DNA from: Pseudomonas sp. GM78 | GTDB lineage: Bacteria > Pseudomonadota > Gammaproteobacteria > Pseudomonadales > Pseudomonadaceae | Length of the DNA: 64,000 nucleotides | Direction: 5' to 3' | NCBI RefSeq assembly: GCF_000282475.1 | Contig: NZ_AKJF01000200.1 | Coordinates: forward strand, 1 to 64,000 | Shown: positions 1-64,000 of the stretch, in pieces | Numbering within the stretch: the stretch's first letter is position 1 | Layout: each line of letters opens with the position of its first letter | The notes under the pieces: model-generated | What the model was told of the DNA's origin: nothing | Databases searched by the model: none | What the model saw: only the letters and a program-made list of their open reading frames with translations | Translations under genes and position numbers: made by a program

Positions 1-35
1 ACGTGGCGGCTGCCGCCAAGCCGTCGCTGCACTGA
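1..35 (+). CDS. 3' end of a YgfB/UPF0149-family gene (partial)
   Basis: Only the last ten codons and the stop are inside the window, in the third forward frame, ending V-A-A-A-A-K-P-S-L-H-stop at 35. The gene immediately upstream of pepP in pseudomonads is a YgfB/YecA-like UPF0149 protein. The short C-terminal tail and its position 28 bp before pepP fit that gene. The assignment rests mostly on context, because no domain is visible. Confidence 0.5.
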   Translation, partial: VAAAAKPSLH

Positions 36-63
36 TCAAAAAGCCAGGGAAAGCCATCTGCCC

Positions 64-1398
64 ATGATTCATATCCCCAAGTCGGAATACAGCCGTCGCC
101 GCAAGGCGCTGATGGCGCAGATGGAACCCAACAGCATCGCCATCCTGCCTGCCGCCGCGGTCGCCATCCGCAACCGCGACGTCGAGCACGTCTACCGCCA
201 GGACAGCGACTTCCAGTACCTCAGCGGCTTTCCCGAGCCCCAGGCCGTGTTGGTCCTGATGCCGGGGCGTTTGCATGGTGAATACATCCTGTTCTGCCGT
301 GAACGCAACGCCGAGCGCGAGTTGTGGGACGGCCTGCGGGCCGGGCAAGAGGGCGCGATTCGCGACTTCGGTGCCGACGACGCCTTCCCGATCACCGACA
401 TCGACGACATCCTGCCCGGCCTGATCGAAGGCCGTGACCGCGTCTACTCGGCCATGGGCAGCAACCCGGAATTCGACCGGCACCTGATGGAATGGATCAA
501 CGTGATCCGCTCCAAGGCCAACCTCGGCGCCCAGCCGCCGAACGAATACGTTGCCCTGGATCATCTGCTGCACGACATGCGCCTGTATAAATCGGCGGCA
601 GAAGTGAAGGTGATGCGCGAAGCCGCACGGATTTCCGCCCAGGCCCACGTGCGTGCTATGCAGGCCAGCCGTGTCGGGTTGCATGAGTTCAGCCTGGAAG
701 CCGAACTCGATTACGAGTTTCGCAAGGGCGGGGCGAAGATGCCGGCCTACGGCTCGATCGTCGCGGCGGGGCGCAACAGCTGCATCCTGCATTACCAGCA
801 GAATGACGCGCTGCTCAAGGACGGCGACCTGGTGCTGATCGACGCCGGTTGCGAGATCGACTGCTACGCCAGCGACATCACGCGCACCTGGCCGGTCAAC
901 GGCAAATACTCCGCAGAGCAGAAGGCGATCTACGAATTGGTGCTGGCCGCCCAGGAAGCCGCGTTTGCCGAGATCGCCCCGAACAAACACTGGAATCAGG
1001 CCCACGAAGCCACGGTGCGGGTGATTACTTCGGGCCTGGTCGAGCTGGGTCTGTTGCAGGGCGACGTCGACGAGCTGATTGCCAGCGAAGCGTACAAAGC
1101 GTTTTACATGCACCGCGCCGGCCATTGGCTGGGCATGGATGTGCATGACGTCGGCGAATACAAGGTCGGCGGCGAATGGCGTGTGCTGGAGGTGGGCATG
1201 GCGCTGACCGTGGAGCCGGGGATCTACATTTCTCCGGACAACCAGAGCGTGGCGAAGAAATGGCGCGGCATTGGCGTGCGCATCGAGGACGATGTCGTGG
1301 TCACCAGGACCGGTTGTGAAATCCTGACCAAAGGCGTACCGAAAACCGTCGCCGAGATCGAGGCCCTGATGGCGCAAGCACGGACACAAGCGGCATGA
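64..1398 (+). CDS. pepP: Xaa-Pro aminopeptidase P
   Basis: Cytosolic metallopeptidase that removes N-terminal residues preceding proline. The 444-residue product has an N-terminal creatinase-like domain (about 5-135) and a C-terminal pita-bread domain (about 180-430). The expected dinuclear metal ligands are visible at D260, D271, H354, E384 and E408, with a second histidine at H350 in the MHRAGHW motif. Length and ligand spacing match E. coli PepP. It is the first complete gene of a tight operon: its stop overlaps the ubiH start as ATGA. This pepP-ubiH linkage is conserved in gammaproteobacteria. Confidence 0.97.
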   Translation: MIHIPKSEYSRRRKALMAQMEPNSIAILPAAAVAIRNRDVEHVYRQDSDFQYLSGFPEPQAVLVLMPGRLHGEYILFCRERNAERELWDGLRAGQEGAIRDFGADDAFPITDIDDILPGLIEGRDRVYSAMGSNPEFDRHLMEWINVIRSKANLGAQPPNEYVALDHLLHDMRLYKSAAEVKVMREAARISAQAHVRAMQASRVGLHEFSLEAELDYEFRKGGAKMPAYGSIVAAGRNSCILHYQQNDALLKDGDLVLIDAGCEIDCYASDITRTWPVNGKYSAEQKAIYELVLAAQEAAFAEIAPNKHWNQAHEATVRVITSGLVELGLLQGDVDELIASEAYKAFYMHRAGHWLGMDVHDVGEYKVGGEWRVLEVGMALTVEPGIYISPDNQSVAKKWRGIGVRIEDDVVVTRTGCEILTKGVPKTVAEIEALMAQARTQAA

Positions 1399-2582
1399 AT
1401 CGAGTCAATCTGGCGATCATCGGTGGCGGCCTGGTCGGCGCCAGCCTGGCGTTGGCCTTGCAGGCCGGGGCGAAGGCCCGTGGCTGGAAGATCGTGTTGA
1501 TAGAACCGTTTGCCCCCGGGGACACCTGGCAACCCAGTTACGACGCGCGTTCCACGGCGTTGTCCTTCGGTGCGCGGCAAATTTATCAGCGCCTGGGCGC
1601 CTGGCAGGAAATCTCCCGCCGCGCAGAGCCGATCAAGCAAATTCACGTCTCTGACCGAGGGCGTTTCTCCACGGCGCGACTGTCGGCGATGGAGGAGGGT
1701 GTTCCGGCGCTGGGTTATGTGGTGGAAAACGCCTGGCTCGGCCATTGCCTGTGGCAAGGCCTGGACAAGGACGTGATCACCTGGCGTTGCCCGGCGGAGG
1801 TCACGCGCATGGAGCCGCTCACCGACGGCTACCGCCTGACCCTCAATGACGAAACCACGCTCGATTGCGATCTCGCGGTGCTCGCCGATGGCGGCCGTTC
1901 AGGTTTGCGTGAGCAACTGGGCATCGGCATTAAGAAGCGCCCGTACAACCAGAGCGCGCTGATCGCCAACATCACCCCGAGCGAAGCCCATGGCGGCATG
2001 GCCTTCGAACGCTTCACCGACGATGGCCCGATGGCGTTCCTGCCATTGCCGGACAACCGTTGTGCGCTGGTCTGGACCCGTCTGGGCATGGATGCGCAAC
2101 GACTGGCCGCGCTTGATGATCGCAGTTTCCTCAGCGAACTGCAGGGGGTGTTCGGTTATCGCCTCGGCACGTTGAAGCAAGTCGGTGTGCGGCACTTGTA
2201 TCCGCTGGCCTTGGTGGAGGCCGAAGAGCAGGTGCGCTCGCACCTGGTGGTGCTCGGCAATGCTGCCCACAGCCTGCACCCGATTGCCGGCCAGGGGTTC
2301 AACCTGTCCCTGCGCGATGCCCAGGCGCTGGCCGATGCGCTGCTCGCCAGCGAACACCTGCCGGGGCACTTCGCCACCTTGCAGGACTACCGCGAGCGCC
2401 AGCGACTGGACCAGAACCTCACCGTGGGCTTCTCCGACCAGGTCACGCGCCTGTTCGGCAGTACTCAGCCGCTGGTGTCATTGGGGCGCAATCTGGGCCT
2501 GCTCGGCCTTGACCTGCTGCCGCCAGCCAAGCGCTGGTTCGCCCGGCAAGCCATGGGCCTGGGTACCCGCCCTGATGTTTAA
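1395..2582 (+). CDS. ubiH: 2-octaprenyl-6-methoxyphenol hydroxylase (ubiquinone synthesis)
   Basis: FAD-dependent aromatic hydroxylase of the aerobic ubiquinone pathway. The 395-residue product opens with a Rossmann FAD motif, IIGGGLVGASLAL, and has the family's second flavin motif near residues 290-310 as GNAAHSLHPIAGQG. The usual aspartate of GDAAH is asparagine here. It overlaps pepP by 4 bp and the next gene by 8 bp, so translation is probably coupled. UbiH is preferred over UbiF because of its pepP linkage; a paralogue (ubiI) follows two genes downstream. Confidence 0.92.
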   Translation: MNRVNLAIIGGGLVGASLALALQAGAKARGWKIVLIEPFAPGDTWQPSYDARSTALSFGARQIYQRLGAWQEISRRAEPIKQIHVSDRGRFSTARLSAMEEGVPALGYVVENAWLGHCLWQGLDKDVITWRCPAEVTRMEPLTDGYRLTLNDETTLDCDLAVLADGGRSGLREQLGIGIKKRPYNQSALIANITPSEAHGGMAFERFTDDGPMAFLPLPDNRCALVWTRLGMDAQRLAALDDRSFLSELQGVFGYRLGTLKQVGVRHLYPLALVEAEEQVRSHLVVLGNAAHSLHPIAGQGFNLSLRDAQALADALLASEHLPGHFATLQDYRERQRLDQNLTVGFSDQVTRLFGSTQPLVSLGRNLGLLGLDLLPPAKRWFARQAMGLGTRPDV

Positions 2583-3060
2583 CTGGCTGACACGCAAGTT
2601 TGGCAAGGCCCGCTTGATGTGCCGGTTCATGAACCTCTATCCGCCGTACCTTGGCGCAGGCGTTCGGGTGCGGCACATCAGCGATGACTTTCGTGACGTT
2701 CAGGTGTCCATGGGCCTGCGTTGGTACAACCGCAACTACGTCGGCACGCAGTTCGGCGGCAGCCTGTATTCGATGGTCGACCCGTTCTTCATGCTGATGC
2801 TGATGGAAAACCTCGGTCGCGACTACATCGTCTGGGACAAGGCTGCCGACATCGACTTCATCGCACCGGGCAAAGGTCCGGTGTTCGCCCGTTTCAACAT
2901 CGATGACACCTTGCTCGACGAGATCCGCCGGCAGACGGCGGAGGGCAGGAAGTACCTGCCGCAATTGCAGGTCGATATTCATGACGGCGCCGGCAACCTG
3001 GTGGCGCGTGTCGGAAAAACCCTTTACGTGCGGCTCAAGCCGCAAGCGAGACAGGCTTAA
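2575..3060 (+). CDS. DUF4442 hotdog-fold protein, thioesterase-like
   Basis: Predicted 161-residue cytosolic protein starting at the ATG at 2575, inside the end of ubiH. A longer in-frame reading upstream is only a shadow of ubiH. The sequence carries the DUF4442 pattern: an N-terminal basic helix, an NRNYVGTQFGGSLYSMVDPF segment typical of hotdog-fold acyl thioesterase relatives, and a C-terminal beta strand ending VGKTLYVRLK. Its substrate is unknown. It lies between ubiH and ubiI with 8-bp overlap and 3-bp spacing, which suggests co-expression with ubiquinone synthesis, but no enzymatic role there is established. Confidence 0.83.
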   Translation: MFNWLTRKFGKARLMCRFMNLYPPYLGAGVRVRHISDDFRDVQVSMGLRWYNRNYVGTQFGGSLYSMVDPFFMLMLMENLGRDYIVWDKAADIDFIAPGKGPVFARFNIDDTLLDEIRRQTAEGRKYLPQLQVDIHDGAGNLVARVGKTLYVRLKPQARQA

Positions 3061-3063
3061 AGC

Positions 3064-4287
3064 ATGGAAATGCGCGCAGATCTGCTGATTGTCGGGGCCG
3101 GAATGGTCGGCAGCGCCCTGGCGCTGGCGTTGCAGGACAGCGGGCTGGAAGTCCTGCTGCTCGATGGCAGCCCGTTGAGCGTCAAACCCTTTGACCCGCA
3201 GGCACCGTTCGAGCCGCGGGTGAGTGCATTGTCCATTGCCAGCCAGCGAATTCTCGAACGCCTGGGTGTCTGGGACGGCATTGCCAGCCGGCGCAGCAGC
3301 CCCTACAGCGAGATGCAGGTGTGGGATGGCAGCGGCACCGGGCAAATCCACTTTTCGGCGGCCAGCGTGCATGCCGATACGCTGGGCCATATCGTCGAGA
3401 ACCGCGTAGTTCAGGACGCCTTGCTCGAGCGTTTGCACGACTGTGACCTGGGCATGCTGGCCAACGCACGTCTGGAACAGATGCGCCGCTCCGGCGACGA
3501 CTGGCTGCTGACCTTGGCCGATGGCCGAACCTTGCGCGCGCCGCTGGTGATCGCGGCGGATGGCGCCAACTCGGCGGTGCGGCGCCTGACCGGTGTCGCC
3601 ACGCGGGAGTGGGATTACCTGCACCACGCCATCGTCACCAGTGTGCGCAGCGCCAAACCGCATCAAGCGACTGCCTGGCAGCGGTTTACCGACAATGGCC
3701 CGCTGGCGTTCCTGCCGCTTGAGCGCGACGGTCAGCAGGATTGGTGCTCGATCGTCTGGTCGACCACGCCGAGCGAAGCCGCGCACTTGATGGCGCTGGA
3801 CGACGAGGGTTTCTGTCGTGCGCTGGAACGGGCCTTTGAAGGTCGACTCGGCACGGTACTGAGTGCCGATCCGCGCCTGTGCGTGCCGCTGCGTCAGCGC
3901 CATGCCAAGCGGTACGTGGCAGAGGGCCTGGCCTTGATCGGTGACGCCGCGCACACCATTCACCCGTTGGCCGGGCAGGGTGTGAACCTTGGTTTCCTTG
4001 ATGCCGCGGTGCTGGCCGAAGTGCTATTGAAAGCGGCGACCCGTGGCGAACGCCTGGCGGATGTGAAGGTGCTGAGCCGTTACGAGCGTCGGCGCATGCC
4101 GCATAACCTGGCGCTGATGGCGGCGATGGAAGGTTTCGAGCGGCTGTTCCAGGCTGACCCGTTGCCGGTGCGCTTGTTGCGTAATGCCGGGTTGAATCTG
4201 GTCGACCGGATGCCGGAGGCCAAGGCGCTGTTCGTGCGTGAGGCACTGGGATTTATCGGGGATTTGCCGGCGCTCGCCAAGGCCTGA
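3064..4287 (+). CDS. ubiI: UbiH/UbiI/VisC-family FAD monooxygenase
   Basis: The 407-residue product is a second flavin-dependent hydroxylase of the ubiquinone pathway, paralogous to UbiH. It has the FAD motif IVGAGMVGSALAL at the N-terminus and GDAAHTIHPLAGQGVN near residues 295-311. UbiI/VisC hydroxylates C5 of the ring during aerobic ubiquinone synthesis; the symbol is assigned from position and family, not from a specificity residue. It starts 3 bp after the DUF4442 stop and ends the operon, followed by a REP pair. Confidence 0.8.
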   Translation: MEMRADLLIVGAGMVGSALALALQDSGLEVLLLDGSPLSVKPFDPQAPFEPRVSALSIASQRILERLGVWDGIASRRSSPYSEMQVWDGSGTGQIHFSAASVHADTLGHIVENRVVQDALLERLHDCDLGMLANARLEQMRRSGDDWLLTLADGRTLRAPLVIAADGANSAVRRLTGVATREWDYLHHAIVTSVRSAKPHQATAWQRFTDNGPLAFLPLERDGQQDWCSIVWSTTPSEAAHLMALDDEGFCRALERAFEGRLGTVLSADPRLCVPLRQRHAKRYVAEGLALIGDAAHTIHPLAGQGVNLGFLDAAVLAEVLLKAATRGERLADVKVLSRYERRRMPHNLALMAAMEGFERLFQADPLPVRLLRNAGLNLVDRMPEAKALFVREALGFIGDLPALAKA

Positions 4288-4309
4288 ACTATCCATCGAA
4301 GCTGATGGC

Positions 4310-4403
4310 CTCATCGCGGGCAAGCCCGCTCCCACAGTGATTGAAGTCGGGCGCAAAATTGTGTTCCACCTCGAACCTGTGGGAGCGGGCTTGCCCGCGA
4401 TGG
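4310..4403. repeat. REP/REPIN inverted pair (GCGGGCAAGCCCGC type)
   Basis: Two inverted copies of an ATCGCGGGCAAGCCCGCTCC-type unit, each itself a small hairpin, are separated by about 45 bp. The same subtype recurs at 30124-30214 and 63512-63607. It lies after ubiI. Such paired REPs are typical of P. fluorescens-group intergenic regions and are probably non-autonomous elements mobilised by a RAYT transposase encoded elsewhere. Confidence 0.85.
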
Positions 4404-4467
4404 CGTCCGCTCAGTCACCCTACCTCTCGGGTTGTGCAACATCTGGTAACTCCTCGGGGAACTGTTC

Positions 4468-4519
4468 GATTGAGAAGGGAAATGTGAGTCCTTATCATTT
4501 GGCCTCACTTTTTCAATCG
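4468..4519 (+). promoter_or_regulatory. Possible Fur-type operator and imperfect inverted repeat before the iron-binding gene
   Basis: The 19-mer at 4481-4499, read on the minus strand, begins AATGATAAG and ends CACATT, a partial match to the Fur consensus. It sits inside a larger imperfect inverted repeat (GATTGAGAA near 4468 against TTTTTCAATC near 4519, with GTGAG/CTCAC inside), 14-65 bp upstream of the iron-binding gene. The Fur reading is weak and rests partly on the function of the downstream gene. Confidence 0.3.
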
Positions 4520-4532
4520 AGAGACCGCTCCC

Positions 4533-5537
4533 ATGTTGGCACCGAAGCGTCTACTGACCGCACTGGCCCTGACCCTGATCGGCAGCACCGCCGCCCAGGC
4601 CGCTGACGAGGTGGTGGTCTATTCCTCGCGCATCGATGAACTGATCAAGCCAGTCTTCGATGCCTACACCGCGAAAACCGGCACCCAGGTGAAGTTCATC
4701 ACCGACAAGGAAGCGCCGCTGATGCAGCGGATCAAGGCCGAGGGCGAGAACACGCCCGCCGACCTGCTGCTGACCGTCGATGCCGGCAACCTCTGGCAAG
4801 CCGAGCAGATGGGCATCCTCCAGCCCTTCACCTCGAAAACCATCGATGCCAACATTCCGCTGCAATACCGTGCGGCCTCCCATGCCTGGACCGGCCTGAG
4901 CCTGCGGGCACGGACCATCGCCTATTCCACCGACCGGGTGAAACCGGGCGAACTGACCACCTACGAAGCGCTGGCCGACAAGAACTGGGAAGGCCGCCTG
5001 TGCCTGCGCACGGCGAAGAAGGTCTACAACCAGTCCCTGACCGCCACCATGATCGAAGTGCACGGCGCCGAGAAAACCGAGAAAATCCTCAAGGGCTGGG
5101 TCAACAACCTGTCCACTGACGTGTTCTCCGACGACGTGGCAGTGCTCGAAGCCATCAATGCCGGCCAGTGCGACGTCGGCATCGTGAACACCTACTACTA
5201 CGGCCGCCTGCACAAGCAGAAGCCGGACCTGCCGGTGAAACTGTTCTGGCCGAACCAGGCGGATCGCGGCGTACACGTCAACCTGTCGGGCATCGGCCTG
5301 ATCAAGCACGCGCCGCATCCGGAAGCAGCCAAGGCCCTGGTGGAGTGGATGACCACGCCGGAGGCGCAGAAGATCTTCGCCGACGTGAACCAGGAATTCC
5401 CGGCTAACCCGACTGTGCAGCCATCGGCCGAAGTCGCTGCCTGGGGCAAGTTCATTGCCGATACCCTGCCAGTGGAAGTCGCCGGCAAGCGCCAGGCGGA
5501 AGCGATTCGCATGATGGATCGCGCTGGCTGGAACTGA
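4533..5537 (+). CDS. Iron(III) ABC transporter periplasmic binding protein (FbpA/HitA family)
   Basis: The 334-residue product starts with a signal peptide ending TAAQA (about residue 23). The mature part begins DEVVVYSSR, as in class II ferric-ion binding proteins, and contains a YYYG cluster of the kind that supplies tyrosine ligands to Fe(III). It should capture ferric iron in the periplasm and hand it to the permease encoded 138 bp downstream. No ATPase gene (fbpC) lies next to the pair. The same gene pair before gcvT is the layout I recall in P. aeruginosa (PA5217-PA5216). Confidence 0.88.
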
Positions 5538-5556
5538 GTCACCGGCATTAAAGAGC

Positions 5557-5635
5557 AAAAGATCGCAGCCTTCGGCAGCTCCTACAGGGTGATCACCGAC
5601 CCAATGTAGGAGCTGCCGGAGGCTGCGATCTTTTT
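5557..5635. repeat. Inverted repeat pair (AAAAGATCGCAGCCT type)
   Basis: The left arm at 5557-5588 and the right arm at 5604-5635 are near-perfect reverse complements starting AAAAGATCGCAGCCT and ending in the complementary CTTTT. The same family occurs at 9018-9092 and 59836-59911. It separates the binding-protein gene from its permease gene and ends about 40 bp before the likely permease start, so it could modulate the ratio of the two products by pausing transcription or stabilising mRNA. Confidence 0.85.
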
Positions 5636-5675
5636 GCGTTTTCCCTACACTTCAAGATTTTGCGAGAGCTATACC

Positions 5676-7292
5676 TTGGCCCACCCCGCCCAACGCCGCT
5701 GGTATCCCCTGGTCTTCGTCATCGCTGCGCTGGTCCTGCTGCCCCTGAGCGTCCTGCTGCTGTCCTGGCAAGCCATCGACCCGCAGATCTGGTCCCACCT
5801 GTGGGAGACCCAGATGCCGCGCCTGCTGGGCAACACCCTGACCTTGATTCTCGGTGTCGGAATTGGCGTGACGGTCCTGGGGGTGAGCCTGGCCTGGCTC
5901 ACCAGCCTTTGCGAATTCCCCGGTCGGCGTTGGCTAGACTGGGCACTGATGCTGCCCTTTGCGATTCCGGCCTACGTGCTGGCATTCGTCTTCGTCGGGT
6001 TGCTGGATTTTGCAGGCCCCGTGCAGACCCTGCTGCGGGAGTGGTTCGGCAGCGGCCTGCGTTTGCCGCGTGTGCGCTCCACGGGCGGGGTGATCCTGGT
6101 ATTGGTGCTGGTCTTCTATCCTTACGTTTACCTGCTGGCCCGTACCGCGTTCCTGGCCCAGGGCAAGGGCCTGATGGAAGCGGCGCGGGTGCTCGGTCAA
6201 TCCCCGTGGCAGGCGTTCTGGCGCGTGGCAATGCCCATGGCGCGCCCGGCCATCGGTGCTGGTGTGGCCTTGGCGCTGATGGAAACCCTGGCGGATTTCG
6301 GCGCCGTGTCGGTGTTCAACTTCGACACCTTCACCACCGCCATCTACAAGACCTGGTACGGATTCTTCAGCCTCTCGACCGCTGCGCAACTGGCCAGCCT
6401 GTTGCTGCTGGTGGTGATGCTCGTGCTATACGGCGAGCGTCGAGCGCGCGGCGCCAACCGGGCGAGCAATGAACGGCCACGGGTCAAGGCGTTGTATCAC
6501 CTGCACGGCTTCAAGGCGCTGCTGGCGACAGGATGGTGCGCCCTGGTGTTCGCCTGCGCCTTTGTCATTCCGATGCTGCAGCTGGTGGTGTGGTTCTGGC
6601 AGCGCGGGCGCCTGGATCTGGATGAGCGTTACACCGGCCTGATCATCCACACCTTGTACCTGGGGACGATGGCGGCGCTGATCACCGTGAGTGTCGCCCT
6701 GGTATTGGCGTTTGCCCGGCGGCTGGCACCGACCCAGGGGATCCGCGCCGGGGTCAGCCTGGCCAATCTTGGCTACGCCTTGCCCGGATCGGTGTTGGCG
6801 GTGTCGATCATGCTGGCGTTCAGTTACCTGGATCGCGTGCTGGTAATCCCGCTCTCCGGCTGGCTCGGCGGGGCTGGCAAGCCGTTGTTGCTGGGCAGCC
6901 TGTTGGCGTTGCTGCTGGCCTATCTGGTGCGCTTCATCGCCGTGGCTTACGGTCCGCTGGAAAGCAGTCTGGCGCGAATACGGCCATCTTTGCCCGAAGC
7001 GGCACGTAGCCTGGGCGTCAGTGGGCCACGACTGTTTTTCAAAGTGTATCTACCGTTGCTGCTCCCCGGTTCGTTGAGCGCGGCCTTGCTAGTGTTCGTC
7101 GACGTGCTCAAGGAAATGCCCGCGACCCTTCTGATGCGCCCCTTTGGCTGGGACACGCTGGCGGTGCGGATCTTCGAAATGACCAGTGAAGGCGAGTGGG
7201 CGAGGGCATCTTTGCCGGCCTTGACCCTGGTTTTGGTCGGGCTGCTACCGGTCATCGGATTGATACGACGTTCGGCGCATCGAAACAGCTAG
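5676..7292 (+). CDS. Iron(III) ABC transporter permease, fused two-domain (FbpB/HitB family)
   Basis: Inner-membrane protein with about twelve hydrophobic segments and two ABC-permease cores. Each has an EAA-type loop, EAARVLGQSPWQAFWR in the first half and EAARSLGVSGPRLFFKV in the second, where the ATPase docks. The TTG at 5676 (538 residues) is chosen because GAGAG precedes it at normal spacing. An upstream TTG at 5634 would lie inside the repeat and lacks a ribosome site. The cognate ATPase must come from another locus. Confidence 0.88.
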   Translation: MAHPAQRRWYPLVFVIAALVLLPLSVLLLSWQAIDPQIWSHLWETQMPRLLGNTLTLILGVGIGVTVLGVSLAWLTSLCEFPGRRWLDWALMLPFAIPAYVLAFVFVGLLDFAGPVQTLLREWFGSGLRLPRVRSTGGVILVLVLVFYPYVYLLARTAFLAQGKGLMEAARVLGQSPWQAFWRVAMPMARPAIGAGVALALMETLADFGAVSVFNFDTFTTAIYKTWYGFFSLSTAAQLASLLLLVVMLVLYGERRARGANRASNERPRVKALYHLHGFKALLATGWCALVFACAFVIPMLQLVVWFWQRGRLDLDERYTGLIIHTLYLGTMAALITVSVALVLAFARRLAPTQGIRAGVSLANLGYALPGSVLAVSIMLAFSYLDRVLVIPLSGWLGGAGKPLLLGSLLALLLAYLVRFIAVAYGPLESSLARIRPSLPEAARSLGVSGPRLFFKVYLPLLLPGSLSAALLVFVDVLKEMPATLLMRPFGWDTLAVRIFEMTSEGEWARASLPALTLVLVGLLPVIGLIRRSAHRNS

Positions 7293-7447
7293 GTGCCAGT
7301 CCTACACCTTGCGGCTACAATGCGCGGCATTCGGTGCGGTCGGTCTGACAGACAAGGTAGTGAAAACGGCTGGAAGCCTTTTATTTCAAGGTTCCCGCAC
7401 AAACGATCACTCGTCCGCACCTTCGCCACGCCCGGAAGGAGAAACCC

Positions 7448-8530
7448 ATGGGACAGCGTACGCCTCTGTATGACCTTCATCTTGCCCTCGGCGCGAAGAT
7501 GGTCGATTTTGGCGGTTGGGATATGCCTCTGCATTATGGATCCCAGGTCGAGGAGCACCATCAGGTGCGCCGCGATTGCGGTGTTTTTGATGTATCCCAC
7601 ATGACCGTGATCGATGTCGACGGCCCCCAGGCCAAGGCATGGCTCCAGCATTTGCTGGCCAACGACGTCGAACGCCTGCACAAACCCGGTACCGCGTTGT
7701 ACAGCACCATGCTCAATGAGCGCGGCGGTATCGTCGACGACATGATCGTCTATCGCCTCGAAAGCGCTTACCGCCTGGTGGTCAACGCCTCTACTCGCGA
7801 TCAGGACCTGGCGTGGATGCAGGCACATCTCGACGGTTTCGACGTGCAGCTCAACGAGCGCTCCGAACTGGCAATGCTGGCCATCCAGGGCCCCCATGCC
7901 CGGCAAAAGATTGCCGAACTGGTGAGCCAGGCGCGAGGCGCATTGATCCACAAGCTCAAGCCTTTCGAAGGCCGGCCCGACGGTGACTGGTTCATCGCAC
8001 GCACCGGCTACACCGGTGAAGACGGCCTGGAAATCATCCTGCCAGCCGACCAGGCGCCGGGGTTCTTCAACGATCTGGTGGGGGCGGGCATTTCCCCCAT
8101 TGGCCTGGGCGCGCGTGACACCCTGCGGGTCGAGGCGGGCATGAACCTGTACGGTCAGGACATTCACCAGGACGTTTCTCCGCTGGCCTCCAATATGGCC
8201 TGGAGCATCGCCTGGGAACCGGCCGCTCGCCAGTTCATCGGCCGCCAGGCGCTGGAAGCCGAACGCAGTGGCGGCGTACAACACAAACTGGTGGGGCTGG
8301 TCCTTGAGGAGCGCGGGGTTTTGCGCGCTCATCAAGTGGTCCGCATCGCCAATGTTGGCGAAGGGGAGATCACCAGTGGTAGTTTCTCTCCTACGCTAAG
8401 CAAGTCGATTGCACTGGCGCGCGTGCCGATGGCCACTGCCGACCGCGCGGAAGTGGAAATTCGTGGCAAGTGGTACCCGGTCCGAGTGGTCAAGCCGACC
8501 TTCGTTCGCCATGGCAAAACCTTGATCTAA
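7448..8530 (+). CDS. gcvT: Glycine cleavage system T protein, aminomethyltransferase
   Basis: The 360-residue product transfers the methylene unit from aminomethyl-lipoyl GcvH to tetrahydrofolate, releasing ammonia. The N-terminus has the family pattern LYDLHLALGAKMVDFGGWDM, followed by the FDVSHM motif that helps form the folate pocket. The start is preceded by AAGGAGA. It is the first gene of gcvT-gcvH-gcvP. No glycine-riboswitch core is visible in the 155 bp before it, although a TACAAT -10-like hexamer occurs near 7315. This matches the gcvT1-H1-P1 set I recall in P. aeruginosa. Confidence 0.96.
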   Translation: MGQRTPLYDLHLALGAKMVDFGGWDMPLHYGSQVEEHHQVRRDCGVFDVSHMTVIDVDGPQAKAWLQHLLANDVERLHKPGTALYSTMLNERGGIVDDMIVYRLESAYRLVVNASTRDQDLAWMQAHLDGFDVQLNERSELAMLAIQGPHARQKIAELVSQARGALIHKLKPFEGRPDGDWFIARTGYTGEDGLEIILPADQAPGFFNDLVGAGISPIGLGARDTLRVEAGMNLYGQDIHQDVSPLASNMAWSIAWEPAARQFIGRQALEAERSGGVQHKLVGLVLEERGVLRAHQVVRIANVGEGEITSGSFSPTLSKSIALARVPMATADRAEVEIRGKWYPVRVVKPTFVRHGKTLI

Positions 8531-8580
8531 CCTTTTCCGGCGGGCGTTGACCGCCGACAATTTTCCTGAGGACACAGAAC

Positions 8581-8964
8581 ATGAGCAATATCCCTGCCGA
8601 CCTGCGTTTTGCCGAGAGCCACGAATGGGCTCGCCTGGAAGCCGATGGTACCGTCACCGTGGGCATCAGCGATCACGCGCAGGAAGCGCTGGGTGATGTG
8701 GTGTTCGTTGAGCTGACCGAAGTCGGCAACGTCTTTGCCGCTGGTGATCAGTCGGGTGTGGTGGAGTCGGTCAAGGCCGCTTCCGACATCTATTCCCCGG
8801 TTGCCGGTGAAGTGATCGCGGTCAACGAAGCTCTGAGCGGTGAGCCTGAGTTGCTCAACTCCGACCCGTACGGCGCGTGGATCTTCAAACTCAAGCCAAG
8901 CAACGCGGCTGACCTGGACAAGCTGCTCGATGCAGCGGGTTACAAGGCCGCCATCGGCGAATAA
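8581..8964 (+). CDS. gcvH: Glycine cleavage system H protein, lipoyl carrier
   Basis: Small 127-residue shuttle protein of the glycine cleavage complex. The lipoyl attachment site is K65 in the motif ESVKAASD, and the N-terminal [12 protein letters not shown] segment is typical. It carries the aminomethyl group between GcvP, GcvT and lipoamide dehydrogenase. It begins 50 bp after gcvT with GAGGACAC as ribosome site, and is followed by an intrinsic terminator and an inverted repeat before gcvP, so gcvP may be transcribed at a different level. Confidence 0.97.
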
Positions 8965-8981
8965 GCTTTCAGCGTCCCCCC

Positions 8982-9008
8982 AAAGCCCCGACCTGTCGGG
9001 GCTTTTTT
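8982..9008 (+). terminator. Intrinsic terminator after gcvH
   Basis: AAGCCCCGAC and GTCGGGGCTT form a strong GC stem around a short loop, followed by a run of T. It lies 18 bp after the gcvH stop and separates gcvTH from gcvP. Confidence 0.9.
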
Positions 9009-9017
9009 ATACCCGCT

Positions 9018-9092
9018 AAAAGATCGCAGCCTGCGGCAGCTCCTACATTGAAATGCGATCCTCTGTAGAGCTGCCGCAGGCTGCGATCTTTT
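9018..9092. repeat. Inverted repeat pair (AAAAGATCGCAGCCT type)
   Basis: Two inverted copies of the AAAAGATCGCAGCCTGCGGC unit flank a 20-bp centre. It is the same family as 5557-5635 and 59836-59911; here the stem carries TGCGGCA/TGCCGCA, a matched change on both arms. It lies in the gcvH-gcvP gap. Confidence 0.85.
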
Positions 9093-9179
9093 GATCTTCA
9101 GGGGCACAGCGGCATCGACTGCTATGCTGGTTTGACCGTGTTGCATCGACGCCGAGCGCCAGTCAAGAGAGAGCCCGTC

Positions 9180-12053
9180 ATGTCCCAGTTGCCGTCCCTG
9201 AGCCAGTTACGCGACCCCAATGCCTTTCTTCGCCGCCACCTTGGGCCTGACGCCGCCGAGCAACAGGCGATGCTCGACAGCCTCGGCCTCGGTAGCCGGG
9301 TCGAGTTGATCGAGCAGACGGTACCGCCGGGAATCCGCCTGAACCGACCACTCGACCTGCCGCCGGCCCTCGACGAAGAAGCCGCGCTGGCCAAGTTGCG
9401 CGGTTACGCCGAGCAAAACCAGGTCTGGACCAACCTGATCGGCATGGGCTATTACGGCACGCTGACGCCGGCCGTCATATTGCGCAACGTCCTGGAAAAT
9501 CCCGGCTGGTACACCGCGTACACACCCTATCAACCGGAAATCGCCCAGGGCCGGCTGGAAGCGCTGCTGAATTTCCAGCAATTGACCATCGACCTCACGG
9601 GCCTTGAACTGGCCAACGCCTCGCTGCTGGATGAAGCCACTGCGGCGGCGGAAGCCATGGCCCTGGCCAAGCGGGTCGCCAAGTCGAAGAGCAACCTGTT
9701 CTTTGTCGACGAACACTGCCATCCGCAGACCATTTCCGTGGTGCAAACCCGAGCGGAAGGCTTCGGGTTCGAACTGATCGTCGACGCTGTGGATAACTTG
9801 AAACAGCACCAGGTATTTGGTGCGCTGCTGCAATACCCCGACACCCACGGCGAGATCCGTGATTTGCGCCCGCTGATTGATCATCTGCATGCCCAGCAGG
9901 CGCTGGCGTGTGTCGCCACCGATCTGCTGAGCCTCCTGTTGCTCACCCCGCCGGGGGAACTGGGCGCCGACGTGGTGTTCGGCTCATCCCAGCGTTTCGG
10001 CGTGCCCATGGGGTACGGCGGCCCTCACGCAGCGTTTTTCGCCAGTCGTGACGAGTACAAACGGGCGATTCCCGGCCGCATCATCGGCGTGTCGAAAGAC
10101 GCCCGCGGCAACGTTGCCCTGCGCATGGCGCTGCAAACCCGCGAACAGCATATCCGTCGTGAAAAGGCCAACTCGAACATCTGCACCGCGCAAGTGCTGC
10201 TGGCCAACATCGCCAGTTTCTATGCGGTTTATCACGGTCCGGAAGGCCTGAAACGGATTGCCCAGCGCGTGCACCGGCTGACCTGCATCCTTGCCGCGGG
10301 CCTTGAGCGCAAGGGCATTACCCGTCTCAACCAGCACTTCTTCGACACCCTGACCCTGGAGGTCGGTGGCACCCAGACCGCGATCATCGAAAGCGCCCAG
10401 GCTGCGCAGATCAACTTGCGTATTCTGGGGCGTGGGCAATTGGGTCTGAGCCTCGACGAAACCTCTGACGAAACCACAGTAACGAAACTGTTCGACCTGT
10501 TCCTGGGGTCTGATCATGGGCTCAACGTCGACGAACTGGACGCTGAAACCCTGGCTGGCGGTATTCCCGACACGCTGGCGCGGACCTCGCCCTATCTGCG
10601 CCACCCGGTGTTCAATGCCCACCACAGCGAAACCGAGATGCTGCGCTACCTCAAGCAACTGGAAAACAAGGATCTGGCGCTCAACCAATCGATGATCCCG
10701 CTGGGCTCGTGCACCATGAAGCTCAACGCCACCAGCGAGATGATCCCGATTACCTGGCCGCAGTTCGCCAACCTGCATCCATTTGCACCCAGGGAACAGG
10801 CCCTCGGTTACACCTTGATGATCGAGGAACTGGAGCGCTGGCTCTGCGCGATTACCGGTTTCGATGCGATCTGCATGCAGCCCAACTCCGGGGCCCAGGG
10901 CGAATACGCCGGGCTGCTGGCGATCCGCAAATACCATGAGAGCCGCCAGCAGGGCGGGCGGGATATCTGCCTGATTCCTTCGTCGGCCCACGGCACCAAC
11001 CCGGCCTCGGCACAGATGGCCGGGATGCGCGTGGTGATTGTCGAGTGCGACGAGGCGGGCAACGTCGATCTGGAGGACCTGAAAGACAAGGCCGCCCAGG
11101 CCGGGGATAAACTGGCCTGCCTGATGGCGACGTATCCGTCGACCCATGGCGTGTACGAGGAAGGCATCAGCGAAATCTGTGAAGTTGTCCACAGCCATGG
11201 CGGCCAGGTGTACATGGACGGCGCCAACCTCAATGCCCAGGTTGGGCTGGCGCGCCCGGCGGACATCGGCGCCGATGTGTCACACATGAACCTGCACAAG
11301 ACTTTCTGCATTCCCCATGGCGGCGGTGGACCGGGCATGGGGCCGATTGGCGTGCGCGCCCACCTGGCGCCGTTCGTTGCCAATCATCCTGTCGTGCCTA
11401 TCGATGGGCCGCAGCCACAGAATGGCGCGGTCAGCGCAGCGCCCTGGGGCAGTGCAAGCATTCTGCCGATCAGCTGGATGTACATCGCCATGATGGGGCC
11501 GCAATTGGCCGACGCCAGTGAAGTGGCGATCCTGGCGGCCAATTACCTGGCACGGCACCTGTCCGGCGCGTTTCCAGTGCTCTACACCGGTCGCAACGAG
11601 CGGGTGGCCCACGAATGCATTCTCGACCTGCGACCCCTCAAGGCGATGACCGGCATCAGCGAAGAAGACGTTGCCAAGCGTCTGATGGACTATGGCTTCC
11701 ATGCCCCGACCATGTCGTTCCCGGTGCCGGGGACGTTGATGGTCGAGCCCACCGAAAGTGAATCGAAGGCAGAGCTGGACCGCTTTATCGGAGCGATGCT
11801 GAGCATCCGCGCGGAAATTACCGAGGTGCAGAACGGCAACTGGCCGGCCGAGGACAACCCGTTGAAGCGCGCGCCGCATACGCTGGCGGACATCACTGGC
11901 GTGTGGGAACGGCCTTACAGCATCGTGCAGGCGGTCACGCCGGATGCGCATACCAAGGCGCATAAGTATTGGCCGGCGGTGAACCGGGTGGACAATGTGT
12001 ATGGGGACCGGAATCTGTTTTGTGCGTGTGTGCCGCTGGACGAATACCGCTGA
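9180..12053 (+). CDS. gcvP: Glycine dehydrogenase (decarboxylating), P protein
   Basis: Pyridoxal-phosphate enzyme of 957 residues that decarboxylates glycine and loads aminomethyl onto lipoyl-GcvH. The PLP lysine is K707 in NLHKTF, followed by the glycine-rich [12 protein letters not shown]. The ATG at 9180 is preferred to a GTG 48 bp upstream because AAGAGAGAG precedes it by 7 bp and the protein then begins [16 protein letters not shown], as expected. It is the third gene of the cluster, 215 bp after gcvH behind a terminator and a repeat, so it may need its own promoter or read-through. Confidence 0.96.
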
Positions 12054-12062
12054 ACAACGCAC

Positions 12063-12140
12063 GCCCCTGTAGGAGCAAGGCTTGCCCGCGATGGCGCCAT
12101 CGAGATCGCCATCGCGGGCAAGCCTTGCTCCTACAGGGGC
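12063..12140. repeat. REPIN with perfect 34-bp arms
   Basis: Arms at 12063-12096 and 12107-12140 are exact reverse complements over all 34 bp around a 10-bp centre. Each arm contains a REP core (GGCTTGCCCGCGATGGCG). This is the most perfect palindrome in the window and follows gcvP. Confidence 0.9.
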
Positions 12141-12152
12141 GGTGTTGTTCAT

Positions 12153-12183
12153 AAAAAAATGCCGCTCATGTGAGCGGCATTTT
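12153..12183. terminator. Bidirectional intrinsic terminator between gcvP and the DUF2388 gene
   Basis: ATGCCGCTCA and TGAGCGGCAT form a 10-bp stem, with seven A on the left and TTTT on the right. It can therefore stop transcription from gcvP (+) and from the convergent DUF2388 gene (-). Confidence 0.87.
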
Positions 12184-12197
12184 CGTATCGGCAAGAA

Positions 12198-12515
12198 TTA
12201 CTCCGAAGCCACGGCGTTCTTCGCCAGGATCGCATTCGCCAGTTCCATATCCGTGGCCTGCAGCCCCGGGTTGTCGGCGCGGACTTTCTGCATCGCCGCT
12301 TCCAGGTACGGACCGCGGATGCCGCCGTCACTGGCGACGAAGCTGCTGGCATCGTCCTGGGCAGCGATGATCATCTTGTTGTCCTTGAACGTCAGGTAGG
12401 TCGAACCGGTGGTTGCACCGGAGGTAAGGACGTTACGCCAAAAGCTATCAGCCATCGCCGAGCCGACAGGCAAGGACAACAAGGCGATGGTAGCGACAGC
12501 AACTTTGAAACGCAT
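12198..12515 (-). CDS. Secreted/periplasmic DUF2388 family protein
   Basis: A 105-residue product with a clear signal peptide ending VGSAMA, then DSFWRNVLTSGATTGSTYLT, which I recognise as the start of the DUF2388 family that is common in pseudomonads. The start is the ATG at 12515, preceded by GGAGT; a longer reading adds 17 non-conserved residues. It has no cysteine and a helical C-terminus. Function is unknown. It lies between the gcvP terminator and an orphan secretion-type ATPase on the same strand, 71 bp apart, but nothing links the two functionally. Confidence 0.82.
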   Translation of the reverse strand: MRFKVAVATIALLSLPVGSAMADSFWRNVLTSGATTGSTYLTFKDNKMIIAAQDDASSFVASDGGIRGPYLEAAMQKVRADNPGLQATDMELANAILAKNAVASE

Positions 12516-12586
12516 GATGGGTGACTCCACTGATTTAACTGCGATGTTGGATTGTCCGCCCCCCATCGAGTTCCATAACGGCCCAC

Positions 12587-14371
12587 CTACTTCTGCTCGC
12601 TCTGCGGCGTCACCCGCAACACCTCCTCAATCGTCGTCAAACCCGCCGCCACTTTCTGTGCTCCCGACAGTCGCAGGCTACGCATGCCTTCCTTGAACGC
12701 TTGGCGCCGCACGGCCAGCAAGTCGGTGTCGGGATTGATCAGCGCCTTCAGGCCGTCGCTCAACTGCATGATTTCGTACACCCCGGCACGACCGTGGTAG
12801 CCGGTATCGCGGCATTCCAGGCAGCCAATGGCGCGTTGGGCGTTGCCAGGCAGCGGCGCTTGCCAGGGCCGGGTCAGGGTTTGCCAGTCTTCCTCGCCCA
12901 AGGCTTGCGGGGCCTTGCAGTGTGGGCACAGGGTACGCACCAGGCGTTGGGCCATCACGCCGAGCACGGTGGCCTTGATCAGGTAATGCGGCACGCCGAG
13001 TTCCAGCAGGCGGCTGATGGCGCTGGGCGCATCGTTGGTGTGCAGCGTCGACAACACCAGGTGCCCGGTGAGGGCGGCCTGGATGGCCATCTCGGCGGTT
13101 TCCAGGTCGCGGATCTCGCCGATCATGATGATGTCCGGGTCTTGCCGCATCAGCGCCCGAACCCCGGCGGCGAAGGTCAGGTCGATGTTGTGCTGGACCT
13201 GCATCTGGTTGAACGCCGGCTCGACCATTTCTATCGGGTCTTCGATGGTGCAGAGGTTGACCTGGGGCGTCGCCAGTTTTTTCAGCGTGGTGTAGAGCGT
13301 GGTGGTCTTGCCCGACCCGGTCGGCCCGGTGACCAGGATGATGCCATTGGGCTGGCGGGTCATGTCCTGCCAGCGCCGCAGGTCGTCGGCGGAAAAACCC
13401 AACTGGTCGAAATCCTTGAGCAGCACCTCCGGGTCAAAGATCCGCATGACCATTTTTTCACCGAAGGCGGTGGGCAAGGTCGAGAGCCGCAACTCGACTT
13501 CACCGCCCTCCGGGGTCTTGGTTTTCACCCGGCCGTCCTGGGGTTTGCGTTTCTCCGCGACGTTCATTCGCCCCAGGCTTTTGAGGCGACTGACGATGGC
13601 CATGGTCACCTGTGGCGGGAATTGGTAGACGTTGTGCAGCACGCCGTCGATGCGAAAGCGCACCGTGCCCTGTTCGCGCCGGGGCTCGATGTGGATATCG
13701 CTGGCGCGCTGCTGGAAGGCGTACTGGAACAGCCAGTCGACGATGTTGACGATGTGCGCGTCGTTGGCGTCGGGCTCCTGATCGCTGGCGCCGAGGTTGA
13801 GCAACTGCTCGAAGTTGCCCAGGGTACTGACCTGTTGATCGGCATTGCTCGCGCCACTGACCGATTTGGCCAGGCGGAAGAACTCCACGCTGAAACGCTG
13901 GATGTCCACCGGGTTGGCCACCACGCGCTTGATCGGCAGCTTCAGCACGTGGGTCAGGTCGGCTTCCCAGCCAGTGACGTAAGGCTGGGCGCTGGCGATG
14001 GTCACTGCGTCGCGATCGACCGACACCGCGAGGATCTTGTGACGCTGGGCAAAGGCGTAGGACATCAGCGGGGTCACCGCCGCGACGTTGATTTTCAGCG
14101 GATCGATACGCAGGTAAGGCTGGCCGGCTTGCTGGGACAGCCACAGGGTCAGGCTTTCAAGGTCGAGGTGCTTGCCGGGACGGCTGAGGTCGTCCAGGTG
14201 TTGGCTGGCGATGAACTCCAGCGGGTGCATCTGGCCATTGGCGGCGTGACGGCGTCGGGCGTTCAGCGCCTGTTCGGCCGAGTCCTGGCTGACAAAGCCC
14301 TGGGCAACCAGTTCACGCAGCACATCATTGAGGTCCAGCCAGCGGTCCTGAAAGGCGATTTGAACGGACAT
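12587..14371 (-). CDS. GspE/PilB-family secretion ATPase (orphan)
   Basis: The 594-residue product has an N-terminal helical region resembling the MshEN/T2SSE-N domain (about 10-160), then a hexameric ATPase core with Walker A GPTGSGKT (K355), a Walker B region DPDIIMIGEIRD, and a zinc tetracysteine segment LCPHCK...CLECRDTGYHGR. Proteins of this family power type II secretion or type IV pilus assembly. No gspF, gspG or pil gene is adjacent. The start at 14371 begins MSVQIAFQDRWLDL; a 21-residue upstream extension has no family match. I recall a gene of this type at the same place in P. aeruginosa (PA5210). Confidence 0.88.
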   Translation of the reverse strand: MSVQIAFQDRWLDLNDVLRELVAQGFVSQDSAEQALNARRRHAANGQMHPLEFIASQHLDDLSRPGKHLDLESLTLWLSQQAGQPYLRIDPLKINVAAVTPLMSYAFAQRHKILAVSVDRDAVTIASAQPYVTGWEADLTHVLKLPIKRVVANPVDIQRFSVEFFRLAKSVSGASNADQQVSTLGNFEQLLNLGASDQEPDANDAHIVNIVDWLFQYAFQQRASDIHIEPRREQGTVRFRIDGVLHNVYQFPPQVTMAIVSRLKSLGRMNVAEKRKPQDGRVKTKTPEGGEVELRLSTLPTAFGEKMVMRIFDPEVLLKDFDQLGFSADDLRRWQDMTRQPNGIILVTGPTGSGKTTTLYTTLKKLATPQVNLCTIEDPIEMVEPAFNQMQVQHNIDLTFAAGVRALMRQDPDIIMIGEIRDLETAEMAIQAALTGHLVLSTLHTNDAPSAISRLLELGVPHYLIKATVLGVMAQRLVRTLCPHCKAPQALGEEDWQTLTRPWQAPLPGNAQRAIGCLECRDTGYHGRAGVYEIMQLSDGLKALINPDTDLLAVRRQAFKEGMRSLRLSGAQKVAAGLTTIEEVLRVTPQSEQK

Positions 14372-14461
14372 GCGGGCTCCTTTTGAACGACAGTGCGCAA
14401 AGGATAGCCGTGACCCCGCAGGCCGTTGGGCCACTACCCGACGAAGCCGTATCGGGGTTTT

Positions 14462-14800
14462 TCAGCCCGCCGCCAGTGCCGTTTCGGCCCAGGCAACATC
14501 AGCGGTTTGCAGGTCGACCGAGCACACGCTGATCAGGTTTCGAAGTTTTTCCGCAATCACCTGGGCGCGATGCCAGCTCAATCCGTCGATGACGACATCG
14601 ATGGCCAGCAAGTCGTCCCGGCGCTGCACATTCACCTGTTGCGGTGTCAGGAACTGCAGGGCGAACAGGTTGAGCGCGCGGCACAGCAGGTCCGGTTCGG
14701 CTTCGGCGAGCAATTGGTAGTGAACGCGGCAATGGGCGTTGCCGGCATTCCAGGCATCGGCGCGGGTGGGCGAGGTATTGACGGCTTCCAGGTAGGGCAT
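14462..14800 (-). CDS. Uncharacterised small protein, possible ACT-like fold
   Basis: A 112-residue cytosolic protein without signal or membrane segments. Residues about 25-95 alternate strand and helix in a beta-alpha-beta-beta-alpha-beta order (CRVHYQLLAE, then DLLCRALNLFALQ, VNVQRRDDLLAIDVVIDG, AQVIAEKLRNLI, SVCSVDL), as in ACT regulatory domains. This is a pattern judgement, not a match. It is transcribed divergently from an Lrp/AsnC regulator across 126 bp, and that family's effector domain is also ACT-related, so the two may share a ligand or a promoter. The exact function is not recognised. Confidence 0.65.
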   Translation of the reverse strand: MPYLEAVNTSPTRADAWNAGNAHCRVHYQLLAEAEPDLLCRALNLFALQFLTPQQVNVQRRDDLLAIDVVIDGLSWHRAQVIAEKLRNLISVCSVDLQTADVAWAETALAAG

Positions 14801-14926
14801 GTTCGGTCTCCAGACTGATTGGAGAAATTTTTACATTCGGTGGCGGGTATTTCTTATCTATGATTAGCCGTATTACAGGTCTGGCGAATCGCGTAATTCA
14901 CAGGATTATCATTTTAAGGTTTTTTT

Positions 14927-15391
14927 ATGCACAGCGAGCTGGACAGCTACGACCGCAGGATTCTCGCCTTGCTGCAGGAGGATGCTTCGCTCTCGAGCGC
15001 GCAGATCGCCGAACAGGTAGGGCTTTCGCAGTCGCCTTGCTGGCGGAGGATTCAGCGGATGAAAGAGGAGGGGATCATTCGCGGCCAGGTCACCTTGCTC
15101 GACCGCAAGAAAATCGGCCTGAACACGCAGATTTTCGCCCAGGTAAAACTCAACGCCCATGGCCGTTCGAACTTCACCGAGTTCACCGAGGCGATTCGAG
15201 GTTTTCCCGAGGTGCTGGAGTGTTACGTGCTGATGGGGGCGGTGGATTTCATGCTGCGGATCGTCGCGGCGGACATCGAGGCGTATGAGCGGTTTTTCTT
15301 CGAGAAGCTGTCGCTGGTGCCGGGGATTCAGGAAGTGAACTCGATCGTGGCGTTGTCGGAGATCAAGTCGACCACCAGTTTGCCGGTCTGA
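14927..15391 (+). CDS. Lrp/AsnC family transcriptional regulator
   Basis: The 154-residue product has an N-terminal winged helix-turn-helix (LDSYDRRILALLQEDASLSS, then QIAEQVGLSQSPCWRRIQRM) and a C-terminal RAM effector domain (about 70-145). It should bind DNA as an oligomer and respond to an amino acid. Length and the LSQSPCWRRI recognition helix are typical. It is divergent from the small ACT-like gene and followed by a REP pair. The regulated genes cannot be read from the sequence, though autoregulation through the AT-rich 126-bp gap is likely. Confidence 0.93.
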   Translation: MHSELDSYDRRILALLQEDASLSSAQIAEQVGLSQSPCWRRIQRMKEEGIIRGQVTLLDRKKIGLNTQIFAQVKLNAHGRSNFTEFTEAIRGFPEVLECYVLMGAVDFMLRIVAADIEAYERFFFEKLSLVPGIQEVNSIVALSEIKSTTSLPV

Positions 15392-15404
15392 AATTTTGCA
15401 GGCC

Positions 15405-15484
15405 TCATCGCCAGCAGGCTGGCTCCCACATTGGTTTTGTGTACGCCACAAATCCCCTGTGGGAGCCAGCCTGCTGGCGATGGC
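15405..15484. repeat. REP/REPIN inverted pair (GCCAGCAGGCTGGC type)
   Basis: Inverted copies of ATCGCCAGCAGGCTGGCTCC flank a central spacer, between convergent Lrp and CYTH-CHAD genes. The same stem subtype occurs at 43459-43542 and on the left arm only at 47723-47794. Confidence 0.87.
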
Positions 15485-15488
15485 GGTA

Positions 15489-16856
15489 TTACAGACGCAG
15501 AAGCATCTTCCAGGCACGATTCTGATAAACCGCGATCGCCTGTTGCTTGCGCGCATCCAGGATTTCGTCGGAGATCGGTTCGTTGGCCAGTTGCGCCAGC
15601 TTGTTCAGCTCGCCGTAGAGGCGATCCATTTCCGGGATCTCCAGCACGTTGCGCGCGTGGTGCAGCCAAACCTGGATGCGCTCGATGCGCGGCAGTTGCT
15701 CGGCCAGGTCTTCCGGCTGTTGCTGGTAACGCTGCAATTGCAGCGAGGTGGCTTCTTCGCCCAGCAGGCGTGGCAGCCAGCTGCCCAATTGCGCGGCGCC
15801 CTGGCGATTGCCGCGGGTGTTGCGCTCGGCGGTCCAGGTGCGGGCCAGCAACCAGCGCGAGGTGTTCAGGGAGAACAGGCCCCAGCGCGGGTCTTCGAGT
15901 TCTTCGAGGAACTGCTCCGGTGCGGCTTTGCGAACGTCTTCATCGTCCAGGCCGGCCTGTACCAGCGGGCGCCAGTCTTCCAGCAAGGCGTCGAGCGCGA
16001 CACGCAAATCGTGGGTCGACTGACGCGGTGCGGCTTGACCAAGGCTGCTGATCAGCGCGCGCATTTCAGCCAGGTTCTCGACCCAGTCCTGCAACAGGCG
16101 CCAGTGGCCATTGAAACGATACTGCTCTGCCAGGCGCTGGCTGCTGCCCAGCAAATGCCAGCTCAGTGCGGCGAACGCATCGTCCAGCGGCGTTTCGGCG
16201 CTGATCTGCGGTGTCGGCAGGCTCAACGAGTAGCTGTGGGCGTCGTACAGGCGATAGCCACGTTCGGCCTTGCTGATATCGCATGGCATCAGCGCCAGTT
16301 TTTCAGCCAGTTCGGCGGCCAGTTCCAGCAGCGCGGCGGGTTCGCCTTCGCGCAATTCCAGTTCCAGTTCGCAGATTTCTTCTTTCTGCTTGCCGACTAC
16401 CACGTGGCCCAGGTCCAGTGCCGCCTCGATGACGACTTTGGACTTGCCGCGGCCCCAGGCGATTTCCGCGCGCTCGCGGACGAAATCGGTGGTGAAGATG
16501 GCTTTCAGGGTTTTCTTGTCCAGTTCAGCCAGCTCTTCGGGCCAGCATTCGCCGTCGAGTTTTTTCAGGTCGAGCTTGGCTTTGGGCAGGTTCCAGTCGT
16601 ACTCGTTACGTACGGACAGGCCAGCGACGCTTTGGCCGCGGGTCTTGAGGGTCTGAATCACTTCTTCGCCGTCCTTGCGCAGGCGCAGGGCGACTTTGGC
16701 CCGGGCCAGGTCACGCTCGGGGGTGTCGAAGTATTGATTCATCAACTCACGGCGTTCCCAGCCACTTTTGTTGCGTTTTTTCAGTAACGGGTGCTCGCGC
16801 AGGGCGGCGAGGGTTTCGCGGCTGACGCGGAGCTTGATTTCAGTTTCTTTCTGCAT
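15489..16856 (-). CDS. CYTH-CHAD domain protein, probable inorganic triphosphatase
   Basis: The 455-residue product begins MQKETEIKLRVS, which includes the diagnostic EIKLRV-type ExExK motif of the CYTH triphosphate tunnel fold (about 1-200). A helical CHAD domain with conserved histidines, such as STHDLRVALDALLEDWRP, follows (about 240-450). E. coli YgiF has the same architecture and hydrolyses inorganic triphosphate. CHAD domains are linked to polyphosphate. The start at 16856 is chosen because the motif must be N-terminal; 37 further upstream codons are non-conserved. It ends 5 bp from a REPIN. Confidence 0.88.
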   Translation of the reverse strand: MQKETEIKLRVSRETLAALREHPLLKKRNKSGWERRELMNQYFDTPERDLARAKVALRLRKDGEEVIQTLKTRGQSVAGLSVRNEYDWNLPKAKLDLKKLDGECWPEELAELDKKTLKAIFTTDFVRERAEIAWGRGKSKVVIEAALDLGHVVVGKQKEEICELELELREGEPAALLELAAELAEKLALMPCDISKAERGYRLYDAHSYSLSLPTPQISAETPLDDAFAALSWHLLGSSQRLAEQYRFNGHWRLLQDWVENLAEMRALISSLGQAAPRQSTHDLRVALDALLEDWRPLVQAGLDDEDVRKAAPEQFLEELEDPRWGLFSLNTSRWLLARTWTAERNTRGNRQGAAQLGSWLPRLLGEEATSLQLQRYQQQPEDLAEQLPRIERIQVWLHHARNVLEIPEMDRLYGELNKLAQLANEPISDEILDARKQQAIAVYQNRAWKMLLRL

Positions 16857-17012
16857 GGCCGGAAAATCCAGGATCGGGAGCGCAGCCGGGGGAATTGGTG
16901 GCTGCCAAGGTCGTGCAGTGTACAGGACTCGACCTGCCTTCGCCGTGCGACGGTTTATTCCTGTCACCGGATGGCTCTATGATGGACTTCAATTCGGGAG
17001 TTGGAGTCAGCG

Positions 17013-18173
17013 ATGCCTTTGCCGTCCATGAAAGATCAGTTCGCTGCGCTGATCGCTGCGCCGTCCGTCAGTTGCACCCAGCCAAGCCTCGATCAATCCA
17101 ATCGTCCGGTGATCGACCTGCTGGCCGCCTGGCTCGGCGACCTGGGCTTTGCCTGCGACATCCAGCAGGTCAGCCCCGGCAAATTCAACTTGCTGGCCAG
17201 TTTCGGCAGTGGCCCCGGCGGGCTCGTGCTGGCCGGTCACAGTGATACGGTGCCGTTCGATGGCGCGTTGTGGCAGACCGATCCCCTGAAGCTGACGGAG
17301 GTCGACGGGCGCTGGGTCGGCCTGGGCAGTTGCGACATGAAGGGCTTTTTCGCCCTGGCCATCGAAGCCGTCAGGCCGCTGCTCGACCAACCGTTCAAGC
17401 AGCCGCTGCTGATCCTGGCCACCTGCGATGAAGAAAGCTCGATGTCCGGCGCCCGGGCGCTGGCCCAGGCAGGAAGGCCGCTGGGGCGTGCGGCGGTGAT
17501 CGGCGAGCCGACCGGGCTGAAGCCGATCCGCATGCACAAAGGCATCATGATGGAGCGCATCGATATCCTCGGGCAGAGCGGCCACTCCTCGGACCCGCGC
17601 CTGGGCCACAGTGCGCTCGAAGCCATGCACGACGCCATCGGTGAACTGCGCGGCCTGCGCTTGTTGTGGCAGCGCGAATTCCGTAATCCGCAGTTCAGTG
17701 TGCCGATGCCGACCATGAACTTCGGCTGCATCCATGGGGGCGACAATCCCAACCGCATCTGCGGGCAGTGTTCCCTGGAGTTCGATCTGCGGCCGTTGCC
17801 GGGTATGGACCCCAAGGTACTGCGCGCCGAGATTTTGCAGAAGCTCAGGCCGATTGCCGAGCGGCATCAGGTCAAGATCGATTACGCCCCCCTGTTCGCC
17901 GAAGTGCCGCCTTTCGAGCAGGCTGAGGATGCAGAACTGGTGCGCATCGCCGAAAAGCTCACCGGCCATGCCGCCGAAGCAGTGGCATTCGGCACCGAAG
18001 CGCCTTATCTTCAGCAACTTGGCTGCGAAACACTGGTGCTCGGACCGGGCGATATCGCCTGCGCCCACCAACCGGGGGAATTCCTCGAAATGTCACGTTT
18101 GCAGCCTACGGTGCATCTATTACGACAGTTGATTGAACATTACTGCCTGACGCCGGCCCAAACGCAGGTGTGA
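17013..18173 (+). CDS. argE: Acetylornithine deacetylase
   Basis: Zinc-dependent M20-family amidohydrolase of 386 residues that converts N-acetylornithine to ornithine in arginine synthesis. Metal and catalytic residues are visible: H76 and D78 in AGHSDTVPFD, D108 in GSCDMKGF, and E140/E141 in CDEESSM. The ATG at 17013 with GGAG 6 bp upstream is preferred to a TTG 12 bp earlier. It is followed after 142 bp by argA, the committing enzyme of the pathway, with a possible leader peptide in the gap. Pseudomonads also use the recycling route (ArgJ), so ArgE may be auxiliary. Confidence 0.93.
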   Translation: MPLPSMKDQFAALIAAPSVSCTQPSLDQSNRPVIDLLAAWLGDLGFACDIQQVSPGKFNLLASFGSGPGGLVLAGHSDTVPFDGALWQTDPLKLTEVDGRWVGLGSCDMKGFFALAIEAVRPLLDQPFKQPLLILATCDEESSMSGARALAQAGRPLGRAAVIGEPTGLKPIRMHKGIMMERIDILGQSGHSSDPRLGHSALEAMHDAIGELRGLRLLWQREFRNPQFSVPMPTMNFGCIHGGDNPNRICGQCSLEFDLRPLPGMDPKVLRAEILQKLRPIAERHQVKIDYAPLFAEVPPFEQAEDAELVRIAEKLTGHAAEAVAFGTEAPYLQQLGCETLVLGPGDIACAHQPGEFLEMSRLQPTVHLLRQLIEHYCLTPAQTQV

Positions 18174-18205
18174 TGTATAAATTGCCGATGTCCCAACCCG
18201 TATTC

Positions 18206-18247
18206 ATGAGGAGAGCGCGCGTGTCGCCAAGCCTGTTCCGACGATAA
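18206..18247 (+). promoter_or_regulatory. Candidate argA leader peptide ending in two arginine codons
   Basis: The GTG at 18221 has a good ribosome site (AGGAG at 18209-18213, 7 bp before it) and encodes M-S-P-S-L-F-R-R-stop, ending CGA CGA TAA at 18247. The same frame is open from an ATG at 18206, giving 13 residues with five arginines written AGG, AGA, CGC, CGA, CGA. A T6 run follows at about 18281 and argA begins 68 bp after the stop. Rare arginine codons before argA suggest arginine-sensitive translation. No convincing terminator stem was found, so the mechanism is open. Confidence 0.4.
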
Positions 18248-18315
18248 CCATCAGCCCGCTGTGCGTTTTCTGTTCCGCCCTTTTTTCGGCTGCTATTTAT
18301 TACAGGCCCAGGTTC

Positions 18316-19614
18316 ATGCCCGAATACGTCAATTGGCTTCGTCACGCTTCGCCCTACATCAACGCCCACCGCGATTGCACCTTTGTCGTCATGCTGCCCG
18401 GCGATGGCGTTGAACACCCGAACTTCGGCAACATCGTCCACGACCTGGTGCTGTTGCACAGCCTGGGTGTGCGGTTGGTCCTGGTCCATGGTTCGCGCCC
18501 GCAAATTGAAGCGCGCCTTGAGGCTCGGGGCCTGACCCCGCACTACCATCACGGGATGCGCATCACCGATGCCGCGACCCTGGAGTGCGTGATCGATGCG
18601 GTCGGCCAACTGCGCATCGCCATCGAGGCGCGGCTGTCCATGGACATGGCGTCGTCGCCGATGCAGGGCTCGCGCCTGCGGGTGGCCAGCGGCAACCTGG
18701 TGACCGCGCGGCCGATCGGCGTGCTGGAAGGTGTCGACTATCACCACACCGGTGAAGTGCGTCGGGTGGACCGCAAGGGCATCAATCGCCTGCTGGACGA
18801 GCGCTCCATCGTGCTCTTGTCGCCACTGGGCTACTCGCCGACCGGTGAAATTTTCAACCTCGCCTGTGAAGATGTCGCCACGCGTGCGGCCATCGACCTG
18901 GGTGCAGACAAACTGTTGCTGTTCGGCGCCGACCTGGGCTTGATCGATGAACACGGCCGGCTGGTACGCGAGCTGCGTCCGCAACAGGTGCCGGCACATC
19001 TGCAACGTCTGGGCAGCAACTACCAGGCCGAGCTGCTGGATGCCGCCGCTGAAGCCTGCCGTGGCGGCGTGGCCCGCAGCCATATCGTCAGCTACGCCGA
19101 AGACGGTGCACTGCTGACGGAGCTCTTCACCCGTGACGGTGGCGGCACGCTGGTGGCCCAGGAGCAATTCGAGGTGGTGCGCGAAGCGGCCATCGAAGAT
19201 GTCGGCGGCCTACTGGACCTGATCAGCCCGCTGGAAGAGCAGGGCATTCTGGTGCGTCGCTCGCGCGAAGTGCTCGAGCGTGAGATTGAGCAGTTCAGCG
19301 TGGTCGAGCGTGAGGGCATGATCATCGCCTGTGCGGCGCTGTATCAGATCGCCGACTCCGATGCCGGAGAGCTGGCGTGCCTGGCGGTGAACCCGGAGTA
19401 CCGGCACGGTGGTCGTGGTGATGAGCTGCTCGAACGCATTGAAACCCGCGCACGGGCCCAGGGGTTGAAAACCTTGTTCGTCCTCACCACGCGCACGGCT
19501 CACTGGTTCCGCGAGCGCGGCTTCGTGCCAAGCAGCGTCGATCGCCTGCCGTCGGCACGGGCGTCGCTGTACAACTATCAGCGTAATTCGAAGATCTTCG
19601 AAAAAGCCCTGTAA
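18316..19614 (+). CDS. argA: N-acetylglutamate synthase
   Basis: First enzyme of arginine synthesis, acetylating glutamate with acetyl-CoA. The 432-residue product has an N-terminal amino-acid-kinase-like domain (about 1-280), with glycine-rich LVLVHGSRPQIE near residue 55, which binds arginine for feedback inhibition. A C-terminal GNAT domain (about 290-432) contains the acetyl-CoA loop NPEYRHGGRGDELL. Length matches classical bacterial ArgA. It follows argE in the same direction. A perfect 14-bp palindrome lies 12 bp after its stop. Confidence 0.96.
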   Translation: MPEYVNWLRHASPYINAHRDCTFVVMLPGDGVEHPNFGNIVHDLVLLHSLGVRLVLVHGSRPQIEARLEARGLTPHYHHGMRITDAATLECVIDAVGQLRIAIEARLSMDMASSPMQGSRLRVASGNLVTARPIGVLEGVDYHHTGEVRRVDRKGINRLLDERSIVLLSPLGYSPTGEIFNLACEDVATRAAIDLGADKLLLFGADLGLIDEHGRLVRELRPQQVPAHLQRLGSNYQAELLDAAAEACRGGVARSHIVSYAEDGALLTELFTRDGGGTLVAQEQFEVVREAAIEDVGGLLDLISPLEEQGILVRRSREVLEREIEQFSVVEREGMIIACAALYQIADSDAGELACLAVNPEYRHGGRGDELLERIETRARAQGLKTLFVLTTRTAHWFRERGFVPSSVDRLPSARASLYNYQRNSKIFEKAL

Positions 19615-19626
19615 AGAGAGGGCTCT

Positions 19627-19656
19627 TGTGGCGAGGGGATGAATCCCCTCGCCACA
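19627..19656. repeat. Short REP palindrome between convergent argA and tauA
   Basis: TGTGGCGAGGGGAT and ATCCCCTCGCCACA are exact reverse complements around a 2-bp centre. This GCGAGGGG type differs from the other elements here and resembles the TGTGGCGAGGG group described in P. fluorescens. It has no T run and so is not a clear terminator, though it could form a hairpin in both transcripts. Confidence 0.8.
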
Positions 19657-19667
19657 GTATTTTGCGT

Positions 19668-20657
19668 TTACTCCTGCACGAACTTCGCGCTGACATACGG
19701 CGAGTAATCCGGCAGCACCGTTTCAACCTTCCCCTGTTCCTTCAAAAACTTCGCCGTCTCGCCAATCGCCTGCGCAGTGCCGCCTGCCAGCAGTGCGCTG
19801 GTCTGTTGTGCCTTGGCATCCGGGAACGCGGACCCAGCCAGCAGTTCCGGTACGTCGGCGGCGTTGGCACCGGTCAATTTGGCGATTTTTTGCACCGGTA
19901 CCGAATCCGCAGTCCAGCTGTCCTTATGCGCCGCATAGTCGGCAAATGAGTCGAGGGTCACCTTGGCGAACCGGGCGATGACCTCCGGGTGCTTCTCGGC
20001 GTAATCCTTGCGCGCTACCCAGACTTCGAAGGTAGGTGCACCCCATTGGCCGACCTGCGCGGCATCGGTCAAGGTCTTGCCGGACTTGCGAATTTCTCCC
20101 AGGGCCGGCGACCAGACGAACGCGCCGTCGATGTCCCCACGTTTCCAGGCGGCGGCAATTTCCGCCGGTTGCAGGTTCACCACTTTGACTTTCGACGCGT
20201 CCAGCCCCCAGTGCTTCAGCGCGCCCAACAGGCTGTAGTGGGAAGTGGAAACGAACGGCGTGGCGATGGTCTTGCCGATCAGATCTTGCGGTTTATCGAT
20301 GCCACTGCCGTTGCGCACCACCAAGGCTTCGGCGGCATTGATCTGCGCGGAAACGAGGAACGCGACGATCGGCAGATTGCGCGAGGCTGCGGCAGCCAGT
20401 GGGCTGGAACCGAGGTTGCCGATCTGCACATCACCGGAGGCAATGGCGGTGACCACTTCCGGACCACTGTTGAAGCGCCGCCAGTCGATTTTCTCGCCAA
20501 TGGTTTTTTCGTAAAGGCCATCGGCCTGGGGGACTTTGCTCGGGTCGATACCGGTCTGATAGCCCACCGTGAGGTTCGCCGCATGGGCGGAAAAAGAAAC
20601 CATTAACGATACACAAACTGTAACAAATGGTCGGGATAGTGCGCGCTTGATCGTCAT
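19668..20657 (-). CDS. tauA: Taurine/sulfonate ABC transporter periplasmic binding protein, orphan
   Basis: The 329-residue product has a signal peptide ending FSAHA (about residue 26) and a TauA/SsuA-type fold beginning ANLTVGYQTGIDPSK, with conserved segments such as AAWKRGDIDGAFVWSP. It should bind taurine or a similar sulfonate. The mature 303 residues contain no cysteine and no methionine, while the signal peptide has both. No tauB, tauC or tauD follows: the gene runs straight into argA. It must borrow transport subunits, perhaps SsuBC encoded about 9 kb away. It is divergent from an OprD porin across a large palindrome. Confidence 0.85.
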   Translation of the reverse strand: MTIKRALSRPFVTVCVSLMVSFSAHAANLTVGYQTGIDPSKVPQADGLYEKTIGEKIDWRRFNSGPEVVTAIASGDVQIGNLGSSPLAAAASRNLPIVAFLVSAQINAAEALVVRNGSGIDKPQDLIGKTIATPFVSTSHYSLLGALKHWGLDASKVKVVNLQPAEIAAAWKRGDIDGAFVWSPALGEIRKSGKTLTDAAQVGQWGAPTFEVWVARKDYAEKHPEVIARFAKVTLDSFADYAAHKDSWTADSVPVQKIAKLTGANAADVPELLAGSAFPDAKAQQTSALLAGGTAQAIGETAKFLKEQGKVETVLPDYSPYVSAKFVQE

Positions 20658-20730
20658 GGCATCGGCCTCTTCGATAGGTTTTGTGGCGGAATTGCTACCA
20701 AACCTAATCGATCTAAAAAACGGCCAATAA

Positions 20731-20811
20731 ATACCATTTAGGAATTAGCTTATGAGTCAGCCGCTCTATCCCGAGGGCGGTGAGACGGTGAGCTAAATTC
20801 CTAAAGGGTAT
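20731..20811. promoter_or_regulatory. Large imperfect palindrome in the tauA-oprD divergent promoter region
   Basis: The 362 bp between tauA and the first porin contains no gene. Its most striking element is a left arm at 20731-20750 (ATACCATTTAGGAATTAGCT) whose reverse complement recurs at 20791-20811 with one mismatch and one insertion, around a 40-bp centre that is itself partly self-complementary. Each arm holds a TTCCTAAA box pointing toward the gene on its side, minus at 20736-20744 and plus at 20798-20806. This fits a shared operator for two divergent sulfur-starvation genes. Confidence 0.55.
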
Positions 20812-20917
20812 GAGGAAAGAATCCGATCATTCTTTTCAGGTTTATGACGAACTCATGACCCTGCAGGGACCAAAAAACCGGGGATTAGACTATGGTCGTA
20901 GACACACAAAGTTACGA

Positions 20918-20947
20918 TTGACTTGTGGGTCATGCTCTGGCGCTAAT
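20918..20947 (+). promoter_or_regulatory. Possible sigma-70 promoter of the first OprD gene
   Basis: TTGACT (-35) and GCTAAT (-10) are separated by 18 bp, and the -10 box ends about 72 bp before the start codon. The -35 is close to consensus; the -10 has four of six matches. It lies about 107 bp downstream of the palindrome, so an activator bound there would act at a distance. Confidence 0.35.
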
Positions 20948-21019
20948 CGCGCATCTTAGGATCCGGGACATCGATTCCGGGCCAGGAATACAAGAATTAG
21001 AGACGAGAGGAGCTAAACA

Positions 21020-22348
21020 ATGAACAAGTCCACCTTGGCCCTGGCCGTGGCCGTAGGGGTTATGGCGCAGCAGGCAGGCGCCGCGGGTTTCATCGAAGAC
21101 AGCAAGGCTTCCGTAAGTTCGCGCACCATGTATTACAACAACGATAACCGCGATGGCGGCGCGGATCAGCGAGAGACTGCTGAAGGCCTCAAGTTCGATT
21201 ACCTGTCGGGCTTCACCCAAGGGACTGTCGGATTCGGTTTCGACGCTCAGGCACTCGTCGGCATCCATCTGGATGGTGGCAAGGGCCATCACCCGGATAA
21301 CAATACATTCTTCCCAAGTGACACTGATGGCTCGGCAGTGCACGAGTGGAGCCGTGTGGCGGGTAACGTGAAGGCGCGTTTCTCGAAAACCGAGGCTCAC
21401 TACGGTGGTGCTTTGCAACCGAACATGCCAATACTGGTAGCGAACGACAGCCGTCTGCTGCCACAGACCTTTGAAGGGGGGACCATCACCTCGAAGGAAA
21501 TCGACAATGTGACCTTCAACGTAGGTCAGCTGGAGCACGCAGCGGGTCGCGCCTCGTCGAACACAGCTGGTATGGCAGTCAATGGTGGTACTCAGGACAG
21601 CAACAAGTTCCGCTACGCCGGTGCTGACTGGAAGGTCACCAAAGACCTGATGCTGCAGTACTACTACGCGAACCTGGAAGACTACTACAAGCAGAATTTC
21701 CTGGGCCTGGTGCATGTTTACCCAATCAGTGCCAACCAGTCCTTCAAGACCGATCTGCGCTATTTCGACAGCAGCTCTGACGGCAAGAACGGCGATCCGG
21801 GCTACGTCTTCAATAACAACGGTGGTTTCGCCAAGAACCCGGGCGAGGTCGATAACAAGACCTGGAGCGCCATGTTCACCTACACCCTGGGTGGTAACGC
21901 CTTCCTGCTCGGTCATCAGCGCGTCAACGATGATGGTGGCTTTGTCTACCTGAATCAGGGCAGCGTAGTGGACAGCAGAGGTCGCAACCAAGGTGAGGGT
22001 GGTACCAGCTTCTACCTATTCACCGATGCCATGATCAACGGCTTTGTCCGTGCCGGCGAGAACACCACCTTCGGTCAATACACTTATGATTTTGCAGCGG
22101 CGGGTGTGCCAGGTTTGAAAGCTTCGGTCGCTTACCTGCGTGGCGACAATATCAAGGCCAGAAACGGCACTGGTAGCGATATGTCAGAGTGGGAACGAGA
22201 CATGCGCGTGGATTACACCATTCAGCAGGGCACGCTCAAGGGCCTGGGCGTGACGCTGCGTCATGGCGTCTACCGTGGCAGCGAAATCGACATCGCCGAC
22301 CAGGACCAGACCCGTCTGATCTTCAACTACACCTACGCCTTCAAGTAA
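21020..22348 (+). CDS. OprD family outer-membrane porin, copy 1
   Basis: The 442-residue product has a signal peptide of about 21 residues (MNKSTLALAVAVGVMAQQAG) and OprD-family sequence throughout: AGFIEDSKASV at the mature N-terminus, ALQPNMPILVANDSRLLPQTFEGG in the middle, and a C-terminal aromatic strand ending YTYAFK as needed for BamA recognition. OprD porins form monomeric 18-stranded channels for small anionic or amino-acid-like solutes. The mature part has no cysteine and eight methionines. It is paralogous to the next gene, including signal peptide and leader. The solute may be a sulfonate or sulfate ester, judged from context only. Confidence 0.92.
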   Translation: MNKSTLALAVAVGVMAQQAGAAGFIEDSKASVSSRTMYYNNDNRDGGADQRETAEGLKFDYLSGFTQGTVGFGFDAQALVGIHLDGGKGHHPDNNTFFPSDTDGSAVHEWSRVAGNVKARFSKTEAHYGGALQPNMPILVANDSRLLPQTFEGGTITSKEIDNVTFNVGQLEHAAGRASSNTAGMAVNGGTQDSNKFRYAGADWKVTKDLMLQYYYANLEDYYKQNFLGLVHVYPISANQSFKTDLRYFDSSSDGKNGDPGYVFNNNGGFAKNPGEVDNKTWSAMFTYTLGGNAFLLGHQRVNDDGGFVYLNQGSVVDSRGRNQGEGGTSFYLFTDAMINGFVRAGENTTFGQYTYDFAAAGVPGLKASVAYLRGDNIKARNGTGSDMSEWERDMRVDYTIQQGTLKGLGVTLRHGVYRGSEIDIADQDQTRLIFNYTYAFK

Positions 22349-22359
22349 GCCGTAGCCAA

Positions 22360-22387
22360 AAGCCTCGTCAACGGACGAGGCTTTTTT
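22360..22387 (+). terminator. Intrinsic terminator after the first OprD gene
   Basis: AAGCCTCGTC and GACGAGGCTT form a stem around a short loop, then a T run, 12 bp after the porin stop. The two tandem porins are therefore probably separate transcription units. Confidence 0.9.
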
Positions 22388-22579
22388 CGCGTTCATTTTT
22401 ATATTCCATAAACAATGCACGTGATGATTTTTTATTCTTTTTAGCTTTTTTCTTAAGCGCTTAAAGTAAAGGCCTTCCGACACGCACCGTAAGCCTCGGA
22501 TCGAGTTCCAACCCCCCCGAACACCCGAGAATTCCAGGAATCGGTTTGTCGCCTTTACCTCGGGTCTGCGCTGTCGGGG

Positions 22580-22631
22580 CATATTCCTAAATGCGATTAA
22601 AATTGTTTTTACAATTCTTTTTAGGATTATG
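22580..22631. promoter_or_regulatory. Nested palindrome upstream of the second OprD gene
   Basis: The 385 bp between the two porins holds no gene beyond a terminator, an AT-rich stretch and this element. Outer arms CATATTCCTAAA (22580-22591) and TTTAGGATTATG (22620-22631) are complementary at 11 of 12 positions. Inside lies AATTGT-N4-ACAATT (22601-22616). The outer half-site repeats the TTCCTAAA box seen before tauA and the first porin. The element ends about 103 bp before the start codon and probably serves as an operator. Confidence 0.5.
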
Positions 22632-22733
22632 AAGGAGTATTCTGCGCGACCCAAAAAAACGACCGATCCAGACGGTCGCGGATCCAGGGCATTCGACCCG
22701 GGACCAAGAATTAGAAACGATAGGAGCGAAACA

Positions 22734-24095
22734 ATGAACAAGTCCACCTTGGCCCTGGCTGTGGCCGTAGGGGTTTTGGCGCAGCAGGCAAGCGCCGCCG
22801 GTTTCATCGAAGACAGCAAGGCAACGTTGGGGCTGCGCAACTTCTACATCAACACTGACTATCGTGACGGCGCTGCTCAGCCGAACAAGAACGAAGAATG
22901 GGGCCAAGGCTTCGACCTGCGTTTCATCTCCGGCTACACCCAAGGCACTGTCGGCTTCGGTATCGATGCGATCGGCCTGTTGGGCGTGAAGCTGGATTCG
23001 GGCGGCGGCACTAATGGCAACGTTAACGCCAATGGCACCCCTGGTAACGCTTATGGCGGCACTGTGTTCCCGAGCAAGTCCAACGGCGAAGCGGTTGATA
23101 ACTTCTCCAGCCTGGGCCTGACTGCCAAAGCCAAGATCTCCCAGACTGAACTGAAACTGGGTACCTTGCAGCCAAAACTGCCGGTGATCGTCACCAACGA
23201 TGGTCGTCTGCTGCCGCAAACTTTTCAGGGTGGTCAGATCACCTCTGGCGATATCAAAGACCTGACACTGGTCGGTGGTCAGATCGAGCACGCCAAAGGT
23301 CGTAACTCCAGCAACAACGAAGAGTTGTCGATCGCTGGTGCCAACGGTCGTACTGCGGCTGGCCGCGACAGCAACAAATTCTATTACGGTGGCGGTGACT
23401 ACAAAATCACCAAAGACCTGACTGCGCAGTACTACTACGGCAATTTGGAAGATTTCTACAAGCAGCACTTCCTGGGCCTGGTTCACAACTGGGCAATTGG
23501 CCCGGGCGTTCTGAAATCCGACCTGCGCTACTTCAATAGCCGGGATGACGGTGCCAACGGTCACGACGCGAACTTCTTCACTTCTGGCAACTACAATGCG
23601 CCGAGCGGTAAAGGCAAGGTCGACAACAACCTGTACAGCGGTCTGTTCCTGTACACCGTTGAAGGTCACACCTTCGGTGGCGGTTACCAGGTCAGCAACG
23701 GCAGCAGCGACTTCCCGTACCTGAACCAGGGCGACGGTGCATCGGCCTACATCATCACCGACTCGCAAATCCAGAAGTTCGCCCGTGCCGGCGAGAAAAC
23801 CTGGCAAGCACGTTACTCGTTCGATTTCGCCAAGGTCGGCGTACCTGGCCTGACAGCGGGTATGGTTTACCTGCATGGCGACGATATCGATACCGTCAAC
23901 ACTGCCGGTCGCGAGGCGGCTAACGGCGCTTCCGAGTGGGAACGCGACCTGACCGTGGGTTACGTCGTTCAGTCCGGTGCGTTGAAAAACCTCGGCGTGC
24001 AGTGGAAAAACGCCACCTGGCGCACCGATCTGCCGAACACTCGCTCCCAGGACGAGAACCGCCTGATCGTCAGCTACTCGATCCCGCTGTTGTAA
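22734..24095 (+). CDS. OprD family outer-membrane porin, copy 2 (sulfur-poor)
   Basis: The 453-residue product starts at the ATG at 22734 after TAGGAGCGAAACA; 35 in-frame upstream codons belong to the leader. The signal peptide (about 21 residues) is nearly identical to that of copy 1. OprD-type segments include SGYTQGTVGFGIDAIGLLGVK and LRYFNSRDDGANGHD. The C-terminus is hydrophobic rather than aromatic (SYSIPLL). The mature part of about 432 residues contains no cysteine and a single methionine (in AGMVYL), far below its paralogue. This suggests high-level expression under sulfur limitation. Substrate unknown. Confidence 0.92.
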   Translation: MNKSTLALAVAVGVLAQQASAAGFIEDSKATLGLRNFYINTDYRDGAAQPNKNEEWGQGFDLRFISGYTQGTVGFGIDAIGLLGVKLDSGGGTNGNVNANGTPGNAYGGTVFPSKSNGEAVDNFSSLGLTAKAKISQTELKLGTLQPKLPVIVTNDGRLLPQTFQGGQITSGDIKDLTLVGGQIEHAKGRNSSNNEELSIAGANGRTAAGRDSNKFYYGGGDYKITKDLTAQYYYGNLEDFYKQHFLGLVHNWAIGPGVLKSDLRYFNSRDDGANGHDANFFTSGNYNAPSGKGKVDNNLYSGLFLYTVEGHTFGGGYQVSNGSSDFPYLNQGDGASAYIITDSQIQKFARAGEKTWQARYSFDFAKVGVPGLTAGMVYLHGDDIDTVNTAGREAANGASEWERDLTVGYVVQSGALKNLGVQWKNATWRTDLPNTRSQDENRLIVSYSIPLL

Positions 24096-24121
24096 TAGCG
24101 CTCGGGTAACCCAAGCAAAAA

Positions 24122-24158
24122 AAGCCCCGCCCGGCATCACGCCGGGCGGGGCTTTTGT
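24122..24158 (+). terminator. Intrinsic terminator after the second OprD gene
   Basis: A 14-bp stem AAGCCCCGCCCGGC/GCCGGGCGGGGCTT around ATCAC is followed by TTTT and preceded by an A run, 26 bp after the porin stop. Confidence 0.93.
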
Positions 24159-24297
24159 GTTTTCGAGGCGGGCTCACCCCCGTAAACCCGCCTGGAAAAT
24201 CCCCTCTTTTGCAGCAACTCAAGGCCTTCTCGAACCTTGTGGGCGATGTTCGGCGCGATGAGTTCGCGCGTCCAGTGAAGAGATGTTTAATATTTCT

Positions 24298-24325
24298 TTT
24301 AGATCTAAATAAATCGATATTTATT
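24298..24325 (+). promoter_or_regulatory. AT-rich palindromes in the lsfA promoter region
   Basis: A 12-bp palindrome TTTAGATCTAAA (24298-24309) overlaps AATAAAT-CGAT-ATTTATT (24308-24325), a 7-bp inverted repeat with 4-bp spacer, 65-92 bp before lsfA. A very similar AATAAAT-ATG-ATTTAT element precedes ssuE. The size and AT content suit a LysR-type regulator such as CysB, but this is inferred from context. Confidence 0.45.
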
Positions 24326-24389
24326 CTTTTTAATAGATAAGAAATGCAGGCACAGTTGATCTCAACCAGCACTCACCAGGAGCAGCACC

Positions 24390-25028
24390 ATGAGCATCAG
24401 ACTGGGCGATATCGCCCCGGATTTCGAACAGGATTCCAGCGCCGGTACCATCCGGTTCCACCAGTGGCTGGGCGATAGCTGGGGTGTGCTGTTTTCCCAC
24501 CCGGCCGACTTCACGCCAGTGTGCACCACAGAATTGGGCTTCACCGCGAAACTGAAAGATGAATTCGCCAAGCGTGGGGTCAAGGCCATCGCGCTGTCCG
24601 TCGACCCGGTGGATTCGCACCACAAGTGGATCGAAGACATCAACGAAACCCAGAACACCGTGGTCAATTTCCCGATTCTCGACGACGCCGACCGCAAGGT
24701 CTCGGACCTGTACGACCTGATCCACCCCAACGCCAACGACACCCTGACGGTGCGCTCGCTGTTCGTGATCGACCCGAACAAAAAGGTCCGGTTGACCATC
24801 ACCTATCCGGCGAGCACCGGCCGCAACTTCAACGAAATCCTGCGGGTGATCGATTCGCTGCAACTCACCGACAACTACAAGGTGGCCACCCCGGCCAACT
24901 GGCAGGACGGTGATGAGGTGGTGATCGTGCCGTCGCTCAAGGATGAAGATGAAATCAAGCAGCGCTTTCCCAAGGGCTATCGCGCGGTGAAACCGTACCT
25001 GCGCCTGACGCCGCAGCCGAACAGGTAA
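24390..25028 (+). CDS. lsfA: 1-Cys peroxiredoxin induced by sulfur starvation
   Basis: The 212-residue product belongs to the Prx6/1-Cys peroxiredoxin group. The peroxidatic cysteine is C45 in HPADFTPVCTTELGF, no resolving cysteine exists, and the C-terminal extension ends YLRLTPQPN. It reduces peroxides in the cytosol. LsfA was described in P. putida as a sulfate-starvation-induced protein near sulfonate genes, matching this location before ssuE. Its only sulfur residues are the initiator methionine and the catalytic cysteine. The start is preceded by CCAGGAGCAGCACC. Transcription likely runs from the AT-rich promoter upstream. Confidence 0.94.
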   Translation: MSIRLGDIAPDFEQDSSAGTIRFHQWLGDSWGVLFSHPADFTPVCTTELGFTAKLKDEFAKRGVKAIALSVDPVDSHHKWIEDINETQNTVVNFPILDDADRKVSDLYDLIHPNANDTLTVRSLFVIDPNKKVRLTITYPASTGRNFNEILRVIDSLQLTDNYKVATPANWQDGDEVVIVPSLKDEDEIKQRFPKGYRAVKPYLRLTPQPNR

Positions 25029-25059
25029 CCCATTAATTTGTGGTGTGGCTGCTGCCCTC

Positions 25060-25123
25060 TTCGCGAGCAGGCTCGCTCCCACAGTTGACCGCGTACCACT
25101 GTGGGAGCGAGCCTGCTCGCGAA
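25060..25123. repeat. REPIN (GCGAGCAGGCTCGC type) with exact 25-bp arms
   Basis: Arms at 25060-25084 and 25099-25123 are exact reverse complements containing GCGAGCAGGCTCGCTCCCAC. It lies between lsfA and its terminator. The same subtype is found at 41556-41645 and 56892-56983. Confidence 0.9.
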
Positions 25124-25182
25124 AGCGCTGGATCGGGCACCGCAGAATCCAGATTGAACGAATCCATAAAGCAGGGGATTTC

Positions 25183-25207
25183 AGGCCGTTTCGACGGCCT
25201 TTTTTTT
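25183..25207 (+). terminator. Intrinsic terminator between lsfA and ssuE
   Basis: AGGCCGT-TTCG-ACGGCCT is a 7-bp stem with a stable UUCG tetraloop, followed by seven T. It is about 155 bp after the lsfA stop, beyond the REPIN, so the lsfA transcript would carry the repeat in its 3' end. Confidence 0.93.
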
Positions 25208-25232
25208 CGTCTGGAAGAAATCGAACGTATAT

Positions 25233-25270
25233 CTCTAAAACGAATAACCAAATGAATAAATATGATTTAT
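25233..25270 (+). promoter_or_regulatory. AT-rich operator/promoter region of the ssu operon
   Basis: The 328 bp between lsfA and ssuE holds a REPIN, a terminator and this AT-rich segment, but no gene. CTCTAAAACGAAT (25233-25245) resembles the CTAAA boxes of the neighbouring units. AATAAAT-ATG-ATTTAT (25255-25270) resembles the inverted repeat before lsfA. The transcript leader to ssuE would be about 90 bp or less. CysB-dependent activation is the likeliest reading, given what is known of ssu control in pseudomonads. Confidence 0.45.
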
Positions 25271-25356
25271 GGATATATAAATCACCTGTTAAGGTCACTC
25301 CATCAAAGCGAGATCGCAAACCGCGAATCGCCAACACCGTTCAAGGAATCCTCTGA

Positions 25357-25950
25357 ATGCTGGTCGTCTCACTCGGTGGCAGTCCCAGCCAGCGCTCCCG
25401 TTCCGGGGTGTTGCTGGAGCGCTCCCAGCGTTGGTTGCAAGGGCAGGGCGTGGAAGTGGTGAGCTACCAGGTACGGGACTTCCCGGCTGAAGACTTGCTG
25501 CATGCACGCTTCGACAGCCCGAAGGTGATCAACCTGCTGCAACAGATCGAAAACGCCGATGGCCTGCTGATCGCCACGCCGGTCTACAAGGCTTCGTTCT
25601 CCGGTGCGTTGAAAACCGTGCTGGATCTGCTGCCCGAGCGTGCCCTGGCGCACAAAGTGGTGTTGCCAATGGCAACCGGGGGCAGCATCGCTCATATGCT
25701 AGCGGTGGATTACGCGCTCAAGCCGGTGTTGTCGGCATTGAAGGCCCAGGAGCTGCTCCAGGGGATCTTCGCCGTCGACAGCCAGATCGCTTACGGCGAA
25801 GGCAGCGCCCAGGCGCAGTTGGCACCGGAGCTGGAGCAAAGATTGAACGAGTCGCTGGAGTTGTTTTTCAGCGCCATGGCGCGACGGCCCAAGCCGCTCG
25901 ATCCGCAGCTGTTGAATGATCGTTTGTTGAGTGCTCGCTGGAGCATTTAA
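25357..25950 (+). CDS. ssuE: NADPH-dependent FMN reductase for alkanesulfonate desulfonation
   Basis: The 197-residue flavodoxin-like reductase begins [16 protein letters not shown], the phosphate-binding loop of the family, and contains the flavin-contact segment [15 protein letters not shown] (about residues 73-87). It supplies FMNH2 to SsuD. It has no cysteine and four methionines. It is the first gene of ssuEADCBF, read from an AT-rich promoter, and is followed after 90 bp by ssuA. The start has AAGGAATCC upstream. Confidence 0.95.
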
Positions 25951-26040
25951 GCCTTACCCCAAATTGATGTACTGGCCTTACTCGCCCGCTAACGGGCAAG
26001 CAGGTGCAGCCAAAAACCCAACTGCAAAAAGGAGAGCGCC

Positions 26041-27021
26041 ATGCGCCCTGTCATTTTGCGTCGCGGTCTGGTCGCTCTGTTTGCTGCGGCTGTCACCTTC
26101 GGCGCCATTACTCAAGCTCAGGCCGAGACGCTTCGAATCGGCTATCAGAAATACGGCACCCTGGTGCTGCTCAAAGCCAAGGGCACCCTGGAAAAACGCC
26201 TCGCCGGCCAAGGCGTCGACGTGCAATGGACTGAATTCCCCGGTGGCCCGCAACTGCTCGAAGGCCTGAACGTCGGCTCCATCGACTTCGGCGTCACCGG
26301 CGAAACCCCGCCAGTGTTCGCCCAGGCAGCCGGCGCTGATCTGCTCTACGTCGCTTATGAGCCGCCAGCGCCGCACAGCGAAGCGATCCTGGTACCGAAG
26401 GACTCGCCGATCAAATCGGTGAAGGATCTCAAGGGCAAGAAAGTTGTCCTGAACAAAGGCTCCAACGTGCACTACTTGCTGGTCCGCGCCCTGGAAGACG
26501 CCGGCCTCAAGTACACCGATATCCAGACCGTATTCCTGCCGCCGGCCGATGCCCGCGCCGCGTTCGAGCGTGGCAGCGTCGATGCCTGGGTCATCTGGGA
26601 CCCGTACCAGGCCGCCGCCGAACAGCAGCTGCAAGCGCACACCCTGCGCGATGGCCAGGGCATCGTCGACAACCACCAGTTCTACCTCGCCACCAAGCCC
26701 TATGCGCAGAAAAACCCTGAGGTGATCAAGACCCTCGTGGAAGAAGTGCGCGCGGTCGGTGAATGGTCCAAGGCCAATCCGGAAGACGTGACCAGGCAGG
26801 TTTCGCCACTGCTTGGCCTGCCGGCGGACATCACCCTGACGTCGGTGAAACGCCAGGGCTACGGCGCGCTGTTCCTGACCCCGGACGTGGTCGCCGCGCA
26901 ACAGAAAATCGCCGACAGCTTCTATCAGCTCAAGCTGATTCCCAAGCCGCTGAGCATCAAGGATGTGATCTGGACGCCACCGGCGGCTGTTGCCCAAAGC
27001 TCAGTAACCAAAGCCCAGTAA
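26041..27021 (+). CDS. ssuA: Aliphatic sulfonate ABC transporter periplasmic binding protein
   Basis: The 326-residue product has a signal peptide ending ITQAQA (about residue 28), then TLRIGYQKYGTLVLLKAKG, characteristic of SsuA. It binds alkanesulfonates for SsuBC. Apart from the initiator methionine it contains neither methionine nor cysteine, so the mature protein of about 298 residues is free of sulfur amino acids. Such depletion is expected of an abundant periplasmic protein made during sulfur starvation. It follows ssuE and precedes ssuD by 25 bp. AAAGGAGAG gives a strong ribosome site. Confidence 0.96.
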   Translation: MRPVILRRGLVALFAAAVTFGAITQAQAETLRIGYQKYGTLVLLKAKGTLEKRLAGQGVDVQWTEFPGGPQLLEGLNVGSIDFGVTGETPPVFAQAAGADLLYVAYEPPAPHSEAILVPKDSPIKSVKDLKGKKVVLNKGSNVHYLLVRALEDAGLKYTDIQTVFLPPADARAAFERGSVDAWVIWDPYQAAAEQQLQAHTLRDGQGIVDNHQFYLATKPYAQKNPEVIKTLVEEVRAVGEWSKANPEDVTRQVSPLLGLPADITLTSVKRQGYGALFLTPDVVAAQQKIADSFYQLKLIPKPLSIKDVIWTPPAAVAQSSVTKAQ

Positions 27022-27046
27022 ATCGATTCCCTAAGGAGACCACTCC

Positions 27047-28195
27047 ATGAGCCTCAATATCTTCTGGTTCCTGCCAACCCACGGCGACGGCCATTACCTT
27101 GGCACCGCCGAAGGCGCTCGCGCCGTCGACCACGGTTACCTGCAACAAGTCGCGCAAGCTGCGGATCGCCTGGGTTTCGGCGGCGTGCTGATCCCTACCG
27201 GTCGTTCCTGCGAAGACTCGTGGCTGGTGGCCGCGTCGCTGATTCCGGTGACCCAGCGTTTGAAATTCCTCGTCGCGCTGCGCCCCGGGATCATTTCCCC
27301 GACGGTGGCGGCGCGTCAGGCCGCGACCCTGGATCGCTTGTCCGGCGGGCGTGCTTTGTTCAACCTGGTGACAGGCGGTGATCCGGAAGAGCTGGCCGGC
27401 GACGGTCTGTTCCTGACCCACGAAGAGCGCTATCAGGCCTCGGTGGAATTCACCCGCATCTGGCGTCGCGTGCTGGAAGGCGAAACCGTCGATTACGATG
27501 GCCAGCACATCAGCGTGAAGGGCGCCAAGCTACTCTATCCGCCGATCCAGCAACCGCGTCCGCCGCTGTACTTCGGCGGCTCGTCGGAAGCGGCCCAGGA
27601 CCTCGCGGCAGAGCAGGTCGAAATGGTCCTGACCTGGGGCGAGCCACCGGCCGCCGTTGCCGAGAAAATCGCCCAGGTACGCGCCAAGGCCGCCAAGCTC
27701 GGGCGTACCGTGCGCTTCGGCATTCGCCTGCATGTGATCGTGCGCGAAACCAACGCCGAGGCCTGGCAAGCGGCTGATCGACTGATCTCGCACCTGGACG
27801 ACGACACCATCACCCGTGCCCAGGCTTCGCTGGCGCGCTTCGATTCCGTGGGCCAGCAACGCATGGCTGCGTTGCACGGTGGCAATCGCGACAACCTGGA
27901 AGTCAGCCCCAACCTGTGGGCCGGTGTCGGTCTGGTGCGCGGTGGTGCCGGCACGGCACTGGTGGGTGATGGTCCGACCGTGGCTGCCCGCGTGAAGGAG
28001 TACGCGGACCTGGGTATCGACACCTTTATCTTCTCCGGTTATCCACACCTGGAAGAGTCGTATCGCGTTGCCGAGCTGCTGTTCCCGCACCTGGATATCG
28101 AGCGTCCCGAGCTGCCGAAAAGCGCCGGTTACGTCAGCCCGTTTGGCGAGATGGTCGCTAACGACATTCTCCCTAAAGCCGCGTCCCAGAGCTGA
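27047..28195 (+). CDS. ssuD: FMNH2-dependent alkanesulfonate monooxygenase
   Basis: The 382-residue cytosolic enzyme of the bacterial luciferase-like family cleaves C1-C14 alkanesulfonates to aldehyde and sulfite using FMNH2 from SsuE. Typical segments are [17 protein letters not shown] at the N-terminus, [13 protein letters not shown], and [11 protein letters not shown] near residue 111. Length and motifs match SsuD rather than other luciferase-like enzymes. It holds one cysteine and four methionines including the initiator. It lies 25 bp after ssuA and 8 bp before ssuC. Confidence 0.97.
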
Positions 28196-28203
28196 GGCGC
28201 GCC

Positions 28204-28986
28204 ATGAAGAAGATCATTCACAGCCTTGCGCCCTGGGCATTGCCGGTCTTGCTGTTGGCGGTGTGGCAGTTGTCGGTGTCGGCGGGCTGGTTGTCGACGC
28301 GGATTCTGCCGGCGCCCATTGCCGTGATCGAAGCCGGGGTGAGCCTGGTCAGCAGTGGTGAAATCTGGACGCACCTGGCCATCAGCGGCTGGCGCGCGGC
28401 GCTGGGCTTCGCCATTGGCGGCGGCATCGGCCTGACCCTGGGCTTCATCACCGGCCTGTCGAAGTGGGGCGAGCGCCTGCTCGACAGCTCGGTGCAGATG
28501 ATCCGCAACGTGCCGCACCTGGCGCTGATCCCCTTGGTGATCCTGTGGTTCGGCATCGATGAGTCGGCGAAGATTTTCCTGGTGGCCCTGGGCACCTTGT
28601 TCCCGATCTACCTCAACACGTATCACGGCATTCGCAACGTCGACCCGGCGTTGGTGGAAATGTCGCGCAGCTACGGCTTGTCCGGTTTCAGCCTGTTCCG
28701 CCAGGTGATTTTGCCGGGGGCGCTGCCTTCGATCCTGGTCGGTGTGCGCTTTGCCCTCGGTTTCATGTGGTTGACGCTGATCGTCGCCGAAACCATCTCC
28801 GCCAGCTCCGGCATCGGCTACCTGGCGATGAATGCCCGGGAGTTCCTGCAGACCGACGTGGTGGTCCTGGCGATTCTGCTGTACGCGGTGCTCGGCAAAC
28901 TGGCCGACCTCGCGGCCCGTGGACTTGAGCGTGTGTGGCTGCGCTGGCATCCGGCTTATCAAGTCGTTAAAGGAGGTGCCGCATGA
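28204..28986 (+). CDS. ssuC: Sulfonate ABC transporter permease
   Basis: The 260-residue inner-membrane protein has about six hydrophobic segments. The EAA-type loop reads [20 protein letters not shown] (about residues 152-171), where SsuB docks. It forms the channel for sulfonates delivered by SsuA and perhaps by the orphan TauA-like protein. Its stop overlaps the ssuB start as ATGA, so the two subunits are translationally coupled. It contains no cysteine. Confidence 0.95.
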
Positions 28987-29789
28987 CCGCTCAACAACCT
29001 CCACGCCTGCTGCGCGGGATTCCGCTGGCGGTGCGCAAACTGCAAAAAACCTTCGGCTCGCGGCAGGTGCTGCGCGAGATCGACCTGCACATTCCAGCCG
29101 GTCAGTTCGTCGCGGTGGTCGGTCGCAGTGGCTGCGGCAAAAGTACCTTGCTGCGCCTGCTGGCCGGGCTCGACCAGCCTACGGGCGGTGACTTGTTGGC
29201 CGGCTCCGCGCCGCTGAGCGAGGCGCGGGAAGATACGCGGCTGATGTTCCAGGAAGCGCGTCTGCTGCCGTGGAAAAAGATCATCGACAACGTCGGCCTC
29301 GGGCTCAAGGGCAACTGGCGCCCGCAAGCGCTGCAAGCGTTGGAAGCGGTCGGCCTGGCGGATCGCGCCAATGAGTGGCCGGCGGCCTTGTCCGGAGGGC
29401 AGAAGCAACGTGTGGCGTTGGCTCGAGCATTGATCCACAAGCCGCGCCTGCTGTTGCTCGACGAGCCGTTGGGTGCGCTGGACGCCCTGACCCGCATTGA
29501 AATGCAGCAGCTGATCGAACGGCTCTGGCAACAGCACGGCTTCACCGTGTTGCTGGTCACCCACGACGTCAGCGAAGCGGTGGCGATCGCCGATCGGGTG
29601 ATCCTGATCGAAGACGGCGAAGTCGGCCTCGACTTGCACGTGGAACTGCCGCGCCCTCGGGTACGCGGCTCCCATCGGCTGGCGGCGCTGGAAACCGAAG
29701 TCCTCAACCGCGTGCTGTCGCTACCTGGCCAGCCGCCGGAACCGGAACCTGTATCACCCTTGCCTACGCAGTTGCGTTGGGCTCAATAA
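28983..29789 (+). CDS. ssuB: Sulfonate ABC transporter ATP-binding protein
   Basis: The 268-residue ATPase has Walker [10 protein letters not shown] (about residues 47-55), Q-loop FQEARLLPW, signature [14 protein letters not shown], and Walker [13 protein letters not shown]. It energises SsuC. GGAGGTGCC just before the start is a strong ribosome site lying inside the end of ssuC. The C-terminal tail after about residue 235 is proline-rich and not conserved. Confidence 0.96.
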
Positions 29790-29822
29790 CTCAAGCCTCA
29801 ATCAACGACAGGAATCAACATC

Positions 29823-30038
29823 ATGACTATCAAGGCCATCAACGTTCGCAACCAGTTCAAAGGCTCGATCAAGGAAATCGTCCTCGGTGACGTGCTGTCG
29901 GAAATCGATGTGCAGACGGCTTCCGGGATCGTCACCTCGGTGATCACCACGCGTTCGGTGAAAGAGCTGGAACTGGCGGTGGGCAGCGAAGTGATCGCAT
30001 TCGTGAAATCCACCGAGGTGTCGATCGCCAAGTTGTAA
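29823..30038 (+). CDS. ssuF: TOBE-domain molybdopterin-binding-like protein SsuF
   Basis: The 71-residue product is a single TOBE/Mop domain (MTIKAINVRNQFKGSIKEIV to AFVKSTEVSIAKL). In P. putida S-313 the last gene of ssuEADCBF encodes such a protein and is needed for growth on some sulfonates and sulfate esters, although its biochemical role is not settled. Its only sulfur residue is the initiator methionine. It starts 33 bp after ssuB with a GACAGGAATC ribosome site and is followed by a terminator, so it closes the operon. Confidence 0.92.
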   Translation: MTIKAINVRNQFKGSIKEIVLGDVLSEIDVQTASGIVTSVITTRSVKELELAVGSEVIAFVKSTEVSIAKL

Positions 30039-30055
30039 GGGCGTGCACTGCAAAC

Positions 30056-30090
30056 AACCCTGGAGGGTTCGAGCCCTTCGGGGTTTTTTA
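30056..30090 (+). terminator. Intrinsic terminator of the ssu operon
   Basis: AACCC...GGGTT with an inner AGGG/CCCT pairing gives a GC-rich hairpin followed by a T run, 17 bp after ssuF. Confidence 0.85.
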
Positions 30091-30123
30091 TGCGTGTGTT
30101 TCAGCGAGATTCGCAGCGCGGCA

Positions 30124-30214
30124 ATCGCGGGCAAGCCCGCTCCCACAGGTTTATCGGTTGAAGACAAAACCTGTGTTCACTGGAGATCCTTGTGGGAGCG
30201 GGCTTGCCCGCGAT
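30124..30214. repeat. REP/REPIN inverted pair (GCGGGCAAGCCCGC type)
   Basis: Two 24-bp arms, ATCGCGGGCAAGCCCGCTCC and its reverse complement, flank about 43 bp of spacer between the convergent ssu operon and TetR gene. Confidence 0.87.
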
Positions 30215-30230
30215 GAGGTCAGTGAGAGCG

Positions 30231-30863
30231 CTAGAGATTTCGCTTGGGCAGGTACGGTGGTAGATACAGCCCCAGATATGCATCAAACACCCGCATCCCT
30301 TCCTCAGCCATGCGCGGCGTGATCTGCCCGTGCTGCTGCACCGAGCGCGCATAAACCCGGTCACCGAGCTCCATGGCCAGTGCGAACACATCGACATCGT
30401 CCGGCAACCTTGGCAGCTCGAAATGGTGATCGAACAGCTTGTGCATCAGGTCGCCCAGCTCAATGTCGTGCTGGCGGTCGGCCTGGGTGACTTCGGTCAG
30501 GCCGTGCTGGGCCAGGATGAGCTGGCGGGCGGCGGCGTCTTCGTCGTAGATGTCGAGCATGCGTTGTTCCACCAGCCTCGACAGGTCACGCCAACCATTC
30601 AATGCGTCATGGTCGATGGGCGCCTGCAGGCAGGCGCGGAAGGCCGCGTGGACGTCGGCCGTCAGCGCTTCGAGTAGGGACGGGACGCTGGCGAAGAAGT
30701 GGTACACGGAGGAGGGTGGGATCTGCGCGCGTTCGGCGACACTGTAGATCGACAGACTGGCCACGCCCTCGGCGGCCAGCAGCGTGCGGGCGGCATCGAG
30801 TATCGAATCGATCCGGGCCTGGCTGCGTGCACGGGGTTTGCGGGGGGTGGCGGTGCGCGTCAT
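30231..30863 (-). CDS. TetR family transcriptional regulator
   Basis: The 210-residue product has an N-terminal TetR helix-turn-helix (about 14-60): IDSILDAARTLLAAEGVASLS, then SVAERAQIPPSSVYHFFAS. The larger C-terminal ligand domain is unrelated to any effector class I can name. The ATG at 30863 is preceded by GGAGACTCC; a longer reading starts inside the neighbouring REPIN. It is flanked by REPINs on both sides and is convergent with ssu, so its target is not evident. Confidence 0.9.
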   Translation of the reverse strand: MTRTATPRKPRARSQARIDSILDAARTLLAAEGVASLSIYSVAERAQIPPSSVYHFFASVPSLLEALTADVHAAFRACLQAPIDHDALNGWRDLSRLVEQRMLDIYDEDAAARQLILAQHGLTEVTQADRQHDIELGDLMHKLFDHHFELPRLPDDVDVFALAMELGDRVYARSVQQHGQITPRMAEEGMRVFDAYLGLYLPPYLPKRNL

Positions 30864-30927
30864 TGGAGTCTCCTGCGGGGCAGGGGGCATTGTACGAGCA
30901 GGTATCTGTGTTGTCTGCCAGGACGCC

Positions 30928-31020
30928 ATCGCTAGCAGGCTAGCTCCCACAGGGGATTGGCGGTGTACACAGAATTTATATTCACTGGAGATTAACTGTG
31001 GGAGCTAGCCTGCTAGCGAT
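30928..31020. repeat. REPIN (GCTAGCAGGCTAGC type)
   Basis: Inverted ATCGCTAGCAGGCTAGCTCC units flank about 45 bp. Both arms carry the TAGC stem variant, so the stem changes are matched across the element. The right arm of 47723-47794 is the only other copy of this variant in the window. Confidence 0.88.
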
Positions 31021-31034
31021 CCGCCGCAGGCGGC

Positions 31035-31071
31035 CATAAAAAACGCCGCTGGCTGTGAGGCCGGCGGCGTT
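31035..31071 (-). terminator. Intrinsic terminator of spuI
   Basis: On the minus strand AACGCCGCCGGC and GCCAGCGGCGTT pair (one G-U type mismatch) around a six-base loop, followed by a T run, 19 bp beyond the spuI stop. Confidence 0.87.
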
Positions 31072-31089
31072 CTTGTTTAGTGCAACCAC

Positions 31090-32466
31090 TTAAACGGTAT
31101 GCAGGTACCAGTTGTACTCGAGGTCGGAGATGGAGTGTTCGAACTCTTCCAGCTCGCTCTCTTTACAGGCCACGAAGATATCGATGTATTTCGGATCGAT
31201 GTACTTGGCCATGACTTCGCTGTCGTCCAGCTCGCGCAACGCGTCGCGCAGGTTGTTCGGCAGGCTCTGCTCGTTCTGCTCGTAGCTGTTGCCTTCCACC
31301 GGAGCGCCAGGTTCGACCTTGTTGACCAGGCCGTGGTGCACGCCTGCCAAAACCGAAGCCATCAGCAGGTACGGGTTGGCATCGGCGCCGGCCACACGGT
31401 GTTCGATACGTACGGCATCGGCGGAGCCGGTCGGTACGCGAATCGCCACGGTGCGGTTGTCCAGGCCCCAGCACGGCGAGTTCGGCACATAGAACTGCGC
31501 ACCGAAACGACGGTAGGAGTTGACGTTCGGGCAGAGGAAAGCCATCTGCGCCGGTAGGGTCTCGAGCACACCGCCGATCGCGTGTCGCAGCGCGGCGTTC
31601 TGCTCGGGATCCTCACTGGCAAAAATATTCTTGCCGTCTTTGTCGAGAATCGAAATGTGCACGTGCAGACCGTTGCCCGCCTGGCCCGGGTAAGGCTTGG
31701 CCATGAAGGTGGTGTCCATTTCATGGTCGTAGGCGATGTTCTTGATCAGGCGCTTGAGCAGCACTGCATAGTCGCAGGCCTTGATCGGATCGGCCACGTG
31801 GTGCAGGTTCACTTCGAACTGCGCCGGGGCACTTTCCTTGACGATGGCGTCGGCCGGGATGCCTTGCTCTTTCGCACCTTCCAGGATGTCCTGGAGGCAG
31901 TCGACGTATTCGTCGAGGTCGTCGATCAGGTAGACCTGTGTCGAGTGCGGGCGTTTGCCGGAAACCGGCGAGCGCGGTGGCTGCGGACGACCGTTCACGT
32001 TCTCCTGGTCGATCAGGTAGAACTCCAGTTCGAACGCGGCGCAGATGGTCAGGCCCATTTCGTCGAACTTGCGCACCACGTTGGCCAGCACTTCACGCGG
32101 GTCAGCGAAGAATGGTTCGCCTTCGAGTTCGTGCATGGTCATCAGCAGTTGCGCGGTCGGGCGCTTCTGCCATGGCTCGTTGCACAGGGTATCGGGGATT
32201 GGATAGCAGATTCGGTCAGCATCACCGATGTCCAGGCCCAGGCCGGTGCTTTCCACCGTGGAGCCATTGATATCCAGGGCAAATAGAGAGGCCGGCAGGT
32301 TGATGCCTTTCTCGTAAACCTTGTGGAGGCTGGTGCGTTCGATGCGCTTGCCGCGCACCACACCATTCATATCCGCAATCAGAAGGTCAACGTACAGAAC
32401 CTCAGGATGTTCCTTAAGGAACGCGTTCGCTTCGTTAAGCTGAACGGCACGCGGGGGTACCGACAT
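31090..32466 (-). CDS. spuI: Glutamate-polyamine ligase (glutamine synthetase family)
   Basis: The 458-residue glutamine-synthetase-fold enzyme attaches glutamate to putrescine or other polyamines with ATP, the first step of the gamma-glutamylation route. Family features include AAFELEFYLI (Mg ligands), NGLHVHISILDKDG, and the RIEHRVAGADANPYL segment near the C-terminus. It lacks the long adenylylation loop of GlnA. It is divergent from the spuA remnant/spuBCDEFGH, as I recall for P. aeruginosa spuI. The leader carries AACAACAA directly before the ribosome site AAAGGTG, a likely Hfq/Crc target. Confidence 0.93.
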   Translation of the reverse strand: MSVPPRAVQLNEANAFLKEHPEVLYVDLLIADMNGVVRGKRIERTSLHKVYEKGINLPASLFALDINGSTVESTGLGLDIGDADRICYPIPDTLCNEPWQKRPTAQLLMTMHELEGEPFFADPREVLANVVRKFDEMGLTICAAFELEFYLIDQENVNGRPQPPRSPVSGKRPHSTQVYLIDDLDEYVDCLQDILEGAKEQGIPADAIVKESAPAQFEVNLHHVADPIKACDYAVLLKRLIKNIAYDHEMDTTFMAKPYPGQAGNGLHVHISILDKDGKNIFASEDPEQNAALRHAIGGVLETLPAQMAFLCPNVNSYRRFGAQFYVPNSPCWGLDNRTVAIRVPTGSADAVRIEHRVAGADANPYLLMASVLAGVHHGLVNKVEPGAPVEGNSYEQNEQSLPNNLRDALRELDDSEVMAKYIDPKYIDIFVACKESELEEFEHSISDLEYNWYLHTV

Positions 32467-32478
32467 GATGCAACACCT

Positions 32479-32486
32479 TTGTTGTT
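32479..32486 (-). promoter_or_regulatory. Candidate Hfq/Crc catabolite-repression motif at the spuI ribosome site
   Basis: The mRNA reads UUAACAACAAAGGUGUUGC before the AUG. AACAACAA is the canonical A-rich motif recognised by Hfq with Crc, and it abuts the ribosome site AAAGG. The published amiE target in P. aeruginosa also contains AACAACAA just before its ribosome site. Repression of polyamine use by preferred carbon sources is the expected effect. Confidence 0.55.
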
Positions 32487-32744
32487 AAAAATATCAATCA
32501 TTGATCTTTTCGGATTCCAGTCAACCCGAACGGCATGCCGAAGTCAAGCGAGGCCTTTTTTGCCCTAAAAAAGCGCTCGCGTGGCTTTTTTGAGGCGCTT
32601 TGGGGCGTTTTTATACCCCTTGGCCGTTTGACGCCCGCAGGCTTGAGCTGGCCGTGTTGTATTTTTTACGGGGGTGTTGTGTAAAAAAATGAACAAGGCT
32701 AAGCTCGAATCAAACCCATAACAGCAATAATACCGGGGTGCTTC

Positions 32745-33104
32745 ATGTCTCGCCTGCCGATAATCGGCGTTACCGCCTGCTCTTTGCAGACCGGTCTGAA
32801 TGCTTATCACATCAGTGGCGATATCCACGTCAGCGCCGTGGCCGCAGCGGCCCAGAGCCTGTCGGAGATCCTCCCGTCCCTGGCGGATCAACCGTCCCTG
32901 TCCGATATTCTGGACGGCCTCGACGGCACACCCATTACGGTTACTCCATTCAATATAGAACCGATTCACAATAGCGGCTCGGCCTTCGTGCAGGGCACCG
33001 CTCGCGATTCTGCACGCCTGGTATGCGCAGAAGTACACACAAGCGCGATAGCCTGGCGCAAACTTGCATTTCACCGCGACGCCGATGCGTCAACTATCGC
33101 CTGA
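32745..33104 (+). pseudogene. spuA: Remnant of spuA (gamma-glutamyl-GABA hydrolase, class I glutamine amidotransferase-like)
   Basis: The first 91 codons resemble the N-terminus of SpuA/PuuD hydrolases: MSRLPIIGVTAC, then NAYHISGD, then IEPIHNSG and GTARDSAR. After about 33017 the similarity stops and 28 unrelated codons run to a stop. The nucleophile-cysteine motif (ICRG, expected near residue 115) and the catalytic His-Glu of the normal protein of about 250 residues are missing. The usual LLFTGSPSNVEP stretch is also eroded to TPITVTPFNIEP. The open frame has survived but an active hydrolase is impossible. It sits in the spuA position between spuI and spuB. Confidence 0.75.
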
Positions 33105-33141
33105 CCTCAAGCGTCAGGAAACTCAAAGCCTAGAGGCATTT

Positions 33142-34500
33142 ATGAGTAACAACCTCGACCAGCTCACCGATTGGTTGAAAGACCACAAGATCACAGAAGT
33201 CGAATGCATGATCGCCGACTTGACCGGGATTACCCGGGGCAAGATTTCGCCGACCAACAAATTCATCGCCGAAAAAGGCATGCGTCTGCCAGAAAGTGTG
33301 CTGCTCCAGACCGTGACCGGCGATTACGTCGAAGACGACATCTATTACGAGCTGCTCGACCCGGCTGACATCGACATGATCTGCCGTCCCGACCAGAACG
33401 CGGTGTTCCCGGTGCCATGGGCCATCGAACCGACCGCCATCGTCATCCACGATACTTACGACAAGCAAGGCAACCCGATCGAGCTGTCGCCGCGCAACGT
33501 GCTCAAGAAGGTCCTCAAACTCTATGCCGACAAAGGCTGGCAGCCGATCGTGGCGCCGGAAATGGAGTTCTACCTGACCAAGCGCAGCGACGACCCGGAC
33601 TATCCGTTGCAGCCGCCAATCGGCCGCTCCGGACGCCCGGAAATCGGCCGCCAGTCGTTCTCCATCGAAGCGGCGAACGAGTTCGATCCGCTGTTCGAGG
33701 ACGTCTATGACTGGTGCGAATTGCAGGAACTGGACCTCGACACGCTGATCCACGAAGACGGCACGGCGCAGATGGAGATCAACTTCCGTCACGGCGACGC
33801 CCTGTCCCTGGCCGACCAGATCCTGGTGTTCAAGCGCACCATGCGCGAAGCCGCGCTCAAGCACGACGTGGCGGCAACCTTCATGGCCAAGCCGATGACC
33901 GGCGAGCCGGGCAGTGCCATGCACCTGCACCAGAGCATCATCGACATCGAGACCGGCAAGAACATCTTCTCCAATGAAGACGGGACCATGAGCGAGTTGT
34001 TCCTGCAGCACATCGGTGGCCTGCAGAAACTGATTCCCGAACTACTGCCGCTGTTCGCCCCCAACGTCAACTCGTTCCGCCGCTTCCTGCCGGACACCTC
34101 GGCACCGGTGAACGTGGAATGGGGCGAAGAAAACCGCACCGTGGGCCTGCGGGTACCGGATGCCGGCCCACAAAACCGGCGCGTGGAAAACCGCCTGCCG
34201 GGTGCCGATGCCAACCCGTACCTGGCCATTGCCGCGAGCCTGCTGTGCGGCTACATCGGCATGGTCGAAGGCCTGAACCCGAGTGCACCGGTGGTGGGCC
34301 GTGGTTATGAGCGCCGCAACCTGCGCCTGCCACTGACCATTGAAGACGCGCTCGAGCGCATGGAAAACAGCGCAACCATCGAGCGTTACCTGGGCAAAAC
34401 TTTCATCACTGGCTACGTCGCGGTCAAGCGGGCCGAGCATGAAAACTTCAAGCGCGTGATCAGTTCGTGGGAACGGGAATTCCTGCTTTTTGCCGTCTGA
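33142..34500 (+). CDS. spuB: Glutamate-polyamine ligase (glutamine synthetase family), second copy
   Basis: The 452-residue enzyme begins MSNNLDQLTDWLKDHKITEV at the ATG at 33142, preceded by AGAGG; 26 upstream in-frame codons are not conserved. It is a paralogue of SpuI with metal-site segment APEMEFYL, AMHLHQSIIDIETGKNIF and the C-terminal RVENRLPGADANPYL. It should gamma-glutamylate polyamines. It starts 37 bp after the spuA remnant and is followed after 59 bp by spuC. Confidence 0.93.
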   Translation: MSNNLDQLTDWLKDHKITEVECMIADLTGITRGKISPTNKFIAEKGMRLPESVLLQTVTGDYVEDDIYYELLDPADIDMICRPDQNAVFPVPWAIEPTAIVIHDTYDKQGNPIELSPRNVLKKVLKLYADKGWQPIVAPEMEFYLTKRSDDPDYPLQPPIGRSGRPEIGRQSFSIEAANEFDPLFEDVYDWCELQELDLDTLIHEDGTAQMEINFRHGDALSLADQILVFKRTMREAALKHDVAATFMAKPMTGEPGSAMHLHQSIIDIETGKNIFSNEDGTMSELFLQHIGGLQKLIPELLPLFAPNVNSFRRFLPDTSAPVNVEWGEENRTVGLRVPDAGPQNRRVENRLPGADANPYLAIAASLLCGYIGMVEGLNPSAPVVGRGYERRNLRLPLTIEDALERMENSATIERYLGKTFITGYVAVKRAEHENFKRVISSWEREFLLFAV

Positions 34501-34559
34501 CGCGCCGGGCGTCGCCGTTGTCGGGTGGCGCTCTCACCTGGACTTTTTAGGAGATTGGT

Positions 34560-35924
34560 ATGACCAGCAACAACCCGCAAACCCGTGAATGGCAAACCCT
34601 GAGCAGCGATCACCACCTGGCCCCGTTCAGCGACTTCAAGCAGCTGAAGGAGAAGGGCCCGCGGATCATCACCAACGCCAAGGGCGTCTACCTGTGGGAC
34701 AGCGAAGGCAACAAGATCCTCGACGGCATGGCCGGCCTGTGGTGCGTAGCCATCGGTTACGGCCGCGATGAACTGGCCGACGCCGCCAGCAAGCAGATGC
34801 GCGAACTGCCGTACTACAACCTGTTCTTCCAGACCGCCCACCCGCCGGTACTGGAGCTGGCCAAGGCCATCGCCGATGTTGCGCCAGAAGGCATGAACCA
34901 CGTGTTCTTCACCGGTTCCGGCTCCGAAGGCAACGACACCATGCTGCGTATGGTTCGTCACTATTGGGCGATCAAGGGCCAGCCGAAGAAGAAAGTCATC
35001 ATCAGCCGCAAGAACGGTTATCACGGTTCCACCGTGGCCGGCGCGAGCCTGGGTGGCATGACCTACATGCACGAACAAGGCGACTTGCCGATTCCAGGCA
35101 TCGTCCACATCGCCCAGCCGTACTGGTTCGCCGAAGGCGGCAACATGACCCCGGAAGAATTCGGGATCTGGGCTGCCAATCAGCTGGAAGAGAAAATTCT
35201 GGAAGTGGGCGTGGACAACGTCGGTGCTTTTATTGCCGAGCCGATCCAGGGCGCCGGCGGCGTGATCATTCCGCCAGACAGCTACTGGCCGCGCATCAAG
35301 GAAATCCTCGCCAAGTACGACATCCTGTTCGTGGCTGACGAAGTGATCTGCGGTTTCGGCCGTACCGGTGAGTGGTTCGGCAGCGATTTCTACGACCTCA
35401 AGCCCGACATGATGACCATCGCCAAAGGCCTGACCTCCGGCTACATCCCGATGGGTGGCCTGATCGTGCGCGATGAAGTGGTCGACGTGCTCAACGAAGG
35501 CGGCGATTTCAACCACGGCTTCACCTACTCCGGGCACCCGGTGGCGGCGGCTGTAGGCCTGGAAAACATCCGTATCCTGCGCGACGAAAAAATTGTCGAG
35601 CGCGTGAAGACAGAAACGGCACCGTATTTGCAGAAACGTTTGCGCGAGCTGAATGATCACCCATTGGTGGGCGAAGTTCGTGGGGTAGGCCTGCTGGGGG
35701 CGATCGAACTGGTTCAGGACAAGGCCACGCGCAAGCGCTACGAAGGCAAGGGCGTCGGCATGATCTGCCGGCAGTTCTGCTTCGATAACGGGCTGATCAT
35801 GCGTGCCGTGGGGGACACCATGATCATCGCGCCACCGCTGGTGATCTCGCCTGCGGAAATCGATGAGTTGGTGACCAAGGCACGCAAGTGCCTGGACCTG
35901 ACCCTGAGTGCGTTGCAGGCCTAA
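34560..35924 (+). CDS. spuC: Putrescine/polyamine-pyruvate aminotransferase
   Basis: Class III PLP aminotransferase of 454 residues. K289 in [11 protein letters not shown] should carry PLP; other family segments are [15 protein letters not shown] and [12 protein letters not shown]. SpuC transfers the amino group of putrescine or related diamines to pyruvate. The start has TTAGGAGATTGGT as ribosome site. It lies in the spu operon between spuB and the binding-protein genes, with a hairpin immediately after its stop. Confidence 0.94.
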
Positions 35925-35931
35925 GTGCTAG

Positions 35932-35967
35932 GCTCTGAGCGGGAGTCATGAAACTTTCGCTCAGAGC
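35932..35967 (+). other. Hairpin between spuC and spuD
   Basis: GCTCTGAGCG and CGCTCAGAGC are exact 10-bp complements around 16 bp, 8 bp after the spuC stop and without a T run. It looks like a processing or stability element or a leaky terminator, and may help raise binding-protein mRNA relative to catabolic genes. Confidence 0.5.
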
Positions 35968-36066
35968 TGTCAGAAACGTTGGCCTTTCCTTGAAAGACCG
36001 CCTCGGATCTTGCCAGACTAGCCGCGGTTCCAGTTGTCCGGGTTCGGCCGCTGAACAAAGTGGTTC

Positions 36067-36078
36067 AAAAAAGAAAAA
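36067..36078 (+). promoter_or_regulatory. A-rich tract beside the spuD ribosome site, possible Hfq/Crc site
   Basis: AAAAAAGAAAAA ends 4 bp before the ribosome site TGGAGC of spuD and satisfies the AANAANAA pattern of Hfq/Crc targets. It is weaker evidence than the spuI motif because simple A tracts are common. Confidence 0.35.
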
Positions 36079-36093
36079 TTTGGAGCATTACGC

Positions 36094-37206
36094 ATGAAGG
36101 CATTAGGAAAAAAGCTTGCTGGCAAGACCCTCCTCGCCATGTCCCTGATGGGCATTATGGCGGGTGCGGTTCAGGCGGACGACAAGGTGTTGCACGTCTA
36201 TAACTGGTCTGATTACATCGCTCCGGACACTATCAAGAAGTTTGAAGACGAGTCGGGCATCAAAGTTGTCTACGACGTCTTCGACAGTAACGAAACCCTC
36301 GAAGCCAAGTTGCTGGCAGGCAAGTCCGGTTACGACATCGTCGTGCCGTCGAACAACTTCCTGGCCAAGCAGATCAAGGCCGGCGTTTACCAGAAGCTGG
36401 ACAAGTCCAAACTGCCTAACTGGAAGAACCTGAACACCGACCTGCTCAAGGCGGTATCGGTGAGCGACCCGGGTAACGAGCACGCCTTCCCGTACATGTG
36501 GGGTTCGATCGGTATCGGCTTCAACGCCGAGAAGGTCAAGGCTGCACTGGGTGCCGACGCACCGACCAATTCCTGGGACCTGCTGTTCAAACCTGAAAAC
36601 GCCGCCAAGTTGAAGTCGTGCGGTATCAGTTTCCTCGATTCGCCTACCGAGATGATTCCGGTGGCGTTGCACTACCTGGGCTATCCAACCGACAGCCAGG
36701 ACAAGAAACAACTGGCCGAAGCCGAAGCGCTGTTCCTGAAAATCCGTCCTTCGGTTGGCTACTTCCACTCGTCCAAGTACATCTCCGACCTGGCCAACGG
36801 CAACATCTGCGTGGCCGTGGGTTACTCGGGCGACATCTACCAGGCCAAGTCCCGCGCGGCTGAAGCCGGTGACAAGGTGAAGGTCAGCTACAACATTCCC
36901 AAAGAAGGTGCCGGCAGCTTCTATGACATGGTCGCCATCCCTAAAGATGCCGAAAACGTCGAAGGCGCCTACAAGTTCATGACCTTCCTGCAAAAGCCGG
37001 AAATCATGGCTGAAATTACCAACGCCGTGCGTTTCCCGAACGGTAACGCGGCCGCCACGCCATTGGTTGATAAAGAAATCACCGCCGACCCAGGCATCTA
37101 TCCGCCAGCGGACGTGCTGGCCAAGCTGTACGCGATTGCCGACTTGCCGGCCGCGACCCAGCGGATCATGACTCGCAGCTGGACCAAGATCAAATCCGGT
37201 AAATAA
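36094..37206 (+). CDS. spuD: Polyamine ABC transporter periplasmic binding protein, SpuD type
   Basis: The 370-residue PotF-family protein has a signal peptide ending AGAVQA (about residue 28), then [18 protein letters not shown]; the aromatic NWSDYI segment lines the polyamine pocket. In P. aeruginosa, SpuD prefers putrescine. It is the first of two paralogous binding proteins here. A hairpin and an A-rich tract precede it, and 188 bp with another hairpin follow, so its mRNA level may be set separately. It shares long identical stretches with the next gene. Confidence 0.92.
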
Positions 37207-37229
37207 GCCGGTTTGATGCAACAACCTGT

Positions 37230-37254
37230 TGTCGCCACCTGCGCGGCGGCGACA
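37230..37254 (+). other. Hairpin between spuD and spuE
   Basis: TGTCGCC and GGCGACA pair around 11 bp, 24 bp after spuD. A second 10-bp palindrome, AGCCATGGCT, lies at 37334-37343. Neither has a T run. They are probably mRNA-stability elements within the operon. Confidence 0.4.
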
Positions 37255-37367
37255 TCAGGATAAATTAAATGACAGAAAGTTTTGCTGGAACGGTTTTTCG
37301 AGGGTAAGTTGCGCGCCGGTTTTGTTGTCAGGCAGCCATGGCTGTCATGTAACGCGGGGCAACTTGA

Positions 37368-38492
<1,125 letters not shown>

Positions 38493-38565
38493 CTTCAAGG
38501 CTCAAACTATCCAAGGTTGGCTCTCCTTGAGCGAACTGTACTCTTTTTTTTCGGGAGTTTCGTAA

Positions 38566-39708
38566 ATGGCAGTTGCCTCCGGCGCCTATAAGAAAGCCCT
38601 CGAGGGCGACCAGTCACCTAAACAGGTGCTGGTCAAAATCGACCGGGTCACGAAGAAGTTCGACGAGACGATTGCCGTGGACGACGTGTCCCTGGAAATC
38701 AAGAAAGGCGAGATTTTCGCCTTGCTCGGCGGTTCGGGATCGGGCAAATCCACTCTGCTGCGCATGCTCGCCGGCTTCGAACGACCGACCGAGGGGCGGA
38801 TCTTCCTCGACGGCGTGGACATCACCGACATGCCGCCGTACGAGCGGCCGATCAACATGATGTTCCAGTCCTACGCCCTGTTCCCGCACATGACCGTGGC
38901 GCAGAACATCGCCTTCGGCCTCAAGCAGGACAAGCTGCCTGCCGCCGAGATCGATGCGCGGGTGGCGGACATGCTCAAGCTGGTGCAGATGACCCAGTAC
39001 GCCAAGCGCAAGCCGCATCAGTTGTCCGGCGGCCAGCGTCAGCGTGTGGCCCTGGCCCGCTCCCTGGCCAAGCGTCCGAAGCTGTTGCTGCTCGACGAGC
39101 CGATGGGTGCGCTGGATAAAAAACTGCGTTCGCAAATGCAGCTGGAGCTGGTGGAGATCATCGAGCGCGTGGGCGTAACCTGCGTCATGGTGACCCACGA
39201 CCAGGAAGAGGCCATGACCATGGCCGAGCGCATCGCGATCATGCACCTGGGCTGGATCGCCCAGATCGGCAGCCCGATCGACATCTACGAAACCCCGACC
39301 AGCCGCCTGGTCTGCGAATTCATCGGCAACGTCAACATCTTCGACGGTGAAGTGATCGACGACGCCGAGGGCCACGCGATCATCACCTGCAAGGACCTCG
39401 ACCGGAAGATCTATGTGGGCCACGGCATCAGCACCTCGGTGCAGGACAAGTCCGTGACCTATGCGATCCGTCCGGAAAAACTGCTGGTGACCCCGACCAT
39501 GCCGACCTGTGAATACAACTGGTCCAGCGGCAAGGTGCACGACATCGCCTACCTGGGTGGTCACTCGGTATTCTACGTCGAACTGCCGAGCGGCAAGATC
39601 GTCCAGTCGTTCGTGGCCAACGCCGAGCGCCGTGGCCAGCGGCCGACCTGGGGTGACCAGGTGTATGTGTATTGGGAAGACGATAGCGGCGTGGTACTTC
39701 GCTCATGA
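38566..39708 (+). CDS. spuF: Polyamine ABC transporter ATP-binding protein
   Basis: The 380-residue PotA/PotG-type ATPase has Walker A GGSGSGKST (about residues 54-62), signature LSGGQRQRVALARS, Walker B LLLLDEPMGALD, and a C-terminal TOBE regulatory domain (about 290-378). It powers uptake of polyamines bound by SpuD and SpuE. Its stop overlaps the spuG start as ATGA. Confidence 0.95.
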   Translation: MAVASGAYKKALEGDQSPKQVLVKIDRVTKKFDETIAVDDVSLEIKKGEIFALLGGSGSGKSTLLRMLAGFERPTEGRIFLDGVDITDMPPYERPINMMFQSYALFPHMTVAQNIAFGLKQDKLPAAEIDARVADMLKLVQMTQYAKRKPHQLSGGQRQRVALARSLAKRPKLLLLDEPMGALDKKLRSQMQLELVEIIERVGVTCVMVTHDQEEAMTMAERIAIMHLGWIAQIGSPIDIYETPTSRLVCEFIGNVNIFDGEVIDDAEGHAIITCKDLDRKIYVGHGISTSVQDKSVTYAIRPEKLLVTPTMPTCEYNWSSGKVHDIAYLGGHSVFYVELPSGKIVQSFVANAERRGQRPTWGDQVYVYWEDDSGVVLRS

Positions 39709-40625
39709 ACATGCGCAAATTCAAACGCCGGCTCAATCGAATAATTCCCGGTGGCCGCCAGCTGGTCATCGGGGTTCCCTTCATCTGGCTGTTCCTGTTC
39801 TTCATGTTGCCGTTCTTCATCGTCCTGAAGATCAGCTTCGCCGAAGCCGACGTGGCCATTCCGCCGTACACCGAAATCTACAGCTACGCCGAACAGAAGC
39901 TGCAGGTGCTGCTCAACCTGGGTAACTACGCGATGCTCGGCGACGATGAGTTGTACATCGCCGCCTACCTCGGTTCGCTGAAGATGGCGCTGATCAGCAC
40001 CATCCTCTGCCTGCTGATCGGTTATCCGATGGCCTACGCCATCGCCAGCGCCCGCAAAGAGCTGCAAACGGTGCTGGTGCTGCTGATCATGATGCCGACC
40101 TGGACCGCGATCCTGATCCGCGTCTACGCGTGGATGGGCATCCTCAGCAACAACGGCCTGCTCAATGGCTTCCTGATGAGCATGGGCTGGATCAGTGAGC
40201 CGCTGCAGATCCTCAACACCAACCTCGCCGTGTACATCGGTGTGGTGTATTCGTACCTGCCGTTCATGATCCTGCCGCTCTATGCCAACCTGGTGAAGCA
40301 CGACACCAGCCTGCTGGAAGCGGCGTCGGACCTCGGTTCGAGCACCTTCAACAGCTTCTGGAAGATCACCGTGCCGCTGTCGAAAAACGGCATCATCGCC
40401 GGCTGCATGCTGGTGTTCATCCCGGTGGTGGGTGAGTTCGTGATCCCGGAACTGCTCGGCGGTCCCGAGACCCTGATGATCGGTAAAGTGCTCTGGCAAG
40501 AGTTCTTCAACAACCGTGACTGGCCGGTGGCATCCGCCCTGGCGGTGGTGATGCTGGCGATCCTGATTGTGCCGATCATTCTGTTCAACCGCAGTCAGGC
40601 CAAGGAAATGGAGGGTAAAGAATGA
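39705..40625 (+). CDS. spuG: Polyamine ABC transporter permease, PotH type
   Basis: The 306-residue inner-membrane protein has about six hydrophobic segments. The ATPase-docking loop begins LLEAASDLGSSTFNSFWKIT. It follows spuF and precedes spuH with 4-bp ATGA overlaps on both sides, so the membrane subunits are made in fixed proportion. Confidence 0.94.
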   Translation: MNMRKFKRRLNRIIPGGRQLVIGVPFIWLFLFFMLPFFIVLKISFAEADVAIPPYTEIYSYAEQKLQVLLNLGNYAMLGDDELYIAAYLGSLKMALISTILCLLIGYPMAYAIASARKELQTVLVLLIMMPTWTAILIRVYAWMGILSNNGLLNGFLMSMGWISEPLQILNTNLAVYIGVVYSYLPFMILPLYANLVKHDTSLLEAASDLGSSTFNSFWKITVPLSKNGIIAGCMLVFIPVVGEFVIPELLGGPETLMIGKVLWQEFFNNRDWPVASALAVVMLAILIVPIILFNRSQAKEMEGKE

Positions 40626-41509
40626 AACGCTTCCGTTTCTCCAGCCTGATGCTGGTACTGGGTCTGATGTTCATCTATCTGCCGATGCTGATCCTGGTGA
40701 TCTACTCCTTCAACGCCTCGAAACTGGTGACGGTGTGGGGCGGCTGGTCGATCAAGTGGTACGTCGGCCTGATGGACAACACGCAACTGATGGGCTCGGT
40801 GGTGCGCTCGCTGGAAATCGCCTGCTACACGGCGGTGGCGGCAGTCGCACTGGGAACGCTGGCCGCGTTCGTCCTGACCCGCATCACCCACTTCAAGGGC
40901 CGTACGCTGTTCGGCGGCCTGGTCACGGCGCCATTGGTGATGCCCGAAGTGATCACCGGTCTGTCGCTGTTGCTGCTGTTCGTGGCCATGGCGCAGATGA
41001 TCGGCTGGCCGCAGGAACGTGGCATCGTGACGATCTGGATCGCCCACACCACGTTCTGTGCGGCGTATGTGGCGGTGGTGGTGTCGGCGCGCTTGCGTGA
41101 GCTGGACCTGTCCATCGAAGAAGCGGCCATGGACCTGGGTGCACGGCCATGGAAGGTGTTCTTCCTGATCACCATTCCGATGATCGCGCCATCCCTGGGC
41201 GCCGGTGGCATGATGTCGTTTGCCCTGTCGCTGGATGACCTGGTGTTGGCGAGCTTCGTGTCGGGCCCGGGTTCCACGACCTTGCCGATGGAAGTGTTCT
41301 CGGCGGTGCGCCTGGGCGTGAAGCCCGAGATCAACGCCGTGGCCAGCCTGATTCTGCTGGCGGTGTCGCTGATGACGTTCCTGGTCTGGTTCTTCAGCCG
41401 TCGCGCCGAAGAAGCGCGCAAGCGTGCGATCCAGCAAGCCATCGAAGAAAGCGCTGCCGATTCGTGGAAGCAACCGGACGTGCGTCGCGCGCAGCCGGAA
41501 ACGGCTTGA
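40622..41509 (+). CDS. spuH: Polyamine ABC transporter permease, PotI type
   Basis: The 295-residue inner-membrane partner of SpuG has about six hydrophobic segments and the docking loop IEEAAMDLGARPWKVFFLIT. The hydrophilic tail after about residue 265 is charged. It is the last gene of the spu operon and is followed by a REPIN with no recognisable intrinsic terminator. Confidence 0.94.
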   Translation: MKRFRFSSLMLVLGLMFIYLPMLILVIYSFNASKLVTVWGGWSIKWYVGLMDNTQLMGSVVRSLEIACYTAVAAVALGTLAAFVLTRITHFKGRTLFGGLVTAPLVMPEVITGLSLLLLFVAMAQMIGWPQERGIVTIWIAHTTFCAAYVAVVVSARLRELDLSIEEAAMDLGARPWKVFFLITIPMIAPSLGAGGMMSFALSLDDLVLASFVSGPGSTTLPMEVFSAVRLGVKPEINAVASLILLAVSLMTFLVWFFSRRAEEARKRAIQQAIEESAADSWKQPDVRRAQPETA

Positions 41510-41555
41510 ACCTGAAATCGGGTTGACCACAATCCCGTGGCCAACCCAGATCCAT

Positions 41556-41645
41556 TGTGGGAGCGAGCCTGCTCGCGATGAGGGCGTGTCAGTCGGCATC
41601 ATTGTCGTCTGATACACCGCCATCGCGAGCAGGCTCGCTCCCACA
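41556..41645. repeat. REPIN (GCGAGCAGGCTCGC type)
   Basis: Inverted units of TGTGGGAGCGAGCCTGCTCG, outward orientation relative to the copy at 25060-25123, flank about 40 bp between convergent spuH and the HD-domain gene. Confidence 0.88.
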
Positions 41646-41658
41646 GGTTTTTTGTCGG

Positions 41659-42300
41659 TCAGGAAATCCAGGGGGATTGGCGGATGACCTCGACAAAATT
41701 CATCGGCTTGAACCCCGGCTCCTGATCCATCAACACGTCGGTCTTCACATTGCCGAACGTGGTCTGCGGACGATGGCGCAAGCCGTCGGCAAAGGCGCAG
41801 ATGATGCACTCCTTGAACCCTTCACCCCTTGGATGCGCATGCACCACCGCTTCACGCTGCACGGTGGAAAACGCCGCGTAGTCCATGCCCAGCACATCCA
41901 TTTCAACGCCGGCAGTCACCAGCGCCACGGTCGGCCGCAGGTGTTGCGGCACGCCCGGCGTGGTGTGCAGGGCGATCGACAGCCAGACCTGCTCGATGTC
42001 GTCATCGCTAAACCCGTAGGGCTTGAGAAACGCTGCCGCCGCGTTGGCGCCGTCGACTTCGAAGCGCTCGTTGGCGCTGCGATAACCGTCCACCAGGCCC
42101 AGGTCATGGAACATCGCGCCGACATACAAAAGCTCCGGGTTGTAGGCCAGTTGCTTGCGTTCGCCGCTCAGCGCACCGAACAGGAATACCCGGCGTGAGT
42201 GGTGGTAGAGCAGGTCGGATTCGATGTCGCGGATGTATTCGGTGGTGGCCCTGGCCAAGGCGCTGTCGGGGATCTTGATGCCGGCGATCGTGGTGCTCAT
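41659..42300 (-). CDS. HD-domain metallohydrolase, cyanamide-hydratase-like
   Basis: The 213-residue protein has an HD phosphohydrolase core: YHHSRRVFLFGA (H33, H34), GAMFHDLGL (H65, D66) and LSIALHTTPGV. The HHSRRV and FHDLG pattern is closest to the cyanamide hydratase subgroup, which hydrates small nitriles, rather than to nucleotide phosphohydrolases. That assignment is a family impression and the substrate is unknown. It is divergent across about 165 bp from a GlxA-family regulator, which probably controls it. The start has GAGGAAAAGCCC upstream. Confidence 0.78.
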   Translation of the reverse strand: MSTTIAGIKIPDSALARATTEYIRDIESDLLYHHSRRVFLFGALSGERKQLAYNPELLYVGAMFHDLGLVDGYRSANERFEVDGANAAAAFLKPYGFSDDDIEQVWLSIALHTTPGVPQHLRPTVALVTAGVEMDVLGMDYAAFSTVQREAVVHAHPRGEGFKECIICAFADGLRHRPQTTFGNVKTDVLMDQEPGFKPMNFVEVIRQSPWIS

Positions 42301-42467
42301 GGGCTTTTCCTCAAAGTTGACGCCGGGGCGGCGCTGAGGGTTAAAGTCTGTCCGCGCCCCTCAAACGGGACAATCGATCCATGGCTGCGATCCTTGCCAA
42401 TGAGCATGCATATCGCGCCAACCTCGCCACAAGGCGCCAGACTTAAGTCCTGGAGATGATTCAGACC

Positions 42468-43433
42468 ATGCACAAAACCGTCGCCATCGTGGTGTTCGCC
42501 GGCGTCCAGTCGCTGGATGTCACCGGCCCCATGGATGTGTTTTGCGAAGCCAACCGCTTCCTCGCCCCCGAGGATCACTATCGCCTGGAAGTGATTGGCG
42601 TTGAGCACGGGGTGATGGCGTGTTCCAACGGTTTGGTGCTGAACGCCCATCGGCATTTCAGCGAAGCGCTGGAGTCTTATGACCTGCTGCTGGTGGCCGG
42701 AGGGCCGCAGTTACCGTTCATGACCTTCGGCCCTGCGTTCGATGCCTGGCTGCGCGATGCCTGCGCGCGGGCGCGTCGCTATGGCTCGATCTGCAACGGC
42801 GCGTTCATGCTCGCCAAGGCGGGATTGCTGGAAGGGCGCACGGTGACCACCCATTGGGGCGATGCCGCGGCGTTGGCTGATTTGTGCCCGACGACTCGAG
42901 TCGAAGCCGATCGGCTTTACGTTCAGGACGGCGAGCTTTTCACCTCGGCGGGGGTGACGGCCGGGATCGATCTGTCGCTGTATCTGCTGGGGCGCGATCA
43001 CGGGTCGGACGTGGCCCTGTGCGTGGCAAAGCGCTTGGTGGTGTTCACCCAGCGTTCGGGCGGGCAGTCACAGTTCAGCCCGTTTCTCACGCCCCATGCG
43101 CAGCCGACCTCCGCCGTGGCGATGGTCCAGCATTACGTGTTGGCGAACCTGACGGGTGACCTGACCATCGCCGACCTGGCCAACGCGGCCAACATGAGTG
43201 CGCGCAACTTTTCCCGAGTGTTTGCCAAGGAAGCGAAAGTCACCCCGGCCGAGTTTGTCGAGCGGGCGCGCGTGGATGCGGCGCGGGTGATGCTGGAAAG
43301 CACTACCGCCCCGCTGAAGACCGTGGCCTATCAGTGCGGGTTCCGCGATGCCCAGCACATGCGCAGCGTGTTCAACCGCAGGCTGGGGGTGACGCCGCAG
43401 CAGTTTCGGTTGAATTTTGCGGCGATGGTTTGA
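42468..43433 (+). CDS. GlxA-family AraC-type transcriptional regulator
   Basis: The product combines an N-terminal DJ-1/PfpI-like domain (about 1-180: KTVAIVVFAGVQSLDVTGPM, then GSICNGAFMLAKAGLL) with a C-terminal AraC helix-turn-helix pair (about 215-315: IADLANAANMSARNFSRVF, then KTVAYQCGFRDAQHMRSVF). The cysteine of SICNG sits where these domains place their nucleophile elbow. The second ATG at 42468 (321 residues) is chosen because GGAG is too close to the first at 42456. It is divergent from the HD-domain gene, its likely target. Confidence 0.9.
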   Translation: MHKTVAIVVFAGVQSLDVTGPMDVFCEANRFLAPEDHYRLEVIGVEHGVMACSNGLVLNAHRHFSEALESYDLLLVAGGPQLPFMTFGPAFDAWLRDACARARRYGSICNGAFMLAKAGLLEGRTVTTHWGDAAALADLCPTTRVEADRLYVQDGELFTSAGVTAGIDLSLYLLGRDHGSDVALCVAKRLVVFTQRSGGQSQFSPFLTPHAQPTSAVAMVQHYVLANLTGDLTIADLANAANMSARNFSRVFAKEAKVTPAEFVERARVDAARVMLESTTAPLKTVAYQCGFRDAQHMRSVFNRRLGVTPQQFRLNFAAMV

Positions 43434-43458
43434 GTCATGAATTTGTGTTGTTCTTGAG

Positions 43459-43542
43459 GGCCTCATCGCCAGCAGGCTGGCTCCCACAATGTATCTGTGT
43501 GCACAGGACCACTGTGGGAGCCAGCCTGCTGGCGATGAGGCC
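43459..43542. repeat. REPIN (GCCAGCAGGCTGGC type)
   Basis: Inverted GGCCTCATCGCCAGCAGGCT units flank a spacer beginning ACAATGTATCTGTGT. That spacer is shared with the element at 47723-47794, which points to recent common origin of the two copies. Confidence 0.88.
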
Positions 43543-43560
43543 AGTCCAGCCGATACAAAT

Positions 43561-45972
43561 TTACTGAGCTGACCGCGCCGGTAACAGCTTCAACGTACTC
43601 TTTGTATTCGCCGTCACCTCTTCATCATTGAGATGCGCCTGGAAATAAATCCCCTCGATATACGCCTCAGCCTGATCATCAAAGTGCCTGTCAAACGGCA
43701 CACCACTCTGGCCAACCGGATTGACCGTCAAACTGTGGGCCGGGTCGGCGAAGTCGATCAGGCGCCGGGTCGATGGCCCGTATGTCACCGGCCAGGGTGC
43801 CGGGCCGATCTTGGCCGACAGGTTGTTCGGCACTTCATGGGTGCCGGGGGCTGCGAACGGGCCGATATTGAAGATCCGGTCCAGCGGCTTTTGCTGCCCC
43901 AGTGGGTGGCCATGGGTCAGCGTGTGCGCCTTGCCCCATTGCCATTGCGAGAAATCGGCACCCAGCGTGGCCTTGAGGTGGGCGATGCTGGCCAGCCACG
44001 CGACCTTGACGGTGTCGGCGCGGGTTTCCTTGCCGAGGGTATTGCGGTTATCCCACCACGGTGAATCCGGCGTCGCCGCCAGGCGCGGCAGTGCGGCATC
44101 GATCACCCGGGTCGAGAGCAGCGTTTCGAAGAAGTCATTGCCCAGGTCGTCGCGCATCGCCGCGTCAGCCAGGTTGAACAGGAACTGGTTGAACAGCGTG
44201 GCGCTGGTGGAATCCAGCGGGTAGTCGCCTTTCCACTGGGCCAATTGCTCCACCAGCTTGAGCTCGGCAGGGTCGCTGACCACTTCGCGCAGGGTCGGCA
44301 GCAGCGGCGCCAACAGCCGCGGGCCGTAGGCGGTGGTGGTGCCCAGTTGCAGCTGCTGGCTGTTTTCCAGATCCCATTTGACGTTCTTGTCGCTGAGCTG
44401 GCGATTGAGCTGCTGGCCGCGATCGGCGAGGTTGTAGTAACCGGGGATCTCCATCCCCGTCGGCGACAGCGGCTGGAAGTTGGCCGAGACGATGTAGCCC
44501 CGTGCCGGGTTCTCTTCCTGCGGGTTGGCGCTGAACGGATAGAAGCCGTCCTTGTCGGCATCGCTGGTGCTGCCGTCGAGGATAAACCACGGGCGCACCC
44601 CGGCAGGGCGCTTGGGCAATTGCGCCGCGGCCCACCAGCCGATGTCGCCCTTGGCATTGGCCCAGACAATGTTCAGGCCGGGAGCCTGGACCTTGGCGGC
44701 AGCGCTACGGGCCTTGGCCAGGGTGTCGGCGCGATTGAGCTGGTAGAAGCCGTCGATGATCGGGTTCTGGCTTTCGAGAAAACCCCACCACATGGCGATC
44801 GGCGTCTTGCCGACGCTGTTGCCCAGCGCATCGTTGACGATCGGGCCATGGGGTGACTGGCGCAGCGTCAGCGTGACCGGGGCCTGGCCCTTGACCGCGA
44901 TCTGTTGTTCGCTGCTGACCATGTCCACCCACTTGCCGCGATACCAGACCTGATTCGGATTGTCCGGATTGACCTTTTCGGCAATCAGGTCGAGGTCGTC
45001 GTTCTGGAACATGGTGATGCTCCAGCCGAAGTCCCGGTTCATGCCCAGCGAAGCGAACGGCATCAGGGCCTGGTAATGGCCATAGAGCTCAAAGCCCGGC
45101 GCCGAGAGCTGCGCCTCGTACCACACCGACGGCGCGGAAAAGCGGATGTGCGGGTCACCGGCCAGCAGCGGCTTGCCGCTTTTGGTGCGGTTGCCGGCAA
45201 CCGCCCAGGCGTTGCTGCCCTCAAACTGCGGCAAACCGTTGTCGGCCAGAGCCTGTTCGCTCAGGCGGGCGAGGGCGTTGAGGTCTTTCCAGTCGGCGCT
45301 GGCGAGGGGCGCCGGGGCCGCGCTGTGTCGGGTTGCCAGCACGCCCTTGGCCTGCCAGTCGAGATCGAAGACGCTCAGATAGTCGGCGCCCAATTGATCG
45401 CGCACGTAGGTCAGCAGCGGTTCGGTGCGAAACGCCGCGGCAAAACTGTAGGCCATGTAGCCGGCGATGCTGATGGTGTCCTGCGCCGTGAACGGGCGCT
45501 TGGCAATGCCCAGTACATCGAACTCTACGGGCTTGGCGTGACTGTCCTGGTACTGGTTGATGCCGTCCAGGTACGCCTGCAGGGCCAGGAAGGCGGGCGA
45601 TTGCTTGTCCATGTTCGCCAGGTAGGTTTCGGCACGTTCGCGAATGCGCAGGCTGCGCATCAACTTGTCGGTGTCGAGCAGCTTCGGCCCAAGCACCTCG
45701 GCCAGTTCGCCACGGGCGAGGCGACGCAGAACCTCCATCTGGAACAACCGATCCTGGGCATGGACATAGCCGAGAGCGCGATACAGGTCGGTTTCGTTGT
45801 CGGCACGGATGTGCGGGATGCCGCGCTCGTCATAGCGCACGGTGACCGAACCTTGCAGCTGCTGCAGTTCCACCATGCCCTGGCGTGACGGCTGCTTGCT
45901 GTAGACGTACCAACCGGCACCGGCGGCGAGCGCGACGATCAGCAAACCGAGCGCGGTCAGGCTACGTTTCAT
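43561..45972 (-). CDS. hacB: Penicillin-acylase-family Ntn hydrolase, HacB-like acyl-homoserine lactone acylase
   Basis: The 803-residue precursor has an N-terminal hydrophobic signal (about 5-24), an alpha chain, and the autocatalytic site G252-S253 in EGSNAWAV. Ser253 becomes the N-terminal nucleophile of the beta chain. Supporting motifs are VHAQDRLFQMEVLRR and AGDPHIRF. The gene beside spuH in P. aeruginosa (PA0305, HacB) degrades acyl-homoserine lactones, and both sequence and neighbourhood fit. Activity on penicillins or other N-acyl compounds cannot be excluded. It acts in the periplasm. Confidence 0.85.
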   Translation of the reverse strand: MKRSLTALGLLIVALAAGAGWYVYSKQPSRQGMVELQQLQGSVTVRYDERGIPHIRADNETDLYRALGYVHAQDRLFQMEVLRRLARGELAEVLGPKLLDTDKLMRSLRIRERAETYLANMDKQSPAFLALQAYLDGINQYQDSHAKPVEFDVLGIAKRPFTAQDTISIAGYMAYSFAAAFRTEPLLTYVRDQLGADYLSVFDLDWQAKGVLATRHSAAPAPLASADWKDLNALARLSEQALADNGLPQFEGSNAWAVAGNRTKSGKPLLAGDPHIRFSAPSVWYEAQLSAPGFELYGHYQALMPFASLGMNRDFGWSITMFQNDDLDLIAEKVNPDNPNQVWYRGKWVDMVSSEQQIAVKGQAPVTLTLRQSPHGPIVNDALGNSVGKTPIAMWWGFLESQNPIIDGFYQLNRADTLAKARSAAAKVQAPGLNIVWANAKGDIGWWAAAQLPKRPAGVRPWFILDGSTSDADKDGFYPFSANPQEENPARGYIVSANFQPLSPTGMEIPGYYNLADRGQQLNRQLSDKNVKWDLENSQQLQLGTTTAYGPRLLAPLLPTLREVVSDPAELKLVEQLAQWKGDYPLDSTSATLFNQFLFNLADAAMRDDLGNDFFETLLSTRVIDAALPRLAATPDSPWWDNRNTLGKETRADTVKVAWLASIAHLKATLGADFSQWQWGKAHTLTHGHPLGQQKPLDRIFNIGPFAAPGTHEVPNNLSAKIGPAPWPVTYGPSTRRLIDFADPAHSLTVNPVGQSGVPFDRHFDDQAEAYIEGIYFQAHLNDEEVTANTKSTLKLLPARSAQ

Positions 45973-46081
45973 GGTGACTCCTTATTGTTATGGGTGACAG
46001 CAATTCCCTGGCGAGACTGTTTAACACGACAAGCCGCTTTGGCCCATCGCCCGTAGGAGGGATTCTCGTTTGCTGTCGGGG

Positions 46082-46663
46082 TTACCTCGTCGGGACGACA
46101 GGCCACGGGCAGTAACACCCCACGGCCAGTGTGTGCGTGGCACTCACTTCGCGACCTTCGTTCAACGCTTGCAGGATCGGTTCGATAAAACTGTTGCTGG
46201 AATTGCAGGTCAGGCCTTCGCTGTAGGGCCCGAAATAGGCCAGCCTGCCGTTGCGGTCCCAGATCGCCACGGCGGGGCTGGCGGGGATCTGTTCGGAGCC
46301 GGGCAGGACGTCGATGGCTTTCAGGCTGCCGAGGGTGGCGGGCAGTTGGCCGTGGCTGCCGGGCTTTTGCACCGCGTAAAACTCCACGCCGTGCGGGACA
46401 TAGCGCTCGACCAGTTCGGTCAGGTGTTGTTGATTGCCGACATTGCACGGGCAGGCCGGGTCCCAGAAATGCACGAGGCGGATGGCACCGGGGCCGGCAA
46501 GGTTGTCGGGCAGGCGCAACGGATCACCGGAGAACATCGCCGTGTGCTCGCTGAATGCCCGCAGATAGCGCCCCTGAAACCAGTCGTAGGCGGCCCACAG
46601 CACCCCGGCGCACACGAGGGCAAGCAGGCTGGCGATCAGGGTGGCGCGATAGGGCGAGCGCAT
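46082..46663 (-). CDS. Thioredoxin-fold DUF6436-type membrane-anchored protein
   Basis: The 193-residue protein has one N-terminal membrane segment (about 8-27) and a thioredoxin-like domain facing the periplasm. The putative redox site is C71-P-C73 in HFWDPACPCN. Further cysteines are C153, and C183/C185 in a C-terminal CYC motif. The strand pattern PAVAIWDRNGRLAYFGPY fits a thioredoxin fold. CPC in place of CxxC and the CYC tail suggest thiol transfer or metal handling; neither is shown. It is 109 bp downstream of hacB's start on the same strand, so it could be co-transcribed with the acylase. Confidence 0.72.
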   Translation of the reverse strand: MRSPYRATLIASLLALVCAGVLWAAYDWFQGRYLRAFSEHTAMFSGDPLRLPDNLAGPGAIRLVHFWDPACPCNVGNQQHLTELVERYVPHGVEFYAVQKPGSHGQLPATLGSLKAIDVLPGSEQIPASPAVAIWDRNGRLAYFGPYSEGLTCNSSNSFIEPILQALNEGREVSATHTLAVGCYCPWPVVPTR

Positions 46664-46758
46664 GGGGTCACTCCTTGTGGGTCGGCTAGCTTGCCATGCT
46701 TGCCGCGACAGATGAATATCGCAGGTCTATAAAGTCCGTTTCGCGCTCTGGAATGCCC

Positions 46759-47706
46759 ATGTCAGTGACCTTCGATCCCGATCATCTGCGTGCCAGCCTG
46801 CGGCCGCTGGCGCAAGGGCTGCCGTTGTCAGCGGAGGCCTTGGCTTATCAACGGTTTTATGGGCTGGACTTCTCGACGCGCAAAGTACGCAGCGCCTTGG
46901 GTTGTTTCCAGGTCGATGGTTACGAGGTGGTCAGCCAGGTCTGGTGGCCGGAGCAGGTGAAGGCGACGCTGTTTGTCTTTCACGGTTTCTACGACCACAC
47001 CGGTCTCTACCGGCATGTGATCGAGTGGGCGCTGGAGCAGGGCTTCGCCGTGATTGCCTGCGATTTGCCGGGCCATGGGCTGTCCAGTGGCGAGCGGGCG
47101 AGCATCAAGGACTTCGCCGAGTATCAGGACACCCTGCAAGGCTTGTTTGCCGAGGCACGATCGCTCGACCTGCCACAACCCTGGCACCTGTGCGGGCAGA
47201 GTACCGGTGGCGCCATCGTGATCGACCATGTGCTCAATGCGGGGGCGGGCAGCCCGGCCCAGGGCCAGGTGATCCTGTTGGCGCCGCTGGTGCGGCCACG
47301 GGCGTGGGGCTGGTCGCAACTGAGTTATTACCTGCTCAGGCCTTTCGTCAAAGCCATTGCCCGACGTTTCAGCGAGAACTCCAGCGACCCGGAGTTCTTG
47401 CCGTTCCTGCAGGCCGATCCGCTGCAGCCGCAGCGACTCCCGACAGCCTGGGTGGGGGCGTTGGCGCGCTGGATCAAGCGTGTCGAAGCGGCGCCGGCAA
47501 GTACCAGGCGACCGTTGATTGTGCAGGGGCAAGCGGACATGACGGTGGATTGGGAGCATAACCTTGAGGTGCTGCGTGCCAAGTTCGACCGGCCTCAAGT
47601 GCTGATGTTGCCCGAGGCGCGGCATCACCTGGCGAATGAGGCGCAGGTGTTGCGTGGGGAGTATTTCGGGTTCTTGACCAAGCGGATCAAGGGCCGGAAT
47701 CTTTAG
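46759..47706 (+). CDS. Alpha/beta hydrolase, monoacylglycerol-lipase/lysophospholipase-like
   Basis: The product of about 315 residues has the serine-hydrolase pattern FVFHGFYDHTGLYRHVIE (oxyanion hole), nucleophile elbow GQSTGG with S148, and a late EARHHLANE that supplies the catalytic histidine. The family hydrolyses lipid esters. The start is uncertain: ATG at 46759 (MSVTF) is chosen for its spacing to TGGA, and ATG 46753 is possible. No signal peptide is seen, so the enzyme is cytosolic. It is divergent from the DUF6436 gene. Confidence 0.83.
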   Translation: MSVTFDPDHLRASLRPLAQGLPLSAEALAYQRFYGLDFSTRKVRSALGCFQVDGYEVVSQVWWPEQVKATLFVFHGFYDHTGLYRHVIEWALEQGFAVIACDLPGHGLSSGERASIKDFAEYQDTLQGLFAEARSLDLPQPWHLCGQSTGGAIVIDHVLNAGAGSPAQGQVILLAPLVRPRAWGWSQLSYYLLRPFVKAIARRFSENSSDPEFLPFLQADPLQPQRLPTAWVGALARWIKRVEAAPASTRRPLIVQGQADMTVDWEHNLEVLRAKFDRPQVLMLPEARHHLANEAQVLRGEYFGFLTKRIKGRNL

Positions 47707-47722
47707 CGACAGAAAGGCCCTC

Positions 47723-47794
47723 ATCGCCAGCAGGCTGGCTCCCACAATGTATCTGTGTACACCGGCCCCCTGTGGGAGCTAGCCTGCTAGCGAT
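47723..47794. repeat. Chimeric REPIN (GCCAGC left arm, GCTAGC right arm)
   Basis: The left arm carries CGCCAGCAGGCTGGC and the right arm GCTAGCCTGCTAGC, so the two halves belong to different stem variants. Every other paired element here matches itself. The spacer ACAATGTATCTGTGT is shared with 43459-43542. Confidence 0.85.
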
Positions 47795-47817
47795 AGCGAT
47801 CTAACTATCGCCAAGAA

Positions 47818-48570
47818 TCACTGGGTCAGATTCGAAGTGCTTTGCCCCACCGCCAACCCCGCCCGAATCGCCGCCAGCGCGGCCTGGTAGTAAGCCTTGC
47901 CTTCAGCCGACTCGGCAAACGTGGCAAATTCTTCCAGTTCCTCATCCGACAGGTCGCGATAGACGTACAGCAGCGTGTTGCTCAGGTCACTGCCGATCTG
48001 GTCCATCAAGCGTTGGCGCTGCCCGTTCAGCATGCTTTGGGTCTGGCCGGCGCCGAGCAGGCCGGGGATCATCGAACTGAGGCTGTCGGCCGCGACACCG
48101 GCAATCGCCAGGCTGACTTCCGCGCCGGCCTCGCGAGCAGGCAGGGCCTGGGCCAGGTGGCCGATGATCAGCAGGCGGCTGTCGCTGGCCTGCATCTTGG
48201 GCAAGCCCTTGGCGTTTTTCGCCAGTTGATCGCGGCGGGTCGCGAGCAATTCGGCGGCGACGATTTTCTTGCCCAGCGGCGATTGAAAGAACGCCAGCGC
48301 CGGTTTCGGGTCGGCGAGGGTCTTGCGCAGCTGCGCTTCGGCACGCTGGTCCACGGCCTTGGGGGCGAAACGTTGGTTGCTGTTGTCGACCAACGCCTGG
48401 AAAACCGCCGGAGGCAGGCTGCTTTGGTAGCGTTGTTGAGCGGCCGAGAGGGCGTCGTTGAAATGCGCGCGTTGCTCTGGCCAGCCGGCGACCTTGTACA
48501 GTTGGTCGTGGCCGTCTGCCCAGGCGGGCATAACGCAGAGCATCAGCAGGGAGAAAAGCAAACGGCGCAT
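47818..48570 (-). CDS. Secreted DUF2059-type protein
   Basis: The 250-residue product has a signal peptide MRRLLFSLLMLCVMPAWA and then an all-helical domain. Near the C-terminus it has LSDEELEEFATFAESAEGKA, the pattern of DUF2059, where it precedes a helix packing on itself; a related LAFFQSPLGKKI occurs around residue 90. The function of the family is unknown. The start at 48570 gives a clean signal peptide, and 46 further upstream codons are not protein-like. It is divergent from the 2OG oxygenase across 108 bp. Confidence 0.78.
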   Translation of the reverse strand: MRRLLFSLLMLCVMPAWADGHDQLYKVAGWPEQRAHFNDALSAAQQRYQSSLPPAVFQALVDNSNQRFAPKAVDQRAEAQLRKTLADPKPALAFFQSPLGKKIVAAELLATRRDQLAKNAKGLPKMQASDSRLLIIGHLAQALPAREAGAEVSLAIAGVAADSLSSMIPGLLGAGQTQSMLNGQRQRLMDQIGSDLSNTLLYVYRDLSDEELEEFATFAESAEGKAYYQAALAAIRAGLAVGQSTSNLTQ

Positions 48571-48678
48571 AGGGACTCCTGTCAGCAGGCGACTATTCTC
48601 CGTGTGGCATACAGTCTTGTCGAGAATTCGTATCAACCCGCTGCATGGCTCTGTCGGATTTTCAGGCGCAGGAATACT

Positions 48679-49311
48679 ATGCGCGCCATGCAAATACCTT
48701 CTGATCACCCGCTGCTGTTACAAATCGTCGACGACCTGGCCACCAGCGGTTGGTCGCAGCAGAATATTTTCCTGCCTCTGGGTCTGACCCGGGAACTGGC
48801 GGCTGAGTGCCATAAACGTGCCGCCGAGGGTGCATTGGCCCCGGCCGCCGTGGGTCGTGGACCGACATCGGAGATTCGTGAAGGGATCCGTGGCGACCAC
48901 ATTCAATGGATCGAGCCGGGTGATTCGTTGGCCTGCAACAGCTATCTAGAGCTGATGGACAGTCTGCGCGAGGCGATGAATCGCGGGTTGTTCCTGGGTC
49001 TCGAGGACTTCGAAAGCCATTTCGCGCTGTACCCGCCCGGTGCGTTCTACCTCAAGCACGTCGACCGGTTCCGCGACGACGACCGTCGCATGGTGTCGGC
49101 GGTGGTTTACCTCAATGACGCCTGGCTGCCTGAACATGGCGGACAGTTGCGCATGTACCTGGATGAAGGCGTGCAATACGATGTGGTGCCGACCGGTGGA
49201 TGCCTGGTGGTGTTTCTGTCGGGGGAAGTCCCCCATGAAGTTTTACCCGCGACCCGTGAACGCCTGTCGGTGACCGGCTGGTTCCGACGTCGAGGCAACG
49301 AGCCTTTCTGA
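48679..49311 (+). CDS. 2-oxoglutarate/Fe(II)-dependent dioxygenase (prolyl-4-hydroxylase-like)
   Basis: The 210-residue enzyme has the iron triad H127-x-D129 in YLKHVDRF and H186 in GEVPHEV, with R195 in RLSVTGWF positioned for 2-oxoglutarate. The VVYLNDAWLPEHGGQLRMY segment is typical of PHD2/P4H-like bacterial members that hydroxylate ribosomal or translation proteins, but the target is unknown. The ATG at 48679 with AGGAA upstream is used; an extended frame reading back over the DUF2059 gene is a shadow. DUF523 follows 2 bp after its stop. Confidence 0.88.
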   Translation: MRAMQIPSDHPLLLQIVDDLATSGWSQQNIFLPLGLTRELAAECHKRAAEGALAPAAVGRGPTSEIREGIRGDHIQWIEPGDSLACNSYLELMDSLREAMNRGLFLGLEDFESHFALYPPGAFYLKHVDRFRDDDRRMVSAVVYLNDAWLPEHGGQLRMYLDEGVQYDVVPTGGCLVVFLSGEVPHEVLPATRERLSVTGWFRRRGNEPF

Positions 49312-49313
49312 TT

Positions 49314-49799
49314 ATGCAAAAGATACTGGTAAGCCGCTGCCTGCTGGGGCACCGCGTACGTTATGACGGCGGGGCCAGCGGGCCTTTCGATCAGTTGCAG
49401 CGGTGGATCGACGAAGGTCGGGTCGTGCCGTTGTGTCCGGAAGTTGCTGGTGGCCTGCCAACCCCACGGGCGGCGGCGGAAATTCCCGGCGGGCAGGGCG
49501 GTGCAGTGCTGGATGGCCAGGCCACGGTGATCACCACCGAGGGCGAGGATGTCAGTGCGCAGTTTCTGTCGGGGGCTTATCAAGCCCTGGAACTGGTGCA
49601 ACAGCACGGCATCCGCATTGCCGTGCTCAAGGCCAACAGCCCGTCGTGCGGCAATCTGCTGACCTATGACGGGACGTTCAGTGGCGTGAAGGTCAGTGGC
49701 GAAGGCGTGACAGCGGCGCTGCTCAGGCGCCATGGGGTTCAGGTCTTCAGTGAGCTTGAGCTGGCTGAAGCGGCGGCAGCGTTGGCCACACAAGACTAA
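49314..49799 (+). CDS. DUF523 family protein
   Basis: The 161-residue product has the DUF523 signature: KILVSRCLLGHRVRYDGGAS at the N-terminus and KANSPSCG near residue 100, whose conserved cysteines may bind metal or act as nucleophiles. It also has VPLCPEVAGGLPTPR. Its function is unknown; some members are fused to DUF1722. It starts 2 bp after the 2OG oxygenase stop, so the two are probably co-translated and may act in one pathway. It ends before a REPIN. Confidence 0.88.
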   Translation: MQKILVSRCLLGHRVRYDGGASGPFDQLQRWIDEGRVVPLCPEVAGGLPTPRAAAEIPGGQGGAVLDGQATVITTEGEDVSAQFLSGAYQALELVQQHGIRIAVLKANSPSCGNLLTYDGTFSGVKVSGEGVTAALLRRHGVQVFSELELAEAAAALATQD

Positions 49800-49816
49800 C
49801 CTTCAATACAAATCAA

Positions 49817-49907
49817 CTGTAGGAGTGAGCCTGCTCGCGATGAGGCCAGTCCATTCAATATTGATTTGAATGTCAGACCGCCATCGCGAGCAGGCTCACT
49901 CCTACAG
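49817..49907. repeat. REPIN (TGTAGGAGTGAGCCTGC type)
   Basis: Inverted CTGTAGGAGTGAGCCTGCTC units flank about 40 bp between convergent DUF523 and solute-binding genes. The GTGAGC/GCTCAC stem variant is matched on both arms. Confidence 0.87.
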
Positions 49908-49922
49908 GGGTATCACATGGCT

Positions 49923-50507
49923 TCAGGGCTTGGGCGTTACATCCGAATCCGGCCCCAGCCACTTCTGCTCCAGCGCTTCCAACCGCCCATCCGCCTTGAT
50001 CCGTTGCAACGCGCTTTCCAGGCTGGCGTGAAACGCCGGGTTGCCCTTCTGGAACGGAATCGACAAGTTCACCGCCTGGGCGGCTTTGGGCTTTTGCTCT
50101 GTCAACGACTGCACCAGCAATATCGAGCGCGGTTCTTCTTTCTGCGCGATCAATTGCGCTTGGGTTTGCACATAAGGTTCGCTGAAGTCGAAACGATCCG
50201 CGAGCGCCGGGGTCTGTGCAATGTGGTTGATGGCAATGTCGTATTTGCCACTTTCCACGCCGGTCAGCAGATCACTGGCGTCGGTAACGACAAAGTCGGC
50301 GCGCACCTCCAGTTCGTTGGCCAGCAGTTGACCCAACTCGACTTCGAAGCCGGTGAGCCTGCCATCCTCCTTGAAACTGAAGGGGGGGTTATTAGCCTCA
50401 AGGGCAATGCGCAATTCACCGCGATCGTTCACGTCGTCAATCAGTTCGGCGTGAGCCAGCGGGCTCAAAAGGGGTAGCAGGCAGATCAGGCCAGGCAGAA
50501 AACGCAT
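49923..50507 (-). CDS. Shortened family-3 (amino-acid type) solute-binding protein
   Basis: The 194-residue product has a signal peptide ending LSPLAHA, then the standard first lobe of SBP family 3: RGELRIALEANNPPFSF, LTGFEVELGQLLANEL, GKYDIAINHIAQTP, DRFDFSEPYV. After QLIAQKEEP the usual second-lobe core (about 70 residues including the KGKKVGV strand) is absent. The chain jumps to IPFQKGNPAF and the C-terminal LEALEQKWLG. It therefore cannot form a normal two-lobe clamp. No permease or ATPase is adjacent. The ATG at 50507 with AAGGAG is preferred to GTG 50513. It might be a degenerate binder or a sensor. Confidence 0.75.
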   Translation of the reverse strand: MRFLPGLICLLPLLSPLAHAELIDDVNDRGELRIALEANNPPFSFKEDGRLTGFEVELGQLLANELEVRADFVVTDASDLLTGVESGKYDIAINHIAQTPALADRFDFSEPYVQTQAQLIAQKEEPRSILLVQSLTEQKPKAAQAVNLSIPFQKGNPAFHASLESALQRIKADGRLEALEQKWLGPDSDVTPKP

Positions 50508-50642
50508 GGTCACTCCTTTGAAATCATTATCGCGATGCTCTGATTCAGGCTCGCTTTGCTATGGTTGTCGAGTGCCTTCGACAACGATTGACCATGAAGT
50601 TGTGATGGTCACGCGGATTTTACGGAAAAACTGGAGAAGAGA

Positions 50643-51068
50643 ATGAAAACCTTTATGTCACGTGCTGCTTTGGCTGGCCTGCTGATGGGCGTTTCGGTGC
50701 TGGCCGGTGCGGCTACACCGGCACCCCAGGGCGCTGAAGTGTCCATCGTTTCTCCCAAGGACGGCGGCACGGTTCCGCAGACCTTCGTGGTCAAATTCGC
50801 CGTCGAGAATATTGCGTTGGCGCCGGCGGGGGATGCCACCAAGAATACCGGGCATCATCATTTGCTGATCGACGTTGACGAGTTGCCCGCCGCCGGGCAG
50901 ACGATCCCGGTCGATGCCAATCACGTGCACTTCGGCAAGGCACAAACCCAGGCTGAAGTCACACTGACACCGGGCAAGCACACGCTACAACTGATACTGG
51001 GCGACAAAAATCACACGGTGTTCGAACCACCGATTGTTTCCGAGAAAATCACGGTCAACGTTAAATAA
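50643..51068 (+). CDS. Periplasmic DUF4399 protein
   Basis: The 141-residue product has a signal peptide ending LAGAA and the DUF4399 pattern VSIVSPKDGGTVPQTFVVKF, then NTGHHHLLIDVDELP, NHVHFGKAQT and GKHTLQLILGDKNH. The clustered histidines (three in GHHH, two in HVH) suggest metal binding, which is not shown for the family. It stands alone with an AGAAGAGAATG start context, between a shortened solute-binding gene and a strong bidirectional terminator shared with serA. Confidence 0.85.
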   Translation: MKTFMSRAALAGLLMGVSVLAGAATPAPQGAEVSIVSPKDGGTVPQTFVVKFAVENIALAPAGDATKNTGHHHLLIDVDELPAAGQTIPVDANHVHFGKAQTQAEVTLTPGKHTLQLILGDKNHTVFEPPIVSEKITVNVK

Positions 51069-51102
51069 AAAAAGGGAGCCCCCGTGAGGGGCTCCCTTTT
51101 TT
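51067..51102. terminator. Bidirectional intrinsic terminator between DUF4399 and serA
   Basis: GGGAGCCCC (51074-51082) and GGGGCTCCC (51088-51096) pair around CGTGA, with seven A before and six T after. It can terminate the DUF4399 gene (+) and serA (-). Confidence 0.93.
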
Positions 51103-51127
51103 ACAACCGCCTGAAGCTTGTAGCTGC

Positions 51128-52357
51128 TTAGAACAACACACGGCTACGGATGGTGCCCTTGACGTGTTGCAGCTTCTGTTGTGCCAGGTCCGAGTATTCG
51201 GCGTCTACGTCGATCACCACGTAGCCGACTTTCTCGTTGGTCTGCAGGAACTGACCGGAAATGTTGATGCCGTTTTCGGCGAAGACCTTGTTGATCTCGC
51301 TCATCACACCCGGGATGTTCTCGTGGATGTGCAGCAGGCGGTGCTTGCCAGGGTGAGCCGGCAGTGCCACTTCCGGGAAGTTGACGGACGATACCGAAGT
51401 ACCGTTGTCGCTGTACTTGACCAGCTTTTCCGCTACTTCCAGGCCGATGTTGGCCTGCGCCTCAGCGGTGGAACCACCGATGTGCGGGGTCAGGATCACG
51501 TTGTCCAGACCACGCAGCGGGCTTTCGAACTCTTCGTCGTTGGAGCGTGGCTCCACCGGGAACACGTCGATGGCCGCGCCGATCAGGTGCTTGTCCTTGA
51601 TGGCATCCGCCAGGGCGTCCAGCTCGACCACGGTGCCGCGCGCGGCGTTGATCAGGATGCCGCCTTTCTTGATGGCGCGGATTTCCTTCTCGCCGATCAT
51701 CCACTGGGTGGCAGCGGTTTCCGGTACGTGCAGGGTCACGATGTCGGACATGCCCAGCAGCTCATGCAGGTTGCCGACCTGGGTGGCGTTGCCCAGTGGC
51801 AGCTTGGTCACGGTGTCATAGAAGTACACCTGCATCCCCAGGCCTTCGGCCAGGACCGACAGTTGAGTACCGATCGAGCCGTAGCCGACGATGCCCAGCT
51901 TCTTGCCGCGGATCTCGAAGGAGTTGGCCGCGCTCTTGATCCAGCCGCCACGGTGGCAGGAAGCGTTCTTCTCAGGGATACCACGCAGCAACAGGATCGC
52001 TTCGGCCAGCACCAGCTCGGCAACGGAGCGGGTGTTGGAGTACGGCGCGTTGAACACGGCGATACCGCGTTCACGGGCGGCACTCAGGTCGACCTGGTTG
52101 GTGCCGATGCAGAAACACCCTACAGCCACGAGCTTCTTCGCGTGATCGAAGATCTCTTCGGTCAGTTGAGTGCGCGAGCGAATGCCGATGAAGTGAGCAT
52201 CAGCGATCTTTTCCTTGAGCTGGGCTTCCGGCAGAGAACCTGTGAGGTACTCGATGCTGGTGTAGCCCGCCGCCTTGAGGACGTCGACAGCCGATTGGTG
52301 GACGCCTTCGAGAAGAAGGAACTTGATCTTGCTCTTATCGAGAGAAGTCTTGCTCAT
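51128..52357 (-). CDS. serA: D-3-phosphoglycerate dehydrogenase
   Basis: First enzyme of serine synthesis, 409 residues, NAD-dependent. Visible are the substrate-site segment VAVGCFCIGTNQVDL, the Rossmann motif VGYGSIGTQLSVLAEGLGM, the catalytic region ILTPHIGGSTAEAQ, and a C-terminal ACT domain (about 335-409) for serine feedback. The start at 52357 (MSKTSLDKSKI) is the conserved one; 15 upstream codons are not. It is divergent from the D-2-hydroxyglutarate dehydrogenase gene across about 200 bp, an arrangement I recall in other pseudomonads. Confidence 0.97.
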   Translation of the reverse strand: MSKTSLDKSKIKFLLLEGVHQSAVDVLKAAGYTSIEYLTGSLPEAQLKEKIADAHFIGIRSRTQLTEEIFDHAKKLVAVGCFCIGTNQVDLSAARERGIAVFNAPYSNTRSVAELVLAEAILLLRGIPEKNASCHRGGWIKSAANSFEIRGKKLGIVGYGSIGTQLSVLAEGLGMQVYFYDTVTKLPLGNATQVGNLHELLGMSDIVTLHVPETAATQWMIGEKEIRAIKKGGILINAARGTVVELDALADAIKDKHLIGAAIDVFPVEPRSNDEEFESPLRGLDNVILTPHIGGSTAEAQANIGLEVAEKLVKYSDNGTSVSSVNFPEVALPAHPGKHRLLHIHENIPGVMSEINKVFAENGINISGQFLQTNEKVGYVVIDVDAEYSDLAQQKLQHVKGTIRSRVLF

Positions 52358-52561
52358 CTGCGTAAACCTGTATCCCGGAGAAAATTGGCAGGAAATGGTC
52401 AACAGATGCTGACCCGGACGGCAAGAATGCCGTCACCGCAGAACAGCCTTTGGGCACTACCCTGCGGGGTCGGTATGCTAGCATATGCACCCCGCTAAAC
52501 ACTCATTCCTGCGACGTGAAGCGTTCTCAGGATGACCATGAATTGTTCGAGAGTTCTGTCG

Positions 52562-53956
52562 ATGACCAATCCTGCCCTGATTGATGAGCTGAAGACCCTG
52601 GTTGAGCCTGGCAAGGTGCTGACCGATGCCGACTCCCTGAATGCTTACGGTAAGGATTGGACCAAGCATTTCGCCCCGGCCCCGACCGCCATCGTGTTCC
52701 CCAAGACCACCGAGCAGGTCCAGGCCATTGTCCTGTGGGCCAATAAACACAAGGTGGCGCTGGTGCCTTCCGGCGGTCGCACTGGTCTCTCCGCCGCGGC
52801 TGTGGCGGCCAATGGCGAAGTAGTCGTGTCCTTCGACTACATGAACCAGATCCTCGACGTGAACCTGACCGACCGCACCGCCGTTTGCCAGCCGGGCGTG
52901 GTTACCGAGCATCTGCAGAACGTGGCCGAAGAAAAGGGCCTGTACTATCCGGTGGACTTCGCTTCGGCAGGTTCGAGCCAGATTGGCGGCAATATCGGCA
53001 CCAATGCCGGCGGTATCAAGGTGATTCGCTACGGAATGACCCGTAACTGGGTCGCCGGCATGAAAGTCGTCACCGGCAAGGGCGACGTGCTGGAGCTGAA
53101 TCGCGACCTGATCAAGAACGCCACCGGCTACGACATGCGTCAGCTGTTCATCGGCGCCGAAGGCACCCTCGGTTTCGTGGTCGAAGCAACCATGCGCCTG
53201 GATCGCGCGCCGAAAAACCTCACTGCGATGGTTCTGGGTACCACCGATTTCGACTCGATCATGCCGGTGCTGCATGCCTTCCAAAGCAAGCTCGACCTGA
53301 CCGCCTTCGAGTTCTTCTCCGACAAAGCCCTGGCCAAGGTCATGGGTCGCGGAGACGTGCCGGCGCCATTCGAAACCGATTGCCCGTTCTACGCATTGCT
53401 GGAATTTGAAGCGACCACCGAAGAGGTGGCCAACCACGCGCTGGAAACCTTCGAGCATTGTGTCGAGCAGGGCTGGGTACTGGACGGCGTGATGAGCCAG
53501 AGCGAAACCCAGTTGCAGAACCTGTGGAAGCTGCGCGAGTACATTTCCGAAACCATTTCCCACTGGACGCCGTACAAGAACGACATTTCGGTGACCGTGT
53601 CGAAAGTCCCGGCGTTCCTCAAGGAAATCGACGCGATCGTCGGCGAACATTACCCGGACTTCGAAATCGTCTGGTTTGGCCACATCGGCGACGGCAACCT
53701 GCACTTGAACATCCTCAAGCCGGATAACCTGAGCAAGGACGAGTTCTTCGCCAAGTGCGCCACCGTCAACAAGTGGGTGTTCGAAACCGTCGAGAAGTAC
53801 AACGGCTCGATTTCCGCGGAACACGGCGTGGGCATGACCAAGCGTGATTACCTGACCTACAGCCGTTCCCCGGTTGAGATCGAGTACATGAAAGCGGTCA
53901 AGGCGGTGTTCGACCCGAACGGGATCATGAACCCGGGCAAGATTTTCGCTGTTTGA
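52562..53956 (+). CDS. D-2-hydroxyglutarate dehydrogenase (FAD-linked)
   Basis: The 464-residue flavoprotein has an N-terminal FAD-binding PCMH domain (PSGGRTGLSAAAVA, then GGNIGTNAGGIKVIRYG) and a C-terminal FAD-oxidase domain with WFGHIGDGNLHLNI and AEHGVGMTKRDYL. It oxidises D-2-hydroxyglutarate to 2-oxoglutarate. Work in pseudomonads showed that SerA makes D-2-hydroxyglutarate while regenerating NAD and that this enzyme recycles it, which fits the divergent pairing. The start at 52562 (MTNPALIDEL) is preferred to ATG 52532 by conservation and by GAGAG upstream. Confidence 0.92.
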   Translation: MTNPALIDELKTLVEPGKVLTDADSLNAYGKDWTKHFAPAPTAIVFPKTTEQVQAIVLWANKHKVALVPSGGRTGLSAAAVAANGEVVVSFDYMNQILDVNLTDRTAVCQPGVVTEHLQNVAEEKGLYYPVDFASAGSSQIGGNIGTNAGGIKVIRYGMTRNWVAGMKVVTGKGDVLELNRDLIKNATGYDMRQLFIGAEGTLGFVVEATMRLDRAPKNLTAMVLGTTDFDSIMPVLHAFQSKLDLTAFEFFSDKALAKVMGRGDVPAPFETDCPFYALLEFEATTEEVANHALETFEHCVEQGWVLDGVMSQSETQLQNLWKLREYISETISHWTPYKNDISVTVSKVPAFLKEIDAIVGEHYPDFEIVWFGHIGDGNLHLNILKPDNLSKDEFFAKCATVNKWVFETVEKYNGSISAEHGVGMTKRDYLTYSRSPVEIEYMKAVKAVFDPNGIMNPGKIFAV

Positions 53957-53993
53957 CCTTCGAATTCAAGCGCTACGAACCAGGAGTCGGTCC

Positions 53994-54659
53994 ATGAGCT
54001 ATCAGCACCAGTATGTCGACGGTACGCGTATTCACTTCCCGTTGGGGAAAGTGGTGTGCATCGGCCGTAACTACGCCGAACACGCCAAGGAACTGGACAA
54101 CCCGGTGCCGACCGAGCCGTTGCTATTCATCAAGCCGGGCAGTTGTGTGGTGCCGCTGGAAGGCGGTTTCAGCATTCCGACCGAGCGTGGCTCGGTGCAT
54201 TACGAAGCGGAAATCGCAGTATTGATTGGCAAGCCTTTGTCGACCAAACCCAGCGTTGAAGAAGTGCTCGACGCCATCTCCGGCTTCGCCCCGGCCCTGG
54301 ACCTGACCCTGCGCGACAAGCAGGCCGAGCTGAAATCCAAGGGCCTGCCCTGGGAAATCGCCAAGTCCTTCGACGGCGCGGCGGTGATTGCACCGTTCGT
54401 CTCCGGCAGCACCTTCGCCGACCTGACCGACATCGGCATTCGCCTGACCATCAACGGTGAAGTGCGCCAGGATGGCAACAGCAGCGCGATGCTCAACCCG
54501 ATCGTGCCGATGATCCAGCACATGGCCGGTTGCTTTTCGCTGCAGGCCGGTGACGTGATCCTGACCGGCACGCCGGTGGGCGTCGGCCCGCTGAACGTCG
54601 GCGACGAGATCGTCCTGGAACTGCCGGGCGCCAGCAGCTTCAGCAGCAGCGTTCGCTAG
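53994..54659 (+). CDS. Fumarylacetoacetate hydrolase family protein
   Basis: The 221-residue FAH-fold enzyme has VVCIGRNYAEHAKEL at the N-terminus, metal-site residues in HYEAEIAVLIGKPL, and ILTGTPVGVGPLNVGDEI near the end. Bacterial members of this size are often acylpyruvase, oxaloacetate decarboxylase or oxaloacetate tautomerase. The specific reaction cannot be read. It lies 37 bp after the hydroxyglutarate dehydrogenase with GAGTCGGTCC as ribosome site, so the two probably form an operon handling C4-C5 keto acids. Confidence 0.88.
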   Translation: MSYQHQYVDGTRIHFPLGKVVCIGRNYAEHAKELDNPVPTEPLLFIKPGSCVVPLEGGFSIPTERGSVHYEAEIAVLIGKPLSTKPSVEEVLDAISGFAPALDLTLRDKQAELKSKGLPWEIAKSFDGAAVIAPFVSGSTFADLTDIGIRLTINGEVRQDGNSSAMLNPIVPMIQHMAGCFSLQAGDVILTGTPVGVGPLNVGDEIVLELPGASSFSSSVR

Positions 54660-54675
54660 ATCGAACACTGCTGAA

Positions 54676-54771
54676 CCCTGTGGGAGCTGGCTTGCCAGCG
54701 ATGAGGCCATCACCTTCAACACTTCTGTTGGCTGATGCACCGCTATCGCTGGCAAGCCAGCTCCCACAGGG
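54676..54771. repeat. REPIN (GCTGGCTTGCCAGC type)
   Basis: Inverted CCCTGTGGGAGCTGGCTTGC units flank about 40 bp after the FAH gene. The CTGG/CCAG stem variant is matched on both arms and is unique in the window. Confidence 0.88.
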
Positions 54772-54911
54772 GGCAGGGTGTCTATGCAGAGCTATCCCGC
54801 CATTTCCCGTTTTTTTCACAAAATGTCTGGATAATTCCACGGCATTCGGCGTCTGCGCCGGGCTCAATTGTGCTATTACCCCAAGCCTGAATTTCTGGAA
54901 CGCATGCCCTG

Positions 54912-55838
54912 ATGGCCACTCAACCGCTTTCGTCGCTTAAACCTGCCCGTCGCTCGCGATTTGCCCTGCGTTGGTATTCCTGGCTGTTGCTGCTGGTTGC
55001 CGCCGCCTACGGCCTGGCGTTTGCCATGCATTGGGATGACCGCGGTGTGCTCTGGGTGCAGGAGCGTTTTGAAAGCCCCGCCGAGCGTCAAGACAGCGTC
55101 TGGCTGCCGGACTACCGCGCGGTGATCGACGCCAAGCCGCTGCCCGGCATGGAAAAGGACGAAGCGTCGGACGTCACCTACGACGCCCAGACCAAAACCC
55201 TGTTTTCGGTGATGGGCAAGCACCCGTTCCTGGCCGAGTTGTCGCTGCAGGGCGACGTGCTGCGCAAAATGCCGCTGGTAGGCTGGAGCAACCCTGAAGG
55301 GGTGACGGCGCTGGGCGACGGTATGCTGGCGATTGTCGATGAACGTGACCACCAGATCACCCTCGTCAAGGTCGATGCCGATACCCGCGAGCTGAACATC
55401 GCTGACTTTCCGAAGTACGACCTCGGCCCTTCGAAAGACCAGAACAAGGCTTTCGAGGCCGTCGTCTGGGATGCGCGCAATCAGCAATTGCTGCTGGGCG
55501 AAGAGCGTCCCCCCGCGCTGTTCACCTGGAAAGGGGACGGCAAGACACTCACCGGTGACAAGCAAAAGCTTGCCAGTGATGAACTGGACATCCGCAACCT
55601 TTCTGCCCTGGCCATCGATCGACGGACCGGTCACACCCTGGTGTTGTCCGCAGACTCCCACCTGTTGCTGGAGCTGGACGAGAAAGGCGAGCAGGTCAGC
55701 TTCATGACCTTGCTGGGTGGTTTCAACGGTTTGAAAAAGACCATCCCGCGGGCCGAAGGCGTGACCATGGACGAGGCCGGCACGCTGTACATCGTGAGTG
55801 AGCCAAACCTGTTTTACCGTTTCGAAAAACAGAAATAA
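54912..55838 (+). CDS. SdiA-regulated domain protein (YjiK-like beta-propeller), copy 1
   Basis: The 308-residue protein has a basic N-terminus and one membrane segment (about 22-40). The periplasmic part carries the SdiA-regulated repeat pattern: EASDVTYDAQTKTLFSVMGK, LSLQGDVLRKMPLVGWSNPE, AEGVTMDEAGTLYIVSEPNL. The repeats suggest a beta-propeller. Its role is unknown; the E. coli homologue YjiK was named only from SdiA overexpression data. It is followed 118 bp later by a paralogue with the same architecture. Confidence 0.83.
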   Translation: MATQPLSSLKPARRSRFALRWYSWLLLLVAAAYGLAFAMHWDDRGVLWVQERFESPAERQDSVWLPDYRAVIDAKPLPGMEKDEASDVTYDAQTKTLFSVMGKHPFLAELSLQGDVLRKMPLVGWSNPEGVTALGDGMLAIVDERDHQITLVKVDADTRELNIADFPKYDLGPSKDQNKAFEAVVWDARNQQLLLGEERPPALFTWKGDGKTLTGDKQKLASDELDIRNLSALAIDRRTGHTLVLSADSHLLLELDEKGEQVSFMTLLGGFNGLKKTIPRAEGVTMDEAGTLYIVSEPNLFYRFEKQK

Positions 55839-55956
55839 TCGCCTTCCCGTGTAGGCTTTCTTGCCTTTGGTTGTAGGATCAGGCCAATGGCCATTAAGCT
55901 TCAATTCAGGCAGGCGTGATATTTCATCCGCCTGCCCTGAATCCGAGCCCGCCTGA

Positions 55957-56874
55957 ATGCGTCGATTAGCCCGCCCCAAACCTCTGCTTTTGCTCCTGTC
56001 GGTGATTGCCCTGAGCGTATTGATCGCGTTCGGGCAGCACCTGCGCCTGTTCGAGCGCGCCTGGTTCAACCTGCACACGCTCTGGCAGCCGATGAGCACC
56101 CAGTCCATCGGCCTGGACCAGTATCGGGTGGTGCTGGAGGGGCAAGTCATCGAAGGGCTGGACGACGATGTTTCAGCCTTGACCTACGACCCGGTGCGCA
56201 AAAGCCTGTTCACGGTTACCAATAAAAACTCCGAATTGATCGAGCTGTCCCTCGACGGCAGGATCCTGCGCCGCATCGCGTTGGTCGGTTTTGGTGATCC
56301 GGAAGCCGTTGAGTTCATCAGCGCCGACACCTACGTGATCACGGACGAGCGCCAGCAGCGCCTGATCAAGATTCATCTGGAGCATGACACCACCTTCCTC
56401 GACGCCGCAGACGCGGAACAGATGACCCTCGGTGTGCACATGAGCGGTAACAAGGGCTTCGAAGGCCTGGCTTACGATTCGGTGGGCAAGCGCTTGTTTG
56501 TCGCCAAGGAACGCGACCCGATGCTGATCTACGAAGTGCACGGGTTTCCGCATTTCAATCCGGAAAAGTCCTACGCGGTACATGTGGTCAACAATCCCAA
56601 GCGCGACGCCGGGATGTTTGTGCGGGACCTGTCGAGCCTGCAGTACGACGAGCGCAGCGGGCACTTGCTGGCGCTGTCCGACGAGTCGCGGCTGATACTG
56701 GAGCTGGATGTGGACGGGCGACCGTTGAGCACCATGTCACTGAACAAGGGCCGGCAGGGCCTGCAAAAGACCGTACCGCAAGCGGAAGGGATCGCCATGG
56801 ACGACGACGGTACGATGTACCTGGTGAGTGAGCCGAACCTGTTTTACGTCTTCAAAAAACCTTCACCGAACTAA
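55957..56874 (+). CDS. SdiA-regulated domain protein (YjiK-like beta-propeller), copy 2
   Basis: The 305-residue paralogue of the preceding gene has one membrane segment (about 10-28) and then the same repeat pattern: DDDVSALTYDPVRKSLFTV, LSLDGRILRRIALVGFGDPE, AEGIAMDDDGTMYLVSEPNL. The two proteins share motifs but differ elsewhere, so the duplication is old. Both end with an FY(R/V)FxK-type tail. A propeller with signalling or ligand-binding use is likely. It ends 17 bp before a REPIN. Confidence 0.83.
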   Translation: MRRLARPKPLLLLLSVIALSVLIAFGQHLRLFERAWFNLHTLWQPMSTQSIGLDQYRVVLEGQVIEGLDDDVSALTYDPVRKSLFTVTNKNSELIELSLDGRILRRIALVGFGDPEAVEFISADTYVITDERQQRLIKIHLEHDTTFLDAADAEQMTLGVHMSGNKGFEGLAYDSVGKRLFVAKERDPMLIYEVHGFPHFNPEKSYAVHVVNNPKRDAGMFVRDLSSLQYDERSGHLLALSDESRLILELDVDGRPLSTMSLNKGRQGLQKTVPQAEGIAMDDDGTMYLVSEPNLFYVFKKPSPN

Positions 56875-56891
56875 CAAGCACCGCAAAAAAA

Positions 56892-56983
56892 CTGTGGGAG
56901 CGAGCCTGCTCGCGATGGGGCCATGACATTCAACATCTCTGTTGGCTGTTAGGCCGCCATCGCGAGCAGGCTCGCTCCCACAG
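56892..56983. repeat. REPIN (GCGAGCAGGCTCGC type)
   Basis: Inverted CTGTGGGAGCGAGCCTGCTC units flank about 40 bp between the convergent SdiA-regulated gene and rpiA. Its right end runs into short tandem duplications. Confidence 0.88.
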
Positions 56984-57032
56984 GTTTTCGCTCCCACAGG
57001 TTTTGCGTTGTCTTACTTTTGCGTTGTCTTAC
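56973..57032. repeat. Two consecutive 16-bp tandem duplications at the rpiA stop
   Basis: CGCTCCCACAGGTTTT occurs at 56973-56988 and again at 56989-57004. TTTTGCGTTGTCTTAC occurs at 57001-57016 and again at 57017-57032. The second copy of the latter contains the rpiA stop codon (minus strand), so the duplications leave the reading frame intact. Confidence 0.9.
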
Positions 57033-57703
57033 TGGGCGCGCAGGGTCTTCACACCTTCGCTGGTCCCCAGCAACAGCAGATCCGCCGGACGCGCCGCGAA
57101 CAAGCCGTTGGTGACCACGCCGACGATCGCATTGATCTGCGACTCCAGTTCAACCGGGTTGGTGATCTGCAGGTTGAACACGTCGAGGATGATGTTGCCG
57201 TTGTCGGTCAGCACGCCTTCGCGGTAGACCGGGTCGCCGCCGAGTTTCACCAGCTGGCGGGCAACATGGCTGCGGGCCATCGGGATCACTTCAACGGGCA
57301 ACGGGAATGCGCCAAGGACGGGCACAAGCTTGCTGGCGTCGGCGATACAGATGAAGGTCTTGGCCACGGCCGCGACGATTTTCTCGCGGGTCAGGGCCGC
57401 GCCGCCGCCCTTGATCAGGTTCAGGTGCTCGTCGCTCTCGTCGGCGCCGTCGACGTAGAACTCCAGGTCGCTGACGGTATTGAGCTCATAGACCGGGATC
57501 CCGTGGCCCTTGAGGCGTGCGGCGGTGGCTTCGGAGCTGGCGACTGCGCCATCGAATGCGCCCTTGTGCAGGGCCAGGGCGTCGATGAAGCAGTTGGCGG
57601 TGGAACCGGTGCCGACCCCAACGATGCTCTTGTCGTCGAGTTTCGGGAGGATGAAGTCGACGGCGGCCTGGGCCACTGCCTGTTTGAGTTGATCCTGGGT
57701 CAT
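57029..57703 (-). CDS. rpiA: Ribose-5-phosphate isomerase A
   Basis: The 224-residue enzyme interconverts ribose 5-phosphate and ribulose 5-phosphate in the pentose phosphate pathway. Visible motifs are [15 protein letters not shown] near the N-terminus (phosphate loop), [24 protein letters not shown] (catalytic aspartate, glutamate and lysine) and [15 protein letters not shown] at the C-terminus. The start at 57703 (MTQDQLKQ) is the conserved one. It is divergent from ilvA across 148 bp. Confidence 0.96.
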
Positions 57704-57851
57704 GCGGGCTCCGGAAGCGGGCAAGGTAAGAATGCAAAGGCAGGCATTATAGCTCCATGCCGGGCCAAAACCTCTTGATTCGTGTGGTCGTGCGGCCAAA
57801 AGCCGGGTTAGACTCCTTGATCCTGCCCAACCCGCTCAGTGATGCTTTCCG

Positions 57852-59366
57852 ATGCTTGAACAGTACGTCAAAAAGATCCTCACCTCGCGCGTTTATGACG
57901 TTGCCGTAGAAACCCCATTGCAGACTGCCCGCCAGCTCTCCGAGCGGCTGGGCAACGAGATTTTGCTCAAGCGTGAAGACTTGCAGCCGGTGTACTCGTT
58001 CAAGATTCGTGGCGCCTACAACAAGCTGACGCAACTGAGCGCCGAAGAACGCGCTCGTGGTGTGGTCACCGCTTCCGCGGGCAATCATGCGCAAGGCCTG
58101 GCCCTGGCGGCCAAGGTCCTGGGCGTGAAAGCCACCATCGTCATGCCCAAGACCACTCCCGAGATCAAGGTCGAAGGCGTGCGTTCGCGCGGTGGCAAAG
58201 TGGTGCTGCACGGCGATTCGTTTCCGGAGGCCCTGGCCTACTCGTTGAAACTGGTCGACGAAAAAGGCTACGTCTACATTCACCCCTATGACGATCCCCA
58301 CACCATTGCCGGGCAGGGCACGGTGGCCATGGAGATTTTGCGCCAGCACCCGGCGCCCCTGGATGCGATCTTCGTTCCAGTCGGCGGCGGCGGCCTGATC
58401 GCCGGTATCGCGGCGTACGTGAAGTACTTGCGTCCGGACATCAAGGTCATCGGTGTCGAGCCGGACGATTCCAATTGCCTGCAAGCCGCCATGGCGGCGG
58501 GTGAGCGTGTGGTGTTGCCCACCGTGGGCATCTTTGCCGATGGCGTCGCGGTGGCCCAGATCGGCCAACACACCTTTGATATCTGCAAAGACTACGTCGA
58601 CGAAGTCATCACAGTCAGCACCGACGAAATCTGTGCGGCAATCAAGGACATCTACGACGATACCCGTTCGATCACCGAACCTGCCGGCGCCCTGGGCGTG
58701 GCCGGGATCAAGAAGTACGTCGAGTCCCGCGGCGTCACCGGTCAGACCTTCGTGGCCATCGACTCCGGGGCCAACGTCAATTTCGACCGTCTGCGCCATG
58801 TCGCCGAGCGCGCCGAACTGGGCGAAGGCCGTGAAGCCATCATCGCCGTGACCATCCCTGAACAGCCGGGGAGCTTCAAGGCGTTCTGCGAAGCCATCGG
58901 CAAGCGCCAGATCACCGAATTCAACTACCGCTACAACACGGGCAGCGAAGCGCACATCTTTGTCGGGGTGCAGACTCATCCGGAAACCGACCCTCGCCGC
59001 GCGCTGATCGCCAGCCTGAGCGAGCAGGGCTTTCCGGTTGTCGACCTGACCGACAACGAACTGGCCAAGTTGCACATCCGTCACATGGTCGGCGGGCGCG
59101 CGGCGCATGTGGTCGATGAAGTGATCCTGCGCTTCGAGTTTCCGGAGCGTCCGGGGGCACTGTTCAATTTCCTTAATAAGCTCGGCGGGCGCTGGAACAT
59201 CTCGATGTTCCACTATCGCAACCACGGTGCGGCCGATGGTCGTGTGGTCGCGGGCCTGCAAGTCCCCCACGAGGAGCGGCACCTGGTGCCAGCAGCGCTG
59301 GAAGAAATCGGCTACCCGTACTGGGACGAAAGCGACAACCCGGCCTATCAGCTGTTTCTTGGCTGA
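57852..59366 (+). CDS. ilvA: Threonine dehydratase, biosynthetic
   Basis: PLP enzyme of 504 residues that deaminates threonine to 2-oxobutyrate for isoleucine synthesis. K51 in YSFKIRGAYN binds PLP, SAGNHAQG holds the substrate carboxylate, and VGGGGLIAG binds the PLP phosphate. Two ACT-like regulatory domains (about 325-504) end the protein, as in isoleucine-inhibited biosynthetic forms. It is divergent from rpiA and followed closely by a small membrane protein. Confidence 0.96.
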   Translation: MLEQYVKKILTSRVYDVAVETPLQTARQLSERLGNEILLKREDLQPVYSFKIRGAYNKLTQLSAEERARGVVTASAGNHAQGLALAAKVLGVKATIVMPKTTPEIKVEGVRSRGGKVVLHGDSFPEALAYSLKLVDEKGYVYIHPYDDPHTIAGQGTVAMEILRQHPAPLDAIFVPVGGGGLIAGIAAYVKYLRPDIKVIGVEPDDSNCLQAAMAAGERVVLPTVGIFADGVAVAQIGQHTFDICKDYVDEVITVSTDEICAAIKDIYDDTRSITEPAGALGVAGIKKYVESRGVTGQTFVAIDSGANVNFDRLRHVAERAELGEGREAIIAVTIPEQPGSFKAFCEAIGKRQITEFNYRYNTGSEAHIFVGVQTHPETDPRRALIASLSEQGFPVVDLTDNELAKLHIRHMVGGRAAHVVDEVILRFEFPERPGALFNFLNKLGGRWNISMFHYRNHGAADGRVVAGLQVPHEERHLVPAALEEIGYPYWDESDNPAYQLFLG

Positions 59367-59405
59367 GCGGCTACGCTGAGGGGCAACGCATAAGGAGATC
59401 GAACC

Positions 59406-59831
59406 ATGGAAACCTTAACTGCCCTCAAGACGGCGCACATGGTGGCGACGGTGGTCGTGCTGCTTTGCGCGCTGGGCCTGGGGATCTGGGTCTGGCGCAC
59501 CAAGCGAAATGGCGACGCGACGGCGGCGAGCCGCACCTTGCAAAGTCCGCGTGTATTCATCTGGTTGTTGATGGGGCTGGCGTTGCTGAGCATGCCATTC
59601 ACCGGTTGGTGGATGGTGCATCTGGTGGGCTGGCCGCTGGGGAAAACCTGGTTGCTGGCCTCGAGCGTGCTCTACACCGTGGCGGCACTGGCGTGGTTCT
59701 GGTTGCTGGTGCGGCTGAACAAGGTGCGCAAGACGCCGGGTGGGGTGGGTAAATTTACCTTTGCCTTGGCGTTGTTCAGTTTTGTCTGCTTTGTGGCTAT
59801 CGCGGGGTTGATGGGCGCCAAACCGGTTTAA
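59406..59831 (+). CDS. DUF2269-type integral membrane protein
   Basis: The 141-residue inner-membrane protein has four hydrophobic segments (about 8-29, 49-67, 77-102 and 116-136). The order and the LLSMPFTGWWMVHLVGWPL loop resemble DUF2269. Its function is unknown. It starts 39 bp after ilvA with AAGGAGATCGAACC as a strong ribosome site, so it may be co-transcribed with ilvA. It is followed by an inverted repeat. Confidence 0.78.
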   Translation: METLTALKTAHMVATVVVLLCALGLGIWVWRTKRNGDATAASRTLQSPRVFIWLLMGLALLSMPFTGWWMVHLVGWPLGKTWLLASSVLYTVAALAWFWLLVRLNKVRKTPGGVGKFTFALALFSFVCFVAIAGLMGAKPV

Positions 59832-59835
59832 TCCG

Positions 59836-59911
59836 AAAAGATCGCAGCCTTCGGCAGCTCCTACAGGGTTATGCGTACACCTGTAGGAGCTGCCGAAGGC
59901 TGCGATCTTTT
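59836..59911. repeat. Inverted repeat pair (AAAAGATCGCAGCCT type)
   Basis: Arms at 59836-59867 and 59880-59911 are exact complements beginning AAAAGATCGCAGCCTTCGGC. The T-rich ends on each strand could also let it act as a two-way terminator for the DUF2269 and HAD genes. Confidence 0.88.
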
Positions 59912-59916
59912 GATCT

Positions 59917-60573
59917 TCAGTCGCGCAACGAAATCACCGGCCAGCCACGCTTCTCGGCCTCTGCGCGCAGATTCGGATCCGGATCGACCGCCACCGGATT
60001 CACCACCTGCTCCAGCAGCGGCAAATCATTCATCGAATCACTATAGAAGTAGCTGTCCTCCAGGTTGTGCCCGGTCTCTTCCAGCCAGCGATTGAGCCTT
60101 GTCACCTTGCCCTCACGGAAGCACGGTACGTCGGTGCTGCGCCCGGTATAGCGGCCATCGAGCATTTCGCATTCGGTGGCGATCAGGGTCTCGACACCCA
60201 GGCGCTCGGCGATAGGGCCTGTGACAAAGCGGTTGGTCGCAGTGATGATCACCAGTTTGTCGCCAGCATCGCGGTGTTTGGCCAGCAGTTCGATAGCCTT
60301 GGGCAGCATGATCGGTTCGATGCAGTCGCGCATATAGTCGTTGTGCCACTGATCCAGCGTGACCATTTCGGTACGGCCCAGCACTTCCAGGCAGAAGTTC
60401 AGGTAGGCGGCATTATCCAGCTTGCCTGCCAGGTAATCCTGGTAGAACTCGTCGTTGCGTGCCTTGTAGGCAACGGCGTCGAGGAAGCCGCGCTCACAAA
60501 GGTAGTCACCCCAGGCATGGTCACTGTCGCCGCCCAGAAGCGTGTTGTCCAAGTCGAATAAAGCCAGCCGCAT
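59917..60573 (-). CDS. HAD-IB family phosphatase (SerB-like)
   Basis: The 218-residue protein begins [21 protein letters not shown], with nucleophile D7 and acid/base D9. Later motifs are VIITATNRF (motif II) and NDLPLLEQV (motif IV). The IB subclass cap resembles phosphoserine-type phosphatases, and similar Pseudomonas proteins are annotated as histidinol-phosphatase or phosphoserine-phosphatase candidates. The substrate is not certain. The ATG at 60573 is used because motif I must be N-terminal. It is divergent from rppH. Confidence 0.88.
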
Positions 60574-60716
60574 TGCAGTTACTCGCTGAAAAGTCTGTAG
60601 AAAGGCGTCCACAATACGGACTTTTCACAAGAGTGCACATAAGGTAGGCCGGCGCGTTGCTGCCTTCACAACCTTTGTGGAACAATGCGACGACATGCGT
60701 TTGCGAGGTTGTTGCC

Positions 60717-61196
60717 GTGATCGACCCCGATGGTTTCCGTCCTAATGTCGGGATCATTCTCACGAATGATGCCGGCCAGGTGCTATGGGCTCGCCGTATC
60801 AATCAAGATGCCTGGCAGTTTCCTCAAGGCGGGATCAACCCCCAGGAGACGCCGGAAGACGCCTTGTACCGCGAGTTGAACGAAGAAGTGGGCCTGGAGC
60901 GCGAAGATGTTGAAATACTCGCCTGCACCCGGGGCTGGTTGCGCTATCGTTTGCCGCAACGTCTGGTCAGGACGCACAGCCAGCCGCTGTGCATCGGCCA
61001 GAAACAGAAATGGTTTCTACTGCGCCTCGTCTCCAATGAGCAGCGGGTGCGGATGGATTTGACCGGTAAACCGGAATTCGATGGCTGGCGCTGGGTCAGT
61101 TATTGGTATCCGTTGGGCCAGGTGGTGACATTCAAGCGCGAGGTGTATCGACGCGCCCTCAAAGAGCTTGCCCCGCGCCTTTTAGCGCGCGACTGA
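60717..61196 (+). CDS. rppH: RNA pyrophosphohydrolase
   Basis: The 159-residue Nudix enzyme removes pyrophosphate from 5'-triphosphate mRNA and so starts decay by RNase E. The Nudix box spans residues 38-60 with G38, E44, R52, E53, E56, E57 and G59 all in place. The C-terminus [16 protein letters not shown] is typical. The GTG at 60717 is chosen because it gives [12 protein letters not shown], the conserved N-terminus, with GCGAGG upstream. It is followed 22 bp later by ptsP, a linkage conserved in gammaproteobacteria. Confidence 0.96.
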
Positions 61197-61218
61197 CGAC
61201 GGAGTTCGACCCCGAGCC

Positions 61219-63498
61219 ATGCTCAATACGCTGCGCAAGATCGTCCAGGAAGTTAACTCCGCCAAGGATCTCAAGGCGGCGTTGGGGATTATTGTGTTGC
61301 GCGTCAAAGAGGCCATGGGCAGCCAGGTCTGCTCGGTCTACCTGCTTGATCCCGAGACCAACCGTTTCGTGCTGATGGCCACCGAGGGCTTGAACAAGCG
61401 CTCGATCGGCAAGGTCAGCATGGCGCCCAATGAAGGTCTGGTTGGCCTGGTCGGCACGCGTGAAGAACCCCTGAACCTCGAAAACGCCGCGGATCACCCG
61501 CGCTACCGCTACTTCGCCGAAACCGGTGAAGAGCGCTACGCCTCGTTCCTAGGGGCGCCGATCATTCACCACCGTCGCGTCGTCGGCGTGTTGGTCATCC
61601 AGCAAAAAGAACGCCGCCAGTTCGATGAGGGTGAAGAAGCCTTCCTCGTGACCATGAGCGCGCAACTCGCCGGGGTTATCGCCCACGCCGAGGCCACCGG
61701 TTCGATCCGTGGCCTGGGTCGCCAGGGCAAGGGTATCCAGGAAGCCAAGTTCATCGGCGTGCCGGGCTCGCCGGGTGCGGCGGTCGGTACTGCGGTGGTC
61801 ATGCTGCCGCCGGCCGACCTGGACGTGGTGCCCGACAAGACCATCGTCGACATCGAAGCGGAGCTGGGGCTGTTCAAGACCGCCATCGAAGGCGTGCGCG
61901 CCGACATGCGCGCGTTGTCCGCCAAGCTCGCCACGCAGTTGCGCCCGGAAGAGCGCGCCTTGTTCGACGTCTACCTGATGATGCTCGACGATGCGGCGCT
62001 GGGCAGCGAAGTGACCACCGTGATCAAGACCGGGCAGTGGGCCCAGGGCGCGCTGCGCCAAGTGGTCACCGATCACGTCAACCGTTTCGAACTGATGGAC
62101 GACGCTTACCTGCGTGAGCGGGCGTCGGACGTCAAGGACCTCGGTCGTCGCTTGCTCGCCTACCTGCAGGAAGAGCGCCAGCAGACCCTGGTCTACCCCG
62201 ACAACACCATCCTGGTCAGCGAAGAACTGACGCCGGCCATGCTCGGCGAGGTTCCGGAAAACAAGCTGGTGGGCCTGGTGTCGGTACTCGGCTCCGGTAA
62301 CTCCCACGTCGCGATCCTTGCCCGGGCCATGGGCATTCCGACGGTGATGGGCCTGGTCGACCTGCCGTATTCCAAGGTCGACGGCATCGGCATGATCGTC
62401 GACGGTCACCGTGGCGAGGTCTACACCAACCCCAGCGACGTGCTGCGCAAGCAGTTCGCCGAAGTGGTCGAGGAAGAGAAACAACTGGCCCTCGGGCTGG
62501 ATGCGCTGCGCGATCTGCCCTGTATCACGGTCGATGGCCATCGCATGCCGCTTTGGGTCAACACCGGTCTGCTGGCGGACGTGGCGCGCGCGCAGAAACG
62601 TGGCGCCGAAGGTGTCGGCCTGTACCGCACCGAAGTGCCGTTCATGATCAACCAGCGCTTCCCGAGCGAAAAGGAACAGCTGGCGATCTACCGCGAACAA
62701 CTCGCCGCGTTCCACCCGCAACCGGTGACCATGCGGACCCTGGACATCGGTGGCGACAAATCGCTGTCGTACTTCCCGATCAAGGAAGACAACCCGTTCC
62801 TAGGCTGGCGCGGCATTCGCGTCACCCTCGACCACCCGGAAATCTTCCTGGTGCAGACCCGCGCCATGCTCAAGGCCAGTGAAGGCCTGAACAACCTGCG
62901 GATCCTGCTGCCGATGATCTCCGGCACCCATGAACTGGAAGAAGCCCTGCACCTGATCCACCGGGCCTGGGGTGAAGTGCGCGACGAAGGCTGCGACGTA
63001 CCAATGCCACCGATTGGCGTGATGATCGAGATTCCGGCGGCGGTGTACCAGACCAAGGAGCTGGCGCGGCAGGTGGACTTCCTCTCGGTCGGTTCCAACG
63101 ACCTGACCCAGTATCTGTTGGCCGTGGACCGTAACAACCCGCGAGTGGCCGACCTTTACGACTACCTGCATCCGGCGGTGCTGCAAGCCCTGCAAAACGT
63201 GGTGCGTGACGCCCATGCCGAAGGCAAGCCGGTGAGTATCTGCGGCGAAATGGCCGGTGATCCGGCGGCGGCGGTGCTGTTGATGGCGATGGGTTTCGAC
63301 AGCCTTTCGATGAACGCCACCAACCTGCCGAAGGTGAAGTGGATGCTGCGCCAGATCAACCTGAGCAAGGCCAGGGAACTGCTCGCCGAGCTGATGACCA
63401 TCGACAACCCGCAGGTTATCCACAGCTCGCTGCAATTGGCGCTGAAGAACCTTGGGTTGGCGCGGATGATCAATCCGGCGGCGATCAAACCCCTCTGA
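61219..63498 (+). CDS. ptsP: Phosphoenolpyruvate-protein phosphotransferase, nitrogen PTS (EI-Ntr)
   Basis: The 759-residue protein starts with a GAF domain (about 15-160) and continues with enzyme I: the phosphohistidine H363 in GSGNSHVAILARAMGIP, RTEVPFM, and the PEP-binding barrel with LGWRGIR and GSNDLTQYLLAVDR. It begins the NPr-EIIA phosphorelay that links nitrogen state to potassium, polymer and stress control. The GAF domain is expected to sense glutamine. It is probably co-transcribed with rppH and is followed by a REPIN. Confidence 0.97.
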   Translation: MLNTLRKIVQEVNSAKDLKAALGIIVLRVKEAMGSQVCSVYLLDPETNRFVLMATEGLNKRSIGKVSMAPNEGLVGLVGTREEPLNLENAADHPRYRYFAETGEERYASFLGAPIIHHRRVVGVLVIQQKERRQFDEGEEAFLVTMSAQLAGVIAHAEATGSIRGLGRQGKGIQEAKFIGVPGSPGAAVGTAVVMLPPADLDVVPDKTIVDIEAELGLFKTAIEGVRADMRALSAKLATQLRPEERALFDVYLMMLDDAALGSEVTTVIKTGQWAQGALRQVVTDHVNRFELMDDAYLRERASDVKDLGRRLLAYLQEERQQTLVYPDNTILVSEELTPAMLGEVPENKLVGLVSVLGSGNSHVAILARAMGIPTVMGLVDLPYSKVDGIGMIVDGHRGEVYTNPSDVLRKQFAEVVEEEKQLALGLDALRDLPCITVDGHRMPLWVNTGLLADVARAQKRGAEGVGLYRTEVPFMINQRFPSEKEQLAIYREQLAAFHPQPVTMRTLDIGGDKSLSYFPIKEDNPFLGWRGIRVTLDHPEIFLVQTRAMLKASEGLNNLRILLPMISGTHELEEALHLIHRAWGEVRDEGCDVPMPPIGVMIEIPAAVYQTKELARQVDFLSVGSNDLTQYLLAVDRNNPRVADLYDYLHPAVLQALQNVVRDAHAEGKPVSICGEMAGDPAAAVLLMAMGFDSLSMNATNLPKVKWMLRQINLSKARELLAELMTIDNPQVIHSSLQLALKNLGLARMINPAAIKPL

Positions 63499-63511
63499 AA
63501 CGCTGATGGCC

Positions 63512-63607
63512 CCATCGCGGGCAAGCCCGCTCCCACAGGATTTTGTGGTGTGACATAGGTTGCATTCACACCAGTAATCCCTGTGGGAGCGGGCTTGCCC
63601 GCGATGG
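63512..63607. repeat. REPIN (GCGGGCAAGCCCGC type)
   Basis: Inverted CCATCGCGGGCAAGCCCGCT units flank about 40 bp between convergent ptsP and the NRDE-type gene. It is the same subtype as 4310-4403 and 30124-30214. Confidence 0.88.
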
Positions 63608-63625
63608 CGTCAGTCCAGGCAACGC

Positions 63626-64000
63626 CTAAAGCCTGATTTCCACTTCCCCCAAATGCCCGCCATACGGTCCGAAACTCCTTTCGACCAAATGCCGCGCACC
63701 ATCCGCCTGCACAATCAACGCCGTACTCGCCCGCGTTCCATAACTCTGACTGGCAATAAACACACTCGACAGCAACGTCTCGGTGGCCAACCCCACTCCG
63801 GTGTCCGGCAGATCTGCAAACGGCGCTTGCTGCGAATCACTGAGCAAGGCCAGCAAAGACTGAGGTTGCGGATCATCCAGCACCTCGCTCAGCGCCGCCT
63901 TGGCCTTGAGCAGTTTCGGCCACGGCGTATCCAGCCCGGCGTTCGACAGGCCGTATACCCCCGGCGGCAGCATCACCGCTTCCGATTCCCGCGCATTGAA
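63626..64000 (-). CDS. NRDE/TANGO2 family protein, C-terminal part
   Basis: The reading frame enters the window from beyond 64000 and covers the last 124 codons. It starts F-N-A-R-E-S-E-A and continues LPPGVYGLSNAGLDTPWPKL, the family's central motif, then ETLLSSVFIASQSYGTRAST near the C-terminus. NRDE/TANGO2 proteins are N-terminal-nucleophile-fold proteins of uncertain function, proposed to handle heme or acyl-CoA in eukaryotes. The N-terminal NRDE motif lies outside the window. Confidence 0.85.
   Translation of the reverse strand, partial: FNARESEAVMLPPGVYGLSNAGLDTPWPKLLKAKAALSEVLDDPQPQSLLALLSDSQQAPFADLPDTGVGLATETLLSSVFIASQSYGTRASTALIVQADGARHLVERSFGPYGGHLGEVEIRL

Follow-up and report, generated by a model that had tools for sequence, protein, structure and literature searches.

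Sulfur-sparing selection on the scavenging proteins encoded in a 64,000-nucleotide stretch of the Pseudomonas sp. GM78 genome (contig NZ_AKJF01000200.1, positions 1 to 64,000 of the forward strand; hereafter the window) is well supported by the near absence of Cys and Met from these proteins. The locus (Table 1) is probably a sulfonate/taurine scavenging island with proteins that are made when sulfur is short and from which Met and Cys have been selected away to spare sulfur. In the proposed mechanism, sulfur saving would be the selective cause: the locus proteins would be produced under sulfur shortage, and selection would strip them of Met and Cys, so that building the uptake machinery would cost none of the missing element.

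Table 1. Genes and predicted promoter box matches of the locus, in window positions
Feature	Position	Strand	Details
Orphan TauA-like taurine-binding protein	19668..20657	-	26-aa signal peptide; 303-aa mature chain at 19668-20579
Box TAAATACCATTTAGGAATTAGCTT, TauA/porin1 intergenic region	20728..20751	+	Motif from other sulfur-poor clusters
Porin1, OprD family, contrast case	21020..22348	+	8 mature Met
Weaker box match upstream of porin2	22431..22454	+	Motif scan
Second box match upstream of porin2, 18-mer	22613-22630	-	Motif scan
Porin2, OprD family	22734..24095	+	Mature 432 aa; one Met (Met377), no Cys
Box match upstream of lsfA	24289..24312	+	Motif scan
LsfA, 1-Cys peroxiredoxin	24390..25028	+	PF00578, PF10417
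Weak box match upstream of ssuE	25225..25248	-	Motif scan
SsuE, FMN reductase	25357..25950	+	TIGR03567; 3 Met after Met1
SsuA, sulfonate-binding protein	26041..27021	+	PRK11553, TIGR01728; mature 298 aa
SsuD, alkanesulfonate monooxygenase	27047..28195	+	TIGR03565; 1 Cys + 3 Met after Met1
SsuC permease	28204..28986	+	PRK11365; 4 Met after Met1
SsuB ATPase	28983..29789	+	PRK11247; 1 Cys + 2 Met after Met1
SsuF, 71-aa TOBE/molybdopterin-binding-like protein	29823..30038	+	PF03459, TIGR00638

All the Cys and Met counts given by the initial annotation for five proteins of the locus and for three contrast proteins were reproduced. The single Cys and two Met of the TauA-like protein all lie within its signal peptide, leaving none in the mature chain; Met1 is the sole such residue of SsuA and of SsuF; LsfA is limited to Met1 and Cys45, and porin2 to Met1 and Met377. 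As for the contrast cases, porin1 has its eight Met, the FbpA-like protein at 4533-5537 carries, apart from Met1, 6 Met and 2 Cys, and the binding protein at 36094-37206 has 2 Cys together with 6 Met that lie past its signal region. Cleavage of signal peptides was placed by eye (A-x-A). As the gene caller gives TauA a wrong start (20603, the correct one being 20657), mature counts were made independently of it. The low-sulfur set is not confined to the five named proteins, as SsuD (1.0% Cys+Met), SsuE (1.5%), SsuC (1.5%) and SsuB (1.1%) are also under the sample mean, with an individual P < 0.05 for SsuD and SsuB only.

Regarding gene identities, the peroxiredoxin, which we take to be LsfA from its genomic context, has the AhpC/TSA and 1-Cys C-terminal domains and a single Cys at position 45, while PF03573 spans the full barrel in both porins (417.6 bits in porin1, 481 bits in porin2). 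The orphan TauA scores over the cut-off of the equivalog model TIGR01729 (437.6 bits vs 304.25) and under that of a second one, NF008553 (397 vs 490), and matches PDB 6ssy with an E value of 1.5e-105. No tauBCD genes lie beside it in the locus, where its neighbours are argA, in convergent orientation, and porin1, in divergent orientation; a tauABCD-like operon is present elsewhere in the genome (contig C68). The orphan protein might serve a TauBC or SsuBC transporter encoded elsewhere.

When ranked by Cys+Met fraction against a second genome sample of 276 genes (mean 3.07%; sample counts exclude incomplete genes and those shorter than 150 aa), TauA, SsuA and porin2 came out lowest: none of the 276 genes is free of both residues after residue 30 or has a fraction as low as any of these three, and two are as low as LsfA. 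Binomial P values at 3.07% are 7.9e-5 for TauA, 9.2e-5 for SsuA, 2.1e-5 for porin2 and 0.011 for LsfA, the tails of the first three being reached by 2/276, 2/276 and 1/276 genes, respectively; SsuF (P = 0.11) is too short to be significant alone. In the first genome sample, 4/374 genes had zero Cys+Met, three of which match a sulfate-binding protein (TIGR00971), a cystine-binding protein (PRK11260) and SfnB (TIGR04022), these three lying on two contigs picked via NMT1 matches. Abundance alone was rejected as the main cause, given that the abundant proteins GroEL (3.7%) and EF-Tu (4.9% in a fragment), which are not known to have a sulfur role, and an abundant OprF-like protein (1.9%) are not low.

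TauA, SsuA and porin2 are also under the levels of their own families (NMT1 and OprD ranks). The expectation that other binding proteins and OprD porins of the genome would not be equally low fails when taken literally: 6 of the 19 NMT1-type binding proteins lack Cys and Met, that is, four beyond TauA and SsuA, and one further porin ties porin2 at one Met. However, as most additional low cases belong to other sulfur-uptake clusters, they mostly widen the sulfur-sparing claim. Indeed, the four NMT1 proteins all lie beside other sulfur-acquisition genes; the tying porin sits at the start of contig C83, where the upstream context is cut off and the neighbour is an SBP_bac_11 fragment. In the TauD family, Cys+Met amounts to 0, 0, 0.7 and 1.1% in four members vs 2.9-4.6% in the other five, and luciferase-type monooxygenases range from 0 to 7.6%; several of the lowest family members sit in sulfur clusters, among those other than L168 (C60) and L181 (C90).

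Low Met and Cys could also be usual in binding proteins and beta-barrels, the proteins considered here simply forming the tail of that distribution. In favor of such an envelope rule, 22 of the 24 OprD matches in the genome lack Cys, TonB receptors have a median Cys+Met of 1.0%, with 0.3-0.5% in L189, L190 and L199, and the second sample includes an efflux protein of the outer membrane with a single such residue in 406. Because envelope proteins commonly lack Cys anyway, it is chiefly Met that carries the signal in binding proteins and porins. Nevertheless, the rule is weakened by equally empty enzymes, namely SfnB (0/383), a TauD-type dioxygenase, AtsK-like by position (0/276), and an FMN monooxygenase (0/420 after residue 30), all of which show no visible export signal and are assigned to the cytosol on the basis of their families. 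Other binding proteins of the genome are normal as well, 22 of the 24 SBP_bac_3 proteins counted (out of 35 matches, 11 being dropped) having non-zero contents of up to 4.3%. This explanation is therefore unlikely and was rejected as the main cause. Besides, Cys+Met stands at 3.2-6.2% in the nine top-scoring relatives of TauA in other genomes of the class, indicating that the TauA fold does not forbid Met. Against sulfur sparing, L247, a TauA over the equivalog cut-off (344 bits), has 10 Cys+Met.

Comparison with orthologues at 80 loci, from which matches with a query coverage of 90% or less, an identity under the limit or an internal stop were dropped, showed that the scarcity is kept. No Cys or Met was counted in 53/56 TauA, 63/76 SsuA and, after Met1, 77/77 SsuF orthologues, and all 79 LsfA orthologues have exactly one after Met1. 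TauA signal peptides, which are removed from the protein, contain 74 Cys+Met in 1392 residues and TauA mature chains 3 in 17019; unlike those of TauA, SsuA signal peptides have none (0/2057), and porin2 signal peptides have 23/1580. As most compared orthologues are 74-100% identical, these rows are not independent, and the pattern could in principle be inherited without current selection from an ancestor that lacked Met by chance and was copied by close relatives. Yet, the E. coli TauA, 56.0% identical to the orphan TauA over 298 aligned residues and thus different at 131/298 sites, is also devoid of both residues. In addition, 69/4578 replacements in nine sulfur genes lead to Cys or Met, while the five flanking genes show 87/2302 (P = 8e-9); relative to mutational opportunity, the values are 0.21 for sulfur genes and 0.57 for controls. 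The replacement counts already contradict plain inheritance, even if the TetR flanking control also gains few (5/536) and SsuC, a sulfur gene, gains them like controls (10/263). Finally, a lineage of the porin2 clade with no sulfur neighbour found within about 6 kb (L314, L315) carries 10-12 Met. Plain inheritance is consequently highly improbable and was likewise rejected as the main cause.

Another explanation is that Met and Cys, being easily oxidised, were removed where cellular glutathione and cysteine run low. LsfA retains its catalytic Cys alone, His is slightly lower in 16 sulfur-poor proteins than in the second sample (1.83% vs 2.17%), and antioxidant proteins including LsfA are up under sulfur starvation in the P. 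aeruginosa data reported in PMC12581299. On the other hand, Trp (1.70% vs 1.44%) and Tyr (2.88% vs 2.63%) are not depleted in these 16 proteins, and Met persists in other binding proteins of the periplasm. Oxidation avoidance thus has little likelihood and was rejected as the main cause too. Taken together, the genome, family and flanking controls, the 80-locus conservation, the few Cys/Met replacements and the preserved Trp and Tyr lend good support to the sulfur-sparing selection put forward by the initial annotation.

A putative promoter box, shared by the locus and other sulfur-poor clusters, is a computed pattern only. It was learned from hand-chosen low-Cys/Met genes with sulfur neighbours, whose upstream regions are AT-rich, and recurs upstream of TauA/porin1 and of lsfA, with weaker occurrences ahead of porin2 and ssuE. 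The TauA/porin1 score was reached by 0/500 shuffles, and 56/56 (24-mer) and 54/56 (18-mer) TauA orthologues exceed the 99th background percentile. The lsfA box was reached by 0/500 shuffles and by 2/500 and 14/500 column-permuted models, and the porin2 box by 5/500 shuffles and 13/500 and 22/500 such models. For ssuE, the shuffles gave 1/500 with the 24-mer and 19/500 with the 18-mer, and the column-permuted models 15/500 and 73/500; a 30-position model places ssuE over porin2 while the other two reverse this order. The upstream regions of SsuD and SsuB made weak controls for the box, since they consist of coding sequence, and five divergent partner genes were removed from one box background and retained in another. 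CysB, or a related regulator responding to sulfur status, may bind this predicted box. We claim no link to the CysB/Cbl sites of E. coli, as the 18-mer scores of E. coli tauA (6.1) and ssuE (6.4) are under that of a nearby control region (8.0), the 24-mer giving 10.4 for ssuE vs 6.3 for the control. A sigma-70 scan returned 0 matches vs 3.5 in shuffles, and neither motif words composed by hand nor a sigma-54 pattern gave a clear signal.

The functional separation of the two porins is only partly supported. In its favor, they fall into separate OprD clades (in a midpoint-rooted tree without support values), have unlike replacement spectra, and differ in mean Cys+Met among orthologues (4.57 for porin1, 2.05 for porin2), the porin1 orthologue being above its porin2 partner in 46/49 pairs. 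However, porin1 orthologues span 1 to 8 Cys+Met, and TauA and porin1 have one intergenic box in common. Any depletion in porin1, a member of another OprD clade, is weak at best. Two porin2-like proteins (L308, L310) have one Met each despite no sulfur neighbours, a status which for L304 comes from the tblastn table alone. The main texts searched contained no expression data for porin1 or porin2, the one porin mention in them being unrelated, and the literature searched nothing on induction of porin2 or the orphan TauA by sulfur limitation. Neighbourhood, composition and box suggest that porin2 may pass organosulfur anions through the outer membrane, making it a concrete candidate for sulfonate passage across that of Pseudomonas.

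A broader reading, to which we give roughly even chances, is that Cys+Met loss would mark the sulfur-starvation regulon of Pseudomonas with a label that can be read and reversed. The label would span every layer, namely TonB receptors, a dedicated OprD porin clade, binding proteins and cytosolic oxygenases, with porin2 as a sulfonate-uptake porin and genes leaving the regulon regaining Met. If true, composition and box would predict membership of the regulon from sequence alone. The findings offer a sequence-only route for nominating sulfur-scavenging genes of unknown substrate, and they seem to widen the known principle of elemental economy to TonB receptors and to a clade of outer-membrane porins.

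Expression of ssu and lsfA under sulfur starvation (PMC12581299), and of ssu under root exudates (PMC8079746, PMC10256816), is on record, and sulfur-poor sulfur-assimilation proteins were already published (cited in PMC5513900 and PMC2940859). New in the present analysis are the clade of porins, what the orphan TauA shows in composition and box, and how far the depletion reaches. As cited in the same two papers, Mazel and Marliere (1989) described sulfur-depleted versions of abundant cyanobacterial proteins. There too, the proteins of a sulfur-limited cell shed sulfur amino acids, but these are abundant light-harvesting proteins, whereas here it is the sulfur-uptake machinery itself, including an outer-membrane porin. 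According to the same citing papers, Baudouin-Cornu (2001) found sulfur-assimilatory proteins to be sulfur-depleted in E. coli and yeast. The principle is the same and so, in part, are the proteins, the E. coli Cys+Met counts being 0/298 for TauA, 1/282 for TauD, 0/190 for SsuE, though 3/295 for SsuA and 4/380 for SsuD; the present case differs in extending to binding proteins of Pseudomonas, TonB receptors and a clade of porins, and in using neighbouring genes and signal peptides as controls. Finally, Pseudomonas sp. UW4 has lsfA upstream of ssuEADCBF and a tauA (PputUW4_05218) apart from the other tau genes (PMC3596284), i.e. the same gene order and unlinked tauA as here, although the passages of that account dealing with these genes mention neither the porins nor the composition.

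All the residue counts behind the claim of the initial annotation, that the sulfur-scavenging proteins of this locus are almost free of Cys and Met, were reproduced on recount of the window translations, and the observation is sound and broader than had been stated. From argA, the gene order in this genome (7.29 Mb, 235 contigs) is an orphan TauA-like gene, two OprD porins (porin1 and porin2), lsfA, and ssuEADCBF. In other members of Pseudomonas (L298, L299, and L300), a tauABCD-like operon adjoins porin2-lsfA-ssu, in the place occupied here by the orphan TauA. Elsewhere in the window, a 127-aa protein has no Cys or Met after Met1, a weak case because the protein is short.

Coordinates of the features discussed
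Feature	Contig	Position	Strand
Orphan TauA-like gene	window	19668-20657	-
porin1	window	21020-22348	
porin2	window	22734-24095	
127-aa protein	window	8581-8964	
Short SBP_bac_3 protein	window	49926-50507	-
Sulfur-poor region (L067)	C214	4777-18637	

Two samples of the genome give the background. The first (29 stretches with 374 genes, each complete and 150 aa or longer, counted after residue 30) averages 3.17% Cys+Met and holds four genes at zero, three matching a sulfate-binding protein, a cystine-binding protein, and SfnB, and the fourth being lipoprotein-like without Pfam match; most of its contigs had already surfaced through family hits, and it is not blind, since all three sulfur genes come from a pair of contigs found via NMT1 hits. 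The second (20 stretches at positions chosen blind, on contigs that other family searches had turned up) averages 3.07% over 276 genes, none at zero; the minimum, 1 in 406, belongs to an outer-membrane efflux protein. At this second rate, binomial P is 7.9e-5 for TauA, 9.2e-5 for SsuA, and 2.1e-5 for porin2; SsuF and porin1, taken singly, are not significantly depleted.

Within protein families, zero counts occur in 6 of 19 NMT1-type binding proteins, including both window proteins. The four others lie with a tauABCD-like operon (C68), a cluster on C29, and clusters with FMN monooxygenases (C214 and C213); two score above an NCBIfam cut-off for sulfonate- or taurine-binding proteins and two narrowly below. 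TauD-family and luciferase-type enzymes show the same split between sulfur-poor and ordinary members. Among 24 SBP_bac_3 proteins counted (35 matches in all), two are at zero. One, of the cystine type, is encoded on C68; the other is a short window protein without evident sulfur-linked neighbour, empty over the 163 residues counted from where its domain starts. Region L067 packs many sulfur-poor genes together. Besides three NMT1-family binding proteins, it encodes an FMN monooxygenase (0/420) and a 2-hydroxyacid dehydrogenase-like protein (0/289). Two TonB receptors there have a single Cys or Met each beyond residue 30 (1/680 and 1/801); three further TonB receptors, read for composition alone, have 0.3-0.5%.

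The 80 named loci retrieved with porin2 are all from Pseudomonas. Zero Cys+Met is found there in 53/56 TauA, 63/76 SsuA, and 77/77 SsuF orthologues, and exactly one Cys/Met in 79/79 LsfA, with ArgA (3.0%) and a glutamine-synthetase-like gene (3.6%) as controls. The E. coli TauA, 56% identical, is also at zero. In other genomes of the class, 1 of 29 TauA-model hits is at zero, and the nine top-scoring ones have 3.2-6.2%; the TauA of L247, from one such genome, lies above the equivalog cut-off, yet its 308 residues include 2 Cys and 8 Met. By parsimony, replacements to Cys/Met amount to 1.5% in nine sulfur genes versus 3.8% in five flanking genes, a comparison whose P values are optimistic because orthologues share descent; exceptions are the TetR control (0.9%) and the sulfur gene SsuC (3.8%). 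Trp and Tyr are undiminished, which counts against oxidation as a general reason for the Cys+Met loss; His is a little lower in sulfur-poor proteins. The signal-peptide test is mixed, since TauA signals keep Cys/Met (74/1392 versus 3/17019 in mature chains) while SsuA signals are empty (0/2057).

As for the porins, porin2's level is equalled by only 1 of 24 OprD matches of the genome, a C83 porin 86.7% identical to it, and porin1 (1.9%) falls inside their normal spread. Orthologues average 2.05 Cys+Met for porin2 (n=80) versus 4.57 for porin1 (n=49), and replacements to Cys/Met are control-like in porin1 (3.5%), unlike in porin2 (1.7%). In 20 further Pseudomonas regions, 15 porin2-like genes adjoin lsfA-ssu or an SsuA-like gene (0-1.18%), and the five for which no such neighbour was found have 0.94, 0.23, 0.23, 2.87, and 2.39%. 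In a tree, porin1 lies outside porin2's sulfur-poor clade, within which the two Met-rich porins (2.87 and 2.39%) sit; their nesting is consistent with Met having been regained, in a single event, once the sulfur context was lost. Their sister lineage (L308, L310) has no sulfur neighbours either, yet one Met. The L308 and L310 porins are flanked by transport and dehydrogenase genes, with no visible sulfur link.

A putative upstream box was trained on 14 regions outside the window, picked from 41 low-Cys/Met genes by the presence of sulfur neighbours. At both 18 and 24 positions, the TauA/porin1 gap ranks top, followed by lsfA, porin2, and ssuE.

Controls (of 500) reaching the score of the putative box
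Upstream region	Shuffles, 24-mer	Shuffles, 18-mer	Column-permuted models, 24-mer	Column-permuted models, 18-mer
TauA/porin1 gap	0	0	0	0
lsfA	0	0	2	14
porin2	5	5	13	22
ssuE	1	19	15	73

The candidate box beats 95% of 60 shuffles in 56/56 TauA, 48/49 porin1 (gap shared with TauA), 72/79 LsfA, 35/49 porin2 (loci with porin1 between), and 70/76 SsuE orthologues; upstream of ArgA, GlnA-like, SsuD, and SsuB controls, at most 2 of 74-78 exceed the 95th background percentile.

The sulfur-sparing principle is already known. Sulfur-assimilation proteins are described as poor in sulfur amino acids by PMC2940859 and PMC5513900, which cite Baudouin-Cornu 2001 and Mazel and Marliere 1989 for this. According to excerpts, ssu, Tau, and LsfA proteins are raised in sulfur-starved P. 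aeruginosa (PMC12581299), ssu and tau genes are lowered by root exudates (PMC8079746, PMC10256816), and TauD and a sulfonate-type periplasmic protein are raised in P. putida F1 under chromate (PMC2996968, from whose main text the word 'porin' is absent). No report of an OprD porin of sulfur starvation was recognised in the literature surveyed, mostly by listing. New, as read from sequence, are the porin clade and, at the orphan TauA, its composition together with the putative box. Finally, in strain UW4, as excerpted, lsfA lies upstream of ssuEADCBF and tauA is unlinked, and the C29 cluster resembles the ats cluster reported for that strain (PMC3596284).
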